This document shows, one piece after another, positions 1-64,000 of a DNA stretch of 64,000 nt. Where the stretch lies: NCBI RefSeq assembly GCF_002272875.1, contig NZ_MLAN01000004.1, positions 62,001-126,000 of the forward strand. Reading direction: 5' to 3'. The position numbers and the translations under genes are program-made. Numbering within the stretch: position 1 is the stretch's first letter; the number at the start of each line of letters is the position of its first letter. The notes under the pieces are model-generated. The model saw only the letters and a program-made list of their open reading frames with translations, had not been told where the DNA came from and did not search any database. The stretch comes from Helicobacter sp. 11S02629-2 (GTDB lineage Bacteria; Campylobacterota; Campylobacteria; Campylobacterales; Helicobacteraceae).

Positions 1-247
1 GCCAAATCCTGCCATAACTGGCGTTTATGTAGATAAAATAGTACGTGATGATAGTGCACCTATCATGAAGTATGACCCATCTAATCCTGATGCAAACTCT
101 GCTGGATATGTTGCTTACCCAAATATTAATCCAGTTGTAGAAATGGCCGATCTTATAGAAGCTACAAGAGCATATCAAGCAAACGTAGCTGCTTTTCAAA
201 GTGCTAAGAACATGGCGAGCAACGCTATAGCGATGTTTCACGCCTAG
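1..247 (+). CDS. flgC: Flagellar basal-body rod protein FlgC (3' part)
   Basis: The reading frame enters from the window edge (first whole codon at base 2) and gives the last 81 residues of FlgC, a proximal rod subunit of the flagellar basal body. The C-terminal helix 'EATRAYQANVAAFQSAKNM' is the family hallmark that packs in the rod core, and 'GYVAYPNINPVVEM' just before it is also typical. Only 23 bp separate it from fliE, and the two proteins meet in the assembled rod, so this is the tail of a rod operon. The N-terminal half, including the true start, lies outside the window. Confidence 0.95.
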   Translation, partial: PNPAITGVYVDKIVRDDSAPIMKYDPSNPDANSAGYVAYPNINPVVEMADLIEATRAYQANVAAFQSAKNMASNAIAMFHA

Positions 248-270
248 AGTTTTATCCAAGGAGGACAGAA

Positions 271-573
271 ATGGCGCAAATTAACAATATAAGTGTTCCA
301 AAGCTTAGTGATATCTCTCTTACAGACTCTCCTAGTAGCGTCAAAGAAGGTGGAGCTAACTTTTCAACACTGCTTAAAAAATCTTTAGATGAACTAAATG
401 TATCTCAAGAGGCTTCTGATAAAGCTTTAGCAGATATGGCAAGTGGTCAAATTAAAGATTTACACCAAGCAGCCATAGCTATAGGCAAGGCAGAAACTAG
501 TATGAAACTAATGCTAGAAGTACGTAATAAAGCAATCAGTGCCTATAAAGAGATACTAAGAACACAAGTTTAA
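271..573 (+). CDS. fliE: Flagellar hook-basal body complex protein FliE
   Basis: This 100-residue protein is the usual length for FliE, the adapter between the MS ring and the proximal rod, exported by the flagellar type III apparatus. Visible family features are 'FSTLLKKSLDELN' at residues 31-43 and the C-terminal 'KAETSMKLMLEVRNKAISAY' helix. AAGGAGG lies 7 bases before the ATG, a strong ribosome site. It follows flgC after 23 bp. Its stop codon is in the same frame as the following ftsI gene and limits how far upstream ftsI can begin. Confidence 0.96.
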   Translation: MAQINNISVPKLSDISLTDSPSSVKEGGANFSTLLKKSLDELNVSQEASDKALADMASGQIKDLHQAAIAIGKAETSMKLMLEVRNKAISAYKEILRTQV

Positions 574-591
574 GCTTAGAGTAGGCTTTAC

Positions 592-2952
592 TTGCAGAGA
601 AAAAACTTATTTACAAAAGATAATACCGCCTCTAAAACCTCTTCAAGCATCCCTCCTAAAGAGGATGATGTAAGAAGAAGTAGGCTAGATGAAAACAAAA
701 CAAACACACAAAAAACTTACACAAATACCAAACAAGACACAACATCTTTTAGCTTTTATGAAAGAGATGCTTTAATAGAAAAAAAGATTCAAGAAGAAAG
801 ACTTTTAAAAGAACAAACCCAAATTAAAACTAAGCAAGAGTTGCTAAGACAAGAAGCACAAAGACAAGAGACGCTAAGACAAGCCAAGCTAAAAGAACTT
901 CAAGAAGCAAAAGAAATATCTAAAAACTTAAACACTAAAAGCAAATCAGCTAAAAAACAACTTCCTTCTAACCAGCAAACGCTTACAAAACAAACAGACA
1001 CAAAATATCTAAGTAGTCCAAAAATACTTCCTAGCGACAAAGTAAGCAGCGCCCAAAAGAAAAGCACTACTAAACACTTATCTATCAAAGAACATCAAAG
1101 CACTAAGATAAACCCACGCAATCTAAGAAAGACTTTTAATGCCCAAGCTATAAGTATGGGGAGAGAGCATGAAAATGTAGAAAAGTTTTTTAGAGCTACT
1201 AGACTTCTAGGACTAGTTGTCATACTTTTTGTATGCTTTTTAGTCTTTGTGCTTGCAGTGCTTGCTAAAGGTGTACTGCCCCGCAAGATTCCAGCAGTAG
1301 TCATTAGCAAAACAGATGTTGCAAATAGAGGCTCTATTTATAGTAGTGATGGCTACATACTTGCTAATAGCTCAAAGCTTTACAAGATAAGCATAAACCC
1401 ACAGTCTATAAATCCAGCCAAAAAAGACCTCTTTGTAAACCTCCTTTCAATCTATGGGAATCTAAAAAAAGAAGACATACTAAAAGCACTTGCAAAAAAA
1501 GGCTATGTGACTATAAGCTATAAAGTACCCGCCACAGTGGCTGCAAACTTAAGACTTTTGAATATTAAATTTATAGGCTTAGATGTCTTTCAAGAATACA
1601 CTGATGCTAGAGGCAAGCTAATACAAAAGATGGGGCTTGATATACAAGATAGCGGGATAAATAGAATCTATCCTTTACAAAATGCCATAGAGCCAACCAT
1701 AGGCTATGTAAGGAAGATAGAATCTGGTCGCATAACACGCGTTGAAGGTGTAAAAGGCATAGAAAACTATAGAGATGGAATCTTAAGCTCAAAAAGAGAT
1801 GGCAGAGTAACTGGAAGGCGTGATATAGGAGATAACATCATCTTAAACAAAAGCTCTGAGATAGTCTCAAGAGAAGATGGTTTTAACATAGTTTTAAGCA
1901 TACCTCTAGATCTGCAAATAAGAGTAGAAAAGCTTTTAAAAGAGGCTAATGATAAGTACAAAAGTCGTGAGATGATAGCTGGCATCATGGATCCAAAAAC
2001 TGGTCAGATGCTAGTGCTTGCCTCATCTAATACCTTTAATCCCAACCTTATAAAAAAAGAAGACTATCCTTCGCTAAATAGCAGTGCAGTTGAGACTTCT
2101 TATGAGCCAGGAAGTACCATAAAGCCTATGATTTACTCCTATCTTTGGGAGCATGGACTGCTAGATCCTAATAAGATTATAGATCTAAACAATGGAGTTT
2201 ATAACCTAAGAGGCTACACTATAAGAGATTCTAGTCCGCTTGCCAAGGCTAAAACTAAAGAGATACTTATACGATCAAGCAACATTGGTATGATGAAACT
2301 AACGCAGGGCTTAAGTGGTCAACAGATGTATGATATATTTAAAAACTTTGAGCTTTCAACTATCACTGGTATAGACTTGCCTTATGAGCAAAATGGAATC
2401 TTGCCAAGTATAAGCCTTTTAAATCGTGAAGTGTATAAAGCAACTGTAAGTTATGGCTATGGCTTAAGGGTTACTTTCATGCAGCTACTTAGGGCCTATG
2501 CTAGCTTTAGTAATGGCGGACTTTTGATGAAGCCAACTATAACTAAGTACTTCATAGCACCAGATGGTGAGAAGTTTAGAGCTAAGCCTGAAGTGCCTAA
2601 AAGAGTGCTAACGCAAGATATAGCTAATGGCATGGAAGGCTTACTTCATGAAGTGGTTACTAGCGGTACAGGAAGGCGTGCAAATGTAACTGGAGTCATA
2701 GTTGGAGGAAAGACTGGAACTGCAAGAGAGACTAAAAAAGGACGCTATGGAGACCTTTATATAGGCTCATTTTTTGGTTACGCAAAAGATGATTCTAACA
2801 CCTACACCATAGGAGTAGTAACCTTTGGCTCCCACTCTAATGAAGAATACTACGCCGCCCAGACAGCAGCCCCAGTCTTTTCGGAGATAGTAAAACTTTT
2901 AATTAATGAAGGCTATCTTAAAGGTAGCAGTAAGTTTGATAAGAAAAAATAG
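592..2952 (+). CDS. ftsI: Septum peptidoglycan transpeptidase FtsI (PBP3-like) with a long N-terminal extension
   Basis: Class B penicillin-binding protein that cross-links septal peptidoglycan in the periplasm. The transpeptidase motifs are complete: S508-T-I-K (active serine), S562-S-N and K707-T-G-T. A single membrane anchor is near residues 202-225. Before it lies an unusual cytoplasmic stretch of about 190 residues rich in Lys, Gln, Ser and Thr, with a probable coiled coil at residues 60-115. This makes 786 residues against roughly 600-650 in related proteins. The long form needs a TTG start (GAGTAGG lies upstream). The next ATG is codon 189, just before the anchor, and would give a family-length protein of 598 residues, so the start is uncertain. 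It sits 18 bp after fliE. Confidence 0.9.
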   Translation: MQRKNLFTKDNTASKTSSSIPPKEDDVRRSRLDENKTNTQKTYTNTKQDTTSFSFYERDALIEKKIQEERLLKEQTQIKTKQELLRQEAQRQETLRQAKLKELQEAKEISKNLNTKSKSAKKQLPSNQQTLTKQTDTKYLSSPKILPSDKVSSAQKKSTTKHLSIKEHQSTKINPRNLRKTFNAQAISMGREHENVEKFFRATRLLGLVVILFVCFLVFVLAVLAKGVLPRKIPAVVISKTDVANRGSIYSSDGYILANSSKLYKISINPQSINPAKKDLFVNLLSIYGNLKKEDILKALAKKGYVTISYKVPATVAANLRLLNIKFIGLDVFQEYTDARGKLIQKMGLDIQDSGINRIYPLQNAIEPTIGYVRKIESGRITRVEGVKGIENYRDGILSSKRDGRVTGRRDIGDNIILNKSSEIVSREDGFNIVLSIPLDLQIRVEKLLKEANDKYKSREMIAGIMDPKTGQMLVLASSNTFNPNLIKKEDYPSLNSSAVETSYEPGSTIKPMIYSYLWEHGLLDPNKIIDLNNGVYNLRGYTIRDSSPLAKAKTKEILIRSSNIGMMKLTQGLSGQQMYDIFKNFELSTITGIDLPYEQNGILPSISLLNREVYKATVSYGYGLRVTFMQLLRAYASFSNGGLLMKPTITKYFIAPDGEKFRAKPEVPKRVLTQDIANGMEGLLHEVVTSGTGRRANVTGVIVGGKTGTARETKKGRYGDLYIGSFFGYAKDDSNTYTIGVVTFGSHSNEEYYAAQTAAPVFSEIVKLLINEGYLKGSSKFDKKK

Positions 2953-2963
2953 CCTTTTATAAG

Positions 2964-2990
2964 TTCTATAGTTTTATAGAATCTATTTTT
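2964..2990 (+). terminator. Weak hairpin after ftsI
   Basis: TTCTATA and TATAGAA form a 7-bp stem around GTTT, followed by a T-rich run (TCTATTTTT). It begins 11 bases after the ftsI stop and could end that transcript. The right arm also contains the recurring word TAGAATCT. Confidence 0.45.
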
Positions 2991-3028
2991 ATTAAATCTT
3001 ATAAATGCCACTCTTGTGATTAAAGCCA

Positions 3029-3062
3029 TAGAATCTAAAAGCTTTAAGCCTTTTAGATTCTA
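3029..3062. terminator. Perfect 13-bp hairpin between convergent genes
   Basis: TAGAATCTAAAAG (3029-3041) and CTTTTAGATTCTA (3050-3062) are exact reverse complements with an 8-base loop. The hairpin lies between ftsI (+) and the hydrolase gene (-), where it could end transcripts from both sides. It is one of several intergenic hairpins here built on the GATTC word. Confidence 0.55.
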
Positions 3063-3083
3063 CTAATGCCACTTAGTTTACAA

Positions 3084-3914
3084 CTAAGCTAAGATTTTTA
3101 TAGCTTGCTTGGTTGTTAAGACTTCACTTGCTAGATATCTGTAGTTTATAAGGGCTGCTAAGTAGCCATCACCTTCAGGAAGCTTAGCCCCAGCTGTAGC
3201 ATCTTTTATAACTGCCACTTCAAAGCCTTCTTCTTGCAAGTTTCTTAGGTGAGATTCTACACATAAGTTTGCTGCCATACCACAAAGTAATATCTGACTA
3301 ATGCCTCTTTTTCTTAACTGCAAAGAAAGGTCATTGGTTTGATTCCCAAAGATCTTATGAGGGCTAGCGATTATGGTTTTATTATCCAAGATGTAGGGCT
3401 TAAACTCAGGCATGAAGTCAGCCCCACTCCCTTCAAAGCCTTCCATAGTAAAAGCACCCTTCCTATCAAACATACCAGTGTTATGCATAAAGTGCTCACC
3501 TGGCCCACCAAACTCCCACTTATGGTCAGTTGGATAGTAAAAGTGAGGTGAAACTGCTACTACTATATTAGCCGCCTTTGAAGCTTTAAAAAGTGAGAGT
3601 AAGTGCTCAACTGTATTTTGCTCTTTTAAGCTAGCACCAAAAGCACCCCAACCTACACCTTTTGGACTTAAAAAGTCCACTTGTGGGTCTATCACCACTA
3701 AGGCAAGTTTGCTTTTATCAAACTTCATAGGCACACGAGGCAAAGCATACTTTTCTGGGTCTTTATACTTATCCATATCACTTACTGCTTCACTTGTGTT
3801 TGCTGCGCTTGCAGATGTTCCTGCAACTACTGCACCTAATGCACCAAGGGCTGCTATCTTTGCACCAGTGCTTAGGGCATCTCTTCTATTTAGTAACTTT
3901 TTATCTTTGTTCAT
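3084..3914 (-). CDS. Tat-exported cysteine hydrolase, isochorismatase fold
   Basis: A 276-residue isochorismatase/nicotinamidase-fold protein. The presumed catalytic triad is visible as D76 ('VVIDPQVDF'), K187 ('SPHKIFG') and C218 ('GMAANLCVES'). The N-terminus carries a twin-arginine-like signal (N-R-R-D-A-L, then an Ala/Gly-rich hydrophobic stretch ending 'TSASA' near residue 37), so it is probably exported folded to the periplasm. AAAGGAG precedes the ATG. The substrate cannot be read: the family includes amidases and isochorismate or nicotinamide hydrolases. It is followed on its strand only by the convergent ftsI; upstream, after a 251-bp gap, is torA. Confidence 0.85.
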   Translation of the reverse strand: MNKDKKLLNRRDALSTGAKIAALGALGAVVAGTSASAANTSEAVSDMDKYKDPEKYALPRVPMKFDKSKLALVVIDPQVDFLSPKGVGWGAFGASLKEQNTVEHLLSLFKASKAANIVVAVSPHFYYPTDHKWEFGGPGEHFMHNTGMFDRKGAFTMEGFEGSGADFMPEFKPYILDNKTIIASPHKIFGNQTNDLSLQLRKRGISQILLCGMAANLCVESHLRNLQEEGFEVAVIKDATAGAKLPEGDGYLAALINYRYLASEVLTTKQAIKILA

Positions 3915-4028
3915 TAAAAACTCCTTTAGGTCAAAACTAAAATAAGTATATTTAAAATTCTCATCTGATAATTAATCATTTCTAAATAGTATGAATTTTT
4001 CTTAATATTTAAAGTTTGTGCAAATAAT

Positions 4029-4062
4029 CTAATTGGGGAGATGAACTAATTGAGGAGATGTA
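4029..4062. repeat. Two tandem copies of a 17-bp unit
   Basis: CTAATTGGGGAGATGAA is followed directly by CTAATTGAGGAGATGTA, with 15 of 17 positions the same. Both copies contain a ribosome-site-like GGAGATG, but no open frame follows. It lies in the 251-bp gap upstream of the exported hydrolase gene. Confidence 0.6.
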
Positions 4063-4113
4063 AAAAACTTTAAGCCCTTAAAAGTAAGGACTTAAATAGA
4101 AGCTATAAAGGCT

Positions 4114-4143
4114 AAAGATAGAATCTATTTAGATTCCATCTTT
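4114..4143 (-). terminator. Terminator-like hairpin after torA
   Basis: A 14-bp stem with one wobble pair and a 2-base centre is made from AAAGATAGAATCTA (4114-4127) and TAGATTCCATCTTT (4130-4143). It begins 22 bases beyond the torA stop on the minus strand and again uses the GATTC word in both arms. Confidence 0.55.
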
Positions 4144-4165
4144 ACTAAAGTAATGCTAGAAAGCC

Positions 4166-6634
4166 TTAAACTTTCATCTTTTTAGGTTGTTTGAAGACAT
4201 CTACTGGGTCTGCTTTGCCTTTATATTTTTCAATGTTTACTAGGGCAGTGTTAGCACAGTTTGCATTAGCAAGTTTTGAAGTAGGTATATCAAGCGTTAG
4301 GATGTTTGGACAGCCATTTTTGCAAAGTGAGCCAATTTTTCCGGGCTTAACTGGATCATACCAAACACCTTCACTTAGTCTAACTACTTTTCTTGAGATA
4401 TCTTTAGTTACATAAGCTCCAGCTAGAACTTCACCTCTTGCGTTAAATACTCTTACTAAGTCACCATTTTTGATGCCTTTTTCTTTAGCATCTTCTTCAT
4501 TTATCCATATAGGCTCACGTCCAGCTATGGCGTAAACATCCCTTAGCTTAGTTTGAGACATCTGAGAGTGAAGTCTATAACCACTATGCGGACTTACCAT
4601 GTGGAACTCTGCAGGTTTGTTTTTCATACCTAGCCACTCAGCTGGCTCAAACCATGAAGGGTAAGGACGGCAGTCATCGTACTTAAAGCTTGCGATTTTC
4701 TCAGAGTAGATCTCTATCTTACCGCTTGGTGTTCCTAGTGGGTTTAAGATAGGGTCTTCTATAAAGTTAGCATATCTTACAAACTCTCCACCTTCTTGAG
4801 ATTCTTCAAACTGTACAGGTTTATTTTTCTCCCAGAACTCTTTAAACTCTGGCATAGGAATCTTTTGTGCCTTAGCTTGTTTTAAAGCACCGTTATAAAA
4901 CTCTTCTATCCAGCCAAACTCATCTTTACCACCACCACTAAACTCTTCATACACGCCAAACTCTTTAGCAAGTGAGCTAAATACATCATAGTCATCTACG
5001 CTTTCAAACTGTCTTTTTACAAGTGCTTTCATAGGAGTTATCATGATGTTTGAGAAGTCTCCGACCATAGAGATGTCATTTCTTTCATACTCTGTAGTTA
5101 CTGGCATAACGATGTCTGCATATCTTGCAGTTGGAGTCCAGTAAGCTTCATTAACAACTACAGTGTGAGGCTTTCTCCAAGCTTTCAAGTTATTGTTAGT
5201 ATTTTGATGATGCACTATAGGGTTTCCACCTACCCAGTAGATCATATCTATATCTGGATAAGTTACTTTGTGACCATTAGCGTCAATTGTTTTGCCCGGA
5301 TTTAAAAGGGCGTCTGCGATTCTTGCTACTGGGAAGGCTACTTTTGCTGAGTGACCAGCTGTGTTCATACCACCTATTACTGCGGCTTTTCTAGTTGGAA
5401 CACCACTATTAGCATAGTGGTAAGCTAGACCAAAACCACCACCTGGAAGACCAATTTGCCCTATCATAGAAGCTAAGGTTACTAACATCCAGTGAGGTTG
5501 TTCGCCGTGGTGTGCCCTCTGCATAGACCAACCACTCATAAGCATAGTTCTATTTTCATAGAAAGTTTTGGCTAGATTTTTTATAACATCTACTTTTATA
5601 CCTGATATCTTAGAAGCCCAAGCAGCGTCTTTTACTACGCCATCAGTCTTACCTAGCATATAAGGAAGGAACTTATCAAAACCTTCAGTATAGTTAGCTA
5701 TGAAGTCTTTGTTGTACTTACCTGTTGTATACATTGTGTGCATGATACCAAGCATTAAAGGTACATCTGAGTGAGGCACTGGAGCTATCCACTCTGCATC
5801 TAGTAACTTACAAGTTTCATTTCTTACTGGGTCTATGAAGATGATTTTTTTACCACTATTTTTAAGTTGGGCTAAGAAGTCTGCACCTAGTCCATCGCTT
5901 ACTGCAAAAGAGATTCTAAGTGTTAGAAGTGGGTTAGATCCCCAGATAACTACTACTTTAGAGTCACTTAATACTAAAGGCCATACAGTTTGTTGTTCAT
6001 AAACTTCTATGCTTCCTACAACATAAGGCATGATAACTTGAGATGCACCAGTTGAGTAATCGCCTGTTATACCAGAAAAACCACCTGTCATCCCTAGGAA
6101 TCTTTGAAGCAAAGCCCTACAACTATGAACGTTACCACTTGACTTCCAGCCATAGCTTCCGGCAAATATACCTTCACTACCTTTTTCTTTTCTAGTGCGT
6201 CTTATAGCATCAGCTATTAGCTTAATAGCTTTGTCATAGCTTACTCTTACCCACTCATCGCCACCTCTAAGCTCTGGCTTTGGTGAGAGAGGATTTTCAA
6301 GATAAGACTTTCTTACCATAGGGTATCTCACTCTAGATTCTGTATAAACCATATCGCCAATGTACTTTTGCATAGGGTTTTCCATCTTTCTATCAAGAGC
6401 AGATTCAGACTTAACTATCTTACCGTCTTTCACAGTAACTTTTACTACACCCCAGTGAGCACCAGTTATAACCTCTCCATTTTTTACTAGCTTGCTAGTG
6501 AACTTTTTTCCAGCGACATTGGCCATTTTTTCTTTAGCAGAAAGGGTTCCACCAAAAAGACCTTGAGCCATAGGCACCATGGCAAATAAAGCACTAGCTT
6601 TTAAAACCGTTCTTCTGCTTATTTTTTCTGTCAA
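4166..6634 (-). CDS. torA: Periplasmic TMAO/S-oxide reductase, molybdopterin enzyme (TorA/BisC family)
   Basis: An 822-residue member of the DMSO-reductase superfamily that reduces trimethylamine N-oxide or S-oxides as terminal electron acceptor. It begins with a Tat signal ('SRRTVLKASAL'), so the cofactor-loaded enzyme is exported folded. 'YGWKSSG' at 161-167 and 'GDYSTGASQV' with S194 as the likely molybdenum-ligand serine place it with TorA/TorZ/BisC. There is no N-terminal Fe-S cysteine motif, as expected for this group. A monohaem cytochrome gene lies 146 bp upstream on the same strand; a similar reductase-cytochrome pair is known in Campylobacter jejuni. AGGAG precedes the ATG. Substrate preference is inferred. 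Confidence 0.9.
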   Translation of the reverse strand: MTEKISRRTVLKASALFAMVPMAQGLFGGTLSAKEKMANVAGKKFTSKLVKNGEVITGAHWGVVKVTVKDGKIVKSESALDRKMENPMQKYIGDMVYTESRVRYPMVRKSYLENPLSPKPELRGGDEWVRVSYDKAIKLIADAIRRTRKEKGSEGIFAGSYGWKSSGNVHSCRALLQRFLGMTGGFSGITGDYSTGASQVIMPYVVGSIEVYEQQTVWPLVLSDSKVVVIWGSNPLLTLRISFAVSDGLGADFLAQLKNSGKKIIFIDPVRNETCKLLDAEWIAPVPHSDVPLMLGIMHTMYTTGKYNKDFIANYTEGFDKFLPYMLGKTDGVVKDAAWASKISGIKVDVIKNLAKTFYENRTMLMSGWSMQRAHHGEQPHWMLVTLASMIGQIGLPGGGFGLAYHYANSGVPTRKAAVIGGMNTAGHSAKVAFPVARIADALLNPGKTIDANGHKVTYPDIDMIYWVGGNPIVHHQNTNNNLKAWRKPHTVVVNEAYWTPTARYADIVMPVTTEYERNDISMVGDFSNIMITPMKALVKRQFESVDDYDVFSSLAKEFGVYEEFSGGGKDEFGWIEEFYNGALKQAKAQKIPMPEFKEFWEKNKPVQFEESQEGGEFVRYANFIEDPILNPLGTPSGKIEIYSEKIASFKYDDCRPYPSWFEPAEWLGMKNKPAEFHMVSPHSGYRLHSQMSQTKLRDVYAIAGREPIWINEEDAKEKGIKNGDLVRVFNARGEVLAGAYVTKDISRKVVRLSEGVWYDPVKPGKIGSLCKNGCPNILTLDIPTSKLANANCANTALVNIEKYKGKADPVDVFKQPKKMKV

Positions 6635-6675
6635 GTTGTTCTCCTGTGTTGAATTTAAATATGTGTGAATGCTTA

Positions 6676-6703
6676 AAGATTATCTTCTTGTGAAGATAAT
6701 CTT
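6676..6703 (-). promoter_or_regulatory. Intercistronic 12-bp hairpin between the cytochrome gene and torA
   Basis: AAGATTATCTTC (6676-6687) and GAAGATAATCTT (6692-6703) pair perfectly around TTGT. On the minus strand it lies after the cytochrome c stop and before the torA ribosome site. It could partly terminate transcription or stabilise the upstream message, setting the cytochrome-to-reductase ratio. Confidence 0.5.
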
Positions 6704-6780
6704 AAGATGTTAGAAAATGCTTCTTCTTTTGTGTTTTTGTTTTAAAAGTAGCTTAATTGATACTAAGTAATGCTCTGTAC

Positions 6781-7377
6781 TTATTTTGTGTTAGTTCCCG
6801 GCATATCGCTTGCATTTTTTTGAAGGTATTGAACTAAAAGGTACTTATCCTCTTTTGGTATACCAGTTCTTGGGAACATAGAATCTACAACACCTGGCCA
6901 TTGGTTAGCATTAAACTCTTTTGTTGCGTGTAAGCCGTGGCATATAGAGCAGTTTTCACCATAAAGTGCTTTTGCTTTAGAGTATAAAGATTCTACATCT
7001 TTTGAAAAGTTACCACCATCTGTATAAAGTTGTACTTCTACTTGGTACCATTTTTTACCGCTTTCTTTATCGTTTATCTCTTTTACTTTTTTAACTTGGA
7101 TGTTTGCACTTTTTGCAAGACCAGCTACTAAGATTCTTCTATTAACTGCGTAATAAATAGCGTTATCTACACCTTCTTGTGAGTAACCTTCTATCTGTAT
7201 AAGCTCTTTATTACCCTCTTGCTTTATCATCTTAACTGCTGATGTTGGAAGCAACCTACCAACTACCTTATCACTTCCCTTTTGATAAAGAGACTTAACA
7301 GTTGTAGGATACATAACATTATCCGCCGCAAACATAAGACCAACTAGAGCTAAAAACACTAGGACTACTTTCTTCAT
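6781..7377 (-). CDS. Monohaem c-type cytochrome, electron donor to the TorA-like reductase
   Basis: A 198-residue exported protein. Signal peptide residues 1-18 ('VFLALVGLMFA'), and one haem-binding motif C143-S-I-C-H147 near the C-terminus, with 'MFPRTGIPKED' after it supplying a candidate Met ligand. The N-terminal two thirds has no haem motif and resembles the non-haem part of the cytochrome partnered with the Campylobacter TMAO reductase. It is the first gene of the pair. The promoter should lie in the AT-rich region above 7378. Its likely job is to carry electrons from the quinol pool or cytochromes to the reductase in the periplasm. Confidence 0.85.
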   Translation of the reverse strand: MKKVVLVFLALVGLMFAADNVMYPTTVKSLYQKGSDKVVGRLLPTSAVKMIKQEGNKELIQIEGYSQEGVDNAIYYAVNRRILVAGLAKSANIQVKKVKEINDKESGKKWYQVEVQLYTDGGNFSKDVESLYSKAKALYGENCSICHGLHATKEFNANQWPGVVDSMFPRTGIPKEDKYLLVQYLQKNASDMPGTNTK

Positions 7378-7718
7378 TCCATCATTCCTTAAATTAAAGA
7401 TATATATGAATTATAGTCATTTTTGATTCTTAAAAGGTGTAAATAGTCAATTTTTATACATAATTTTTAACTTTTAGGAAAATTTGGTTAAATATTTTTA
7501 ACTACTAATAACATTTTTTATTTGCATACGTATCGTAATGAGTGAAAATCGCTTTTTATACAAAAATGTTGGGTAAAGATAAAACTTACCTAAATGAAGA
7601 TGTTTGATGGGCAATTACTTAGGGCTTTGTAAAAAAGCCCCATTTTTAATAAAGATCTTTAAAAGAGGATAAAAAATATTAAAAGAAAATGCTATTAAGC
7701 TGCTACAATCCACAACCC
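7378..7718. other. Intergenic region, 341 bp
   Basis: It separates the cytochrome gene start (-) from the msrP stop (-). The right half contains a plus-strand hairpin-terminator unit described separately. The left half is AT-rich with TTAA/TTTAAC repeats near 7485-7503 and probably holds the promoter of the reductase operon. I see no convincing coding frame. Confidence 0.6.
7569..7647 (+). ncRNA. Candidate small RNA with its own terminator
   Basis: A TATACA box at 7557-7562 is followed by an 8-bp stem-loop (TTGGGTAA 7569-7576 with TTACCTAA 7586-7593, one wobble). Then comes a terminator: GGGCTTT, five-base loop, AAAGCCC, then a T run at 7643-7647. The terminator is polarised for the plus strand, but no plus-strand gene lies upstream of it. 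A short RNA of about 80 bases would explain this. No homology to a known RNA is recognised. Confidence 0.35.
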
Positions 7719-8735
7719 TTAAAAGTTTTTAGTCAAATCCATACCCTTATACATACTAGCGACCTCTTCGCCATAGCCATTAAACATCTTAGTAGGTATA
7801 CGTTCATTAAAGAAGCTATCACCTATATAGTTTTCGCTAGCTTGAGACCAGCGTGGATGCGGTACATTTGGATTAACATTAGCATAAAATCCATACTCAT
7901 CACTAGCTAGATTAACCCACATAGTACTTGGTAGCTTATCTACAAAAGAAATTCGCACTATACTTTTTATAGACTTAAAGCCATACTTCCAAGGCACAAC
8001 TAGTCTTAAAGGCGCACCTGATTGAGGAAGTAAAGCTTTTCCATAAAGCCCTATGGCAAGAAGTGTTAAGTCATTATATGCTTCATCTAGCCTTAGCCCT
8101 TCGATGTAAGGAAACTTTATACCACCAGCTATACTTGGTGACTTAACAGCTGGCATCTCAGGGTCTACTATAGTTTCAAAGTGGACAAACTTCGCACTGC
8201 TTAGCGGCTTAACTACAGCTAGTAAGTCTTTAAGCCTAAAGCCCATATAAGGTAGATTCATACTCCATGCTTCAACGCATCTAAAGTGGTAGTTTCTTTC
8301 TACTAAAGGCATCTTAGCTACTATAGTCTCTAAGCTTAGTTTTACTGGCTTTTCCACTAGCCCATCAATCACCACACTCCAAGGGTCAAGCTTAGCTTTG
8401 CTGAAAACTTCATTTGCTGCTTTACTAGATGAAGGATCTTCTTTTTGCACACCAAACTCATAGTAGTTGTTATAAGTTATAGCCTTTTTTTCAGGTGTCA
8501 AAGAGTTAGGGGTAAGTTTAGAAACTGGAAATGCTGGGTCTTTTTTAAAAAAGAACTTTCTTTGTATAAAGTCGCTTTTTTCAGCCGCTGCTTGTGCTTG
8601 CAAGGAGCTGCCTAGTGGAAGTGCTAGAGCACCTAGGGCAAGGGCTTTCATTATAGTTTCTCTTCTGTTATAGTTTTCTATACTTGTTAGTTCGCTATCT
8701 TTAATCTCATAAGGTTTTGTCCTTTTTATTAACAT
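7719..8735 (-). CDS. msrP: MsrP (YedY)-like molybdoenzyme, periplasmic methionine-sulfoxide reductase subunit
   Basis: A 338-residue sulfite-oxidase-fold molybdoprotein. C153 in 'HFRCVEAWSMN' is the Mo-coordinating cysteine, and 'LPQSGAPLRLVVPWKYGFKS' is the conserved family segment. An N-terminal Tat-type signal is present ('NRRETIMKALALGALALP', residues 23-40), later in the chain than usual, so translation might also start downstream of codon 1. Family members repair oxidised methionine in periplasmic proteins. The membrane haem partner MsrQ is not adjacent. It lies between the reductase operon and the GH79 gene on the same strand, 166 bp after the latter. Confidence 0.88.
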   Translation of the reverse strand: MLIKRTKPYEIKDSELTSIENYNRRETIMKALALGALALPLGSSLQAQAAAEKSDFIQRKFFFKKDPAFPVSKLTPNSLTPEKKAITYNNYYEFGVQKEDPSSSKAANEVFSKAKLDPWSVVIDGLVEKPVKLSLETIVAKMPLVERNYHFRCVEAWSMNLPYMGFRLKDLLAVVKPLSSAKFVHFETIVDPEMPAVKSPSIAGGIKFPYIEGLRLDEAYNDLTLLAIGLYGKALLPQSGAPLRLVVPWKYGFKSIKSIVRISFVDKLPSTMWVNLASDEYGFYANVNPNVPHPRWSQASENYIGDSFFNERIPTKMFNGYGEEVASMYKGMDLTKNF

Positions 8736-8901
8736 ATCTCATCCTTTTCCTAGTGAATCTAAAATGCAGCGATTCTAAAGGAAAAGTAACTGTAATAGTA
8801 AATAAAATCTTAAAAGTAAATATAAAGTTATATATAAGTCTATCTCTTGAAACTATCTATATAAAAAGTAGATTTCTAAAAGATAAAAGATTAACTTATA
8901 C

Positions 8902-10542
8902 TTAACTATCTAAGCTATCTTCAAAGACTACAAAGCTTATAGCATAAGGAAGCATGGAGATTCTACCTGCCTTTAAAGGTGTGCCATTAAGCTCTGGAAG
9001 CTTTTCATCTTTTAGCATTAAAGGCACACCATTAAGACTAACTTCTCCATTACTCATAGTCTTATAAGGGTTATCTGAGTGGTAAGGACTAGGTGCTAAA
9101 ACATAAATCATCCCGCTAGTTTTAAAATCAAAAGTATGCAAGCTACTAGTAGGATTTATAACCATTAAAACCTTCCCTTTTTTACTACCTTTTAAGCTAT
9201 GTGCATAGATTCTAAGTCCTTTTACTTTTAAGTTAGTTTCATAGACTTCTTCTCCCATAAGCTTTTGCCAAAGAAGGGCAGCGTAGTAGTTAGGTTTGGG
9301 CTCATAAGTCTCACCATCAAGCAAGCCATATTCACTAGCACATAAAGTATTATGCATAACTACTTTTACACCAGATTTTGCTAGGCTTCCTAGCTGATTT
9401 AAGAATCTAAAAGTATCAAAAAATGTAGCAGCCCAAGGGTTCCCCCCACAAGCACTATCAGCAGTCTCGCTTATCCAAAGAGGAGCTTTTGGTAAGTACT
9501 TATCACGCAAGTTTTTATAAAACTCAGCCACGCCATCAGTCTTATCTAACCACTCTAAGCTTAAGGCATCTTCTAAAGTAGTGCCACCTTCTTTAGGACT
9601 TTTAGCACAACGCTTAGAGACCGCCCCATAGTAGTGATAAGAAAAGACATCAAACTTAGGCGTTGGCGTAGCAGATAAAAGCATTTCAGTGTTTAAAGCA
9701 GACTTGACCATAGGCAAGGCCCCACCTTCACCCACACAGCCCGGCCCCAAAGTTAACATACTTGGAATCTTTTCCCTTGCAAACTTGGTAAAAACTGCTA
9801 CATCTTTAGCAAAAGAACTAGCATTATAACCCTTAGGCGCAGCACTTACTTCTAAGAGATTAGGCTCATTAAAAAGCTCGGCTGCAGCGATATGACCGCC
9901 AAGTTTATGAGTATAGTTTGCTATCTTAGTGGCTTCTTTTGGAGTCCAGATTCCATCTTTATTGCGTGTGCCAGAACTGATGGCAAAAGATGTAACTAGC
10001 TTTGCATCAACTGCTTTTATAAAGTCTATAACGCCCTTCCACTCTTTACGCGTTAGTACATTTTCAAAGCCTTTAGGGGCTTTTTTAAGCTTAGGCTTAT
10101 CATCATCTTGAAAGTAGATGCTATTAGCCCAAGTGCCACTAACACGCACATAGGCTGAACCTAGCGCACTTGCTAGCATGCGAAGTTTTTTATCACTTAG
10201 ATCAAGTGGCTTTAAGGCTTTATAGAGGTTAGAATTATCATGGCTTAAGTTTTCATTTGACTTTTTAGAATCTATGTCTTTATAAGGCGCCCAAAACTTG
10301 CCACCTACTACTTCTACCATCTCTATGTTATAAGATAGATAGCACTTATCAACACTAGTTAGATAGATAAAAGATTTAGGATTGACACTAACTGAGCTTT
10401 TAGGATCCCAGCCAGCAAAACTTTTCTCCATAGTGTCATCATTTGCTAAAAGAGAAGCACCTAGCAAAGTCTTTGCCATAGGAGTAAAGGCTAGCAAGGC
10501 ACTAGCTTTTAAAACTCCCCTTCTATTAAGTCTATCAGCCAT
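8902..10542 (-). CDS. Tat-exported GH79-type glycosidase (heparanase/beta-glucuronidase-like)
   Basis: A 546-residue protein with a Tat signal ('NRRGVLKASALLAF', residues 6-19) and a TIM-barrel glycosidase body. 'FNEPN' holds E226, the likely acid/base, and 'WISETADSACGG' holds E359, the likely nucleophile. The segment 'EYGLLDGETYEPKPNYYAAL' strongly resembles the heparanase stretch that precedes the C-terminal beta domain. These features match clan GH-A family 79, whose members cleave glucuronide links in heparan sulfate or related glycans. The expected location is the periplasm or outside the cell. The signal peptide is very like that of TorA. The substrate is unknown. I do not recall this enzyme as a normal part of Helicobacter genomes. 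Confidence 0.8.
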   Translation of the reverse strand: MADRLNRRGVLKASALLAFTPMAKTLLGASLLANDDTMEKSFAGWDPKSSVSVNPKSFIYLTSVDKCYLSYNIEMVEVVGGKFWAPYKDIDSKKSNENLSHDNSNLYKALKPLDLSDKKLRMLASALGSAYVRVSGTWANSIYFQDDDKPKLKKAPKGFENVLTRKEWKGVIDFIKAVDAKLVTSFAISSGTRNKDGIWTPKEATKIANYTHKLGGHIAAAELFNEPNLLEVSAAPKGYNASSFAKDVAVFTKFAREKIPSMLTLGPGCVGEGGALPMVKSALNTEMLLSATPTPKFDVFSYHYYGAVSKRCAKSPKEGGTTLEDALSLEWLDKTDGVAEFYKNLRDKYLPKAPLWISETADSACGGNPWAATFFDTFRFLNQLGSLAKSGVKVVMHNTLCASEYGLLDGETYEPKPNYYAALLWQKLMGEEVYETNLKVKGLRIYAHSLKGSKKGKVLMVINPTSSLHTFDFKTSGMIYVLAPSPYHSDNPYKTMSNGEVSLNGVPLMLKDEKLPELNGTPLKAGRISMLPYAISFVVFEDSLDS

Positions 10543-10629
10543 GTCTATCCTTTTAAAATGATAATTTTAAAAAGCATTGTAAAACTATATTCATTAACTT
10601 TAGTAAAATAAGCCCAAAGTTAAAAGGAC

Positions 10630-11739
10630 ATGATGAAAATGGATTCTTATGAATACGGTGAGTTATTAAAAACATTAAGCACAAAAACTACAAATATAGA
10701 AAAGATCATAAACCCCACACACATAAAAGAAAGGCTAAAAGATATAGAATCTAAGTCTTTAGACAAAGACTTTTGGGAAGATGCCAGCCTTGCTTCAAAG
10801 CTTTTAAAAGAAAAGCAAAGGTTAAACTCCTTGCTTAGTGCTTACATAACAGCAAGTGATAATCTAAAAGATGCTAGCGAGCTTTATGAGATGTCTTTAG
10901 GAACTGAAGATAATGACACTTTAGAGCTTTTATATCTTGATAGTGAAGGCTTAGAAAATAGCATCAAAGACTTAGAGATAAAAGTCATGCTTAGTGATGA
11001 GTTAGATTCCATGAATGCTATCTTTACTATACAGCCAGGAGCTGGTGGGACTGAAAGCATGGATTGGTGCTTGATGCTTTATAGGATGTATGTTAGATGG
11101 GCACAGCGTCGTGGCTTTAAGCTAGAGCTTTTAGACTATCAAGAAGGTGAAGAAGCAGGTCTAAAAGGAGTAAGTTTTATTATAAGAGGAGAAAACGCTT
11201 ATGGCTATGCAAAAGTAGAATCTGGTGTGCATAGACTAGTTAGGATTTCACCTTTTGATTCTAACGCTAAGCGTCATACTTCTTTTGTAAGCGTGCAAGT
11301 AAGTCCTGAGCTAGATGATAATATAGATATAGAGATACTAGATAAAGACATAAGGATAGATACTTATAGAGCTAGTGGTGCAGGCGGACAGCATGTTAAT
11401 AAAACTGAATCTGCTATAAGGATAACCCACATCCCAACTGGCATAGTAGTGCAATGCCAAAATGACAGATCTCAGCACAAAAATAAAGCCACTGCTTTAA
11501 AGATGCTAACTTCTAAACTCTACGCCCTAGAAAAGCAAAAAAACACTGATAGGGCTAATAGTAATGATAAAAGCGAGATGGGCTTTGGCTATCAGATAAG
11601 AAGCTATGTCTTAGCACCTTATCAGCAAGTAAAAGACACTAGAAGCAACCTTGCTTACTCTAACACCCAAGCCATACTTGATGGCGAGATAGATTCTATA
11701 ATGGAAGGCGTTTTAGTAAGCCTAAATCAAGCCAAATAG
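10630..11739 (+). CDS. prfB: Peptide chain release factor 2
   Basis: A 369-residue class I release factor that ends translation at UAA and UGA. The stop-codon-reading tripeptide S207-P-F and the catalytic G252-G-Q ('[13 protein letters not shown]') are both present. The frame is open throughout, so the programmed +1 frameshift found near codon 26 in many bacteria is absent. AAAGGA lies just upstream. Three ATG codons (10630, 10633, 10639) could start it, and spacing slightly favours the second. A TAAAAT box near 10603-10608 is a plausible promoter. It is divergent from the GH79 gene. Confidence 0.96.
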
Positions 11740-11764
11740 CACAAGCTAATAACATGAATAAAAG

Positions 11765-13249
11765 ATGATAAAATCACATATGCTAAACCCTACTTATAAT
11801 AAAGACCTTGCGATGAGAGATGACTTAACTGATATGGATTCTTTAAAAGAAAAGTGTGCTGTAACTGGGATTTATAACTCAAATCACGCAGCTAACCTTG
11901 CCTACTACACCCTCTTTGCCATGCAGCACAGAGGTCAAGAAGCAAGCGGTATAAGCGTTAGTAATGGCCACGATATAGCCACTTTTAAAGATAGTGGATT
12001 AGTAACTGATGTCTTTAAAAAAGACACCTTAAAAGCCCTAGCTGGCTTTAGTGCCATAGGGCATAATCGCTACTCAACAGCAGGCGATAACTCCCTTGCA
12101 GACTCCCAGCCTCTTTTTGCAAGATATAACTTAGGTGAGTTTTCTATAGCCCATAATGGCAATATAACCAACGCTTTAGAACTTCGCGAGATGCTTACTC
12201 GTGAAGGGGCTATATTTCAAAGTCAGCTAGATACTGAAGTTATCCTCCATCTTATAGCCAGAAGTAAGCAAACTAACCTTACAGCTAGAATCATAGAAGC
12301 TATAAAGATGCTTAAAGGTGCTTTTGCCTTAGTTTTTATAAGCCGTTCTAAAATGTTTGCACTGCGTGATAGATTTGGTCTTAGGCCTCTTTCACTAGCC
12401 CAGCTTGATAATGAAGATGGCACTAAAGGCTACGTAGTAGCTAGCGAAACCTGTGCTTTTGATCTAATAAATGCTAAGTTTATAAGAGATGTAAAACCGG
12501 GTGAGCTACTAGTCTTTGAAAGAAATAAGATGGAATCCATTCATGAAGCACGATTTGTAAGTACTATGTTTGATGAAAGCACTCCTAGTAAGCCTTGTAT
12601 CTTTGAGTATGTCTACTTTTCAAGACCTGATAGCTTGGTGTTTGGAAGAAGTGTGTATGAAGTAAGAAAAGCACTTGGGAAAAGACTAGCCATTGAGCAT
12701 AAAGTAGATGCTGATATGGTAGTGCCCGTGCCAGATAGCGGCATAGCAGCAGCCCTAGGCTATAGCGTGCAATCAGGCATACCTTTTGAACTAGGCTTGA
12801 TTAGAAACCACTACGTAGGAAGGACTTTCATAGAGCCAACACAATCCTTGCGTGAGTTAAAAGTAAGATTAAAACTAAATCCTATCAAAGAAGTGATAAA
12901 AGATAAAAAAGTCATCGTTATAGATGATTCACTAGTTCGTGGGACTACTTCTAAAGCCATAGTTAGACTTTTAAGAAACGCTGGAGCTAAAGAGGTACAT
13001 CTTTTAATAGCTGCTCCTCAAACCATAAGTCCTTGCTACTACGGGGTAGATACACCCAATAAAGAAGAGTTAATCTGTGCTAATAAAAGCTTAGAAGAAG
13101 TAAAAGAGTATCTTCACGCTGATAGTTTAGGCTTTTTAAGTTTAGAAGGTTTAGAGGCTGCACTAACTGAGATAAAAGACGTAAAAAGTGAGACAAATCG
13201 TTGCAGTGAGTTTTGTAAAGCCTGTTTTGATGGAATCTATGTAGAGTAA
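11765..13249 (+). CDS. purF: Amidophosphoribosyltransferase (purine synthesis, first step)
   Basis: Makes 5-phosphoribosylamine from PRPP and glutamine in the cytoplasm. The N-terminal nucleophile is C31 in 'KCAVTGIY', preceded by a 30-residue propeptide if the first ATG is used; cleavage before the Cys is needed for activity. Glutaminase signatures 'MQHRGQEASG' and 'GHNRYSTAG' follow, and the PRPP loop is 'VIVIDDSLVRGTTSK'. Cysteines at 'SPCYYG' and 'CSEFCKAC' suggest the Fe-S-containing Bacillus type. The ribosome site is weak (AAAAG), so starts at codons 6 or 17 are also possible. It begins 25 bp after prfB. Confidence 0.95.
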   Translation: MIKSHMLNPTYNKDLAMRDDLTDMDSLKEKCAVTGIYNSNHAANLAYYTLFAMQHRGQEASGISVSNGHDIATFKDSGLVTDVFKKDTLKALAGFSAIGHNRYSTAGDNSLADSQPLFARYNLGEFSIAHNGNITNALELREMLTREGAIFQSQLDTEVILHLIARSKQTNLTARIIEAIKMLKGAFALVFISRSKMFALRDRFGLRPLSLAQLDNEDGTKGYVVASETCAFDLINAKFIRDVKPGELLVFERNKMESIHEARFVSTMFDESTPSKPCIFEYVYFSRPDSLVFGRSVYEVRKALGKRLAIEHKVDADMVVPVPDSGIAAALGYSVQSGIPFELGLIRNHYVGRTFIEPTQSLRELKVRLKLNPIKEVIKDKKVIVIDDSLVRGTTSKAIVRLLRNAGAKEVHLLIAAPQTISPCYYGVDTPNKEELICANKSLEEVKEYLHADSLGFLSLEGLEAALTEIKDVKSETNRCSEFCKACFDGIYVE

Positions 13250-13312
13250 AGGCAATATGCACCATACTTATATGCTAGAATGTAAGGGTAATAAAATAAA
13301 GCAAGGTTATAT

Positions 13313-14386
13313 ATGAGTTTTTATCACAAAGTTAGATCATATATATTTAAACTAAACCCAGAGACTGCACATGAGATAGTGGAAAAGGCCCTCTCAGGTG
13401 TAAGCTACACCCCACTAATAGAAAATATGCTAGCTTCACACTTTTGTAAGTACCACGCTAGCCTTGATAATGAGATTTTAGGTATGAGATTTTACAACCC
13501 TATAGGCTTAGCACCGGGTTTTGATAAAAATGCCACAATGGTTAGAGGGCTAACAACGCTAGGTTTTTCACACTTAGAGCTAGGTACCATTACTCATAAT
13601 CCACAAGATGGCAACCCAAAACCTAGACTTTTTAGACATGTGGAAGCTAAGTCTTTACAAAATGCCATGGGATTTAATAACCTAGGCGTTAGGGCAGTTA
13701 TAAATAACTTGCAAAAAGTCTATCCTTTTTGTATACCTCTTGGCATAAATCTAGGTAAAAATAAAAATATAGCTCTAGCAGATGCCCTAACTGCTTATGA
13801 GCTAGCTTTAAAAGCTACTATAGATTATGGCGACTACTTTGTTTTTAACGTCTCTTCTCCTAATACTGTTGGCCTTAGAGACTTGCAAGATGTAAGCTTT
13901 GTAAATGAACTTTTCTCTATGGCAAAAAGCCTAACTAATAAACCGACTTTTTTAAAGATCTCTCCTGATATGGAATTAGATTCCATGCTTGAAGTATGCA
14001 AAAGTGCACTTAGTAGTGGGGCAAGTGGACTAATAGCTACTAATACTACGATTGACTACTCCTTAGTTTCTAGCCCAAAGTTAAAAGATGGAATCCCTTT
14101 TGGTGGGCTAAGTGGTGAGGTTTTAAAAACTAAAAGTAATGAAGTTTTAAAAGAGCTAGGCAAGGCTTTTTTCAAAGAAGGCATCATAGTCTCAGTTGGT
14201 GGTATAGATAGTGCTAGTGATATTTTAGAAAGACTTAAAAATGGTGCGTCTTTAGTTCAGATTCTAACTAGTATAATATATGAAGGACCCGGAGTAGTAA
14301 AAAGACTAAACAGTGAACTTTCTTCGCTAATGGTGCAAGAAGGCTTTTCTAATATAAAAGATGTTATTGGGATTAATGTAAGATGA
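13313..14386 (+). CDS. pyrD: Dihydroorotate dehydrogenase, quinone-dependent (class 2)
   Basis: Membrane-associated flavoprotein of pyrimidine synthesis that passes electrons from dihydroorotate to quinone. At 357 residues it has the class 2 length with the N-terminal membrane helix region ('YHKVRSYIFKLNPETAHEI'). 'NPIGLAPGFDKNA' and 'FNVSSPNTVGLRDLQ' (catalytic Ser region), and the C-terminal phosphate-binding 'SVGGIDSA', are diagnostic. It opens a five-gene cluster with overlapping ends: its stop overlaps the protease start by 4 bases. The same order occurs in H. pylori as I recall it (HP1011-HP1015). Confidence 0.95.
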   Translation: MSFYHKVRSYIFKLNPETAHEIVEKALSGVSYTPLIENMLASHFCKYHASLDNEILGMRFYNPIGLAPGFDKNATMVRGLTTLGFSHLELGTITHNPQDGNPKPRLFRHVEAKSLQNAMGFNNLGVRAVINNLQKVYPFCIPLGINLGKNKNIALADALTAYELALKATIDYGDYFVFNVSSPNTVGLRDLQDVSFVNELFSMAKSLTNKPTFLKISPDMELDSMLEVCKSALSSGASGLIATNTTIDYSLVSSPKLKDGIPFGGLSGEVLKTKSNEVLKELGKAFFKEGIIVSVGGIDSASDILERLKNGASLVQILTSIIYEGPGVVKRLNSELSSLMVQEGFSNIKDVIGINVR

Positions 14387-15753
14387 GATTTGTAATAATG
14401 ATAGGAGTTTTAATGAGTGCTCTAAGTGCGGCTGTATCGCTACCTTTTCAGGTAGAAACACTAAAAGAAAATGGACTAAATATAGTCGTAGTGCCTTTAA
14501 GAAATGGCTCTAATGTCATAGAAACTGATGTTATCTATAATGTAGGCTCAGGCGATGAGAAAATGGGCAAAAGTGGTATAGCGCATATGATAGAGCATAT
14601 GAACTTTAAGTCAACCAAGAATCTAAAAGCTGGTGAGTTTGACACTATAGTAAAACGTATGGGTGGAGTTGATAACGCTTCTACTGGCTTTGACTACACT
14701 CGCTACTTTATAAAATCATCCTCTAGTAACCTAGATACTTCCCTAAAGCTTTTTGCTGACTTAATGGGGAATCTCACTTTAAAAGATTCTGAGTTTCAAA
14801 CCGAAAGACAAGTAGTTATGCAAGAAAGACTTTGGAGAACTGAAGATAACCCTATAGGCTATCTTTACTTTAGATTCTTTAACACTGCCTTTGTTTATAG
14901 TCCCTACCATTGGACTCCAATAGGCTTTCATAGCGATATACTTAATTGGAATATTAAAGACTTAAAAGACTTTCACAAAACCTACTATCAACCAACAAAT
15001 GCAACTGTTTTAATAGTTGGCGATATAGACCCAAAAGAGGCCTTTGCTAAAACAAAAAAGTACTTTGGTAATATCAAAAATAAGAAAGAAATTCCTGCAT
15101 TTTACGAAAACGAACCAGATAGTGATGGTGAAAAAGTAGTAAATATACACAGATACACAGGTGGCTTAGAGTACCTAGCCCTCGGCTTTAGAACTTCTAA
15201 ACTAAGTGATAAAAGAGATGAAGCAGCCAAGTATAAAGATAAAGTAGTCTTAGATGTACTAGGCTATATCTTAGGTGGCACTAACTCTTCTTTGCTAGAT
15301 GAAAAACTAAGCGATGAGTTAAAACTAACTAGTGATATAAGTAGTTTTAATATGAAACTAAAACATGGCGGAGTATTTTTCATCATAGCTACTATGAACA
15401 AAGACAAAAAAGCAAGTGATGCTAAAGATGAAATCTTAAAAGTGATACAAAATATCAAAGAAAGAAAGATAAGTGAGGCTGACTTAGATAAGGCTAAGGC
15501 TGCTATTAATGCGAGATTTTTATATAGTTTTGAAAGTAGTAGCAAGCTAGCTGGAATCTTTGCAAGCTTTATAGGTGGGGCTGATAGCAAAGACGTAGAT
15601 GTATCCTTAAAGCATCTTAAAAACTACATAAAAGATGTGAACTCTGTGAACTTAAAAGACTTGCAAGATGTTTCAGACTACTACTTCACTAAAGCTAACT
15701 TAACAACACTCACTATGAGTCCAAAGTCCAACTCACACAAGGAAGATGAATGA
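14383..15753 (+). CDS. Exported M16-family zinc protease
   Basis: A 456-residue pitrilysin-type protease. Signal peptide residues 1-19 ('[14 protein letters not shown]'), and the inverted zinc motif H68-M-I-E71-H72 in '[13 protein letters not shown]', with a third ligand expected in '[13 protein letters not shown]'. It has the single-chain length of the PqqL/YmxG-like group and corresponds by position to H. pylori HP1012. Probably periplasmic. The ATGA overlap with pyrD and the same overlap with dapA indicate translational coupling. Substrates are unknown. Confidence 0.92.
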
Positions 15754-16634
15754 TAACTGGAGCCATGAGTGCTTTAATCACGCCACTTAAAAATGACAAG
15801 ATAGACACAGAGACTTATGAAAAACTAATAATTAGGCAGATGAAGTATGGCATGGATGCTTGTGTGCCAGTAGGAACAACTGGCGAAAGTGCTACTTTAA
15901 GCCATAAAGAACATATGGAGTGCATAGAGATAGCAGTTAAAACTTGCAAGGCTTATAATGCAAAACATGGCACAAAAGTAAAAGTGCTTGCAGGCGCTGG
16001 GAGTAATAGCACTAAAGAAGCTATAGAGTTAGCTAGGTTTGCCCAAAAGTGTGGTGCAGATGGAATCTTATGCGTTACACCTTATTACAACAAACCAACC
16101 CAAGAAGGCTTATACCTCCACTACAAAGCTATAGCAGAGAGTATAGAGCTTCCAGTCCTACTTTATAACGTGCCGGGTAGAACAGGAGTTAATATAGAAG
16201 TAGAGACTGTTATAAGACTATCAAAAGTTAAAAACATCTACGGTATAAAAGAAGCTTCAGGCTCTATAGAAAAGGTTATGGTTATGAGGATAAAGATGCC
16301 AGACTTTGTGGTGATGAGTGGAGATGATATGCTAAATCTTCCTATATTACTCCAAGGCGGACAAGGGGTTATCTCAGTTACTGGGAATCTGCTTCCAAAA
16401 GAGATATCAGACCTAACTAAGCTAAATTTGAAAGAGGCTTCAGCTATAAATAATAAGCTTTATGATATAAATAAAGCTTTATTTTACGAAAGTAATCCAA
16501 TTCCTATAAAAGCAGCTATGCATTTAAGTGGGTTAATGCCTACCTTAGAGTACCGACTTCCACTGTGTAATCCTAGTGATGAATGCTTAAAGGTACTAGA
16601 ACAAACTTTAAAAGAATATGAGGTACAACTATGA
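15750..16634 (+). CDS. dapA: 4-hydroxy-tetrahydrodipicolinate synthase
   Basis: Condenses pyruvate with aspartate semialdehyde, the first committed step to lysine and meso-diaminopimelate for the cell wall. At 294 residues it is the normal length. '[14 protein letters not shown]' binds pyruvate, '[10 protein letters not shown]' and 'LYNVPGRTG' are typical, and the Schiff-base lysine is in '[10 protein letters not shown]'. It overlaps both neighbours by 4 bases. Its place next to a protease and an SDR is conserved in Helicobacter and Campylobacter rather than functional. Confidence 0.96.
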
Positions 16635-17428
16635 CACAAGACAGCACTCAGGGCTATATGAGAGGAAAAACACTAGTTATAAGCGGGGCGACAAGAGGCA
16701 TCGGAAAGGCTATACTTTATAAGTTTGCCCAAAATGGCGTTAATGTGGCATTCACTTATAACAAAAACGAAGAAGAAGCAAAAAAGATAGCAGCTGAGTT
16801 GGAATCTAAGTATAAGATAAAGGCTAGATGTTATCCACTAAATGTACTAGAGCCAGAGCAGTATGTAAGACTTTTTGAAGAAGTAGATAAAGACTTTGAT
16901 AGGGTTGACTTCTTTATATCTAATGCCATTATTTATGGCAAAAGTGTAGCTGGTGGCTTTGCGCCTTTTATGCGTCTAAAACCAAAAGGACTTAATAATA
17001 TATACACAGCTACAGTTTTAGCCTTTGTAGTAGGTGCACAAGAAGCTACAAAACGTATGAAGCTTGTAGGTGGAGGCTCTATAGTCACACTTAGCTCAAC
17101 TGGCAACCTAGTCTACATGCCAAACTACGCAGGACATGGTAACTCAAAAAATGCAGTTGAAACCATGGTTAAGTATGCTGCAACTGAGTTGGGTGAGTTT
17201 GGTATAAGGGTTAATGCAGTAAGTGGTGGGCCTATTGACACAGATGCACTAAAAGCCTTCCCAGACTATGCCATCATAAAAGAAAAGGTTGAAGAGCAAA
17301 GCCCGCTTAACCGCATGGGTACTCCAGAAGATTTAGCTGGGGCTGCATTTTTCTTATGCGATAAAACTCAGTCTGGTTGGATGACTGGACAAACTATGGT
17401 TGTTGATGGTGGAACGACTTTTAAATAA
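16631..17428 (+). CDS. Short-chain dehydrogenase, FabL-like enoyl-ACP reductase candidate
   Basis: A 265-residue SDR with the nucleotide-binding '[10 protein letters not shown]' at 18-27. The active-site spacing is Y166-x6-K173 ('YAGHGNSK') rather than the usual Y-x3-K. That wider spacing is typical of FabI/FabL enoyl-ACP reductases, so a role in the last step of fatty-acid elongation is likely. In H. pylori the positional counterpart (HP1014) has been annotated as a hydroxysteroid dehydrogenase, so the substrate should be treated as unproven. It starts inside the dapA stop (ATGA) and overlaps the next gene. Confidence 0.85.
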
Positions 17429-18629
17429 GGTCTATACCTTACAAAATGCATTTTTAAACTATTATGCATTTTTACTTCGCTTTAAGTTCTACAATTTTTA
17501 TAAAGATGTTAAAGAAAGCATTGATGATGAGTTATTAGTAGAACTCCCTATACACCCTCCACTAGAAAAAGAAAAAGACTTAAAAGTTCCACTTGATAGT
17601 CTTAAAGCTACTCCTACTTATAATGACCTTTTTATACTAGACCCAAAGCTTAGGCCTTTTGGCAAGACAACTAGAGCCTTTTTGATGCTTTGTAATATTT
17701 TAGTTAATAAGCTTTTCCCAAAAGCCTTCATAAGACACATAGCTTTTATACGTATAGATGACTTAAAGATACTAAGAGTAAAGATAAGCAAGCATGATCT
17801 AAACTGTGAGTATAAAGGTAGCTTTAAAAGCCTTGCGCTTTATAAGGCCTATGAGAAAGAAAAAGACTTTGCTTATGAGCATTTAGATATAAAGATATTT
17901 GATAGAGCTGGCGATAACTATATCTGTCATCTTCACTACACCTTGCCAAGTCACATACAAAACTTACAAGATGCCTATAAACATAAGATGTATTTTATAA
18001 ATCCAATCTTTATGTTTTCTCACATGGGGAACTTACACCCGCTTCTTGCAAACTGTCTAATAGTAGTACAAGATAGCTTACAGTTTTTAGTACTTGGCTA
18101 TACAGAAGGCTGTTTAAGCTTTACTGGCAATGCAAAAAGAGAAAAAACTATAAAGCAAAACGATCTAGCCTATCTGCTAGCAAAAGTTCAAAGACACTAC
18201 AAACAAACCTACTACTTTGATCTTATAGATGTCTCTGGAATCTTAAAGGCTTTTAGATCAGTTGAAGAGTTGCTAGACCTAGGAAGAGATGACATCTTAA
18301 AACTACTTAGCTTCCATCAAGCAAAAAATGCCTATGGATATTACAACTTCCAAAAGCCACTCATCACAAGACATAAAAACTTTAATATAAAAACTGCCTT
18401 AAAAAGCCTAGTAGCTGCAGGCATAGTGCTTTTAGCCCTACCTTTTATAGAGTTAGCCTTTGCTTCAAAAGAAAGTATTAGCATAGTATCTCAAGAAGAG
18501 ATAGATACAAATCATAAAAAGCTTTTAAAAACAAGTTTTGATAAAAACTATAAGCCAGTTTACATGCAAGCTTACGAAAAGATGCAAGAAGAAAACAGCC
18601 AAGCTATAAGTATAGACAACAAGTTCTAA
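17406..18629 (+). CDS. Conserved hypothetical membrane-anchored protein (HP1015-position)
   Basis: A protein of about 407 residues that I do not recognise. Residues 1-330 are soluble-looking, rich in Leu, Lys and aromatic residues. One hydrophobic segment lies near residues 336-358 ('ALKSLVAAGIVLLALPFIEL') followed by a charged tail of about 50 residues. The start overlaps the SDR gene by 20-30 bases; ATG 17406 or TTG 17400 are both possible and neither has a clear ribosome site, so coupled translation is likely. In H. pylori an unknown gene occupies the same place after the SDR, which supports it as a real gene of a conserved operon. Confidence 0.75.
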   Translation: MVERLLNKVYTLQNAFLNYYAFLLRFKFYNFYKDVKESIDDELLVELPIHPPLEKEKDLKVPLDSLKATPTYNDLFILDPKLRPFGKTTRAFLMLCNILVNKLFPKAFIRHIAFIRIDDLKILRVKISKHDLNCEYKGSFKSLALYKAYEKEKDFAYEHLDIKIFDRAGDNYICHLHYTLPSHIQNLQDAYKHKMYFINPIFMFSHMGNLHPLLANCLIVVQDSLQFLVLGYTEGCLSFTGNAKREKTIKQNDLAYLLAKVQRHYKQTYYFDLIDVSGILKAFRSVEELLDLGRDDILKLLSFHQAKNAYGYYNFQKPLITRHKNFNIKTALKSLVAAGIVLLALPFIELAFASKESISIVSQEEIDTNHKKLLKTSFDKNYKPVYMQAYEKMQEENSQAISIDNKF

Positions 18630-18699
18630 GCCATGTCAATAACTTTTAAACAATCTGATATTATTCACAAACTAAAAGATACATCTCAAAGGAAACAAA

Positions 18700-18978
18700 A
18701 TGGAAAAAGACGACAAACAAACCAAGCTTTATCAAGAGCTAATAAGCCAAAATGAAGTCTTACAAGATGATATAAGAGACCTAGAAGCCCAAGTCTTTGA
18801 TCTCTTACAAGTTAGTTTTCATTTTGCTGGTGTTAAAAAAGACTACATGCAAGAAGCCTTAGAATCTTATATGGAGCTTTTAGGAGAAGAAGATAATGAG
18901 GCTGAGTTCTCAGTCCATGAGATAATAGCCCTCATAAAAAAGATAAAAGCCAAAAGCCCCCATCTTTTTAATAAATAA
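18700..18978 (+). CDS. Small acidic coiled-coil protein, unknown function
   Basis: A 92-residue protein with a good ribosome site (AAAGGA, 8 bases before ATG). The N-terminal half, residues 5-40, is heptad-like and acidic ('ELISQNEVLQDDIRDLEAQV'). The rest is helical and charged. No signal or membrane segment. It is the last gene of the plus-strand run and is followed by a bidirectional hairpin. I do not recognise the family. Confidence 0.7.
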   Translation: MEKDDKQTKLYQELISQNEVLQDDIRDLEAQVFDLLQVSFHFAGVKKDYMQEALESYMELLGEEDNEAEFSVHEIIALIKKIKAKSPHLFNK

Positions 18979-19009
18979 AAAGCTTATAGCAGTTATTAAA
19001 AAACACAAA

Positions 19010-19038
19010 AAAAGCTAAAGGCGTGCTTTTTAGCTTTT
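19010..19038. terminator. Bidirectional terminator hairpin
   Basis: AAAAGCTAAA (19010-19019) pairs with TTTAGCTTTT (19029-19038) around a 9-base loop. It is flanked by A-rich sequence on the left and T-rich sequence on the right, so it can serve both the small acidic protein gene (+) and the glycosyltransferase gene (-), whose stop codon it touches. Confidence 0.7.
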
Positions 19039-20023
19039 ATCCTTTTAATCTAATGGAGACAAGGAATCTAAAGATAGCTTTTATAAGCCTTTTTCTTTCA
19101 TAGTCTGATAGTAGATTCTTATCTACATTACCAGCTAGTACATCACAGATAAACTCTTTTGCTACTTTTATCAAAAAGCCAGCTTTAAGCCTTCCACTTA
19201 ACTTTTTATAGTTCCATATATAAGTAGCATACTTCATCTTACAGATAACTTTTTTTAGATGGTGATAGAGACCCTTTTCTTTGGCAAAGCGTCTTATCTC
19301 AGCACACTCTTTTATAACACAGTAGGCCTTTTCTTTAGTATTTACAGAGTTTATAGAAGAAGCTTCATTATCTATCCTATAGTGAAGTAGCACATCTTCT
19401 ATCATGCCAAAACGTTCACTCATGGCATAAAGTTTAAAGGCAAAAGATGTGTCTTGATAGCTTGCTCCTGGTGTAGGTAGAAAAAAGATCCCATTATCTT
19501 TTATCAAGCTTTTTTTGACAAGATTAGTCCAGATAGCAGGCGGCTGGTAGAAAGTTTCTACCTCATCTAGTGGTCTATAAACTGTATTTTTAGTGATATA
19601 AGAAGTATCACATAAGATGTTTTCATCATCTTTAGAAGTGTATAAAAAGTATTGACATCTTGCTATATCTAAGTCGTTAACCTTAGCTGTAGTGTAGAGT
19701 TTTTCAAACATATCTGGCTCTATAAAGTCATCAGATTCTACTATGCCTACGTAGTCACTACTTGCTAAATCTAACCCAGCATTCATAGAATCTCCATAGC
19801 CTGAGTTTGGCTTATTAATAATTTTTATGCGGGAGTCATAGCTTGCATACTCTTTTAGTATCTCTAGTGTGCTATCAGTTGAACCATCATTAATGCAGAT
19901 TATTTCTATATCTTTTAAGGTCTGGTTAACCACACTATCCATGCACTGTCTTAAAAACTTTTCTACGTTATAGCAAGGAATTAGCACTGATACATAAGGG
20001 CCTTTTCTTTTTGGACTTGGCAT
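19037..20023 (-). CDS. Family 2 glycosyltransferase
   Basis: A 328-residue GT-A enzyme. 'VSVLIPCYNVEKFLRQCMDS' at the N-terminus, 'CINDGSTDSTLEIL' and the metal-binding 'ESDDFIEPD' are the GT2 landmarks. There is no membrane segment, so it acts on the cytoplasmic face, transferring a sugar from a nucleotide donor to a surface glycan. The donor cannot be read. It is the last gene of the glycan operon, 103 bp after the cytidylyltransferase gene. Its first 120 residues are similar to the N-terminal domain of the fusion protein at 21760-24072, which suggests duplication within the locus. Confidence 0.88.
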   Translation of the reverse strand: MPSPKRKGPYVSVLIPCYNVEKFLRQCMDSVVNQTLKDIEIICINDGSTDSTLEILKEYASYDSRIKIINKPNSGYGDSMNAGLDLASSDYVGIVESDDFIEPDMFEKLYTTAKVNDLDIARCQYFLYTSKDDENILCDTSYITKNTVYRPLDEVETFYQPPAIWTNLVKKSLIKDNGIFFLPTPGASYQDTSFAFKLYAMSERFGMIEDVLLHYRIDNEASSINSVNTKEKAYCVIKECAEIRRFAKEKGLYHHLKKVICKMKYATYIWNYKKLSGRLKAGFLIKVAKEFICDVLAGNVDKNLLSDYERKRLIKAIFRFLVSIRLKG

Positions 20024-20126
20024 CTATACTCCTAACTTTTAGTTACTTCTGCAGTAACTGCATAAAAGTGAGTGTTGTGTGCCATTTTTAAAGTATTAAA
20101 AGATTTCATACTCTTGATCTTACGCA

Positions 20127-20546
20127 TCAGCTTTTTTGCCTTATCTTTCTTAAAGTCTCATTTAAGATAGTAGAGCTAGTGCCTTTTGTGTATGGGAAAT
20201 ACATCACTTTAACACCTACTTTGCTAAATTTTTCTTCCATATCTTTCCAGCTAGCAGAGTTATACCAATCATCTCCTACAAATAAAATATCAAAGTGCAA
20301 TTTCTCCCACATCTCGTATTTATCCAAGCTTTCTTGAGGTATAGCAGCATCGACATATTTTATATTACGCACTATCTCAAGCCTCTCTTCAAAAGGTATG
20401 ACAGAACGCTTATTTTTATACTCTACTAGCTTATCTACGCTAACTCCAACTATCAACTTATCACAAAGTCCCTTTGCATTTTTTAGCAAGTTTAAATGCC
20501 CTATGTGAAATAAGTCATAAACACCAGATGTATAACCTATTTGCAT
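20127..20546 (-). CDS. tagD: Glycerol-3-phosphate cytidylyltransferase (TagD-like)
   Basis: A 139-residue nucleotidyltransferase of the TagD size. 'GVYDLFHIGHLNLL' contains the H-I-G-H active-site motif, and 'FVGDDWYNS' plus the C-terminal 'GTSSTIL' match the CDP-glycerol branch. The product, CDP-glycerol, would feed the glycerophosphotransferase domain encoded two genes upstream in the same operon. This pairing supports the assignment over other cytidylyltransferases of the superfamily, for example ethanolamine-phosphate types. Cytoplasmic. Confidence 0.85.
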   Translation of the reverse strand: MQIGYTSGVYDLFHIGHLNLLKNAKGLCDKLIVGVSVDKLVEYKNKRSVIPFEERLEIVRNIKYVDAAIPQESLDKYEMWEKLHFDILFVGDDWYNSASWKDMEEKFSKVGVKVMYFPYTKGTSSTILNETLRKIRQKS

Positions 20547-20594
20547 GTTTGCCTCTCTTTTTGATAATGTTAAAAATAACTTTGAATATAAAAA

Positions 20595-21635
20595 TTACTT
20601 ATTGTCTATCTTTTCATACATATTTAAAAACTGTTCTAAACACCAACAAAGCCACTTTTGATCACCACTCATCCCCACTGTGCAGTCTTTTATAAACTCT
20701 GGCCTTGAAGTTTTATAGTCTTTTAGCCAAGCGTCCATAGCCCTTGGCATGGGAATCTTTGTAGGGATATTTATATCTGGATAAGCTTTTTTAAAAAGCT
20801 CTCTTAAAAGGTATTTTGGTTCTCCTGCCCTTATCCTTTGTAAGTCTAAATGTTCTACTTGCATATATGAATATGGATCTAAAAAAGAGATTCCAGCTAG
20901 TTTAAAAGCATTCGCATAAGAGCTTAGAGATTCCACCAACATATCATTGTTTATAAGCTTTATAAAATCTATTTTATTATTAGGCAGTTTATATTTTTCA
21001 TACTCACTAGTTACATCCACATAGTCTTTTAGAGCCTTGCTTGGTTCTATATAGTTATATCTTGTTACAAACTCTTCAAAGTTCCAGTCTTTTGATAAAA
21101 GCTTATCCATACCCCCAAAGATATAATCTGCACTATCACCTATAATGATTTTTTCTATACCTTGAGTTTTAGCATGCAAAGCAGCTTTTAAAAGTTGCAC
21201 CTCTATTGAGTGGAATGGCACTTGATTAGATTCTAAAAGCTTAGGAGTTAGTTTTTCAAAATCACTCCAGTGCATTTCTATTATCTCGTGACTTAAAGCA
21301 TATCTATGTGTGTATTTTTTAGCTTGGCTTGTTTCGTCTATAGCATTTTCACCTATACACTTAAAGGTGTAAGCTTTAGTATCCTTTGGTAGGTAGGAGG
21401 CTAAGATCGCACTATCTATACCACCTGATAAAAATAAAGCAGTTTTTTTAGGCTCATAAAATTGCATTATCTTTTCTTTCAGAATCTTGTCCACATCAAC
21501 TGCCAATCTTACTTTATAAGGCTTATCTAAAATCGTATATTTACTATGCTTTAGCCCAGAATAAAAGTTAATATTTACATTGCTTATGAATCTAAATGCA
21601 AGATAATTACTCATGCAGTATGTTTTATCTACCAT
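20595..21635 (-). CDS. AsnB-like amide-forming synthetase domain lacking the glutaminase domain
   Basis: A 346-residue ATP-pyrophosphatase-type protein related to the C-terminal half of asparagine synthetase B. The PP-loop 'FLSGGIDSAILAS' is at residues 88-100. 'GDSADYIFGGMDKLLS' and 'FLDPYSYMQVEHLDL' follow the AsnB pattern. The N-terminal Cys glutaminase domain is missing, so ammonia must come from a partner or be used free. In glycan loci such proteins amidate sugar acids; that is inference here. AAGGAG lies 5 bases before ATG. Its start codon lies inside a 43-codon ORF, implying coupled translation. Confidence 0.78.
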   Translation of the reverse strand: MVDKTYCMSNYLAFRFISNVNINFYSGLKHSKYTILDKPYKVRLAVDVDKILKEKIMQFYEPKKTALFLSGGIDSAILASYLPKDTKAYTFKCIGENAIDETSQAKKYTHRYALSHEIIEMHWSDFEKLTPKLLESNQVPFHSIEVQLLKAALHAKTQGIEKIIIGDSADYIFGGMDKLLSKDWNFEEFVTRYNYIEPSKALKDYVDVTSEYEKYKLPNNKIDFIKLINNDMLVESLSSYANAFKLAGISFLDPYSYMQVEHLDLQRIRAGEPKYLLRELFKKAYPDINIPTKIPMPRAMDAWLKDYKTSRPEFIKDCTVGMSGDQKWLCWCLEQFLNMYEKIDNK

Positions 21636-21756
21636 AGCACTCTCCTTTTAGTCTATAAAAAAGTAAAGCATTTGGGCTTAAGCGTGGATTTAGTTTTTTT
21701 ACATCTATCGTATCTATGCTGACATAAACTAGAGTATTTTTAAAATTAGTATCCAT
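21625..21756 (-). CDS. Small 43-residue ORF between the glycan genes
   Basis: It starts 3 bases below the fusion gene's stop, with a strong ribosome site (GGGGAG, 7 bases before ATG), and ends 11 bases inside the asparagine-synthetase-like gene in another frame. The peptide starts MDTNFKNTLVYVSIDTI, has no membrane segment and resembles nothing I know. The ribosome site and overlap suggest it is translated and couples the two large genes. It could alternatively be a remnant of a longer protein. Confidence 0.5.
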   Translation of the reverse strand: MDTNFKNTLVYVSIDTIDVKKLNPRLSPNALLFYRLKGECYGR

Positions 21757-21759
21757 TTT

Positions 21760-24072
21760 CTATCTCCCCAGAGCCTTAGTTATATACTCTGCTATGAGTT
21801 CTCCTGACGCACCATAATAATTTTTAAAATACATATCAAAGAACTTTTCTCTATTATTTTTCATAACATCATCTTGACTTATAACTACTGTTTTAATAAA
21901 GTCTTTTATGGAGCTAAAATCTTTTGCTATATAGCACTCTTCAAGTACCAACTTGCCAAAGTTATTAAAACGAGTTTTTAAAGTAGCCTTATCTTCCCAC
22001 CTATTTATAAAGCAAAGTGGCTTTTTTGTGTACATATACTCAGCTAAGAAAGAACCACTATCTAAGATAAGAGCATCACTGCTTGCAAAAAGTCCAAAGT
22101 AGTTAGCACCAGTGTATACTTGCCCATTGGGCAAACTATTAAAGCTAGCCATATAGTTGTCGTATTCTTTTTCGCTTAAGATATTTAACTCTAAAACTCT
22201 ACTTTTTAAAAGTGGATGTGGTCTTAAAACTACTTCTATATCTTTATTAGCTTTTACATATTCATAAAAATCTTTGTAATACAAATGGAAAGTAGCAAAG
22301 TTTATAGCCCATGTTGTATTTATAGAGTGATGAGGTGCCCAGATAAGCTTTTTGGCAGTCTCGTTTTTCCATTTAAAAGGTGGTGGATTTAGCAAAGCAT
22401 CCATCTTTGGATAACCAGTAACTAAGACATTTATACCATTATTATCAGCATATCTTTGAGATAGAAGTTTTGCTTCATTTGTTTCGGCACAATTTAGCCA
22501 AACTAAATTATGAAACTCTTCATTAAACGTATACTCTTCTATAGCACACAGCATAAACCCATAAGGTATACTCAAGCAAAGGGCTTTGTTGTAAAAATGC
22601 TTCACATCAAAGCTGTCTAATATGTCATTCATCCAATGGGTTTGATAGATTATTAAATCAGGTAGATTAGATTCTAAATCATAGGCAGTTTGCGTTTTAA
22701 AGTCATAGCCTTTTATAGTATTAAAACCAAGAGAGACAAAAAAGTTGTAGTTATCCTCTAACACTTTTTCTCTCAAGCACTCCATTATCTCCAAAGCAGG
22801 TGATATCAAGATGCTTAGTTCAAAGCCTTTTAGTTTTAAAGCCTTGCAAAGAGAGTGCATAGAAAAGTGCTCTTTATGATAGATGATGATAGTTAGTTTT
22901 AAAGGGCGTTTTAGCAACTTCTTAGATTCTAAAAGGTTGTTAGTCATAGAAGGCACAAGTGCTGTGTAGTAAACCTTTTTATCTAAAAAAGCTAGTTTAG
23001 ATTCTAAGCTAGCTATCTTTTCTTCTAGACTTATTTGCTTAATGTCTATTTTAGAATCTACAAAGGCTTCTAGTCTTGGCTTAAGCCTTTTTATAAGTAC
23101 ACTTTTTATCTTTGCTTTTAGTTTTGCTTTTAACCCTAAAGTGTTGCCTGATAAGACTTTTTCATATTTTTCATTTTTGAGTGCTTTTATAAATCTAGAG
23201 CTAACACTATCACTTGGATAAAACATCTTTGCATAGCTACTAGCTAGCTTTAAGACTTTTAATCTATCTTTATCTAAGGAGTGATTAAAAGAAAACTTGA
23301 AGTAGCTTTCAAATACCTCTAAAAATAGCCCTTCATAATCCTTATAAATATCATGCTTTATAAAAAACTCATAAAGATTCTTAACTACATACAAGTGATC
23401 TATAGCGTGCTCACTTCCGCTAAAAGTTTGATGCATGATGGAGTTCTTACGTCTCCTATAGTGGTAAGGATACTTGTCTATAAAGTAAGCACTTTTACAG
23501 CAAAGGATGTACTTAAAGAAAAACTCTGCATCTTCGTAGTATATACCTTCTGGGAAGTCTATATCAAACTTATCTATGATGTCTTTTTTAAAAAGCTTAT
23601 TGCAGGGAGATACATCTATATTAAATATAAGCTTATCTTGAAGTATAACCTTTCCTTTGTGCTTTACTCTGTAATATTCACTATCAGAATTTATATCGCC
23701 AATGGCCATATCTCCAAATACTTGTATACCATAAATGACTATATCTACATCATCTATATACTTTAAAGCCTCTTCATAAAAGTCTAAGTCTATATAATCA
23801 TCATCATCTATAAAGGCTATATAGTCCCCACTTGCTATTTTCAAGCCTTCGTTTCTAGCACTACCTGACCCCTTGTTTTCTTGGCTTAGTATTTTCATAC
23901 GGCTATCTTTGGCTGCATAGTCTTTTAATATATCTAGTGAGGAATCTATAGAGCCATCATTTATACAGATAATCTCTAAGTTTTTATAGCTTTGGTTTAC
24001 TACACTTTCTAAACACTCTTTTAGATACTTTTGAGAGTTATAAACTGGGATTATCACTGAAAGAAGGGTCAT
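21760..24072 (-). CDS. Fusion protein: GT2 glycosyltransferase + CDP-glycerol glycerophosphotransferase
   Basis: A 770-residue two-domain enzyme. Residues 1-about 290 form a GT2 domain ('LLSVIIPVYNSQKYLKECLE', 'CINDGSIDSS', 'FIDDDDYIDLDF'). A Lys-rich linker with a short coiled coil (about 310-370) follows. Residues 385-770 resemble TagB/TagF-type glycerophosphotransferases: 'WAPHHSINTT', 'VVLRPHPLL', 'DALILDSGSFLAEYMY' and the C-terminal 'GASGELIAEYI'. With the TagD-like gene in the same operon, the likely product is a glycan carrying glycerol-phosphate. Cytoplasmic side of the inner membrane. Such fusions are known in capsule and LPS loci, but the polymer here is not identifiable. Confidence 0.85.
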   Translation of the reverse strand: MTLLSVIIPVYNSQKYLKECLESVVNQSYKNLEIICINDGSIDSSLDILKDYAAKDSRMKILSQENKGSGSARNEGLKIASGDYIAFIDDDDYIDLDFYEEALKYIDDVDIVIYGIQVFGDMAIGDINSDSEYYRVKHKGKVILQDKLIFNIDVSPCNKLFKKDIIDKFDIDFPEGIYYEDAEFFFKYILCCKSAYFIDKYPYHYRRRKNSIMHQTFSGSEHAIDHLYVVKNLYEFFIKHDIYKDYEGLFLEVFESYFKFSFNHSLDKDRLKVLKLASSYAKMFYPSDSVSSRFIKALKNEKYEKVLSGNTLGLKAKLKAKIKSVLIKRLKPRLEAFVDSKIDIKQISLEEKIASLESKLAFLDKKVYYTALVPSMTNNLLESKKLLKRPLKLTIIIYHKEHFSMHSLCKALKLKGFELSILISPALEIMECLREKVLEDNYNFFVSLGFNTIKGYDFKTQTAYDLESNLPDLIIYQTHWMNDILDSFDVKHFYNKALCLSIPYGFMLCAIEEYTFNEEFHNLVWLNCAETNEAKLLSQRYADNNGINVLVTGYPKMDALLNPPPFKWKNETAKKLIWAPHHSINTTWAINFATFHLYYKDFYEYVKANKDIEVVLRPHPLLKSRVLELNILSEKEYDNYMASFNSLPNGQVYTGANYFGLFASSDALILDSGSFLAEYMYTKKPLCFINRWEDKATLKTRFNNFGKLVLEECYIAKDFSSIKDFIKTVVISQDDVMKNNREKFFDMYFKNYYGASGELIAEYITKALGR

Positions 24073-24133
24073 TTTGTCATCCTTAGTTTCTTTATCTTAA
24101 AGATCATGCCTCTATCAACTCTTACAAGAAACA

Positions 24134-25258
24134 TCAACTCTCCTTTTTCACTTCTTCAAACACATCAAAAGCACGCTCTATAGCTTTGTCCATGTCGTAG
24201 TATTTGTAATCACCTAGGCGACCTAGAAAGTAGGTGTTGCTTAACTTCTTAGCTTCATCTAGATATGTGTTATAAAGGGTAGTGTTTTCCTTGCAAGCCA
24301 CTGGATAGAATCTCTGGCTACTCCCAAGCTTAAAGTCTTTTGGATACTCCTTAGCTATGATAGTTTTTGAAGTTTTAGTATTTAGATAGTGCTTGTATTC
24401 ATGTATCCTAGTAAAGCTATAGTTGTTAGGATAGTTTATGACTGAGTTTGTTTGATAAAACTCTGTATCGTGAGTTTCAAGCTTAAAGTCTAAACTTCTA
24501 TAAGGAAGCACTCCAAACTTATAGTCAAAAAACTCATCTATAGAACCAGTAAAAAAAAGTCTTTTGTACCTAAAATCTTTGCTATAGCCTGTGTTTAGTC
24601 TAACTTCTATGCTTTTATGATCTAGTATGTTTTTAATAGTTTGTGCATAGCCAAGCATGGGTATACCTTGAAACTTATCTTGAAAATACCTTTCATCAAG
24701 GCTGATATGAACTGGCACTCTAGCAGTTATGCTTTTATCTATGCTTTCTGGAATACTCCCCCACTGCTTAGTTGTGTAGTTCAAAAAGATTTTTTCATAG
24801 ATAAATCTAAACAAGAAGTTTAAGTCTTCATCTTTGCTTTTTTGAAACTCCAAGATAGGTACTTTTGTGTTATAGCTAAACTCTTTTAAAAGCTTTATCT
24901 CTAGTCTTTTAGCTAGGGTTATGGGTAGGAGTTTATGGAGTGTTTTTAGATTAAAAGGCACACTTACTTCTTGCCCATCAATTAGGGCTAAAACTTTATG
25001 CATGTATATATTAAAAGTGGTGAATCTAGATATAAAATCCCATACTTTTTCACTCTCAGTGTGAAAGATATGAGAGCCATACTTATGTATCAAGATTCCA
25101 TCTTGCAAATAGTCAAAGCTATGTCCTGCAATATGGTCTTTGCAGTCTATAACTAGTACTTTTTCATCTAAGTTTTCTGCTATAAGCCTAGCTATAACTG
25201 CACCTGAAAAACCAGCTCCCACTACTAGATTTATATCATCACTAAAGATTTGCTCCAT
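24134..25258 (-). CDS. glf: UDP-galactopyranose mutase
   Basis: A 374-residue flavoenzyme that converts UDP-galactopyranose to UDP-galactofuranose. The FAD-binding 'LVVGAGFSGAVIARLIAE' is at the N-terminus, 'HIAGHSFDY' and 'HKYGSHIFHT' are family motifs, and the late 'FLGRLGDYKYYDMDKAI' closes the active site. It is the first gene of the glycan operon, so the polymer probably contains galactofuranose. A 26-bp repeat lies only 27 bp upstream of its ATG and a second, inverted copy lies 183 bp further on, so its promoter may be under orientation control. Confidence 0.95.
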   Translation of the reverse strand: MEQIFSDDINLVVGAGFSGAVIARLIAENLDEKVLVIDCKDHIAGHSFDYLQDGILIHKYGSHIFHTESEKVWDFISRFTTFNIYMHKVLALIDGQEVSVPFNLKTLHKLLPITLAKRLEIKLLKEFSYNTKVPILEFQKSKDEDLNFLFRFIYEKIFLNYTTKQWGSIPESIDKSITARVPVHISLDERYFQDKFQGIPMLGYAQTIKNILDHKSIEVRLNTGYSKDFRYKRLFFTGSIDEFFDYKFGVLPYRSLDFKLETHDTEFYQTNSVINYPNNYSFTRIHEYKHYLNTKTSKTIIAKEYPKDFKLGSSQRFYPVACKENTTLYNTYLDEAKKLSNTYFLGRLGDYKYYDMDKAIERAFDVFEEVKKES

Positions 25259-25285
25259 ACCTTATCTACCCTTATCAAGTTCTAT

Positions 25286-25311
25286 CACCACATAATGTAT
25301 ATTGTGTGGTG
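25286..25311 (+). repeat. Left 26-bp inverted repeat upstream of the glycan operon
   Basis: Sequence reads CACCACATAA, TGTATA, TTGTGTGGTG. The outer 10-base blocks are near inverted copies around a 6-base centre, which is the layout of a tyrosine-recombinase core site. Its exact reverse complement occurs at 25495-25520. Confidence 0.85.
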
Positions 25312-25494
25312 GTATATATCTTAAAAAGTAACAATTTTATGGAGTAGACAAGTTATTGTAGGAATATACTATGATGATATAGAGTAAAGTTTGTTTTTAG
25401 AAGTTTCTTTTTGGAATATTTTTTAGATATAAGGAGTAAGATGTAAATAAAAACATCTGTGTTATAATCTTTGTTAGTTTTTAATCACACAAAA
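25312..25494. promoter_or_regulatory. 183-bp segment between perfect inverted repeats, candidate invertible promoter
   Basis: The segment sits between the glycan operon (leftward) and rimP (stop at 25799). It contains a perfect TATAAT at 25463-25468 on the plus strand, pointing away from glf in the present orientation. If the segment inverted, that box would point at glf and start transcription about 70 bases before the glf ATG. Minus-strand boxes in the present orientation are weaker (for example TATATT and TATAAC forms). No coding frame is seen. No recombinase gene is in the window. Confidence 0.5.
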
Positions 25495-25520
25495 CACCAC
25501 ACAATATACATTATGTGGTG
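25495..25520 (-). repeat. Right 26-bp inverted repeat upstream of the glycan operon
   Basis: Exact reverse complement of 25286-25311, reading CACCACACAA, TATACA, TTATGTGGTG on the plus strand. No flanking direct repeat is evident, so transposon ends are less likely than recombination sites or operators. Confidence 0.85.
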
Positions 25521-25772
25521 TTAATATGTTACATTTTTATACATAGATTATTTCATAAAGTTTATCTTTAGTTTGTTTGTGTTTAGTAAAAGTTGTCTTA
25601 TATAAGCCTTTTTAAATTTATAAATATAAGATACTCATCATCTTTCACATAAGACGTAGCACTTTTTACTGTAACACCAAGTAGGAATATTAGACTATTA
25701 AGTATCACTAGACACAGCTATAGTGTGAAAGAAGTTTTATTTAATTAGTAAAACTTTAGGCAAAGCCAAGCT
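25521..25772. other. Intergenic region without recognised gene
   Basis: AT-rich, with many TATAA-like words. No frame with a ribosome site and no recognisable RNA is seen. It lies between the right inverted repeat and the rimP terminator palindrome. Confidence 0.5.
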
Positions 25773-25794
25773 AAATATACTTATAAGTATATTT
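25773..25794 (-). terminator. Perfect palindrome after rimP
   Basis: AAATATACTTA and TAAGTATATTT are exact reverse complements. The palindrome lies 4 bases beyond the rimP stop on the minus strand and could end the infB operon transcript, although it is purely AT-rich except for two C:G pairs. Confidence 0.45.
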
Positions 25795-25798
25795 ATCT

Positions 25799-26236
25799 CT
25801 ACCAATCAAAAGCAGTTTTTACCTTCTTACACAAAGCATAGCTAAAGCTTTTTTCTCCTTCTTTAGTTTCTATCACAAAGCCTTTATCATCACTGCTTAG
25901 TAAGATGCCTTCAACTATGCTTTTATCTAGCAGTTTTACGCTTAGTCTTTCACCCTTGCTTAGTCCAAAGTGATTAGGCGTGCTTAAGATTCTTTCAATA
26001 CCTGGTGAGCTAACTTCTAAGTAGTAGTTTTCCATATCAGCTAGCTTTACATCTAGTAAAGGTGAGATAAGGTTACTCATAAAAGTGCAAAAATCTAAGC
26101 TTACGCCACCTTCTTTGTAAAAAGAGATTCTAAGTATAAGATTGCCATCTTCTTTTACAAAACTAGCATCATAAAGCTTGGCACCATTTGCTATAGCTAG
26201 TGCACTAAGCTCATCTTCTAGGGCTTTATCTAACAT
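25799..26236 (-). CDS. rimP: Ribosome maturation factor RimP
   Basis: A 145-residue two-domain protein that helps assemble the 30S subunit. 'YYLEVSSPGIERIL' in the N-terminal domain is the family signature, followed by an SH3-like C-terminal domain. It is the last gene of the thrB-ylxR-infB-rbfA-rimP series, 26 bp after rbfA. The same grouping occurs in Campylobacter and Helicobacter. Confidence 0.93.
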   Translation of the reverse strand: MLDKALEDELSALAIANGAKLYDASFVKEDGNLILRISFYKEGGVSLDFCTFMSNLISPLLDVKLADMENYYLEVSSPGIERILSTPNHFGLSKGERLSVKLLDKSIVEGILLSSDDKGFVIETKEGEKSFSYALCKKVKTAFDW

Positions 26237-26262
26237 GTTTTTCCTTCTTGTGTCTTGCTTTT

Positions 26263-26619
26263 TTAATCTTTCTTTTCATCTTTGTGGATTTGCTTAAAGA
26301 TCTCATCTAGCCTATTTTGTGCTTCCAAGCCATCATCTATGATAAAGTTTAGCTTAGGTGGGGCATACCAGCCAGTGACATTTAAGATGTACTCTTTTAA
26401 GATATTTCTAGCTCTTTTTAAAGCGTCTAAGACTTCTCTTTCATTATCAATGCCTAGTTTATCAAGATAGATTTTTACATCCTGCTTGCCTCTTGAGACT
26501 TCAACTTTTGTGATGGTAAGAGAGTTTATACGTATATCACTAAGGCTAGCTAAGGCAAGGCTTAGTGACTCTTGCAAAAAGGCTTCTTGTTTTTGCTTTA
26601 TGATCTCATTTTTTTGCAT
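26263..26619 (-). CDS. rbfA: 30S ribosome-binding factor RbfA
   Basis: A 118-residue KH-type RNA-binding protein needed for 16S rRNA 5'-end maturation, particularly in the cold. 'VEVSRGKQDVKIYLD' and 'LNVTGWYAPPKLNFIIDDGL' correspond to the conserved central strands and C-terminal segment. It lies between infB (59 bp upstream) and rimP (26 bp downstream), its usual neighbours. Confidence 0.92.
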   Translation of the reverse strand: MQKNEIIKQKQEAFLQESLSLALASLSDIRINSLTITKVEVSRGKQDVKIYLDKLGIDNEREVLDALKRARNILKEYILNVTGWYAPPKLNFIIDDGLEAQNRLDEIFKQIHKDEKKD

Positions 26620-26678
26620 GTAAGTCCTTAAGTAAAAGAGTTTTTATGCTTGCTTTATCTTGTGGTCTTTTTAGATTC

Positions 26679-29579
26679 TTAAAGCTCTCTTTTTTTGGCT
26701 ATCTGCTTATAAGTTTCTATAACATCTTCTGCTTTTAAGTCATTAAACCCTTCTAGCATGATCCCACACTCAAAGCCTTTTTTAACTTCCCTCACGTCAT
26801 CTTTAAAGCGTTTTAAAGAAGCTATCTTGCCTTCATGTACTACTTTGCCATTTCTTATAACTCTTGCAAGTAGATTTTTTTCTATCACGCCCTCATTAAC
26901 CATACATCCTGCGATAACTCCTACTTTTGCCACTGAGAAAAGCTCTCTTATCACAGCTTCGCCAGTTATCTCTTCTTCCATGATAGGAGACATCATACCG
27001 CCAATTAGTAGTTTAACTTCATCTAATAAGTCATAGATTATAGAATAAGTTTTCAGACTAACACCTAGGTTTTTAGCTTCATTTTTTATCTCATTGCTTG
27101 CTTTTATATTAAAGCCAAGTATGATGCAGTTAGTGCTTGCACTTGCAAGGTTTACATCTGAAAGAGTGATACTTCCAACTCCAACACTTATAACATTAAT
27201 CTGTACTTCATCATTACTCAAAGCAAGAAGGGAGTTTTTGAGTGCTTCAAGACTTCCTTGTGTATCAGCCCTAAGTATGATAGGAAGGCTTTTAAGATTC
27301 TCTTGGGCTACCATAGTACTTAGCTCATCAAAGGTTACTTTTGTGGTTTTGCTTAAAGCCTTTTGTCTTAGGTAAGCACTCCTTTTCATGGCCTGTTCGC
27401 GCGCTTCACTATCAGTCTCTGTATAGTAGACACTAGATCCTGCTAGCGGGACTTCATTAAGCCCAGTTATCTGTGCTATCTCGCTAGGGTGCAACTCAGT
27501 TAGCTCATTACCCAAGTCATCTTGCATAGATCTAATCTTCCCATAAGCAGTATCAGCTACTACGCTCATACCAACTTTTAAGATTCCTTGCTCAACTATT
27601 ATAGTAGCAACAGACCCTTTGCCTTTTTGCTGGGAACCTTCTAAAACTATAGCTTTTGGCCTTGCTTTAAGGCTTGCTTTTAGATCTAAAAGCTCAGCTT
27701 GTATAAGTATAGTTTCAAGAAGTAAGTCTATACCTTCTCCACTTTTTGCACTAAGTGGTATAAAGTCATAGTTACCACCCCACTCACTTGGAGTAAAGCC
27801 AAGCTCAGCACACTCTGATTTTAGTTTGTCTGGATTTGCGTTTTCTTTATCCATCTTATTCATAGCGATGATTATTTGTACATTGGCATTTTTAGCATGG
27901 TTTAGTGCTTCTATACTTTGTTGTTTTACACCATCATCAGCAGCTATAACTATGATAGCTATATCTGTAACTTGCGCACCCCTGCTTCTCATCTGTGCAA
28001 AGGCCTCATGCCCCGGAGTATCTATAAAGCTTATCTTTTTGCCATTTTTTTCTACCATATAAGCACCTATGTGCTGGGTGATACCACCTGCCTCGCGGCT
28101 TGCTACCCTAGAGTTTCTTATCTTATCTAACAGGGAAGTTTTACCGTGGTCTACGTGACCCATGATAGTTACAACTGGTGGTCTTTCTACTAGATCTTCT
28201 TCGTTTATAACTTCTTCTAAGATCTCATTACCAACTGACTGTATTTTTACATTGATTCCAAACTCGCTTGCTAGTATCTCTATAGTATCTCTATCTAAAA
28301 AGTCATTTTTTAATACTTTTAACCCTAGGTTAAAAAGTACTCCTAAGACCTTATTTAACTCTATGCCAGCTTTATCAGCAAACTCATAAACCCTTACATC
28401 TTCAGGTATTAGAATCTCTTTTAGGTTGTTTGCTTCATTTTTTTGATTATTTTTATCCATGCCCTTATTTCTGCTCTTTCTAGTAGATCTTTTTATAGAA
28501 CCTTCTTGCATGTAAGGACTGTAGCGATTAAGCCTTATCTTGTCATTAACTGCTTTTCTTACTTTTTCTATCTCGTCTTCATTTTTTAGTTCTTGCTCTC
28601 TTAAGTCTAAAAGCATAACTTCTTCATCATCGTCATCATAGCTACCAAAGCCAAGCTCTCTATCTAGCTCAAGATACTGAGTGTGGTGGGTTGACTTAGC
28701 AGAAGCTTTTGGTGCTTCTTTTTTCTTTTCTTTTTTAGGTTTAGTGCCTTCACTACCTGCTAGTTTTATCTTAGCTAGGGTTTCATTGGCATTAGTTAGG
28801 TCAATCTTTGGCTTTTTGTCACTTCTAGGTGCTACTTCTTCACTTTGATTCTTACTTACAACTCTAACTCTTCCATAAGTCTTTCTAACATCTTGTTCTA
28901 CTGGTCTAGGTAGAGAGTTACCTTCAAGTTTGGCGTTATTAAGATCGTCTTTTATCTCTTGTATGGCTTGCTTTATCTCTGGCTTATTTAGATTAAGGAT
29001 AGGTATATCTTTTTTAGAATCATTTCTAGAATCTTCATTTTTCATATCTTGTAAGCTCATAGCACTAGCTTTAAAGTTCTCATCTTTTTTGGTATCAGGC
29101 TTTATATCAGGCTGCTTAGTTTCTACTTTAGGAGTGCTTACTATCCTTATCTTGTCTTTAAGTGGCTTTGCTTCTTTTATATCATCTTGACTACTTACAG
29201 TATCTTGGCTAGCTGTAACTTCTAGGTCTTTTTTGGTGCTATCTTTTAGTGCTGCTTTGACATCTTCTTCTTTTTTAGCTTTTGTAGTTTTAGCTATGTC
29301 TTGCTCTAATGCTTCTTCAATCTTAGCGGCATTATCTTGGCTACTAGAGTTAGCTTGATTAGAAGCATCTTCTTCTTTAGTGGCATTAGAATCTGCAGCT
29401 ACTTTTGTGCTTGCGTGAGTGTCTATACCTTGAGTTATATAGGTATATAGCCTTAAGGCTTCTTCATCATTTACTGAGCTCATCGCCCCTTTTATATTTA
29501 AGCCTAACTCTTTAGCCTTTGTTACGACTATGCTAGGTTTTTTTCCTAAGTCTGCTGCTATTTCACTTATTTTTGCCAT
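26679..29579 (-). CDS. infB: Translation initiation factor IF-2
   Basis: A 966-residue GTPase that places initiator tRNA on the 30S subunit. Residues 1-52 form the small helical N-domain. Residues 60-385 are charged, low-complexity linker. The G domain begins near 470 with '[13 protein letters not shown]', followed by 'DTPGHEAF' and 'NKMDKENA'. The C-terminal part carries domains II-IV. The start overlaps ylxR by 17 bases, so the two are translationally coupled. The linker is long but similar to that of other epsilonproteobacteria. Confidence 0.97.
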
Positions 29580-29865
29580 TCTTATGTCTCCTTAATACAA
29601 CACTACTATTAGCAAGTTTCATCAATATATTTTTAATATCTGCTCGCTTAGAGCACTCATCACAGATGTAAAAACTTCTTCCTATCCCACTAAAAAAAAC
29701 TATTTCCTTGTTACTAACTTGCAGTCTAAAAAGGCTACTTTGAGGTAGTCTCTTTCTACATCTAGCACACATGCGAATACTATTTTTTGAAGCAGGTTGA
29801 CTAAGAGCTGTCTGCTCTTGCAGGGCACTAACTAGCGCATTTATATCCTTTAAGGTGGTTGTCAA
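29563..29865 (-). CDS. ylxR: YlxR-family RNA-binding protein (DUF448)
   Basis: A 100-residue member of the YlxR family, which is found between nusA or thrB and infB in many bacteria. 'RMCARCRKRLPQSSLFRL' and 'GRSFYICDECSKRA' are the family motifs; the paired cysteines may hold a metal here. A cytoplasmic RNA-binding or regulatory role is known for relatives but not settled. It overlaps infB by 17 bases and follows thrB by 1 base. Confidence 0.85.
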   Translation of the reverse strand: MTTTLKDINALVSALQEQTALSQPASKNSIRMCARCRKRLPQSSLFRLQVSNKEIVFFSGIGRSFYICDECSKRADIKNILMKLANSSVVLRRHKNGKNK

Positions 29866-29866
29866 A

Positions 29867-30763
29867 TTAAAACTTCTCTATCTTTACGCCGTCATTATCA
29901 AATGCGACATCAAAAACTCTATACTTTGAGAATCTACTTTGAAGCTTAGCACAGATAGCACTAGCATCATCTTCATAACAAAGACTAAAGATACTAGATC
30001 CACTCCCAGAAAGCGTAGACATAAGAGATCCTGCATCATAAGAAGCGTTTACTATATCAAAAAGCACAGGCATATCTCTCATCCTCTGATCTTGATGCAT
30101 CCTATCAACTGCAGCTTCTTTTAGCATATCCCATCTTTCTTCAGCAAAGGCAAAGCTAAGTAAGCTTGCATGAGATAGATTAAAAACGCAGTCTTGGGTG
30201 TTGTAAGCTTTTGGGAGTATATTTCTTGAGTACTTAGTGTTCATAGCCTTAGGAGGTATGACCATGACAGCTCTAACACAACTAGGCATATTTTTTCTTA
30301 AGGTTATAACACTGTTATGGTTTTTATGATGTTTTACTATGCTTACATTAAAGCCACCAAAGACTGCTGGAGTAATATTATCAGGATGGTTTTCATAGTT
30401 TAAAGCAAGGTTTAAAATCTCTTGCTTGTTTGGAATCTTATTGGCAAGTTTATACGCACTAAAGATAGCACCAACTATCAAAGCACTTGAGCTTCCTAGC
30501 CCTCTTGATATAGGTATAAAGTTATTAAAGTTAAAGTCATACTGGATGCTAGTATCACCTATTTTTTTTGTGACCTCTTTAAAGATTTTTACAAACATAT
30601 TATCATTTAAGAACTTAGCCCTATTGCTGCCTTCTCCATTTATCTGTATGCTTTGAGTCTGAGAAGGTGTGATAGTGAAAAAATTTCTAAAATTCAAAGA
30701 AAGCCCAAGACTATCAAAGCCCGGACCTAGGTTTGCACTTGTAGCTGGTACAGAAAAGTTCAA
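29867..30763 (-). CDS. thrB: Homoserine kinase
   Basis: A 298-residue GHMP kinase that phosphorylates homoserine on the way to threonine. 'VPATSANLGPGFDSLGLSLN' at the start and the ATP loop 'PISRGLGSSSALIVG' are diagnostic, and 'LSGSGSSIFSL' is the third GHMP motif. It heads the ylxR-infB-rbfA-rimP group, apparently by conserved synteny rather than shared pathway. Confidence 0.95.
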   Translation of the reverse strand: MNFSVPATSANLGPGFDSLGLSLNFRNFFTITPSQTQSIQINGEGSNRAKFLNDNMFVKIFKEVTKKIGDTSIQYDFNFNNFIPISRGLGSSSALIVGAIFSAYKLANKIPNKQEILNLALNYENHPDNITPAVFGGFNVSIVKHHKNHNSVITLRKNMPSCVRAVMVIPPKAMNTKYSRNILPKAYNTQDCVFNLSHASLLSFAFAEERWDMLKEAAVDRMHQDQRMRDMPVLFDIVNASYDAGSLMSTLSGSGSSIFSLCYEDDASAICAKLQSRFSKYRVFDVAFDNDGVKIEKF

Positions 30764-30860
30764 TCTTTCTCCTTAATAGATCACACTATTAATTGTTGTA
30801 TTTTGCAGATTCTTGAAGTATAGCAAGACTTGGCTTAAATAGTACATCTTTTAGCACTTT

Positions 30861-31958
30861 CTACTGGCTAACTAGTCTAGTTATATCATTTAGTGTTCCT
30901 ATAAGCATCAAAGCTATTAAGATAACTATACTTAAAGTTATAAGCACTCTTGCTATGAGGGCATTAACACTGCGTCTAAAGATCCACTCATAGGCGTTAA
31001 AAACTATCTGCCCGCCATCTAGCATAGGAAGGGGGAGGAGGTTTAAGATTCCAAGATTTATAGAGATTAAAGCTATGATATTTATAAAGACAAGCACATC
31101 TTGATTTAAAGCCTTAGTGCTAAGCTCTGCTATACCTATAACGCCACTTACTTCTTTTATCCCAGCTAGGTTAGTTACCATCTTTTTAAGTCCAGCTACT
31201 ATTAAGTAAGCATAGGTTTTAAACAGCCTCCCTGCGTCGATAAAGGCTTCTTTTATAGTTGGTTTCACATAGTAGACTGCTTGGGTTACTCCTAAAAGAA
31301 GACGGGAGTTTTGCTCTTTTAGCTCTACTTGTAGATTTAAGATTCTATCTTCTCTTTTTATCACTAGATCTGCTGTGCGTAAAGACTTATTAGAGTTTAA
31401 GATAGTAGATATATCTTGAAAGTGACTTATATCTTTACCATCTACTTTTAAGATTAGATCTTTTGGCATTAAGACTTTAGCACTAGGAAAGCTAGGGTCA
31501 ACTTTGCCAACTTCTGGCCTATCTAGTGGCTTAGCTATATGATGAAAAGATATAGCTAAAAGCAAGATGAAAGCTATCAAGAAGTTAAAAAACGCTCCTG
31601 CAAAAAGTATAGCTATCCTTGCTAGGTGATGCTTAGTATCAAGGCTATCACTTTTAAAAAAGTCTCTTTTTGTCTTTCTATACTCTAGTATTTTTTGCTT
31701 TTCAGACTTAAGGCTTTGTGGTTTTTGCTTTTCATCAGCTATCTCATCTCTTTCGCCCTTTAGCTTTACATAGCCTCCAAGTGGGATTAAAGAGATGGCA
31801 TAAATCGTGCCTTTATAGTTATAAGCTAGTAGCTTTTTACCAAAGCCTATACTAAAAACTTCAACTTTTACTCTAAAAATCTTAGCTACTAAAAAGTGAC
31901 CTAGTTCATGAAAAAATATTAAAAATCCCAAAGCTATGATAGAGATTATTAGATTCAT
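30861..31958 (-). CDS. rseP: Site-2 intramembrane zinc protease RseP
   Basis: A 365-residue regulated-intramembrane-proteolysis protease. The zinc motif 'FHELGHFLVAK' lies in the first membrane helix, a PDZ domain occupies roughly residues 140-225, and 'NLLPLPMLDGG' is the second active-site segment. It cleaves membrane-bound regulators or leftover signal peptides. It follows pgsA with a 4-base overlap, a pairing also seen in Campylobacter. Confidence 0.95.
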   Translation of the reverse strand: MNLIISIIALGFLIFFHELGHFLVAKIFRVKVEVFSIGFGKKLLAYNYKGTIYAISLIPLGGYVKLKGERDEIADEKQKPQSLKSEKQKILEYRKTKRDFFKSDSLDTKHHLARIAILFAGAFFNFLIAFILLLAISFHHIAKPLDRPEVGKVDPSFPSAKVLMPKDLILKVDGKDISHFQDISTILNSNKSLRTADLVIKREDRILNLQVELKEQNSRLLLGVTQAVYYVKPTIKEAFIDAGRLFKTYAYLIVAGLKKMVTNLAGIKEVSGVIGIAELSTKALNQDVLVFINIIALISINLGILNLLPLPMLDGGQIVFNAYEWIFRRSVNALIARVLITLSIVILIALMLIGTLNDITRLVSQ

Positions 31959-32500
31959 CGCTTCAAGGCCTTGTAGTACTTAAAGGCATAATCAAGCCCA
32001 GAATAAAGTGTAATAACAACTGCTATCCATAAAAGTATATCTCCACCCGGGAAGTAGTCAGCTAGTAAAAAAGCTATGGCTAGAATCTGAAAGCCAGTTT
32101 TATACTTACCAAGACTTGAAGCGGCTATACTTTCTTTGCCCATGGCTGCTACTACTCTAAGTCCAGTTATAAAAAACTCTCTACTTAAGATTATAAAAAT
32201 TGCCCAAGTATTAGCCCTATGAAGGAACAAAAGTCCAAAAAAGGCAGCCAAGATGAGCATCTTATCAGCTAAGGGGTCAAAGACTTCGCCAAAGGCGGAC
32301 TTAAGATTAAAGTGCCTTGCAACATAACCATCAAAAAAATCAGTAATAGAAGCTAGGCAAAATATAAGACAAGCAAAGTAGTTAAGCCAAGTTTTATCTA
32401 CATAAGAAGGCACAAAACTACTCCAATGAAGTATTAAAGCTAGCAGTAATATCGCTAGTATCATCCTAGAGACAGTTAAGATGTTGGGAATGTTTCTCAT
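31955..32500 (-). CDS. pgsA: CDP-diacylglycerol-glycerol-3-phosphate phosphatidyltransferase
   Basis: A 181-residue membrane enzyme that makes phosphatidylglycerol-phosphate. The CDP-alcohol transferase motif D-G-x2-A-R-x8-G-x3-D-x3-D is present ('FFDGYVARHFNLKSAFGEVF' followed by D-P-L-A-D). About five hydrophobic segments. It starts the minus-strand block and overlaps rseP by 4 bases. Confidence 0.94.
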   Translation of the reverse strand: MRNIPNILTVSRMILAILLLALILHWSSFVPSYVDKTWLNYFACLIFCLASITDFFDGYVARHFNLKSAFGEVFDPLADKMLILAAFFGLLFLHRANTWAIFIILSREFFITGLRVVAAMGKESIAASSLGKYKTGFQILAIAFLLADYFPGGDILLWIAVVITLYSGLDYAFKYYKALKR

Positions 32501-32641
32501 ATATAAACTCGCTTGGCAGGATACTTATAAAGCCACGGGTGGGCGTATGTTGAAAATTATATCCTAATGTTTTGTGATAAAATTAAGCCTGCTTAATGTG
32601 TAAATGAATATATTCAAAAAAGGGCTCTAATAGGTGGTTTT

Positions 32642-34468
32642 ATGCAAAAAACAATTACAGTTAATCTACCTGTAGACGAGGAGGAAAGCAGAAGGCGCGT
32701 TCCTAATGCTTTTGATAAAAAAATACTTGGCGAGTATGTAGAAGATAAAGATGAAAATGAGAAAAAAAAGTATAAATTCCTAGTCTCACTAAAAAAGCTT
32801 TATAGACTAAGTAATACAAGAGATAGATTCCAACTAGTAGGAATCTTTTTACTTACCATATTTTTATCTTTTATGGAGACCTTTGGCATAAGTGTCATCA
32901 TGCCTTTTATAACCCTAGCTGCCACACCTCAAAGAATCCTAACTAATAAATATGCTCACGCAGTCTATGAGTTTTTTGGCTTTAGCTCTACTACTCAGTT
33001 TATGGTGACTTTTAGTGTTATCTTGATACTTTTTTATATATTTAGAGCTTTTTATCATGTGATGTATTCTTATATTACTAATACTTTTTCTTTTAGGAAG
33101 TATCACAACTTTGCCTTGCGTTTGTTTGCCAAGTCTTTAGAGTTAACCTATCTAAAGTTTACTTTTACTAATAAAGACAGACTTAGGCAAGTCGTCACAG
33201 GCGAAGCACAAAACACAGCTAGTTTCTTACAGTCAGTTTTAAGCTTTTTAAGTGATGTCTTAACAGCTCTTTTTCTTTATACGCTTTTATTAATAACAAA
33301 CTGGAAGATGACTATCATCCTAACTTTAATCCTTGCTGTAAAAGTTTTAATCATCTCTAAAGTTTTAAATAAGATAATAGTAGATCAAGGTCAAAAAAGA
33401 ACCAAGTATGACCAAACCTTTCTTGGCCTTTTAAGTAGAAGCTTTGGTAACTTTAAGCTAACTAAACTTCGTGGGAATCAAGATGAGCTTTATCAGATAT
33501 TTAGCGATACTTCTTTAAAAAGAGGTAAAAGCTCTATACTTGTTAGCACCCTTAGTGTTACTCCTAAGATGCTACTAGAAACCATAGGCTTTTCCTTACT
33601 TATAGCCTCAGTTGCTTACATACTTATAAAATATAATGACGCTTCAGCAGTTTTACCCATCATAAGTATGTACGCCCTAGCCTTATATAGACTTTTACCA
33701 ATAATTACTAACCTCTTAAATAAATACCAAAGTATGCTTTATGAACAAAACTCAGTCAATATAGTATATGAAGCCTTGCATGAAGTAGGTGAGAAAAAAG
33801 GCTATGGACCAATTGAGTTTGAAAAAGACATAGTATTAAAAGATGTAGATTTTGCTTATATAGCTGATAAACCAGTTTTACAAAAGATAAATCTAAGTAT
33901 TAAAAAAGGACAAAAAGTAGCCTTTGTAGGCCCAAGCGGAGCAGGTAAAAGCACCTTAGTTGATCTAATCATAGGTGTATATCACCCAAAAGGGGGTAAT
34001 GTCTTAATAGATGGCAAACCTTTAACTCCTGACAATTTAGACACGTGGAGACGTAAGGTTGGCTATATACCTCAGCAGATATTTTTATATGATGGGACTG
34101 TGGCTGCAAACATAGCCTTTGGGGAAGAAGAAGATGAAGATAAGATAATAGAGGCTTGCAAAAAGGCAAACATCTATGACTTCTTAGTAGAACATAAAGG
34201 TATAAAAACTACAGTAGGTGATGGAGGAGTTAGATTAAGTGGGGGTCAGTTGCAGCGTATAGGTATAGCGCGTGCACTTTATAATGACCCAGAGATCTTA
34301 GTCTTAGATGAGGCAACTTCAGCCCTTGATAATGACACAGAATCTAGGATTATGGATGAGATATATAAAAGCTCAGAGAATAAGACTTTGCTAGTTATAG
34401 CCCATAGACTAAGCACTATAGAAAGATGTGATACTAAGGTTGAAGTTAAGGCTTATAGGCCTTCTTAA
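32642..34468 (+). CDS. ABC exporter, PglK/Wzk-type lipid-linked oligosaccharide flippase
   Basis: A 608-residue half-size ABC exporter. Residues 1-60 are a charged cytoplasmic leader, six membrane helices follow, and the ATPase carries 'GPSGAGKST', 'LSGGQLQRIG' and 'ILVLDEATSALD'. The overall pattern resembles C. jejuni PglK and H. pylori Wzk, which flip undecaprenyl-linked glycans for protein glycosylation or O-antigen. That would link it to the glycan operon 7 kb away. The C-terminus after the H-loop ('IAHRLSTIE') ends in an atypical short tail, so the last few residues may have diverged. A TAAAAT box near 32577 is a plausible promoter. Lipid A export (MsbA) is the alternative. Confidence 0.82.
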   Translation: MQKTITVNLPVDEEESRRRVPNAFDKKILGEYVEDKDENEKKKYKFLVSLKKLYRLSNTRDRFQLVGIFLLTIFLSFMETFGISVIMPFITLAATPQRILTNKYAHAVYEFFGFSSTTQFMVTFSVILILFYIFRAFYHVMYSYITNTFSFRKYHNFALRLFAKSLELTYLKFTFTNKDRLRQVVTGEAQNTASFLQSVLSFLSDVLTALFLYTLLLITNWKMTIILTLILAVKVLIISKVLNKIIVDQGQKRTKYDQTFLGLLSRSFGNFKLTKLRGNQDELYQIFSDTSLKRGKSSILVSTLSVTPKMLLETIGFSLLIASVAYILIKYNDASAVLPIISMYALALYRLLPIITNLLNKYQSMLYEQNSVNIVYEALHEVGEKKGYGPIEFEKDIVLKDVDFAYIADKPVLQKINLSIKKGQKVAFVGPSGAGKSTLVDLIIGVYHPKGGNVLIDGKPLTPDNLDTWRRKVGYIPQQIFLYDGTVAANIAFGEEEDEDKIIEACKKANIYDFLVEHKGIKTTVGDGGVRLSGGQLQRIGIARALYNDPEILVLDEATSALDNDTESRIMDEIYKSSENKTLLVIAHRLSTIERCDTKVEVKAYRPS

Positions 34469-34522
34469 AGGTCAAAAGAACTAAGCTTTAAGTAAGCCTA
34501 GTTATAAGTTTTTAAGTGGAAG

Positions 34523-34541
34523 TGGAATCTAAAAGATTCCA
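34523..34541. terminator. Hairpin between convergent flippase and luxS genes
   Basis: TGGAATCT and AGATTCCA form an 8-bp stem around AAA, followed by TAAAAT. It lies between the flippase gene (+) and luxS (-), and both arms carry the GATTC word. Confidence 0.55.
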
Positions 34542-34565
34542 TAAAATAGCTAAGGCTAAAAAGGC

Positions 34566-35069
34566 TTATTTAAAGTCTTTAAGTAAAAGTTTTTCTGTGT
34601 CCATAAGTCCTATGCCTTTATCAAGTATATCTCTTGCTATAGCTTGTGCTTTTTCTAGTGAGTGCATCTTAGCGGTTCCGCACTGATAGATGTTTAGCTC
34701 AGGTATATCAGACTTTGAAGCAACTTTTAAAACATCATTCATAGAATCTTCCCAAGCTTGTCTAACATCTTCTAAGTTTGGATACCCTATAACACTCATA
34801 TAAAAACCAGTCCTGCAACCCATAGGTGAGATGTCAATTATCTCAACATCACCTTGATTAAGATGCTCTCTCATAAAGCCCGCAAAAAGATGCTCTAGAG
34901 TGTGGATTCCTTCTTCGTCTAAGATTTCTTTATTAGGCTTGCAGAATCTTAAGTCAAAAACACAGATATCATCTCCATGTGGAGTTTTCATAGTCTTAGC
35001 TAGTCTTACAGCTGGTGCTGGCATGATGGTATGATCAACTTTAAAGCTATCAAGTAGTGGCATTTTCAA
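34566..35069 (-). CDS. luxS: S-ribosylhomocysteine lyase LuxS
   Basis: A 167-residue metal enzyme of the methyl cycle that releases homocysteine and the precursor of autoinducer-2. The metal site is 'HTLEHLFAG' plus the cysteine in '[13 protein letters not shown]', and 'GCRTGFYM' is the catalytic loop. Two starts 2 codons apart (MKMPLLDSF) are possible. It is a single gene between convergent and divergent neighbours. Confidence 0.96.
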
Positions 35070-35118
35070 TCCTTATAATTATGGTTTAATACTATATGAA
35101 GTTTAAGTATATCAAAGT

Positions 35119-35124
35119 TATAAT
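35119..35124 (+). promoter_or_regulatory. Promoter -10 box for the lipoprotein pair
   Basis: A perfect TATAAT lies 37 bases upstream of the lipoprotein ATG at 35162. No clear -35 box is seen, which is usual for epsilonproteobacterial sigma-70 promoters, where T-rich sequence takes its place. Confidence 0.5.
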
Positions 35125-35161
35125 AAAGCGAAAGTTTTATAAGTTTTAAAAGGATAAATAC

Positions 35162-35713
35162 ATGAAAAAAAGTATATTTGTAGGGTGTGCTTCGTTGCTG
35201 TTTTTACTAACTGCTTGTGCTACTAAAAGCGTGGAACTGCCTGAGTCAACTTGCAATACTTTGCATGATGTTAGCTCTTTTGACATAACAAAAGATGCCA
35301 GCTCTAATGACAATCTTCCAGACTACTTAGTAGAAGATGCTATAGATAACGCTTTGGATAATGCCTGCTTTAACGTTGATAAGTCTGTTTTTCATAACCA
35401 AGACAACAAAAAGCTAAGAACTGTATATAAGATAGTAGAAGAGGATAAGTCAACTGAAGGGCTTTTAAAAGACACTCAAACTAAGACTTTAAAGATAACT
35501 GTTACTTCAAGCCTCCAAACTGTCAAAAAACAAAACAACGAGATGACTAAAAGCACAAAGTACAACACTCAAACTGTCATCCAAAAGATAGATGCTAACC
35601 AGCTAGCAGGAATAGGTCAAAAGGCAAACTTGCAAAACTCAGACATCATGAACGCACTTCAAGGGGCTATACAAACATCTATTAACACCATATTAACTAA
35701 TGAAGATAAGTAG
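35162..35713 (+). CDS. Lipoprotein, unknown function
   Basis: A 183-residue protein with a clear type II signal: 'FLLTAC' puts the lipid-bearing cysteine at residue 19. The mature part is Asn/Lys/Thr-rich and mostly polar, with two further cysteines (near residues 32 and 67). 'QAGIGQKANLQN'-like sequence near 150-160 is not a domain I know. A perfect -10 box lies upstream. It is immediately followed, with no gap, by a second, very small lipoprotein gene. Confidence 0.75.
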   Translation: MKKSIFVGCASLLFLLTACATKSVELPESTCNTLHDVSSFDITKDASSNDNLPDYLVEDAIDNALDNACFNVDKSVFHNQDNKKLRTVYKIVEEDKSTEGLLKDTQTKTLKITVTSSLQTVKKQNNEMTKSTKYNTQTVIQKIDANQLAGIGQKANLQNSDIMNALQGAIQTSINTILTNEDK

Positions 35714-35884
35714 ATGAAGCTTATCTTCTACACGATGATACTTTCTATCATAGTCGTAGCTTGCACAGGAAAGCCAAAGACAAATGAGGTAAATGGAGTT
35801 TTTAACCAAACCCAGTGCAATATGTCTTGTGTAAATGGCAAATGCAAGCAAATATGCATAAACTCACAAGGTACTTTTAAGTAG
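35714..35884 (+). CDS. Small cysteine-rich lipoprotein, 56 residues
   Basis: It starts on the base after the previous stop codon. The N-terminal 'MILSIIVVAC' is a short lipoprotein signal with Cys17 as lipidation site. The mature peptide is about 40 residues and has four more cysteines spaced C-x3-C-x4-C-x3-C (residues 35-48). That spacing suggests two disulphides or a metal site in the periplasm. It looks like an accessory to the preceding lipoprotein. No family is recognised. Confidence 0.65.
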   Translation: MKLIFYTMILSIIVVACTGKPKTNEVNGVFNQTQCNMSCVNGKCKQICINSQGTFK

Positions 35885-35900
35885 CCTTCTTGAGATAGCA

Positions 35901-37262
35901 ATGGCAAAAACTAAAAGTATAAAAAGTATCTTTGAGTGCCAAAACTGCGGCTTTAATAGCACCAAGTGGCTGGGCAAGTGCCCAAGTTGTAATAGCTGGG
36001 ATAGCCTAGTAGAAATAAAAGATAGCACTAAGATAGAGTATATAACTAACACTAGTCTTAACTCTTTAGACCTAGCTAAAGCAGAAAAGATAACAGATAT
36101 AAAAGAAGAAAGTTTTCATGCCTTTAGCTCTTTTCAGTCAGAGCTTGACTTAGTCTTAGGTGGTGGAATCTTACAAGGAGGACTTTATCTAATAGGAGGA
36201 AGCCCCGGAGTTGGAAAGTCAACACTACTTTTAAAGATGGCAGGTGATATAGCCAAAAGTGGTAAAAAAGTGCTTTATGTAAGTGGCGAAGAAAGTGCCC
36301 ACCAGATAAAAAAGCGTGCTTCTCGCTGTGATGCTTTAAGTGAGAATCTTTTCTTACTAAGCCAAATAGAACTAGAACAAATAAAGCTAGCTTTAAATAC
36401 TGATAACTATGAAGTTTGTATAATAGATTCCATCCAAACCCTTTACTCTCCTAATCTAAGTGCAGCCCCGGGCTCTGTCTCTCAGGTAAGGGAGATAACT
36501 TTTGAGCTTATGCGTCTTACTAAAACTAAAAACCTTGCTACTTTTATAATAGGTCATATAACCAAAGATGGAACTATAGCTGGTCCTCGCGTGTTAGAGC
36601 ACATGGTAGATAGTGTGCTTTACTTTGAAGGCGATAAAAACTCTCAGATAAAGATTTTGCGTTCTTTTAAAAATCGTTTTGGGTCAACTTCTGATATAGG
36701 AATCTTTGAGATGACGCAAAAAGGACTTATCTCAGCAAAAGATGCCAACAAGCAGTTTTTTCACCAAAAAAAAGATTTGCCCGGCAGTGCTGCAACTGTC
36801 ATCATGGAAGGAAGTAGAGCGCTTGTTGTAGAAATACAAGCCCTAGTTAGTTCTAATGAATATGGCATGCCAAAACGCCTTGCAAATGGCTTTGATAGCA
36901 ACCGCTTAAACATGCTTTTAGCCCTCTTAGAAAAAAAGCTTCAAATCGGCCTTGGGCACTATGACGTCTTTATAAACGTAGCAGGAGGTATTAAGATAAG
37001 TCAGACTAGTGCAGACCTAGCCCTTATAGCCTGCGTGCTTTCAAGCTTTAAAAACAGAAGCCTTAAGCATAGCTCAGCCTTTTTGGGTGAAGTAAGCTTA
37101 GTTGGTGATATAAGACCCATCCCAAATGTTGAGATAATCCTAAAAGAGTTGGCCTCTTTTGGCTTTAAAAACGTCTTACTTCCCTATGTGCCACCAAATA
37201 TCAAAACATCTTTAAACTGCATAGAAGTCACAGAAGTAGCACAAATCATAGACTGGATGTAG
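35901..37262 (+). CDS. radA: DNA repair protein RadA (branch-migration helicase)
   Basis: A 453-residue RecA-like ATPase that extends strand-exchange branches in recombination and transformation. It has an N-terminal zinc finger (C-Q-N-C and C-P-S-C), Walker A 'GGSPGVGKSTLL', the RadA-specific 'FKNRFGS' motif and a Lon-protease-like C-terminal domain without catalytic residues ('GGIKISQTSADLA'). It starts 16 bp after the small lipoprotein gene. Confidence 0.96.
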   Translation: MAKTKSIKSIFECQNCGFNSTKWLGKCPSCNSWDSLVEIKDSTKIEYITNTSLNSLDLAKAEKITDIKEESFHAFSSFQSELDLVLGGGILQGGLYLIGGSPGVGKSTLLLKMAGDIAKSGKKVLYVSGEESAHQIKKRASRCDALSENLFLLSQIELEQIKLALNTDNYEVCIIDSIQTLYSPNLSAAPGSVSQVREITFELMRLTKTKNLATFIIGHITKDGTIAGPRVLEHMVDSVLYFEGDKNSQIKILRSFKNRFGSTSDIGIFEMTQKGLISAKDANKQFFHQKKDLPGSAATVIMEGSRALVVEIQALVSSNEYGMPKRLANGFDSNRLNMLLALLEKKLQIGLGHYDVFINVAGGIKISQTSADLALIACVLSSFKNRSLKHSSAFLGEVSLVGDIRPIPNVEIILKELASFGFKNVLLPYVPPNIKTSLNCIEVTEVAQIIDWM

Positions 37263-37266
37263 CTAA

Positions 37267-37286
37267 AAAAGATAACTTTATCTTTT
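37267..37286 (+). terminator. Hairpin after radA
   Basis: AAAAGATA, ACTT loop, TATCTTTT. It begins 5 bases after the radA stop codon. Its T-rich right arm makes it a plausible weak intrinsic terminator. Confidence 0.5.
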
Positions 37287-37464
37287 AAAAGTATTAATCA
37301 TTTTTATGGGTAGTTATGATTACTACATCAATATAGGCATCTTCTAGCACATGATATAAAAACTACCTAAGATATATGATTTAATAAAAAAGAAGGCTTT
37401 AAAAGCTTTGGTTGTAAATGAATGATAGGGATAAGTGATAGTAAGTAGTCAAGATATTTTAGAT

Positions 37465-37491
37465 AAGCACTAAAAGTATGTAGTGCTTTTT
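37465..37491 (+). terminator. Second terminator-like hairpin in the radA-serA gap
   Basis: AAGCACTA (37465-37472) and TAGTGCTT (37481-37488) pair perfectly around 8 bases and run into more T. It is polarised for the plus strand, 200 bp after radA, so it may back up the first terminator or end a short RNA. Confidence 0.45.
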
Positions 37492-37512
37492 ACAACTTTG
37501 CAAAGTTTGTAG

Positions 37513-37575
37513 GCTAGATAAAGCCCTAATGCTAGTCTTAGTTCCTAACTGCTATCTAGCTAAACTAGGAACTAA
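37513..37575. other. Interleaved inverted repeats, possible pseudoknot
   Basis: GCTAGATA (37513-37520) pairs with TATCTAGC (37553-37560). TTAGTTCCTA (37538-37547) pairs with TAGGAACTAA (37566-37575). The arms interleave A-B-A'-B', which in RNA would be a pseudoknot or two alternative folds. It is in the 366-bp gap between convergent radA and serA, which otherwise holds no gene. Confidence 0.4.
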
Positions 37576-37629
37576 TACATCTTAGAATCTATAACGATAA
37601 AGATTATGTGTATTCTTAAGGTTTGTGCC

Positions 37630-39240
37630 CTACATACAAGCGTATCTTACGCTTATGCACTCTGGTATGCTTGCTAGCTCACTTAAAAGCTCTTTACTAA
37701 CTGCATTATCAACTAGGATTAAAGCTAGGGCTTCATTTTTATCTTTGCTGGCTTCCATGCTTCGCCCTAGTCTAAAGTCAGCTATATTTACTTTGTGCTT
37801 AGCTATAGTATTACCCACACTTCCTATAACGCCGGGCACGTCTGTGTTTCTGAAAAGTATTATGTTGCCATTTGGCTCTAAGTCCATACCAAAACCATTG
37901 ACATTACTAAAACGAAGGATCTTATCTTCATAAACTGTGCCACTTACTGAGATGCTTTCTTTTTGTGTGTTAAGCGTTAAAACCAACTTGTTTTTAAACT
38001 GATTAGCACTTTGTTTATAAGTAGAACTTACGTTTATGCTTCTGTTTTTAGCTACAAAAAGGGCGTTCATATGGCTTACTTTTTCAGATAAGCTAGGCTT
38101 TAAAGTACCTACTGTTGCAAAAAGCAATAAGTTTTCAACATAAGGCTCTAAGTCAAGCCCACTAACTTCTAAGTTTATAGAGCTTATAGCGCCTTCTACT
38201 ACTTGGGCTGCAAAGAATCCTAACTTTTGTGCTAACTCAAGATAGGTTTTTATAAATACTGGGACATCTTCTGCTAGTGTTGGTAGATTAAGTGCGTTTG
38301 GATAGCCAGATCCTCTTACAGCACTTAGTGCAGCACTTGCGGCTTCTAGGGCTATCTTTTCTTGAGATTCTAAAGTGTTAGCTCCTATGTGAGGAGTTAC
38401 ATAAATATTATCAAGTTCTAAAAGCTTATTGCTAGTAGCTGGCTCTTTATCAAAAACATCTATACCTGCAAAGGCTATCTTTTTTGACTTTAAGCCTTCA
38501 TATAGTGCATCTTCGTTATAAAGTCCACCGCGTGCGCAGTTTATCAAGATAACGCCATCTTTCATCTTGGCTATCTCTTTGACATCTATCATATTTTTAG
38601 TTTGGGCATTTTTTGGTGTGTGTATGGTTATGATGTCACACTTTAAGATGTCTTCAAAGTTTTGAGTGTACTCCACACCCATATCAAGTGCCTTGCTAGC
38701 TTTGATATAAGGGTCATAAGCAAGTACATCCATCTCAAAAGCCTTAGCCCTTTTGCCAACTCTTGAGCCTATGTTACCAAAGCCAATGATTCCAAGCTTT
38801 TTATCTTTTAACTCAGTGCCATACCAGTCTTCACGTTTCCATATATGGTCATGTTTTAGTTGGTGGTTTGCACTTGGCAGTCTTCTAATAGCACATAGCA
38901 TATGAGTCATAGTAAGCTCTACTGCAGCTATGGTATTGGCTGTAGGGATGTTCATAACTACGATTCCATAGTTTGAGCACTCATCTATATCTACGTTATC
39001 TACTCCAACCCCAGCTCTAACTATGGCTTTAAGTTTAGTGTTTTTAGCAGCTTCTATAAACTTAGAATCTACATTAGTAGAACTTCTAGTAATAACGCAA
39101 TTAGCATCACCAATGTGCTTTAAAAGTTCATCTTTAGGCATATCAGCTAGATAGCTTACTTTTATATCTGGATTAGACTTTAATAGATCTATACCTTTTT
39201 GGTGGATGTGATCACAAACTATGATGTGGTACTCTTGCAT
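37630..39240 (-). CDS. serA: D-3-phosphoglycerate dehydrogenase
   Basis: A 536-residue long-form SerA, first enzyme of serine synthesis. The NAD-binding 'GIIGFGNIGSRVGKRA', catalytic 'NCARGG' and 'HIGANT' are present. An intervening substrate-binding domain and a C-terminal ACT domain ('RNTDVPGVIGSVGNTIAKHK') suggest serine feedback control. It is followed by the radA gap and preceded by a hypothetical gene and rpsA, an order I recall from H. pylori. Confidence 0.96.
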   Translation of the reverse strand: MQEYHIIVCDHIHQKGIDLLKSNPDIKVSYLADMPKDELLKHIGDANCVITRSSTNVDSKFIEAAKNTKLKAIVRAGVGVDNVDIDECSNYGIVVMNIPTANTIAAVELTMTHMLCAIRRLPSANHQLKHDHIWKREDWYGTELKDKKLGIIGFGNIGSRVGKRAKAFEMDVLAYDPYIKASKALDMGVEYTQNFEDILKCDIITIHTPKNAQTKNMIDVKEIAKMKDGVILINCARGGLYNEDALYEGLKSKKIAFAGIDVFDKEPATSNKLLELDNIYVTPHIGANTLESQEKIALEAASAALSAVRGSGYPNALNLPTLAEDVPVFIKTYLELAQKLGFFAAQVVEGAISSINLEVSGLDLEPYVENLLLFATVGTLKPSLSEKVSHMNALFVAKNRSINVSSTYKQSANQFKNKLVLTLNTQKESISVSGTVYEDKILRFSNVNGFGMDLEPNGNIILFRNTDVPGVIGSVGNTIAKHKVNIADFRLGRSMEASKDKNEALALILVDNAVSKELLSELASIPECISVRYACM

Positions 39241-39258
39241 TGACTATCCTTTTATAGC

Positions 39259-39762
39259 TTATAGCTTTTGATTAATTTGATATTTTATATTGTAATAGCG
39301 AAAATCTTTTAGCATACTCTCCCTTAGTGCAGCATCTGGTATAGATACTAGCAAGGCAAGCTTATCGCCACTTTTATAATAAGAAAACTTTATGTGCTTT
39401 TGTCGCAAAATCTCATTTAAGTAGAAAAATTTATATTCATCTAAGTTTTCTATCAAAATCTTAGTTGGGTCAACTTGCATTTCATTTGGTTTTTTGACAC
39501 TTATGTTGATATTTATAACATTGATTGGGAATTGAAAATCAGAGTTTGGCACATCAGCCTTAGCTAACCACCCTGAGTTATCACCAACATCTAGCTTTGG
39601 CTCCGTACCTAAAGTGCTAGTCTCTATGACTTTTGCATTTTTTAGTGCTAAGCTAGAATCTACCTTGATAGCTGGTGGATTAAATCTTTCATAGAAGAGG
39701 TATAAAGTATACCCTCCTAGAATAATTATGATGACAAATAGTCCAGTAACGACTTTGTACAT
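39259..39762 (-). CDS. Conserved hypothetical single-span membrane protein
   Basis: A 167-residue protein with one N-terminal membrane anchor (residues 4-24, 'VVTGLFVIIIILGGYTLYLF') and a polar domain facing the periplasm. The domain has no motif I recognise. It lies 4 bp after rpsA and 18 bp before serA, the position of HP0398 in H. pylori, so it is probably a conserved operon member of unknown role. Confidence 0.72.
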   Translation of the reverse strand: MYKVVTGLFVIIIILGGYTLYLFYERFNPPAIKVDSSLALKNAKVIETSTLGTEPKLDVGDNSGWLAKADVPNSDFQFPINVININISVKKPNEMQVDPTKILIENLDEYKFFYLNEILRQKHIKFSYYKSGDKLALLVSIPDAALRESMLKDFRYYNIKYQINQKL

Positions 39763-39766
39763 ATCA

Positions 39767-41449
39767 CTACTGTAGTTTACCTTTTAGTAAGTCGCCTAGT
39801 GAGTTCATCCTTTCATTACCTGAACTATACTCACTTAGCTCTTGCCTTTCTTTTTGTTTCTGAAGACGTCTTACTGAAACACGGATCCTGTTAGCCTCTG
39901 TGTCAACGTGAGCTAAAACTCCATTTATCTCATCGCCTACTTTGATCTCTTCTTTTTTAAGAGGGGCTAGGTCATCGTTTCTTATAAGTGCATCTACGTT
40001 TTCATCTTTTATCTTTATAAACACACCAAAGTCTTGTATGTTTATAACTGTTCCTGAGATTGGATCATCTACATTGTACTTTTTACTGAACTTCTCAACT
40101 GGAGATTCATCTAGTGCTTTTAGACTTAGACTTACTTTTTCATTAGTCTTATCTATCTTTATAAGCTTAACTTCTAGCTCATCACCTATTTTATAGATCT
40201 CTTGAGCCTTCTTGCTTTTATCCCAGAATGCATCTTCGTTGTGCAATAGTCCATCAATACCACCTAGGTTTAAAAAGATCCCAAATGGAGTAAATGTCGC
40301 AATCTTGCCTTTTATAATGTCTCCAACTTTATGCTTTTCAACAAACTTGGTAAATGGCTTATCTTGCTGCTTTTTAAGAGATACTCTAAGTCTTCTGTTT
40401 GCAGAATCTATCTCTATAACTTCTACATCTATCTCTTCGCCAACTTTTAGATAGTCACCCGGATACTTTATGCTTTTATCCCAAGATATCTCAGATATAT
40501 GCAAGAAGCCTTCTAGGTCATTACCCAAGTCTACAAAAGCACCATAAGTTTCTATGTTACTAACTACAACTTTTATAACATAACCTACTTTTATCTCGTT
40601 TTGTATCTCTTGCCACGGATCCTCAAAAAGAGCTTTTATAGAAAGTGAAAGCCTTTTTTTCTCTTCATCATACTTGATAGGCTTAACTTTTATCTTATCA
40701 CCTTCTTTGTAAAGTTTAGAAGGGTTAACTGGCCCTTTATGACTTATCTCAGTATAGTGTACTAGACCTTCTATGCCATCTATATCTACAAACATACCAA
40801 AGTTAGTTATGTTTTTAACTACACCTTCGTAAGCTTCTCCACTTTGCACTAAAGATATGGATCCATCATGCTGTCTTTTGCTGCTTACTTCAAAATAGCG
40901 TTTTCTTGAAACTATTATAGAATCATCTCTAATCTCTATTATGCACACTTTAAAAGACTTGCCTATGTGGGCGTCTTTCTTACTTCCGTCATCTTTTAAA
41001 GCAGAGGCAAACTTAGGCATGAAGTACTCAACGCCATCTTTTTCAAGTATGTAGCCGCCTTTGTTTTTGTTGATAACTGTAGCTTCTATAATCTTGTCTT
41101 TATAGTTGTCAGCTGCTTTAAGCTTGTTTATCTCATCTTGAGTTATCTTATGCTTTAACATCTTTTTATAAGAGACTACGCCACGGTTGTTGGTATAGAC
41201 TTGTATGCTATCGCCTTTTTTAAATAAAAGCTCGCCGTTTTCGTCTTTAATCTCTTCTACTGGTAATCTACCTTCAGACTTACTACCTATATCAACCATA
41301 GCATATTCATCATTAATCGCTACAATAACTCCATCTTTAATAGATCCACTGTTGTTTTTCTTCTCGCTTTGCTCAAACATACTAGCAAAGTCGTCTTCCC
41401 CTTCGCTATTTACTAAATCTCTTAGCTCATCTTTCTTCAGATTTTGCAT
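39767..41449 (-). CDS. rpsA: Ribosomal protein S1
   Basis: A 560-residue protein made of repeated S1 RNA-binding domains; repeats are visible as 'GYVIKVVVSNIETYGAFVDL', 'GDIIKGKIATFTPFGIFLNL' and similar stretches about 85 residues apart. It binds mRNA leaders on the 30S subunit. It begins the rpsA-hypothetical-serA run. The C-terminal tail after the last repeat is short and charged. Confidence 0.96.
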   Translation of the reverse strand: MQNLKKDELRDLVNSEGEDDFASMFEQSEKKNNSGSIKDGVIVAINDEYAMVDIGSKSEGRLPVEEIKDENGELLFKKGDSIQVYTNNRGVVSYKKMLKHKITQDEINKLKAADNYKDKIIEATVINKNKGGYILEKDGVEYFMPKFASALKDDGSKKDAHIGKSFKVCIIEIRDDSIIVSRKRYFEVSSKRQHDGSISLVQSGEAYEGVVKNITNFGMFVDIDGIEGLVHYTEISHKGPVNPSKLYKEGDKIKVKPIKYDEEKKRLSLSIKALFEDPWQEIQNEIKVGYVIKVVVSNIETYGAFVDLGNDLEGFLHISEISWDKSIKYPGDYLKVGEEIDVEVIEIDSANRRLRVSLKKQQDKPFTKFVEKHKVGDIIKGKIATFTPFGIFLNLGGIDGLLHNEDAFWDKSKKAQEIYKIGDELEVKLIKIDKTNEKVSLSLKALDESPVEKFSKKYNVDDPISGTVINIQDFGVFIKIKDENVDALIRNDDLAPLKKEEIKVGDEINGVLAHVDTEANRIRVSVRRLQKQKERQELSEYSSGNERMNSLGDLLKGKLQ

Positions 41450-41616
41450 TCACTACCTTTTCTCAAAACTTTTCAATTATTCTAATATAAATTTTATATA
41501 AAACACACACTTTTTTTATAAAATAGACATTTCGTCTATATACATTGTAAACATGTAAAGGGTACAATCAGTTATAAAAAAGATTCCATCATCCCAAGTT
41601 TCAAGGTCTATTACTA

Positions 41617-42327
41617 ATGCACACAGCTCAAACCATACTCGATACTATAAGTAACGTAAATATACTCTTTTACATCATAGCCTACTTAGTGGGTGGGATC
41701 CCCTTTGGTATGATGATAGTAAAAATCAAAACTGGAAAGAACATCCTAACAACTGGTAGCAAGAGTATAGGTGCAACTAATGTCTATCGAACTTTAAATG
41801 AAAGCAATGTGGCTAATGCTAAGATATGGTCACTAAGCACTTTGATACTAGATGCCATAAAAGGGCTAATAGTAGTCTTAATAGCTAAGCTAATGGGCTT
41901 AAGCTATGAAACACAGTGGGCTATAGCTATCTTAAGTGTTATAGGTCATTGCTATAGTCCGTGGATTGGCTTTCATGGAGGGAAGGGCGTATCAACTGCT
42001 ATAGGAAGCGTTATCCTCCTTATGCCAATTGAAGGAATAATAGGCCTTATCATATGGGGAGTAGTAGGAAAGGTCTTTAAAATCTCTTCTCTTTCATCCT
42101 TGCTTGGCGTGCTTTGTGGTGTCATACTAACCTTTATAGTGCCTCATATCATACCGCTGCCAGATAGTATAAATATAATCGCACAAATCCACTCTCACGT
42201 CCCAGTAGTAATAATCGCCCTAATAGTCATTTACACCCACTGGAAAAATATAGTAAGGCTTTTTACCTTCAAAGAAAAAAAGTTTACCACTAAGTCTGAA
42301 GGTGCAAGTACTGCTAGTTCTAACTAG
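41617..42327 (+). CDS. plsY: Acyl-phosphate glycerol-3-phosphate acyltransferase PlsY
   Basis: A 236-residue membrane enzyme that acylates glycerol-3-phosphate in the first step of phospholipid synthesis. 'YLVGGIPFGMMI', 'SKSIGATNVYRTL' and 'GFHGGKGVSTAIG' are the three conserved loops. About five to seven membrane helices. The Ser/Thr-rich C-terminal tail is not conserved. TACAAT near 41561 may be its -10 box. It is divergent from rpsA. Confidence 0.94.
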   Translation: MHTAQTILDTISNVNILFYIIAYLVGGIPFGMMIVKIKTGKNILTTGSKSIGATNVYRTLNESNVANAKIWSLSTLILDAIKGLIVVLIAKLMGLSYETQWAIAILSVIGHCYSPWIGFHGGKGVSTAIGSVILLMPIEGIIGLIIWGVVGKVFKISSLSSLLGVLCGVILTFIVPHIIPLPDSINIIAQIHSHVPVVIIALIVIYTHWKNIVRLFTFKEKKFTTKSEGASTASSN

Positions 42328-42479
42328 ATAGCCTTGTAAGTCTTAGGTCTTTTTTTGGCGTCTTGCCTAGGAAGGGTTAACCTCCTCTCCTCATTTTTTC
42401 AACTAAGCTGCGGGTCAAAGCCTTTATTTTTGGAAAGAAATAAGCAAGCAGTAGAAAGTAGGATGAGAAAGCACTGGGA

Positions 42480-42506
42480 TATAGAATCTAAAAATCAGAT
42501 TCTATA
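42480..42506. terminator. 10-bp GATTC-type hairpin
   Basis: TATAGAATCT (42480-42489) and AGATTCTATA (42497-42506) around AAAAATC. It lies in the 441-bp gap between convergent plsY and argD. Confidence 0.45.
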
Positions 42507-42559
42507 AAACTAAAAAAAGTTTTTTAAATATATGATTATTTCGTCGCATTACACGCTTC

Positions 42560-42617
42560 TTGCAAGGGTATGTAAAATGATACTTTTTACAAAGTCCCTT
42601 CTTACACACCCTTGCAA
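42560..42617. ncRNA. Long stem-loop in the plsY-argD gap, possible structured RNA
   Basis: TTGCAAGGGTATGTAA (42560-42575) pairs with TTACACACCCTTGCAA (42602-42617) over 16 positions with one wobble. The 26-base loop can pair internally (GTAAA with TTTAC). The stem has more G+C than its surroundings. It is flanked on both sides by GATTC-type hairpins. It could be a short RNA or a processed 3' end. No known RNA family is recognised. Confidence 0.35.
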
Positions 42618-42699
42618 AAAGTGACTTTAAACTATCAAGTAATTGCCCTTATATATAAACATATGATATTACTAAGTAGAAGTAGTGCTAAAAAAGAAG

Positions 42700-42726
42700 T
42701 TTTATAGAATCTAGGATTCTATAAAA
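42700..42726 (-). terminator. 12-bp GATTC-type hairpin after argD
   Basis: TTTTATAGAATC and GATTCTATAAAA pair perfectly around TAG. On the minus strand it lies about 42 bases beyond the argD stop and ends in T-rich sequence, a good candidate terminator. Confidence 0.55.
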
Positions 42727-42768
42727 TTGTGAGTGATATTTATGAAGGAAGTTAATTCTCTAATAAGC

Positions 42769-43971
42769 CTATTTAATCTTTTCTAAAGCACTTCTCATAC
42801 GCTTAAAGCCCTCTTCTAGCTCAGCATCACTAATGATAACTGGAGGTAAAAGCCTAACTACATTACGACCACTTTTTAGAAGTAAAAGTCTTTCAGCCTG
42901 GGCTACTTTTATAACTTTTTTCTGAGTATCTAGGTCTTTTGCCTTAAGTCCTCTCATAAGCCCTAAGCCTTCTTTACTTAAGAAAATATTAGGAAAGTCT
43001 TTTAAGATAGCATCCATAAACTCATCTACTTTTTTAACTGTCTTTGCAACCGCACCGCTTTTATAGTGCTCTTCAAGCAGTCCTAGTGCACTTAGACAAG
43101 CTGTAGTTGAAAGGGCATTACCTCCAAAAGTAGTACCGTGTTCACCTGGCACAAGTGCTTCTTTTATAGTAGTGACATTAGCCCCTATGACTAGTCCTCC
43201 AGCAAGACCTTTAGCAAGACTTATAATATCTGGCTTTACATCATAGATCTGAGTTGCTAAAAACTCCCCACTTCTATAGATTCCACTTTGGACTTCATCT
43301 ACCATAAAAAGTACTTCATGTTCTTTGCAAGTTTTTTCTAGCTCTTTTACTTGTGCTTTATCTAGTGCGTTTACGCCACCTTCACCTTGGATAAGTTCTA
43401 TTAAAACACAGGCTACTTCTGGGTCTCTTTTTACCTTTCTTATCATATCTTCTAAGTCTTTTGCATACTCAAAGCCTGGAACTAACGGATAGAATCCTTT
43501 TTGAAGACTAGGCTGTGCAGTTGCAGTAATGGCACCATAAGTTCTACCATGGAAACTTTGCTCTAGTGTTAGTATCTTATACTTGCCTCTTTTATTACCC
43601 CACTTTCTAACTATCTTAAATCCACACTCATTAGCCTCAGCTCCAGAGTTATAAAAGCTAACTTTTCCTTCTTTGATACCAGCTAACTCTAAAATCTTTT
43701 TAGCGGCTAAGCCTTGGGATTCTATATAGTAGTAGTTTGATACGTGCAAGATCTTAGCTACTTGGTCTTGCAAGTCTTTTACAAACTTAGGGTGAGAGTG
43801 CCCAAGACTTATAACGCCTATCCCAGAACAAAAGTCTAGATAATCTACATCTTTATCATCATAAAGCCTAGCACCCACTCCTCTTTTAAAAGAAAGAGGT
43901 ATCCTCTCATAGGTTTGAAGTACGTAGTCTTTGAAGGTTTGTTCTGTTTGTTCTAAAGTTTGCTCTTGCAT
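42769..43971 (-). CDS. argD: Acetylornithine (and possibly succinyl-DAP) aminotransferase
   Basis: A 400-residue class III PLP aminotransferase. 'FYNSGAEANECGFKIVRKWG', 'FHGRTYGA', 'MVDEVQSGIYRSG' and the PLP lysine in 'SLAKGLAGG' are typical of ArgD. In organisms with a partial arginine pathway the same enzyme serves lysine and diaminopimelate synthesis as DapC, which would complement dapA. The ribosome site is upstream of a single clear ATG. It is alone on its strand between plsY and the chemoreceptor. Confidence 0.92.
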   Translation of the reverse strand: MQEQTLEQTEQTFKDYVLQTYERIPLSFKRGVGARLYDDKDVDYLDFCSGIGVISLGHSHPKFVKDLQDQVAKILHVSNYYYIESQGLAAKKILELAGIKEGKVSFYNSGAEANECGFKIVRKWGNKRGKYKILTLEQSFHGRTYGAITATAQPSLQKGFYPLVPGFEYAKDLEDMIRKVKRDPEVACVLIELIQGEGGVNALDKAQVKELEKTCKEHEVLFMVDEVQSGIYRSGEFLATQIYDVKPDIISLAKGLAGGLVIGANVTTIKEALVPGEHGTTFGGNALSTTACLSALGLLEEHYKSGAVAKTVKKVDEFMDAILKDFPNIFLSKEGLGLMRGLKAKDLDTQKKVIKVAQAERLLLLKSGRNVVRLLPPVIISDAELEEGFKRMRSALEKIK

Positions 43972-44106
43972 TTTTACTCCTTATGCATGTAAATTAGGTT
44001 GTGTTGTGTTTAAAGACTAACACAAAAAAGATTAGTTTTATATAGAAGTTGTATTTTAGTAGCATATATTTATATATATGCTACTTTTTTATACTTTTCT
44101 TATATA

Positions 44107-45729
44107 TCACACTTTGAAAAACTGCATATTATCTTTAATATCTTGACTAGACTGCTTTAACTTCTCTACTTCTTTTACATTTTGTAACATAAGCTCATTA
44201 GTGCTTTCTGCCATCTTCGCACTTTCTTCTATATTTTTTTGCAAAGTAAGGATCTCATCAACCTTTTCTTCTAAGATAGCACTAGCACTACTTGCATCTT
44301 CTAAAGAGTTATTAGCACTCTTATAGATTTCATCTAGCATGTTATTAGTATGTAAGACCATATCTTGTGAAAGCTTGGCGTTACTTACACTTTTTTCTAT
44401 GCTTTTAACACAGTCTATTATATTAGATTCCACTTCTTTTATTATCTGCTGTATGGCTATGCTGCTTTCTGCACTTCTTTCAGCAAGCTTTCTTACCTCA
44501 TCAGCCACAACTGCAAAGCCACGTCCATGCTCTCCAGCCCTTGCTGCTTCTATGGCTGCATTAAGCGCTAAAAGATTAGTCTGATCAGCCACATCTGCTA
44601 TCAAGTTTGCACTTTCGTTAATGTGCTTTGAGTTTTCTTGCAAGTTTTTTACCAAAGAAGCACTTTCTTCTATATTCTCAGCCACAAGAGATATCTTACT
44701 TACTGCCTCACTTACTCTATCTTTGCCCTCTTGGCTTAAAGTCTGGGTGGTGTGAGAGTTTTCAAGTGTTCTTTTTGCACTGCTTTTTATAGTGTCCATA
44801 GAAATTGCAAGCTTTGTTACAAAGTCTTTGTTTTGGTTAGTAAGGCTAGATTGCTTAGAGATTATCTGAGTTGTGGTATCTATACTTGTAGTTATATTTT
44901 GTGCACTTATATGGACTTCATTAGCAGTATTTAGTACTGAAAGTAGGTTTTCTTTTAGTCTTTTACTTAAAAGGGCTATCTTTTCCATGATGGAGTTTTT
45001 CTTAGTGGTTTTTAGATCTTCCCTTAAGTCTCCCTCACTTAAATTTGAAAGGCTTAAAAGTGCTTTAGTTGGATTTTCCCCTATGGTGTTAGTTAGGAAT
45101 CTATCAGTTAGTATCATGACTATGATGCCAACTATTATTAGTGCTATGGCAAGGGCGATTAGTATCTTATAAGTTACTGTTACTGAGTTATCTACTACTG
45201 GAGATAAGCCTTGATTCCTCGCTTCTTGCAAGTCTATGAACTCATTTATAAACTTTAGCCAGTTGGTAAAAAGAGGTCTAGTTTTATTAAGCTCTTTTAA
45301 AGCGGCATCATTCTGTCCAGATAGTTTTAAGCTTATAGCACTTTGGATTAACGGCTGTGCTGTGTCTTCAGTCTTATTTATACGAGAGAGGATTTCTAGC
45401 TCTTTGGCATCAAGACCATTTTTATCTACAAAGTTAGTTTGCATATTAGTTTTAGCTTCTGCATAGAAGGCTTCAAGACGCCTTATATCTTTTATGTGAG
45501 AATCTACTTCAGAACTATCATTATCTATAATGACATCTCTTAAAGCTATAGCTCTATCATGCACGCTACCCCTAAAGTTGATGGCGTATCTTTGCTTGAC
45601 TGAGTTTATAGTGTTTATCTCAGATAAACCCTTTTCTATGAAGTTAAGCTCTCTTATAGAGACTATGATAACAATAGCTATTAGTATGTAGATGATGCCA
45701 AAACCAACTAGTAAGAATTTATTTTTCAA
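44107..45729 (-). CDS. Methyl-accepting chemotaxis protein with four-helix-bundle sensor
   Basis: A 540-residue chemoreceptor. TM1 residues 5-25, periplasmic four-helix-bundle-type sensor about 26-185, TM2 about 186-211, then the cytoplasmic signalling coiled coil. The hairpin tip '[20 protein letters not shown]' is the strict MCP signature that contacts CheA and CheW. The ligand cannot be predicted. It lacks an obvious C-terminal CheR/CheB tether pentapeptide (it ends '...DNMQFFKV'). Single gene. Confidence 0.93.
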
Positions 45730-45948
45730 AGCGTCCCTTTTGTTTTGTATGTTTCTTTAAAGGATGATTCTAACATTATACAGATATTGTTAAGAAAAAT
45801 TTATCTTTAACATTTAGATAAAAAGGCGACTTAAGATAAAGGTTAAAATAATAAACTATGAGATAAGCCTAGCTTTTATTTAAAGCACAAGCTAGATATC
45901 TCTCTTATTAGATTAATGCAAAATATAGCCATAACTATATACGCATTT

Positions 45949-45974
45949 TAGATTCTATAATCTACTAGAATCTA
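45949..45974 (-). terminator. 9-bp GATTC-type hairpin after folD
   Basis: TAGATTCTA (45949-45957) and TAGAATCTA (45966-45974) pair exactly around 8 bases, 28 bases beyond the folD stop on the minus strand. Confidence 0.5.
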
Positions 45975-46001
45975 GCAAGATTAAACTAGCTCTTTTTACT
46001 G

Positions 46002-46859
46002 TTAGCTCTCTTTGCTACTAACTCTAGACTTAGCACTTTTTACTGTATTTAAAAGCAAAGAAGATATAGTCATAGGCCCAACCCCCCCCGGCACTGGAGT
46101 TATATAGCTACATTTTGGCGCTACGCCTTCAAAGTCTACATCGCCTTTAAGACTGCCATCTTCCATCCTAGTTATGCCTATATCTATAACTACAGATCCT
46201 TCTTTTACCATGTCTTCTTTTATAAGTCCTACTCTACCAGTAGCCACACATAAGATATCAGCTTGACGCGTAAAAAAGGCTAGATCTTTTGTGAACTTAT
46301 GGGCTATAGTAACTGTGGCACCTGCATTTAACATAAGCATGGCAAGGGGACGCCCTACTATAGTGCTTTCGCCAACTATAGTAACATCTTTACTTTTTAT
46401 ATCGATGTTGTAGTATTTTAGTAGCTCCATAACGCCTAGAGGGGTCGCTGGCACAAAGCCATTAAGCTTAGAAGTAAGTTTTCCACTATTAATTGGATGG
46501 AAGCCATCTACATCTTTTGAAGGAGTGATGGCATTTAGCACGGCATCTGCGTTTATGTGAGTTGGGAGGGGAAGTTGGATTAAGATTCCATCTATTAGAG
46601 GGTTTAGATTAAGATTTTCTACCATGCACAAAAGATCTTTTTGGGTAGTTTTTAAAGGCATCTTATAAGTTATAGAAGTTATGCCTACTTTTTGGCAAGC
46701 TTTAGACTTCATATTAACATAAGCTTGGCTTGCTGGGTCTTCGCCAACTAGTATAACAGCTAAGCTTGGGAAAATGTGCTCTTTAGCTAGAAGGGCTACT
46801 TCTTTAGTTATATCATCTTGAATCTTAAGAGAGAGTTTTTTACCATCTAATAAGGTCAT
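46002..46859 (-). CDS. folD: Bifunctional methylene-THF dehydrogenase/cyclohydrolase FolD
   Basis: A 285-residue cytoplasmic enzyme of one-carbon metabolism. 'AYVNMKSKACQKVGI' holds the catalytic lysine, 'IQLPLP' and 'DVDGFHP' are signatures, and 'PVPGGVGPMT' closes the NADP site. The codons for that Gly-Gly stretch make a run of eight identical bases (C8 on the plus strand, 46082-46089). It is divergent from the cytochrome gene at 46912, with 52 bp between them. Confidence 0.95.
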   Translation of the reverse strand: MTLLDGKKLSLKIQDDITKEVALLAKEHIFPSLAVILVGEDPASQAYVNMKSKACQKVGITSITYKMPLKTTQKDLLCMVENLNLNPLIDGILIQLPLPTHINADAVLNAITPSKDVDGFHPINSGKLTSKLNGFVPATPLGVMELLKYYNIDIKSKDVTIVGESTIVGRPLAMLMLNAGATVTIAHKFTKDLAFFTRQADILCVATGRVGLIKEDMVKEGSVVIDIGITRMEDGSLKGDVDFEGVAPKCSYITPVPGGVGPMTISSLLLNTVKSAKSRVSSKES

Positions 46860-46911
46860 ATTAAATCCTTTTGCAAATAGATTCCGTATAATATACTTTT
46901 TTTGGAAGGCT

Positions 46912-47274
46912 ATGAAGTTGCATAAAGTTGTTTTTGTATTTTTTATGTCTTGCGTGCTTGCTTTTAACCTAGTGTCTGGGCAAGACTTCTTAACAGATAA
47001 AGAGTATGGAAGGCAGCTTTATCTAGACCCTCGTGGAGTGGCTTGCATCAAGTGCCATGGGGTTGATGGCAAAGGAAGCTTTATCGCTAAGTATAAAACT
47101 AGGTCTGGCAAGGTTAAAGAGATAATAGCCCCAGATATAACAAACCTTGACTATGAGCACTTTAAAGAAGGTATCATAAATGGCAAGGGTGTTATGCCAA
47201 GGTACTACTTAACTGATGAAGAGATTAATGCTATCTATACATATATAAACGAAGGACAAGAAGATGTCAGATGA
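46912..47274 (+). CDS. Small exported c-type cytochrome
   Basis: A 120-residue protein with a signal peptide (residues 1-23, 'VFFMSCVLAFNLVSG') and one haem motif C-I-K-C-H near residue 45. M92 in 'GKGVMPRYYLTDEE' is the likely distal ligand, as in class I cytochromes. Probably a soluble periplasmic electron carrier. It overlaps the DUF493 gene by 11 bases. Confidence 0.88.
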   Translation: MKLHKVVFVFFMSCVLAFNLVSGQDFLTDKEYGRQLYLDPRGVACIKCHGVDGKGSFIAKYKTRSGKVKEIIAPDITNLDYEHFKEGIINGKGVMPRYYLTDEEINAIYTYINEGQEDVR

Positions 47275-47512
47275 AAAAAAGATAGAGTATCCTTGTATTT
47301 GGGAATATAAAATATTTACTAGTGATAAAGACTATGTGCTAAAAGAGATAGCAGATCTAAATAACAATATTAAGATTCTAAGCTCAGATAGGCAGTCAAA
47401 AAATGGCAAATACACAGTCATAGACACCAGCTTGTATGTCGAAAATGAAGAAAAAAGAAATGAAGTTTTTACCAAACTAAGGAATCTAAAAGAAGTCCAC
47501 TTAGTCATATAA
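47264..47512 (+). CDS. DUF493-family small protein (HP0495/YbeD type)
   Basis: An 82-residue cytoplasmic alpha/beta protein. 'YPCIWEYKIF' and 'KNGKYTVIDTSLYVENEEK' follow the DUF493 pattern, as in H. pylori HP0495 and E. coli YbeD. A regulatory ACT-like fold is known; its function is not. It starts inside the cytochrome gene and is followed 30 bp later by a membrane protein gene. Confidence 0.82.
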   Translation: MSDEKKIEYPCIWEYKIFTSDKDYVLKEIADLNNNIKILSSDRQSKNGKYTVIDTSLYVENEEKRNEVFTKLRNLKEVHLVI

Positions 47513-47542
47513 TAAAAGTCAAATCAAGTTTTAAGGAAAGCG

Positions 47543-48085
47543 ATGCGTTTAGTAGAAAAGATTTCAGGTAGCATCTACCTCATAGTTTTAGGACTTTGTA
47601 TAGGGGGGATAGTCTTAAGTGCTATAAGTGCGGCTACTATCTTTGATAGTAATGCGATTTTAAGGATTAATGACTTATCAAATAGCATACTTACTCGCTT
47701 TGATGAAGGCATCATCATGACTAAGATTTTTGAAAGATTTGGCTATATATTAAATATATCAGCCATCATTATCTTAGTTTATGAAAGCCTTTCTTTTAAA
47801 CTCCAAAAAAGTGGCTTTTTGCTATGGCTTTTAGGGATCTTAAATGCCATTTTAATATTTCTTTTTACCTTCTACTACACTAATAAAATAGTCACTATGC
47901 AAAATGAAGGTGCAAGTGTCACAGCAGGGGTAGACTTTAATCTAGTCCATAAGCAAAGTGAGGTAGTTTTTAAAGTCTTACTAGTCACTTTGATAATAGC
48001 TTTTATAGCAAGAGTGTTTATCCTAGCTTCTAATAAGACTTTAGAATCTAAGCCAAAAACAAGGGCCAGAAAAAAGACTGAGTAA
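47543..48085 (+). CDS. Four-helix membrane protein, DUF4149-like
   Basis: A 180-residue protein with membrane segments near residues 9-31, 64-82, 90-111 and 144-164, and a Lys/Arg-rich C-terminal tail. The spacing and the early 'IYLIVLGLCIGGIVLSAI' helix resemble the DUF4149 family, but I am not certain. It is the last of three closely spaced plus-strand genes. No enzymatic motif is visible. Confidence 0.65.
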   Translation: MRLVEKISGSIYLIVLGLCIGGIVLSAISAATIFDSNAILRINDLSNSILTRFDEGIIMTKIFERFGYILNISAIIILVYESLSFKLQKSGFLLWLLGILNAILIFLFTFYYTNKIVTMQNEGASVTAGVDFNLVHKQSEVVFKVLLVTLIIAFIARVFILASNKTLESKPKTRARKKTE

Positions 48086-48146
48086 AAGCTAAGTGCAAGG
48101 CAAGGTAAAATTAACAAGGCATGAACTAGGCTAAAAAGCAAAACTA

Positions 48147-48173
48147 GATTCTATAAAAATGGATTCTATAAAA
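48147..48173 (+). repeat. Two direct copies of GATTCTATAAAA
   Basis: The 12-base word occurs at 48147-48158 and 48162-48173, 15 bases apart start to start, in the gap before cfa. It is the same word that forms the hairpins elsewhere, here in direct orientation. Confidence 0.7.
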
Positions 48174-48250
48174 GATAAATTTAACAAAAAGAAAGGCTAG
48201 TAAAGTGGGCATAAGGAGACTTGGTTAAGTAGCCTATGGCTTTATTTGTC

Positions 48251-48256
48251 TATAAT
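48251..48256 (+). promoter_or_regulatory. Probable cfa promoter -10 box
   Basis: A perfect TATAAT 61 bases upstream of the cfa ATG. A strong AGGAGG ribosome site lies 7-8 bases before that ATG. Confidence 0.55.
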
Positions 48257-48316
48257 GTTTGTTTTTGAATCTTTTTAGAACTTATAAAATATTCATAACT
48301 TTAAGGAGGTTAGTAG

Positions 48317-49516
48317 ATGCTAGCACAAGTCGTATTAAAAAAAGTTGCTTCTAAGTTACATGAGGTAGACCCAAGCATAAGTTTTGAATTAGTGCTTTGG
48401 GATAAGGGCGTTATAAAAAAAGGAGATGGTGAGCCAAAGTTTAAGATAGTTTTTACAAAAACTCCTACATCTAAGGTACTAACTGGCGGGACTATGGATG
48501 CTTCACTTATCTTTGGTGAGCTTTATATGGATGGCTTTATAGAGATAGAAGGAGACTTTGATAGTGCTATCTTGCTACTTCATAAAAACTCTATCAAAAA
48601 GTACACAAACAAAGTTAAAGACATAAAACCTCCAAAAACTACTGATGTAGAAAAGAAAAATATCAAAAGTCACTACGATATAGGTAATGACTTCTATAAA
48701 CTATGGCTTGATAGCACTATGAGCTATTCATGTGCCTACTTTAAAACTAAAGAAGATTCTTTAGAGCAAGCCCAACTTCAAAAGATACATCACACCCTAG
48801 CAAAGCTAAACCTTCAAAAAGGTGAAACCTTGCTTGACATAGGCTGTGGCTGGGGCTATCTAGCTATAAGTGCTGCTAAAAAATATGGTGTAAGAGTTTT
48901 TGGAAACACTATAAGTGAAGAGCAGTTTAAGTTTGCAACTAATAGAGTAAAAGAAGAAGGCTTAGAAGACTTAGTAACTATCAAACTTTTAAACTACCAA
49001 GATCTAAGCTTGGAAGCTTTAGGGCTAGATAAACCGCTTGATAAAATAGTAAGTGTGGGTATGTTTGAACACGTCGGCAAGGCAAATATCAGCTTTTATC
49101 TTTCAAAAGTTAAATCCATATTAAAAGAAGGCGGTAACTTCTTACTTCACTCTATACTTTGTGAGTTTGAGGGTAATACTAACGCCTTTATAGATAAGTA
49201 CATCTTCCCGGGTGGTTATATACCAACTTTAAGAGAAGTTATATATGCAAGCACAGACTTAGAGTTTGAACTAGGTATGGCAGAAAGCCTTAGGATCCAC
49301 TACGCCATGACACTTGATAAGTGGAGTGAGAACTTTGAAGCTAAGATTGATGAAGTTAGAAAGATGTATGATGAGAGATTTATAAGAATGTGGAGGCTTT
49401 ATCTAGATTCTTGTGCGTCTGCTTTTAGAGTAAACTCAGTTAATATCTATCAGCTTTTCTTTACCAAACACTTTAACAACAACGCCCCTTTAACTAGAGA
49501 ATACATCTATAAATAA
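48317..49516 (+). CDS. cfa: Cyclopropane-fatty-acyl-phospholipid synthase
   Basis: A 399-residue SAM-dependent methyltransferase that adds a methylene bridge to unsaturated membrane lipid chains. The SAM-binding 'LLDIGCGWGYLAI' and the family segments 'HYDIGNDFYKLWLD', 'MSYSCAYF' and 'FEHVGKANI' are present. The N-terminal lipid-binding domain (1-110) is complete. It has its own promoter-like box and strong ribosome site. Confidence 0.96.
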   Translation: MLAQVVLKKVASKLHEVDPSISFELVLWDKGVIKKGDGEPKFKIVFTKTPTSKVLTGGTMDASLIFGELYMDGFIEIEGDFDSAILLLHKNSIKKYTNKVKDIKPPKTTDVEKKNIKSHYDIGNDFYKLWLDSTMSYSCAYFKTKEDSLEQAQLQKIHHTLAKLNLQKGETLLDIGCGWGYLAISAAKKYGVRVFGNTISEEQFKFATNRVKEEGLEDLVTIKLLNYQDLSLEALGLDKPLDKIVSVGMFEHVGKANISFYLSKVKSILKEGGNFLLHSILCEFEGNTNAFIDKYIFPGGYIPTLREVIYASTDLEFELGMAESLRIHYAMTLDKWSENFEAKIDEVRKMYDERFIRMWRLYLDSCASAFRVNSVNIYQLFFTKHFNNNAPLTREYIYK

Positions 49517-49542
49517 GACTAAATCTTAAAGCACATCTTAGT

Positions 49543-49569
49543 TTTATGGAATCTTAAAGATTCCATAAA
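49543..49569 (+). terminator. GATTC-type inverted repeat after cfa
   Basis: TTTATGGAATCTT and AAGATTCCATAAA are exact reverse complements with one base between them, 26 bases after the cfa stop. Confidence 0.55.
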
Positions 49570-49768
49570 GCATCATTTAAAAAATCTTTTTTAAACCATG
49601 TAGCACAAACTTAAGTCCATACACATAACGCTTAGTCATGCCGCTTGCTTTTTGTCTTAAAATATCAATAAAGCTTTAAAACCTACTTACTAAACACTTT
49701 CTTTTTATATATGTAGTAATATTTGAGACACATTAAAGCACATAAACTCTCTTTACAAAGGTAGCTAA

Positions 49769-50755
49769 ATGGAAGCAGTCGCAGGCATCGCACTTTTATA
49801 CGTTATATTGTTCCTTTTATATTGGGGTGGTACTGCTTATATCAGAGTAGATAGAGAAAGGACTATGCCAAGAAAGAAAGGGTTTAGATTCTTTTTCTTC
49901 CTTTTTATAGTTGGGATAGTCATCTTTGCTGTATGGTTTCTTTATGAGACCCCAAGCAAGATGACAGCCATAAGCTTTTTAGCCCTTGCTTACTTTGTAG
50001 TATTTGCCATATTTTGGATAGCTTCAAGCTTGCAAAGGAGGATAAAAAAGTGCCCTTATAAAAGAAGTAGCTGGTTTAATGCTTTTATGATTTTATTTGT
50101 AATATCTATAGCACTTATGATAGCAGGGCTTGTAAAAAGCTTGCCTGATAACTACGCTACAAGCATGCCGACTATATCAGAGAAAGATAGCACAAATCCC
50201 TATGCTAGCAAGTATGATGATGCAACCCTTTTAAAAACTATAAGAAAAGATGCTAGAAATACCTTTTATAACAAGCCCTACAATAAAGACAATAAGTTCG
50301 ATGATGGTCTAAATAAGTCTTTAGCAAGAATCTTAAAGCAAAACAATATACCTGATTCTTTATCGCAAAACTTTACAAACTGTGTGAACTATGAGATCTG
50401 GACTAAACCAGAAGATGCCACGTTTGACCTACCTCTTAAGACTTGTGTTAGCGACTATAGCAGTGGTCTTATGCAAAAGACAAAGTATGTAAATCCAACC
50501 TATGCTATGGCTAATTTTAAAAAAGATGATGAAAGCAATGCTGCTCTTATAAACTATGTCAAAACTCATATGAATGCCAAAACTAGCTTTGAGCATGTAA
50601 AAACTAGCTACCAAATAGAAGACACCAACACCAAAAAAGGTGTGTTTATAAACATGACTTATAGGCAAAGAAATGTGTTAAATGAAACTGTAATTAGCCA
50701 TATCTACGCAAAGATAGATGATAAAGGTAAGATAGTAGTACTAGATAAAAACTAA
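49769..50755 (+). CDS. Membrane protein with four helices and a periplasmic-type C-terminal domain, unknown
   Basis: A 328-residue protein. Hydrophobic segments lie near residues 3-23, 39-60, 67-88 and 104-124. Residues about 130-328 form a polar domain with three cysteines (near 209, 228 and the earlier loop C95), ending in beta-strand-like repeats ('KKGVFINMTYRQRNVLNETV'). I recognise no family. A ribosome site AAAGGTAG lies upstream. It is followed by the toxin-like locus region. Probably a real gene given its length and clean start. Confidence 0.68.
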   Translation: MEAVAGIALLYVILFLLYWGGTAYIRVDRERTMPRKKGFRFFFFLFIVGIVIFAVWFLYETPSKMTAISFLALAYFVVFAIFWIASSLQRRIKKCPYKRSSWFNAFMILFVISIALMIAGLVKSLPDNYATSMPTISEKDSTNPYASKYDDATLLKTIRKDARNTFYNKPYNKDNKFDDGLNKSLARILKQNNIPDSLSQNFTNCVNYEIWTKPEDATFDLPLKTCVSDYSSGLMQKTKYVNPTYAMANFKKDDESNAALINYVKTHMNAKTSFEHVKTSYQIEDTNTKKGVFINMTYRQRNVLNETVISHIYAKIDDKGKIVVLDKN

Positions 50756-50786
50756 GTACATGCAATAAGACTTTGAGTTAAAAAAG

Positions 50787-50812
50787 TAGATTCTATAAAT
50801 TTATAGAATCTA
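50787..50812. terminator. Perfect 26-bp GATTC-type palindrome
   Basis: TAGATTCTATAAA is followed directly by its reverse complement TTTATAGAATCTA, 31 bases after the preceding gene's stop, then T-rich sequence. It would form a cruciform or hairpin and is a candidate terminator. Confidence 0.6.
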
Positions 50813-50990
50813 TTTGTATTTATGTCTTAACGCTAAGGCATATAGTATTAATGAAGCAGTCTCTATCTTGTCTTGACACTAAAAGGCGACATAGTCACTA
50901 ACGTAATAGTTGTGCGTTTGCGTCATCATGGGAGTGCAGTGGGCACGATTAAACAAGCATCAAAAGAATCCATAAAAAGTAAAAATATTG
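50813..50990. other. Intergenic region upstream of the toxin-like locus
   Basis: No coding frame with a start signal. One imperfect stem is present (TATGTCTTA 50821-50829 with TAAGGCATA 50834-50842). The stretch 50880-50950 is less AT-rich than its surroundings and may be a decayed remnant, but nothing in it is recognisable. Confidence 0.4.
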
Positions 50991-50996
50991 ATTTGT

Positions 50997-51002
50997 TATA
51001 AT
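50997..51002 (+). promoter_or_regulatory. Promoter -10 box of the toxin-like mRNA
   Basis: A perfect TATAAT. The start of transcription would fall near 51009, giving a leader of about 70 bases before the small ORF. Confidence 0.6.
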
Positions 51003-51017
51003 TGAAGTAGAGGTTGC

Positions 51018-51041
51018 CCTAAGAGGGTGGTGCCTCTTAGG
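51018..51041 (+). promoter_or_regulatory. Stem-loop in the toxin leader
   Basis: CCTAAGAGG and CCTCTTAGG pair perfectly around GTGGTG. The sequence GGTGGTGCCT at its top recurs in similar form (GGTGATGCCT) at the ribosome site 40 bases later, so the leader may switch pairing partners. On the antisense strand the same stem could end the antisense RNA. Confidence 0.55.
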
Positions 51042-51103
51042 TGTATATCTCGTTCCAAAAAGGAAGGAGGTGATGCCTAATGAAAAAGATTGGGAAAATC
51101 TTA
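51018..51103 (-). ncRNA. Predicted antisense RNA (antitoxin-like)
   Basis: Inferred from a perfect TATAAT on the minus strand at 51115-51110, inside the small ORF. Transcription from about 51103 would run left across the start codon and the AAGGAGG ribosome site and could end at the 51018-51041 stem. The resulting RNA of about 85 bases would mask translation initiation. This is the arrangement known for Helicobacter AapA/IsoA type I modules. Ends are estimates. Confidence 0.5.
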
Positions 51104-51151
51104 GTTTTCATTATACTAGTTATTTTATTAACCTGTACTAAATTAAACTAA
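51080..51151 (+). CDS. 23-residue hydrophobic peptide, candidate type I toxin
   Basis: The ORF begins ATGAAAAAGATTGGGAAAAT and encodes a peptide with a basic start (MKKIGK), a single hydrophobic helix of about 12 residues and a polar end (CTKLN). The ribosome site AAGGAGG at 51064-51070 is very strong and sits next to a small hairpin (TTCC, A5, GGAA). A promoter lies upstream and an antisense promoter lies within the ORF. Size, composition and layout fit membrane-active type I toxins. 'LLTC' near the end could be mistaken for a lipobox, but almost nothing follows the cysteine. Confidence 0.6.
   Translation: MKKIGKILVFIILVILLTCTKLN
51110..51115 (-). promoter_or_regulatory. Antisense promoter -10 box inside the small ORF
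   Basis: TATAAT on the minus strand (ATTATA on the plus strand), preceded by AACTAG. It would drive the antisense RNA across the toxin ribosome site. Confidence 0.5.
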
Positions 51152-51160
51152 GAATAAAAG

Positions 51161-51215
51161 CTAAAAACTAGAAAGGCGCTTCTCAAAAAAGCCTTTTAGC
51201 AAGCCTAGTTTTTAG
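51161..51215 (+). terminator. Long two-part stem after the toxin-like ORF
   Basis: CTAAAAACTAG (51161-51171) pairs with CTAGTTTTTAG (51205-51215), and inside it AAAGGC (51172-51177) pairs with GCCTTT (51191-51196). It starts 10 bases after the ORF's stop codon. It would end the toxin mRNA in a stable 3' structure. Confidence 0.6.
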
Positions 51216-51654
51216 TTAATCTTTTTCAAAGAAACTTGCGCTATCGCTTGTTTTTTCACCCTCTTGAAGTTGCTTGCTTACTCTTACTTAATATAGCTTA
51301 GTCACTAAACGCACTTTTTTAAAAGCTAAGTCTTTACTAATTTCCATCCAACTCCACAAACCACCAACCTAAACTTACTAATACTAAAAGCTAAGCTTCT
51401 CTCACTATGTAAAAGTTAAGCCTTCTCTTTCTTTCTTCTATTTTAGTAAAAGATCATTTTAATATTTAAAGTGAAAAAGAGCTAAAAATAGCTAAAAGTA
51501 AAATCTTATTTCATTTTTAGTATTAACTAATAAATATTTTTTATAAAAGTTTTCACTTTAAGCTTCCTTTAATACAAAAAAAAAAAAAACAATTAGAATT
51601 TTCTAACTCACTAAGTTAGTGGTAATTAAATTCTAAAAGTAAAAAGGATAAAAG
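51216..51654. other. Intergenic region upstream of the outer-membrane protein gene
   Basis: Very AT-rich, no coding frame seen. It contains a 12-bp inverted repeat with wide spacing (TTAAAGTGAAAA 51466-51477, TTTTCACTTTAA 51550-51561) and the A14 tract listed separately. The promoter of the following gene should be here. Confidence 0.55.
51576..51589 (+). repeat. Homopolymer tract A14 in the OMP promoter region
   Basis: Fourteen consecutive A bases, 65 bases upstream of the OMP start codon. Homopolymer A/T tracts of this length slip during replication, and in Helicobacter they tune expression of outer-membrane adhesin genes. Confidence 0.75.
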
Positions 51655-53172
51655 ATGAAAAAGGTTACTAAGATAATACTAGCTACTAGCTTGATAGCTA
51701 GCTTAAGTAGTGTGGCTATGGCTGCTACCCATCATAAAAGAGGTAGTCACTCTAGAGAAAGTATAAGCTCTAGTAGTAATAATGACATAAGAGGAGTTAA
51801 GTTCTTACTGGGGGCTGGAGTTGGCACAGGACTAGATATAAATACTAATAAGGGCTTTAATGTAAATCTAGCGCCCAATGCAGGACTAGATGCTAAGTTA
51901 AAACTAGGTACTGGAATCTTTACTACTACTAGATCTAGCACGCTAGGTTTACAAGCGACTATAGGAGTAGGAGCTAACTCTATAGGTAGTACTTCTAGTT
52001 TTAATCCTCAGTACTCAGTTAACTTAGACTTTATACAAGCCTTTAAACTTGGAAGCACAGGCTATATAAAACTAGGTTATATAATAGGCGCTGGTGTTGC
52101 TATAAGGACTAATGATGGTGGTAGTAATGGAAGAGGAAACTTTAGTGGTGATAGTGTAGTTGGGGCTGCTGTGGCTAGGATAAATGGGATTGACAATCCA
52201 GCTGCTAATGGTAATACATTACCAGATCATATAAATAGTGGCACTGAATCAAATAATTATAATGATGCAATAGCTAAGGCTAAGCAGGCATATAGCTCTG
52301 CAAAAAGTGGCAACTTTCAAGATGCAAATATTTACATAGCTGCTGCACAAGCTAGTGCAGGCAAGGTTTCAGGATTTTCAGTTTTGGGTCCGGCTGCTCT
52401 AGTGGTACCAAGCAGTTATGCTGGAGGACAACAGCTACAGGCTGCTGCAGACCTAAAAGACACTATAAACAATCTAGCCGTTCTTATCAAACAAATGCAA
52501 GATACTAGGATATCGGGGTTAAATTCTCAATTAAGCTCTGCAAATTCTAGATTAAATGATCTCCAAAACCAACTAAACCAAGCAAATAGCGATAAGACTA
52601 CACAACAAAATAGAGCAGATACTTTACAGTCCCAGCTAGATACAGCTAACAATAAAACCATACCGGATTTAAAAAGTCAAATAAGTACTTTAACAACTGA
52701 AAAGTCTAAGATACAAGAAGATTTAAATACAGCAAATACAACTGTTGCAGCCTTAAAAGCAACTTCAGGTCAGCTAACTCCAGAACAAACAAAAGCTTTA
52801 AATGCTGCTAAACAGCAAGTTACAGATCTAACAGCTGAGTTAGGCACAGCTAATACAAATCTAACTAAGGCTCAAGGTGATTTAGAAAGTACTAAAACTC
52901 AACTAAGTGCAGTAACAGCTCAACTAGATGAACTTAAAAGACAAAATCGAATAGCAGCTGCTAATGAAGAAAGTGAAGCAGAGCGTAGACGTAGGGCAAG
53001 TGCTAATAACACCCCTTCACTAATGCCTACTCTTAAAGCTGGGCTTATAGCCTTTATAGGTAAGCATCAAGCAGTATCACTAGAGTATCAGTACTACTTT
53101 AGAAATACCATGCCTAATACAGCTAGTAGTGATATCTCATTTAACTATACCTACTACTTTGGAAGTAACTAG
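51655..53172 (+). CDS. Outer-membrane protein with a coiled-coil domain inserted in a small beta barrel
   Basis: A 505-residue exported protein. The signal peptide ends near residue 23 ('SSVAMA'). Residues about 45-165 are alternating amphipathic strands ('LGLQATIGVGANSIG', 'YIKLGYIIGAGVAIR'). Residues about 270-440 form a long Gln/Asn/Thr-rich coiled coil ('LNDLQNQLNQANSDK', repeated heptads). A C-terminal pair of strands ends in aromatic residues ('FNYTYYFGSN'), as in barrel proteins. The coiled coil thus appears inserted in an outer loop or in the periplasmic side. A Helicobacter OMP-like role in adhesion or wall tethering is possible but unproven. AAAGGA precedes the ATG. Confidence 0.72.
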   Translation: MKKVTKIILATSLIASLSSVAMAATHHKRGSHSRESISSSSNNDIRGVKFLLGAGVGTGLDINTNKGFNVNLAPNAGLDAKLKLGTGIFTTTRSSTLGLQATIGVGANSIGSTSSFNPQYSVNLDFIQAFKLGSTGYIKLGYIIGAGVAIRTNDGGSNGRGNFSGDSVVGAAVARINGIDNPAANGNTLPDHINSGTESNNYNDAIAKAKQAYSSAKSGNFQDANIYIAAAQASAGKVSGFSVLGPAALVVPSSYAGGQQLQAAADLKDTINNLAVLIKQMQDTRISGLNSQLSSANSRLNDLQNQLNQANSDKTTQQNRADTLQSQLDTANNKTIPDLKSQISTLTTEKSKIQEDLNTANTTVAALKATSGQLTPEQTKALNAAKQQVTDLTAELGTANTNLTKAQGDLESTKTQLSAVTAQLDELKRQNRIAAANEESEAERRRRASANNTPSLMPTLKAGLIAFIGKHQAVSLEYQYYFRNTMPNTASSDISFNYTYYFGSN

Positions 53173-53182
53173 GAGATTAGAT

Positions 53183-53214
53183 AACAACCATTAGACTAAA
53201 GCTTGGGGGTTGTT
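53183..53214 (+). terminator. Stem-loop just after the OMP gene
   Basis: AACAACC (53183-53189) pairs with GGTTGTT (53208-53214). It lies 11 bases after the stop codon, without a long T run. Confidence 0.4.
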
Positions 53215-53303
53215 GATATGAGTTAGTAAGAGTTATATGTGTTTGAAATATTTGTCATTGCTAGAAGGTCTTTAGATCTACTTGGCAATTAAATATTTAA
53301 GAT

Positions 53304-53332
53304 TTAAGATTCTATTTATTTAAGAATCTTAA
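53304..53332. repeat. GATTC-type inverted repeat
   Basis: TTAAGATTCT (53304-53313) and AGAATCTTAA (53323-53332) pair over 10 bp around 9 bases. It is in the gap between the OMP gene and the PilT-like gene, about 130 bp after the OMP stop. Confidence 0.55.
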
Positions 53333-53426
53333 CTCTTTGGGTTTGGGTGGGTGGGATGCATTACTTAAAAAGTAGTCTAAGAGTTTATGAAGATCTTTTT
53401 GTATGTTTGATCTTTATAACTAACTT

Positions 53427-53590
53427 TAAACTACTTAAAGACTTAAGTTTTTAGGAGTGATTATATTTTGTATGTTTATAGTCACAACAAAAACTTAAAC
53501 CTTTGTCTTTTTAAGATCGCTTAGGGCTAGATAAACTTTATAAGCTTTTATTAGTGACAAAAGCTTATAGGTCTAATCTAGCCCTTTTTT
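53427..53590 (+). ncRNA. Candidate structured non-coding RNA, about 165 bases
   Basis: A TATAAC box lies near 53415. Next is a long hairpin (53437-53510) made of three consecutive stems: AAAGAC/GTCTTT, TTAAGTTTTT/AAAAACTTAA and GTGATTATA/TATAGTCAC. Then comes a strong intrinsic terminator: AGGGCTAGAT (53523-53532) with ATCTAGCCCT (53576-53585), an inner TATAAGCTTTT/AAAAGCTTATA stem and a T6 tail. No ORF lies in it. Both hairpins and the T tail suit a plus-strand RNA. The length is near that of 6S RNA, but the fold is two hairpins, so that identity is not supported. Confidence 0.5.
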
Positions 53591-53650
53591 ATTGTACTTC
53601 GCTGTAATTAGTGCTTAATTAGCTTACATAGTTTTAAAAAGCCTTAAGAT

Positions 53651-54553
53651 TTAAAACCTAAAACTCTGCATGCCAAACTCCCTGCCCATAGCGATTTGTG
53701 CTTGTATCTGGGCAACTTTGTCATCTTTTATAAGCGACTTAATCGCAGGCGTATTAACTAAGATCTCACAATCTAGCCTCATATCCCCCTCTATACAAAG
53801 CAGTTTTTGACATACTAAGGCACTAAGACTATCAGCTAGATTAACCCTCATATCACTTTCAAAGCTGCCTAAGATTCTAAGTATCGCACTTACTGCATCA
53901 CTAGCATGGAAAGTACTTATCACAAGATGCCCGCTTAAAGATAGCATGATGGCTTCTTTTAGAATCTTAGGACTTAGTATCTCTCCTATAACTACTACAT
54001 CTGGGTCTTGGCGTAAGCTTGCGTTTAGACCAGATTCAAAGCTAGATATATCTTGACCTACTTCTTTTTGACTTATGAGGGAGTTTTTATTAGCGTGCAT
54101 GTACTCTACTGGATCTTCTATAGTGACTATGTGCTTGTTAAAGTTAGCGTTTATATAATCTATCATGGCACTAATAGTGCTACTTTTCCCACTGCCTGTA
54201 GCACCACAAACTAGCACTAAACCATGCAACTTATCACAGATGTCTGAAAGTACTAGCGGAAGGCCTAAGCTTTGAAAACTTGGGACTTCTAAAGGCAAGA
54301 TCCTTAAGGCTAAAGAAAGGCTGCCTTTAGACTTATAAAGGCTAGCTCTAAGATTTAACTCTTTTAGTCTTAAAGTCTTACTTCTTTCAAACTCTAGACT
54401 ATACTTTTGCTTTAAGTCCACAAGCAAGGCACTTAGATCTACTTGGACATCTTGTCTTAAAAGCTCTTTTTTAACCCTAAAGTACACGCCATCTTGTGTT
54501 ATATGTAAGTCGCTTGCTCCTAGCTCTTTAGCCTTAAGTAATAAGTTTTCCAT
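53651..54553 (-). CDS. PilT/GspE-like secretion ATPase
   Basis: A 300-residue P-loop ATPase of the type II secretion/type IV pilus family, closer to the short PilT form than to GspE. Walker A 'CGATGSGKSST' has K123. 'HIVTIEDPVEYMH' is the Asp box, 'LRQDPDVVVIGEI' the Walker B and 'LVISTFHASDA' the His box. The N-terminal domain is shortened. It would power assembly or retraction of a pilus-like fibre made from the three pilin-like proteins encoded just upstream. It abuts the preceding gene by 1 base. No inner-membrane platform or secretin gene is in the window. Confidence 0.85.
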   Translation of the reverse strand: MENLLLKAKELGASDLHITQDGVYFRVKKELLRQDVQVDLSALLVDLKQKYSLEFERSKTLRLKELNLRASLYKSKGSLSLALRILPLEVPSFQSLGLPLVLSDICDKLHGLVLVCGATGSGKSSTISAMIDYINANFNKHIVTIEDPVEYMHANKNSLISQKEVGQDISSFESGLNASLRQDPDVVVIGEILSPKILKEAIMLSLSGHLVISTFHASDAVSAILRILGSFESDMRVNLADSLSALVCQKLLCIEGDMRLDCEILVNTPAIKSLIKDDKVAQIQAQIAMGREFGMQSFRF

Positions 54554-54975
54554 TAGTCTTCCTTTAATATGAAGCGTTTTATAGCACGCAGGTTGTGAGT
54601 GCTAAGCGGGCTTTTAGATTCCACAACTATATCTAGCAAAAGGCTTTTGTCATCTAGTCTATTAACAAAATAGCTTCCTTTGAAGTGAGGACTTAGATCT
54701 AGACTTTGGGTTGCACACTTTTCTAAGCCATGCTTTCTTAGACAAAGCAGTGCCATATCTTTAAGACTAGATATATAAAGTAAAGACTGAGAGTGGATGT
54801 GCAAAGCTAGTGCGTCTTCTTTTCTTTGGAAACTTATATGAAGTGAAGAGATGACAACAAGGCTTATACTTAGGGCTATAACTAGGGCATACAAGCTAGC
54901 AAAGCCACTTTTAAAACTCCCATCCTTAAGGCTTTTAAAGCTTGATATAAACGCCATGTAAGATAACCATATCAC
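54553..54975 (-). CDS. Small membrane-anchored protein of the pilin cluster (PilX-like)
   Basis: A 140-residue protein with one hydrophobic helix near residues 24-46 ('GFASLYALVIALSISLVVIS') and a polar C-terminal domain. The helix is preceded by a short basic stretch ending in Gly, and the +5 residue is Leu (F-A-S-L-Y numbering is ambiguous), so it lacks a clear prepilin Glu. PilX-type minor pilins look like this. It overlaps the upstream pseudopilin by 41 bases and touches the ATPase gene, so it belongs to the cluster. Internal ATG codons could also be the start. Confidence 0.6.
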   Translation of the reverse strand: MIWLSYMAFISSFKSLKDGSFKSGFASLYALVIALSISLVVISSLHISFQRKEDALALHIHSQSLLYISSLKDMALLCLRKHGLEKCATQSLDLSPHFKGSYFVNRLDDKSLLLDIVVESKSPLSTHNLRAIKRFILKED

Positions 54976-55438
54976 TTAGGCAAGATTTAGTGCATATCTC
55001 TAGGTGCAGTGCATCAAGACTGCTATCTAGAGGATTAGATTCTATCCTTGCGTCAAGTTTTTGCACTTTATCAAGAAGGAGGGCGCCATCTAAAAAAAGA
55101 CTGCTATTTTTAAGCTCTAAGATATGAGACTTTAAAGTAGGTTTAGAATCTAAAAAAGACTTACCTTCTTTTGGTGCTAGGTATAAGTCATCATAGCCCT
55201 CCCACTCTAGTCTATCTTTAGTGAGGCTAAGAGAGTTAGGATTTGCATCTACTAGATAGTTACTTAAAAGCATGTGGGTTTGGACAAGCCTTCCTTGCTC
55301 TGTGCTTGTAAGGCTGATGGCTGCATTTTGAAGTTTTAGTGCGGCTGTGCTTTTAGTCACACCTATGCCAATGATAGCTAGCACTATGATAGCTAAGAGG
55401 GCTTCTAGCATGGAAAAAGCTGGGCTAAGACGCTTCAC
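54935..55438 (-). CDS. Prepilin-type protein (pseudopilin)
   Basis: A 167-residue protein with the type IV prepilin N-terminus: basic leader 'MKRLSPA', then F-S-M-L-E, with Glu at +5 and a 20-residue hydrophobic helix ('ALLAIIVLAIIGIG'). The leader peptidase would cut before Phe8. The C-terminal domain contains two cysteines (in 'LEICTKSCLSD'). It would form part of a pseudopilus. It overlaps the next gene by 41 bases and the previous one by 4. Confidence 0.82.
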   Translation of the reverse strand: MKRLSPAFSMLEALLAIIVLAIIGIGVTKSTAALKLQNAAISLTSTEQGRLVQTHMLLSNYLVDANPNSLSLTKDRLEWEGYDDLYLAPKEGKSFLDSKPTLKSHILELKNSSLFLDGALLLDKVQKLDARIESNPLDSSLDALHLEICTKSCLSDMVILHGVYIKL

Positions 55439-55845
55439 TCTACACTTTCAAACTTGATGTATCTTAAGCTTTCTGTGCCAACTGTAGCACTGTAGTGCTT
55501 GATGTTATAAGTTAAAGCACTATTTGTTAAAAGCTTAGTAGTTGGCGTGCCATCAAGCCTAACTTCATTTATAAGTGTGCTTTTAGCTAACATGTGGTTA
55601 GTAAAAAGTGGCTCATTCAAAGCAGTTGTTATATGAGACTGCAGTAAAAATATAGTGTAGTAGCTTAAAGAAGTGACTATCAAAGCATAGATTAGATCTG
55701 GGAGGATAAAAGCTTCTTTAAAACCTTTGTGACTAGAATCTTTTTTGATAAAAGCCTTTAAAGTAAGGCTTTCTTTAAGACTAGTAAGTTTTTTAGTCTT
55801 AAGAAAGTAAGTTAGTTTTTCTATGAAAACCCTAAAATTCTTCAT
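55435..55845 (-). CDS. Atypical pilin-like protein
   Basis: A 136-residue protein with a long basic leader (about 44 residues) before 'AFILPDLIYALIVTSLSYY'. If the leader ends before Phe, the +5 residue is Asp instead of Glu, and the following helix is hydrophobic. That makes it a plausible minor pseudopilin with an unusual processing site. The C-terminal domain is short. It overlaps the FixH-like gene start region by 14 bases and the next pseudopilin by 4, so it bridges the oxidase operon and the pilin genes. Confidence 0.6.
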   Translation of the reverse strand: MKNFRVFIEKLTYFLKTKKLTSLKESLTLKAFIKKDSSHKGFKEAFILPDLIYALIVTSLSYYTIFLLQSHITTALNEPLFTNHMLAKSTLINEVRLDGTPTTKLLTNSALTYNIKHYSATVGTESLRYIKFESVE

Positions 55846-56446
55846 TATAGTAAAAAGTTTTTTGATAGGTTATGTAGTGCTCTTTTCTATTAAGCTTATA
55901 CTTAATAGTAAACACACCATCATATCTACCAAGCTTTTGAAGATCTTTAACTTTTACAGTGTAAAGCTCTAAATTAGCCTTATCTTGTATCATGTTATAG
56001 TCTAGGTCTATATTGGTATCTATCCTAGAAAGTTTTAAGTAGATAGATTCTATCTTGGCTGCTGGGTCTTTAACTACTGGATTTAGTTTTAAAAAGATCT
56101 CATCATCACTATCGGTAAGTATGCTGTGGTGAAGCTTTTCATCAAACTTCCTTCCTATGTGCTCAAAACTTCTTTGATCAACACTAAAATAAGGAGTTTT
56201 TAGCTTGTCATATCCTATCTCATCACCATCTTTAGTGCCTGCAAAAACAGTGTAGTTTTCTTCAAACTGATACTGCATTTTTAACATATCGTTAATGTTG
56301 TGATCTACATAGTTCTTTGATAGCCCATAGTTGCTATTAGTCTCTATTGGCTGCTTAGAAGAAGCATAAATAATAAGACCTATAAATATTATGCCTATGA
56401 TAATGATGCCTATGATGCCTATAGGCCAAAAAGTCTTCTTTTTCAT
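55832..56446 (-). CDS. FixH-like cbb3 oxidase accessory protein
   Basis: A 204-residue protein with one N-terminal membrane helix (residues 7-29, 'WPIGIIGIIIIGIIFIGLII') and a periplasmic domain. Position after the cco genes and the F-W-P-I-G start resemble FixH/CcoH, which helps mature cbb3 oxidase. The domain is more divergent than in proteobacterial FixH. H. pylori has a similar gene at HP0150 as I recall. It is 14 bp after the preceding gene. Confidence 0.7.
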   Translation of the reverse strand: MKKKTFWPIGIIGIIIIGIIFIGLIIYASSKQPIETNSNYGLSKNYVDHNINDMLKMQYQFEENYTVFAGTKDGDEIGYDKLKTPYFSVDQRSFEHIGRKFDEKLHHSILTDSDDEIFLKLNPVVKDPAAKIESIYLKLSRIDTNIDLDYNMIQDKANLELYTVKVKDLQKLGRYDGVFTIKYKLNRKEHYITYQKTFYYNEEF

Positions 56447-56460
56447 CTATATCCTTTATC

Positions 56461-57120
56461 TTATGCCTTTTTTCTTTGCTTACTCTTATAAGTCCCATAT
56501 AAAAATAGACCTACTAGCACTATAAGCATCAGATACAACAACCACTTTATGATCCCTTCAGGCTTGTCTGATGGGTTAAAAGCAGACTGAACTTTTACTC
56601 CATAATGCTTTGCACTTTGTTGCACAATAGCAGAGTATAAGTTAAACAGAGAATAGTCAATTTTCTCTTCCTTTTGCATAGGTTTTTCATTACTAAGCGG
56701 CAAGTATGGATAAGCATAGTCTTCTAAAAGCTCATTAGGATTTAAAAAACTGCTATCAGTTCTTACATTTATCTTATAGTCTTGCTTATAAAAAAAGATA
56801 ATCGCATAAGGGGAGTTTAGCTTTCTAATTACATTGTCTTCATAAATACGTCTATTATCAAAGGCTTGTTTTAGGCTTTGATCATTTATCTTACTATCTA
56901 TCTTTGTATATGTGGGAGTTTTATCAACTAGTGATATGTACACAAAAAAACCAGCCTTATCCCTTAGCTCTCCAGAGATTATATCTATGCCTTTTAGACC
57001 GCCTTTTATAAGGGTCTGATCGCCAACTACAAAATCTTTATAAGGCTTATCTTGGCTTATATCCTGTGCTTGTAAAAATGTGCATACTACTAAAAGTATG
57101 CACAGAATGTATTTTTTCAA
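56461..57120 (-). CDS. Conserved exported membrane protein of the cco cluster (HP0149-position)
   Basis: A 219-residue protein with a signal peptide (residues 1-18, 'YILCILLVVCTFLQAQ') and a C-terminal membrane helix near 191-211, leaving a periplasmic domain between them. The domain's layout is reminiscent of TPM-like domains, but I cannot confirm it. It sits where H. pylori has HP0149, between the small cco accessory genes and the FixH-like gene, so a role in oxidase assembly or stability is possible. Confidence 0.7.
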   Translation of the reverse strand: MKKYILCILLVVCTFLQAQDISQDKPYKDFVVGDQTLIKGGLKGIDIISGELRDKAGFFVYISLVDKTPTYTKIDSKINDQSLKQAFDNRRIYEDNVIRKLNSPYAIIFFYKQDYKINVRTDSSFLNPNELLEDYAYPYLPLSNEKPMQKEEKIDYSLFNLYSAIVQQSAKHYGVKVQSAFNPSDKPEGIIKWLLYLMLIVLVGLFLYGTYKSKQRKKA

Positions 57121-57130
57121 AACTTATCGC

Positions 57131-57244
57131 TTATACCGCGTGTAATAAGAAGTTAGGCACTAAAGCCACAACTATACTAACTATCGCAATAACCACTAGT
57201 GCAAAAGCCACTAATTTTTCTAATCCAGTAAGTTTAGGTTTCAT
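57131..57244 (-). CDS. 37-residue single-span membrane peptide in the cco operon
   Basis: The ORF has a strong ribosome site (AAGGAG, 8 bases before ATG). The peptide starts MKPKLTGLEK and has a hydrophobic helix ('VAFALVVIAIVSIVVALV'). It lies 4 bp after the DUF4006 gene and 10 bp before the next gene. Small single-span subunits are common in cbb3 oxidases, so this may be one. I do not know its family. Confidence 0.65.
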   Translation of the reverse strand: MKPKLTGLEKLVAFALVVIAIVSIVVALVPNFLLHAV

Positions 57245-57248
57245 TGTA

Positions 57249-57473
57249 TTACTCCTTTACTTTGTGATATGTAATAGCCTTGCTGTTATCTACACTCTTC
57301 ATCTGTAAAGACGAAGTATTTATAGTGTAGTAATCAGTTGCATTCTTCCTTTGTACATAGATAGCACCCCACCCTACTATGACTGCTCCTATGACAACAA
57401 GCAAGACTGCTATTATGAACCCTGTATACCCGTTTAATCCAAATCTTCCATTCATCGCATTCTCCTTATTCAA
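57249..57473 (-). CDS. DUF4006-family small membrane protein
   Basis: A 74-residue protein with one helix (residues 14-40, 'GYTGFIIAVLLVVIGAVIVG') and a short polar tail. This matches the DUF4006 proteins found after ccoP in epsilonproteobacteria. Its start overlaps the ccoP stop by 8 bases. Presumably a small accessory of the oxidase; function not established. Confidence 0.75.
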   Translation of the reverse strand: MNKENAMNGRFGLNGYTGFIIAVLLVVIGAVIVGWGAIYVQRKNATDYYTINTSSLQMKSVDNSKAITYHKVKE

Positions 57474-58341
57474 GTGGTCTTTTAGAAGCTATAAATGCAT
57501 CTAAGGCTTTTATTTGAACATCTGAGAAGTTAAGATACTGGAAGCTTGGCATCTTTCCTATCTCACCATGTTTACCATGAGTTAACACGTGTTGAAGGAA
57601 GGCAAATTTACCATACTGTGTTAAATCAGCTGCAAATCCAGCTACACCACCGCCATCACCTTTACCATCAACTCCATGGCATGCAGCACATGCACTAGCA
57701 AAGATTTGCTTTCCTTGTGCTACTAAGGCTAGGTCATATTTAGTGCTAGTATCTTTTACAAGATCACTCATAACATACTCAGCAACAGCCCTCTTATCGC
57801 TTTCTTTGCTTAATAGACCAGCTGGCATTTCACCTGCCATAAAGCCTAGTCCTTTACTACCATGAGTAATAGTATCCATTATACCTTCTACTTTTCCCCA
57901 TCTAGTAAGGTTTTGTGCTTTACCATCAATCCCTTCTGCAGTTAAACCGTGGCATGAAGCACACTGAACTAAAAATATCTCTTGACCCATCTCTTCAAAC
58001 TGAGAGGTAGTCATGTTTTTATGAAGCTCAGCAAATCTAGCGTTATAGTCTCTAACTTCTTGGTTGTATTCACCAATTTGTGAGTAAGAGTTTAATGGAT
58101 AGCCAAAAAATATATACCATAAAGCCCACAAGATAAGGATGAAAAGAGACAAAAGCCATCCAGTTGGGATGTTGTTGTTAAACTCTCTAATACCATCCCA
58201 TGAGTGCTCACCTAGTTCACCTTCTGCCTTGCTGGTCTTCATCTGCTTGATATAAAAACCAGAAATGACAATAGTTAGCACCAAAATAACTATTGCTGCT
58301 ATAAAGCTCATTAAATTTATATGATCACTTAACCAGCCCAT
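57466..58341 (-). CDS. ccoP: Cytochrome cbb3 oxidase subunit III, dihaem CcoP
   Basis: A 291-residue subunit with two membrane helices in the N-terminal 75 residues and two c-type haem motifs, 'CASCHG' near residue 130 and 'CAACHG' near 217. 'GDGGGVAGFAADLTQYG' follows the second haem. It receives electrons from the bc1 complex or soluble cytochrome c and passes them to CcoO. It overlaps ccoQ by 1 base and DUF4006 by 8. Confidence 0.96.
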   Translation of the reverse strand: MGWLSDHINLMSFIAAIVILVLTIVISGFYIKQMKTSKAEGELGEHSWDGIREFNNNIPTGWLLSLFILILWALWYIFFGYPLNSYSQIGEYNQEVRDYNARFAELHKNMTTSQFEEMGQEIFLVQCASCHGLTAEGIDGKAQNLTRWGKVEGIMDTITHGSKGLGFMAGEMPAGLLSKESDKRAVAEYVMSDLVKDTSTKYDLALVAQGKQIFASACAACHGVDGKGDGGGVAGFAADLTQYGKFAFLQHVLTHGKHGEIGKMPSFQYLNFSDVQIKALDAFIASKRPLE

Positions 58342-58574
58342 TATTTTTCTCCTCTCTTTTTGTCTTCCTTGTTGTGTCTACTCTCCAACAGCTCATCATT
58401 TATATCATCGTTTAATACAAGATCAGAGTACTTTTCATAGTCCACAAGCCCCTTTCTTTGCGCTCTATATAGGTAAACTATATAGGCATATAAGAAAATT
58501 ACTAACAACACTGTTACAACTAAGTAGGCACTAGCTCTTCCAAATAAGTCAAATCCATCTATCATCAAAGTCAT
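58341..58574 (-). CDS. ccoQ: Cytochrome cbb3 oxidase small subunit CcoQ
   Basis: A 77-residue single-span protein. 'LVVTVLLVIFLYAYIVYLYRAQRKGLVDYEKYSDLVL' pattern (membrane helix then 'KGLVDYEKYS', cytoplasmic) is the CcoQ signature. It stabilises the CcoN-CcoO-CcoP complex. It lies between ccoO (10 bp) and ccoP (1-base overlap). Confidence 0.92.
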   Translation of the reverse strand: MTLMIDGFDLFGRASAYLVVTVLLVIFLYAYIVYLYRAQRKGLVDYEKYSDLVLNDDINDELLESRHNKEDKKRGEK

Positions 58575-58584
58575 GAACTATCCT

Positions 58585-59268
58585 TTACTTGCCTAGTCTT
58601 TTTTGTCCCAAGCTATTTAGATAGGCGATAAGTGCAACTACCTCTTTAACTTCACCTTTTTTAAAGCTTGCAGCTATCATTGGATTTTTCATCTCTTCTA
58701 CTACTTCTGCAGCATCTTTCATATACTCTTTTTTAGCATCATCTAAAGTTCCAAGTTTTGTTTCACCCGGTTTATCATAAGGAACTTTAAATACTTTTTT
58801 CTGAGTATAAGCTTCTGCGTAAGCAGTATTAAAGTCTGTATCTATCCTATAAAGATGCTTATAAGAAGGCATGATAGAACCCGGAACTACAGATCTAGGA
58901 TCCCACATGTGGTTAGCATGCCAGTCACTACTTCTACTATCACCTATCCTATGTAAGTCTGGACCAGTTCTTTCAGATCCCCAAAGGAAAGGTCTATCAT
59001 AAGCATATTCCCCACTTAAACTATACATACCATAACGCATAGTTTCACTCCTAAAGTCTCTTATAAGCTGAGAGTGACAACTTATACAACCCTCTTTTAT
59101 ATACACTTGACGACCTGCTGTTTCAAGCACTGTTAAAGGTCTAAGACCTTCTAGTGGCCTTGAAGACTTCGCAAAGTCTGGCAAGATCTGCACCAACCCA
59201 GCTATGGAAAATACAACCACAAAAGCCAGTGTAAAAAAGAATGGATTTCTTTCTAACCATGCAAACAT
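58585..59268 (-). CDS. ccoO: Cytochrome cbb3 oxidase subunit II, monohaem CcoO
   Basis: A 227-residue membrane-anchored cytochrome. N-terminal helix residues 9-29, haem motif 'GCISCHSQ' near residue 60, and the family segments 'YGMYSLSGEYAYDRPFLWGS', 'GPDLHRIG' and 'DPRSVVPGSIMPSY' (Met ligand). It hands electrons from CcoP to the CcoN active site. It is 11 bp after ccoN. Confidence 0.97.
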   Translation of the reverse strand: MFAWLERNPFFFTLAFVVVFSIAGLVQILPDFAKSSRPLEGLRPLTVLETAGRQVYIKEGCISCHSQLIRDFRSETMRYGMYSLSGEYAYDRPFLWGSERTGPDLHRIGDSRSSDWHANHMWDPRSVVPGSIMPSYKHLYRIDTDFNTAYAEAYTQKKVFKVPYDKPGETKLGTLDDAKKEYMKDAAEVVEEMKNPMIAASFKKGEVKEVVALIAYLNSLGQKRLGK

Positions 59269-59279
59269 ATTTTCTCCTT

Positions 59280-60746
59280 TTAAGCTGCCATAGGTGAAGC
59301 GTACTGAGGCTCTTTTGTAAGCTCTTTAGCCGCTACTATAGTCATTATTACATTGTAAATAAACATTATGAATCCAATTAGATATAAAGCACCACCTATA
59401 GCCCTTATGACATAGTAAGGGTGTATAGCAACTACTGTATCTATAAAGGAGTACTTAAGCTCTCCATAAGGTGTTAAGTCTCTCCACATCATACCTTGAA
59501 CGATACCAGCTACCCACATACTTGCGAAGTAGAAAACTATACCGATAGTCATGATCCAGAAGTGGATTTCAATAATATTTTTTGAGTAGATCTCTCTTTT
59601 AAACATCCTAGGCAGCATATGATAAAGACCAGCGATGATAGTAAAGCCAACCCATCCTAAAGTACCATCATGAACGTGACCTATGATCCAGTTTGTAAAG
59701 TGAGCAAGGGCGTTAACAGATCTGATTGATTGGATCGGTCCTTCTAAAGTTGCAAGCATATAGAAAGTTGATGCAAGAACTAAGAACTTAATCAAAGGTG
59801 ATTCTTTTAACTGATGCCACTGACCTCTCATAGTAAGAAGCATGTTTATAGCAGTACCCCATGAAGGAAGTATTAACACAACAGAGAAAACTGACCCTAG
59901 AGTTTGTACCCAATCTGGAACAGTTGAATATATAAGGTGGTGACCACCAGCCCAGATATACACAAACATCAAACTCCAGAAAGAAAATAGCGTTAACTTA
60001 TATGAGAAAACTGGGTTACCAGATTCTTTAGGTAAGAAGTAGTAAATTAACGCAATGATACCGCTTGTGAATACAAACGCAACAGCATTGTGTCCCCACC
60101 ACCATTGAATTAAAGCGTCATTAGTTCCTGCATACATTGATATACTTTGCCAAAAGCTTCCTACACCAGCTATAAAGTAGGTTGGAACTGCAAGGTTATT
60201 AAATATATAAAGTATAGATATAGCAGTAAAGGTAGCTATGAAATACCAAAGCGAGATATATATGGTTCTTTCACGTCTAACAGCCATAGACCCAAAAAGA
60301 CTTATACCCCAAACAACCCATACTATAACGACTAATATATCCACTGGCCAATCTAGCTCTGCATACTCTTTAGACTGAGTTAAGCCACCAAAAAGAGTAA
60401 CAACAGCTACAACTAGTAAGATGATATATAAAACTACGTGTAAGTAACCTATGAACTTAAGAAACGGATGTTGATTATAAGTAATCTTTAGCGTTCTTTG
60501 TCCAATGTAATACCAAGCAGCCCAGATACCACTTAACGTAAATCCATAGATGATAACGTTTGTGTGAAGTGGTCTAAGCCTTCCAAATAGCGAGTACTGA
60601 CCTGCTATGTAGTTTAGGTCTGGATAAGCTAGCTCAAAAGCTAGAACTAGACCTATTAGCATACCTATGAAGCCAGTGACCAACGCTATGTACAAAAACC
60701 ATTTTGCAATGGAGTAGTTGTACTCTAGTTTTGAACCCTCTTGCAT
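59280..60746 (-). CDS. ccoN: Cytochrome cbb3 oxidase catalytic subunit I, CcoN
   Basis: A 488-residue haem-copper oxidase subunit with about twelve membrane helices. It reduces oxygen with high affinity, the usual terminal oxidase of microaerophiles. 'QWWWGHNAVAFVFTSG' carries a CuB histidine, 'GGHHLIYSTVPDWVQ' the next two, and 'NWIIGHVHDGTLGWVG' the haem histidines. It heads the operon. GAAGGAGAT precedes the ATG, and TACAAT on the minus strand near 60785-60790 is a candidate promoter box. Confidence 0.97.
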   Translation of the reverse strand: MQEGSKLEYNYSIAKWFLYIALVTGFIGMLIGLVLAFELAYPDLNYIAGQYSLFGRLRPLHTNVIIYGFTLSGIWAAWYYIGQRTLKITYNQHPFLKFIGYLHVVLYIILLVVAVVTLFGGLTQSKEYAELDWPVDILVVIVWVVWGISLFGSMAVRRERTIYISLWYFIATFTAISILYIFNNLAVPTYFIAGVGSFWQSISMYAGTNDALIQWWWGHNAVAFVFTSGIIALIYYFLPKESGNPVFSYKLTLFSFWSLMFVYIWAGGHHLIYSTVPDWVQTLGSVFSVVLILPSWGTAINMLLTMRGQWHQLKESPLIKFLVLASTFYMLATLEGPIQSIRSVNALAHFTNWIIGHVHDGTLGWVGFTIIAGLYHMLPRMFKREIYSKNIIEIHFWIMTIGIVFYFASMWVAGIVQGMMWRDLTPYGELKYSFIDTVVAIHPYYVIRAIGGALYLIGFIMFIYNVIMTIVAAKELTKEPQYASPMAA

Positions 60747-61092
60747 TTATATCTCCTTCAAAAAAATCAATAAGCGTGACAAAGATTGTAATATGATTAA
60801 CATTAGCCTTAACTTAAAAAAGCATCAAAGTTAAGTTAATATTTACCAAGCATTAACAATCATAAATATTGTGAAATGTGATTTAGCTTAATGCTATTTG
60901 ACTAAGCGTTTGAATATAATATCTTGTTTTCATTCAAAAGATGCAAAAATATGGAACTTGGCGTACTAAGTTTTTCTCATCTTTGTAAAAAGATTACAAA
61001 GGTAGCAAAATACTAGAATTTGGATTCTAAAACTAGTAGTAAAAGAAGTGATGCTGGGGATGAAAACTAGCTTTATTTAATAGGAAAGATAT
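60747..61092. other. Divergent promoter region between ccoN and the Aas-like gene
   Basis: It holds a minus-strand TACAAT (60785-60790) for ccoN and a plus-strand TATAAT (60915-60920) for the Aas-like gene. An inverted repeat TTAACTT (near 60810) and AAGTTAA (near 60831) lies between them, possibly a regulator site. Short frames (for example ATG at 60952) stop within about 21 codons and look non-coding or decayed. Confidence 0.45.
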
Positions 61093-64000
61093 TTGAGAGA
61101 TATATGGAAAAAAAAAGGTTTTAGCACCATCATTTTAGTAGCCTTCATAGGTATGTTTATAGATTCTAGTTACAAAGTGCTACTATATAGTGCCTTGATA
61201 GAGACTAATAGTCCACTTTACTTATACTTTTTGCTAGCACTTTTTATCATACTGCCTTTTTTACTAGTCCTAAGCCCCATAGGTTTTGTAGTGGACTTAG
61301 TTTCAAAAGCTAGACTTTTAAGGGTGCTTTCTATGATTAGCTTTATAATAATGCTTATAGCTGTGCTTAGTCTTTGGTTAGGTCTTTTTTCTCTTAGCTT
61401 TTTTCTTTCTTTGCTGCTTAGTTTTCAAAGTGCTATCTTACTTCCAACCTTACAAGTCCACTTAAAAGAGCTAGTTGGCGATAGATATCTAGCTTGGGGT
61501 AATGGAATCTTTAGAGCTAGCTTTTTAGTATCTATCTTTTTTGCTATCTTAATCTTTAGCCTTTTGTTTCATGGCATCTACCCTCTAGGCGTGCGAGATA
61601 TCACAGTCATACTTCATGCAATCTGGCCTCTAGCACTTTTACTACTTTTTATATCTTGCTTACTAGTATTTTTTACTTACAAACTGCGTATAAAAAGATC
61701 TAGCACAACTATGAAGTTTGATAAAAAGGCCTATTTTGAAGGAAGGCTTTTAAAAGAGAATCTAAACTTAGTCTTAAAAGATAAGCATCTTTTATATCCA
61801 ACCCTTGGCATGTGTATATTTGCTGGTATCATAGCTACGCTTTTTTCTTACTTTGGTCTTTTAAGTATAAGTAATAGCACGCTAGATTTCTACTTCCTAG
61901 TAGGGATAATAGGCATGACACTAGGCTCTATCATATCTGGGCGCTTTTCTAAAAACTACATAGAAACAGGACTTATACCCCTTGGACTTATACTAGTTTG
62001 TGTATCTTTAATACTTCTTATGATGAAAACTTATATCACTCCTTATATAAGTTTTTTTATATGTGGTATAGGCATGGCTTTTTTAATAGTGCCTTTGCAC
62101 ACCCTTTTGCAGTTCTACTCAAGTAAAAATGACGCAGGAAGGATCTTGCTTACTTCTAACTTCTTGCAAGCCTTAGTATCTTTAGTGGTTTTAGTCATCT
62201 TTTTTATCTTTGCCCTAGCAAAACTTGATATAAGAATCCTTTTTAACATAGTTGTCATATGCAGTATCATCATATCTTTTGGCGTCATAGTAAAGATGCC
62301 TTTTTCACTTTCAAGACTACTTACAAATCTAACTTTTGCCCAGCGCTACAAACTCATAGTAAAAGACTTTTTTAAAGTACCAAAAACTGGAAGCACTCTC
62401 TTGCTTGGGAATCAGTTCTCGCTAATAGACTGGGCTATAGTACAAATGGCTGTGCCTAGGAAGGTCTTTTTCGTCCTTGATACTAGCGGGCTTAGCCTAG
62501 TTTTAAAACTCTTTTTAAGATTCTCAAACGTCATAGATAGAACCAAAAAAGACTACCTAGAAAAGGTAAAAGCTGTGCTAGATAAAGGGCATATAGTCTG
62601 TATGTTTTCAAGTGGTGAGCTTTCTCTTAATGGGCATATAACTGATATTGATGATGAGTACTTAAAACTAAAAGATATGGAATCTAAAACTGTTATTGTG
62701 CCCTTTTATATGTGTGGACTTTGGGGGAGTAGCTTTTCAAAGTCAGATGCTGAGTTTAAGCAAAGACGTAAGAATCTTAAAAAACGTCTTGTAAGCATAG
62801 CTTTTGGGAATCCTATAAGTATAAGCTCTCCTCCTTCGCTTATAAAAAAGAAGATTTTTGAGTTATCTTTTAAAGCGTGGCGTTCACGCTGCGATAGCCT
62901 AGGAGATATAGGAAAAGCTTTTATCTACTCATGTAAAAAAAGAAGCACTGATATAGCCATAATAGATTCTATGATAGGTGAGTTTAGCTATCTTAAAACT
63001 CTAGCCCTAGCTTTAATCTTAAGTAAAAGCATCCCTAAAGACACCCAAAACATAGGCATACTTTTACCCTCAGGCATAGCAAGCATACTTTGTAACATGG
63101 CTATCTTTCTAGCTGGTAAAACTAGTGTGAATCTAAACTTTACCGGTGGAGATAAAAACGTAAGTGATTCTATAAAACTAGCTGAGATAAGCTATATCTA
63201 TACTTCAAAGGCTTTTTTAGAAAAGCTAAGTCTTAAGGGCATAAACTTAAATCTAAGTCAAACTAAAAACTTCTACATGGAAGAAGTGTTTGCAAAGATA
63301 AAAGAGAAAAAAGCAAAAGCACTTAGCTTTATACTGCTAGCTAAGCTTTTACCTGCTTTCTTACTAAACCTAGTTTTTAACAATGTAAGAAATACCAAGA
63401 CTTGTGCTTGCATACTTTTTAGCAGTGGTAGTGAAAGCTTGCCAAAAGGAGTGATGCTAAGCCACTTTAATATTATGAGTAATATCTCTCAGATCTCAGA
63501 TGTCATATACGCTAGTAACAAAGACGTTATGCTTGGCTCCTTACCGCCATTTCACGCCTTTGGGTTAACTGTGACTACCTTGCTTCCTTTGATAGATGGC
63601 ATAAAACTTATAACCTACCCAGATCCTTTAAACTCACTTGAGATAGCAAAGTGCATAGCTAAAAACAAAGTAACTATCATGTGCGGCACTTCAACACTTT
63701 TTAATATCTACTCTAAATCAAACGCGCTAAATGCCATGATGTTTGAATCTTTACGCTTAGTAGTAGCTGGGGCTGAAAAACTTAGTGCTGAAGTAAGGGT
63801 TAGATTCTTAAAAAAGTTTAATAAACCTATACAAGAAGGATATGGGGCAACTGAAACTACTCCTGTAGCAAGTGTGAACTTGCCTGATAGGTTTGACACC
63901 ACTAAGTGGGTATGTCACATAGGCAGTAAGGAAGGCTCAGTTGGTATGCCACTGCCTGGCACTGCTATAAGAATAGTAGACCCTGATACCTTAAAAGAGC
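61093..64000 (+). CDS. Aas-like fusion: MFS transporter + acyltransferase-like + AMP-binding ligase (5' part)
   Basis: The frame runs off the window after about 969 codons. Residues 1-400 form a 12-helix MFS transporter (LplT-like). Residues about 420-610 resemble a PlsC acyltransferase, but the H-x4-D motif reads Q-x4-D ('LLGNQFSLID') and the F-P-E-G loop reads 'FSSG'. Residues from about 615 are an AMP-forming ligase with 'SSGSESLPKGVMLSH' and 'YGATETTPVA'. The order matches Aas proteins that import and re-acylate lysophospholipid. The frame needs a TTG start at 61093; an ATG at 61104 is out of frame by one base because of an A9 run (61108-61116). Confidence 0.82.
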   Translation, partial: MRDIWKKKGFSTIILVAFIGMFIDSSYKVLLYSALIETNSPLYLYFLLALFIILPFLLVLSPIGFVVDLVSKARLLRVLSMISFIIMLIAVLSLWLGLFSLSFFLSLLLSFQSAILLPTLQVHLKELVGDRYLAWGNGIFRASFLVSIFFAILIFSLLFHGIYPLGVRDITVILHAIWPLALLLLFISCLLVFFTYKLRIKRSSTTMKFDKKAYFEGRLLKENLNLVLKDKHLLYPTLGMCIFAGIIATLFSYFGLLSISNSTLDFYFLVGIIGMTLGSIISGRFSKNYIETGLIPLGLILVCVSLILLMMKTYITPYISFFICGIGMAFLIVPLHTLLQFYSSKNDAGRILLTSNFLQALVSLVVLVIFFIFALAKLDIRILFNIVVICSIIISFGVIVKMPFSLSRLLTNLTFAQRYKLIVKDFFKVPKTGSTLLLGNQFSLIDWAIVQMAVPRKVFFVLDTSGLSLVLKLFLRFSNVIDRTKKDYLEKVKAVLDKGHIVCMFSSGELSLNGHITDIDDEYLKLKDMESKTVIVPFYMCGLWGSSFSKSDAEFKQRRKNLKKRLVSIAFGNPISISSPPSLIKKKIFELSFKAWRSRCDSLGDIGKAFIYSCKKRSTDIAIIDSMIGEFSYLKTLALALILSKSIPKDTQNIGILLPSGIASILCNMAIFLAGKTSVNLNFTGGDKNVSDSIKLAEISYIYTSKAFLEKLSLKGINLNLSQTKNFYMEEVFAKIKEKKAKALSFILLAKLLPAFLLNLVFNNVRNTKTCACILFSSGSESLPKGVMLSHFNIMSNISQISDVIYASNKDVMLGSLPPFHAFGLTVTTLLPLIDGIKLITYPDPLNSLEIAKCIAKNKVTIMCGTSTLFNIYSKSNALNAMMFESLRLVVAGAEKLSAEVRVRFLKKFNKPIQEGYGATETTPVASVNLPDRFDTTKWVCHIGSKEGSVGMPLPGTAIRIVDPDTLKE

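Follow-up and report, generated by a model that had tools for sequence, protein, structure and literature searches.

Phase variation in Helicobacter and Campylobacter has been described mainly via slipped-strand repeats. In Bacteroides fragilis, a single serine recombinase, Mpi, switches the promoters of several capsule operons that direct surface glycans. In the fim-type systems of E. coli (fimS with FimB/FimE, and also ipuS and hyxS), a promoter segment of ~200-300 bp lies between short inverted repeats (PMC6083910). In the part of a 2025 study that deals with clostridial invertons, group 139 was tied to tyrosine-type invertase group 35, and in a published example, that of Clostridium sp. 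D5, the repeats are 26 bp long with a spacing similar to that found here (PMC11892184). A read-based genome-wide survey of inversions recorded none in six epsilonproteobacterial samples (PMC5903667).

Inverted repeats and a predicted promoter upstream of the glf operon

The window, a 64-kb stretch of DNA corresponding to positions 62001-126000 of contig C49 in a 1.88-Mb Helicobacter genome of 61 contigs (G000; here the own genome), includes an operon of five co-directional genes beginning with glf (Table 1). The next gene upstream of this operon is rimP, of the rimP-rbfA-infB group. A near-perfect 15-bp palindrome (25769-25798) immediately follows the stop codon of rimP, and transcription of the upstream operon may end there, ahead of the putative switch.

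The first-pass annotation had reported a pair of 26-bp repeats before glf that are exact reverse complements of each other with 183 bp in between, and this was confirmed when recomputed on the window. An arm-spacer-arm layout had also been described for each repeat; the 10-bp arms were upheld, but the centre consists of four bases (GTAT) and not of six. The site reads ACCACATAAT-GTAT-ATTGTGTGGT, with one mismatch between the 10-bp arms and an asymmetric centre. When up to three mismatches were allowed, the 24-mer core of the repeat was found at no place in the 64-kb window besides these two, and 100 dinucleotide shuffles gave 0 matches.

The TATAAT noted earlier was found to be part of an extended -10 element, TGTTATAAT, which is indeed directed away from glf as assembled and would be directed towards glf if the segment were inverted. 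When the segment is inverted in silico, the -10 element comes to lie on the strand required for glf, and its end is 79 nt ahead of the ATG. A generic sigma-70 scan of the locus identified 5 promoters where 4.5 were expected, which is at chance level, and the extended -10 element is absent from its output because the scan requires a -35 element. As the proximal site ends so close to the glf start codon, there is little room for a promoter outside the segment.

Table 1. Positions of the sites, genes and promoter element described here (C-numbers precede contig coordinates; all others are window coordinates)
Feature	Location	Strand	Details
Operon-proximal recombination site	25286..25311	+	26-bp inverted repeat; ends 27 bp before glf start codon
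Parts of proximal site	25287-25296, 25301-25310 (arms); 25297-25300 (core)		core GTAT
Putative invertible segment	25312..25494	.	183 bp, 23% GC, assembled OFF; inferred from five Helicobacter and at least ~100 clostridial loci
Extended -10 promoter element, TGTTATAAT	25460..25468	+	27 bp from distal site; points away from glf
Operon-distal recombination site	25495..25520	-	exact reverse complement of proximal site, same core
glf, UDP-galactopyranose mutase (PF03275)	24134..25258	-	first gene of operon
Glycosyltransferase family 2 and CDP-glycerol glycerophosphotransferase domain protein	21760..24072	-	
Asparagine-synthase-like protein (PF00733)	20595..21635	-	
Cytidylyltransferase-like protein (PF01467)	20127..20546	-	
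Glycosyltransferase family 2	19037..20023	-	last gene of operon
Window pair	C49:87287/87496		core GTAT
Second pair, own genome	C49:153002/153221		core AGGT
Third pair, own genome	C24:291995/292216		core TACT
Pair, sister genome	C3:8486/8708		core AGAT
Pair, sister genome	C40:52460/52671		core GAGC/GCTC
Small tyrosine recombinase (PF00589, E 2e-26)	C49:152420-152962		180 aa from ATG; 204-aa open frame
Shared 127-bp nucleotidyltransferase start	C24:292292-292418 (L026 end); C49:153260-153386 (L025 end)		

Further site pairs and a small tyrosine recombinase in two Helicobacter genomes

The first-pass annotation had proposed looking for the repeat elsewhere in the genome and for a recombinase gene close to any copy. 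Further copies exist: six sites forming three inverted pairs were found in the own genome, and two pairs in the genome of Helicobacter sp. 13S00401-1 (contig C40 is NZ_MLAR01000003.1), a sister of the same genus that was isolated from a Central Asian tortoise (PMC5566214). The site consensus for both genomes is ACCACAYAAT-N4-ATTRTGTGGT. The site was not found in the other 196 of 198 relatives, nor in the other 395 of 397 sampled members of the class.

All five Helicobacter pairs are inverted and flank short intergenic inserts of 185-198 bp. If both sites of a pair are read in one direction, their cores are identical, and no two of the five pairs have the same core. Every insert contains the sequence TG[TC]TA[TC]AAT, the end of which is 25-27 bp away from the operon-distal site. 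All five of these predicted -10 elements, which were identified from sequence, are directed away from the operon, i.e. OFF in the assemblies. In each of 3000 shuffles, at most two of the five inserts had the motif at about this position. Beyond the promoter area, the inserts share little, with pairwise scores at or just above shuffle level, and hence comparing them in both orientations cannot reveal an inversion between the two species.

We regard it as extremely improbable that the pairs are the terminal inverted repeats of a small MITE-like mobile element or of its remnant, even though the inverted ends, the small size and the presence of several copies in the genome would agree with such an origin. 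Against this, the inserts are unlike each other beyond the promoter area, and the cores differ by locus but match within pairs. Moreover, the bases just outside the window pair, TATC on the left and TTAA on the right, do not match, i.e. there is no target duplication, and the recombinase described below is encoded beside a pair rather than inside it.

The best-defined genes downstream of the Helicobacter pairs are glycan genes. In the sister genome, the genes that follow the GCTC pair encode a cytidylyltransferase, a nucleotidyltransferase, a SIS/CBS sugar-phosphate protein and a LicD protein, and those that follow the AGAT pair encode a glycerophosphotransferase, an aldolase-family protein and a sugar epimerase. 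No match to glf was found in the sister genome at 1e-6, in a search run without a positive control. Of the pairs in the own genome, those with the cores AGGT and TACT are each followed by the beginning of a nucleotidyltransferase gene. Its first 127 bp are identical at the two loci, after which both contigs end, and the remainder of this gene was found nowhere in the assembly. An assembly repeat thus probably conceals the operons downstream of two of the three putative switches in this genome. The published sister genomes were sequenced at ~212x on average with 300-bp Illumina reads and assembled using SPAdes (PMC5566214), and a shared end of 127 bp would be consistent with overlapping k-mers where the assembly branches.

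In the own genome, five matches to tyrosine recombinases were found, and a single serine recombinase. The latter was rejected as the agent, as its gene (C24:63826) is not near a site. One of the tyrosine recombinases is small, and its gene is located outside the window at ~65 kb from the window site, with its stop codon 39 bp before the AGGT pair. The stop codon of its counterpart in the sister genome, with 76% identity, is 62 bp before the GCTC pair, so that in each genome a tyrosine recombinase gene adjoins one of the pairs. No recombinase is encoded next to the window pair or the pair in C24, and the enzyme would therefore act on these in trans.

The small recombinase was found in 2 of 121 Helicobacteraceae genomes, the same two that carry the sites, and the others gave matches only to long XerH-like proteins with ~25-33% identity. 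The proximity of gene and site and their co-occurrence suggest that the small recombinase uses the ACCACAYAAT-type site. All six catalytic residues (R40, K66, H128, R131, H154 and Y163) are present and conserved in both small recombinases. The best solved relatives of the confident AlphaFold model (pLDDT 88) are the catalytic domains of XerA and XerH, together with other tyrosine recombinases.

The same site in gut Clostridia

When 84,980 genomes were scanned for exact matches to the site, at least 117 stretches were identified. Nearly all of the matches listed are from Lachnospiraceae, Oscillospiraceae and related gut Clostridia, and most of the clostridial loci are in metagenome-assembled genomes (MAGs). 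The exact site was not found in viral contigs. In at least ~100 loci in gut Clostridia, the site flanks inserts of 157-592 bp. Among the matches listed, 111 of the 115 pairs that are 100-700 bp apart have reverse-complementary cores and none have identical (direct) cores, whereas shuffling of partners would be expected to give reverse-complementary cores in 2.6 of 115 on average. At least 50 distinct clostridial cores were found, and none of those in the matches listed is palindromic; if a core were palindromic, it would lack the asymmetry through which a pair undergoes inversion instead of deletion.

Most of the clostridial pairs among the matches listed are adjoined by a gene for a tyrosine recombinase of ~280 aa. 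In 77 of 78 loci, this gene has its 3' end towards the site, usually ~10 bp off. On the other side, at least 40 clostridial loci have an ORF of 200 aa or more that begins no further than 150 bp away, and many of these ORFs have signal-peptide-like starts. The small recombinase shares 21-27% identity with the clostridial recombinases in an alignment made here and is without their N-terminal domain, and in a recombinase tree the two Helicobacter enzymes form a long branch separate from the clostridial ones, so that the tree does not indicate a direction of transfer between the two groups.

The flanks of two of the loci, L059 and L131, are identical at 1414 of 1422 positions on the left and 1556 of 1562 on the right (99.4-99.6%), and are thus the same locus. 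However, the 245-bp insert matches at only 72 of 245 positions when compared directly but at 244 of 245 when inverted, and the change falls exactly between the two sites. As the inserts are in opposite orientation, the ACCACAYAAT-type sites recombine. L059 and L131 are filed as Fournierella and Gastranaerophilales, respectively, and at least one of the MAG bins is mislabelled or contaminated, though the difference in orientation stands. Likeness of inserts between distant clostridial loci was rejected as a source of further cases, as the alignments were weak and of mixed orientation, and only that of L059 and L131 was strong enough.

Palindromic 24-bp sites beside a promoter would, in isolation, also fit paired operators of an ordinary transcription regulator, with the segment between them never inverting. 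However, an operator has no need for a 4-nt centre that varies by locus yet is reverse-complementary within a pair, and this explanation accounts neither for the recombinase gene ending next to the site in Clostridia nor for an inverted insert between the otherwise identical L059 and L131. It is very unlikely to apply.

Strong promoters were found in 63 of 78 clostridial inserts among the matches listed, as compared with 16% of shuffles. Using a stricter threshold, 38 promoters in the matches listed are directed at the recombinase (OFF) and 10 at the gene on the other side (ON), and in both states the -10 element is typically ~34 bp from the site that it faces.

The OFF orientation shared by all five Helicobacter inserts might indicate former switches that are now locked by inactivity of either the recombinase or the sites in Helicobacter, and at 180-204 aa the recombinase is indeed short relative to the ~280 aa of the clostridial enzymes. 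However, the clostridial loci are likewise mostly OFF, and FimB-type invertases also have a length of ~200 aa (198-200 positions in the NCBIfam models). Although the small recombinase has diverged to 76% identity between the two species, its length of 180 aa and its catalytic residues have been kept, and the identity of the core within pairs has been retained at all five Helicobacter loci. It is thus unlikely that the Helicobacter switches are locked.

Two tandem sites with the same core, ~30-55 bp apart, were seen at one or both ends of some inserts, as in L056 (6606-6981), and doubled sites are also present in L059, L060, L075, L098, L114 and L119. In L075, L079, L114, L139 and L152, the switch precedes a gene with a product that begins with a helicase-like Walker A sequence (HPTGTGKSFIAFKL). 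At clostridial targets of this type, phase variation may govern a function other than at the surface, such as defence.

Proposed mechanism and relationship to known systems

The locus upstream of glf is very probably a phase-variable promoter switch, one of several in which a tyrosine recombinase of catalytic-domain size acts in trans to invert the promoters of glycan operons. The earlier proposal of promoter inversion governing surface glycan expression is supported by the site pairs, the recombinase and the clostridial locus present in both orientations. Inversion by this type of site is seen in Clostridia; for Helicobacter, we infer from the anatomy of the loci, co-occurrence and the matching of cores that inversion occurs, which enzyme performs it and how expression is affected.

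In the proposed mechanism, the small recombinase would bind the arms ACCACAYAAT and ATTRTGTGGT, and strand exchange across the 4-nt core would invert the 183-bp segment. The assembled orientation, with the promoter facing away from glf, would be OFF, and after inversion (ON) the five-gene glycan operon would be transcribed. The same enzyme would serve at least two further switches of the own genome in trans. Each core would be private to its locus, and as it would have to match between partner sites, recombination would be confined to partners and inversion would be forced.

The OFF state of all five Helicobacter loci as assembled is in line with the OFF bias in Clostridia. At the recombinase-adjacent loci, in both Helicobacter species and in most of the clostridial loci listed, the OFF promoter is aimed directly at the recombinase gene, towards its 3' end. 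A tentative and rather doubtful extension is that OFF stabilises itself, with antisense transcription or collision lowering the amount of recombinase, and that the recombinase-linked switch sets the flipping rate of the others in trans. If true, this would amount to a two-level network of phase variation in Helicobacter.

No report of recombinase-driven promoter inversion in Helicobacter or its phylum was found in the open-access literature, taken without the large PhaseFinder survey tables. The 10-mers of the site occur in published text in primers and unrelated genes, and none of the matches listed concerns DNA inversion. The mechanism is known from gut Clostridia and E. coli; what appears to be new, as no report was found, is its occurrence in tortoise-associated Helicobacter, where one compact, divergent enzyme appears to control several surface glycan operons. 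The putative recognition sequence is common to Helicobacter and gut Clostridia though the enzymes are only ~25% identical. Such a simple consensus makes these switches findable in any genome, and the locus-private cores offer a direct test of what keeps recombination to the right partners.

Like Mpi, the small recombinase would serve the promoters of several surface glycan operons, but Mpi is a serine recombinase whereas the candidate in Helicobacter is a tyrosine recombinase with another family of sites. XerH, which acts at difH in Helicobacter and Campylobacter, shares the tyrosine recombinase catalytic fold. However, XerH is a chromosome-dimer enzyme of 350-400 aa present in most of the Helicobacteraceae searched; the small recombinase is separate from it, and both genomes hold both. 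The fim-type invertases are likewise of catalytic-domain size and have the conserved active-site residues of tyrosine recombinases (PMC6083910; NCBIfam invertase models), though the site sequence is unrelated and here several loci, each with a private core, appear to share one enzyme. The NCBIfam FimB/FimE invertase models gave the small recombinase 32-44 bits (E ~1e-8 to 1e-11) against cut-offs of 221-222, and it is not a member of these families.

Another of the closest known systems is clostridial group 139, which, in the part of the study describing it, consists of short intergenic invertible promoters with a tyrosine-type recombinase nearly always adjacent (PMC11892184), and from that description the ACCACAYAAT sites are probably the site family of group 139. 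In contrast to the clostridial enzymes, the predicted Helicobacter enzyme is of ~180 aa, is divergent and would work far from its gene. The best-defined targets in Helicobacter are glycan operons, whereas many of the clostridial targets have signal-peptide-like starts.
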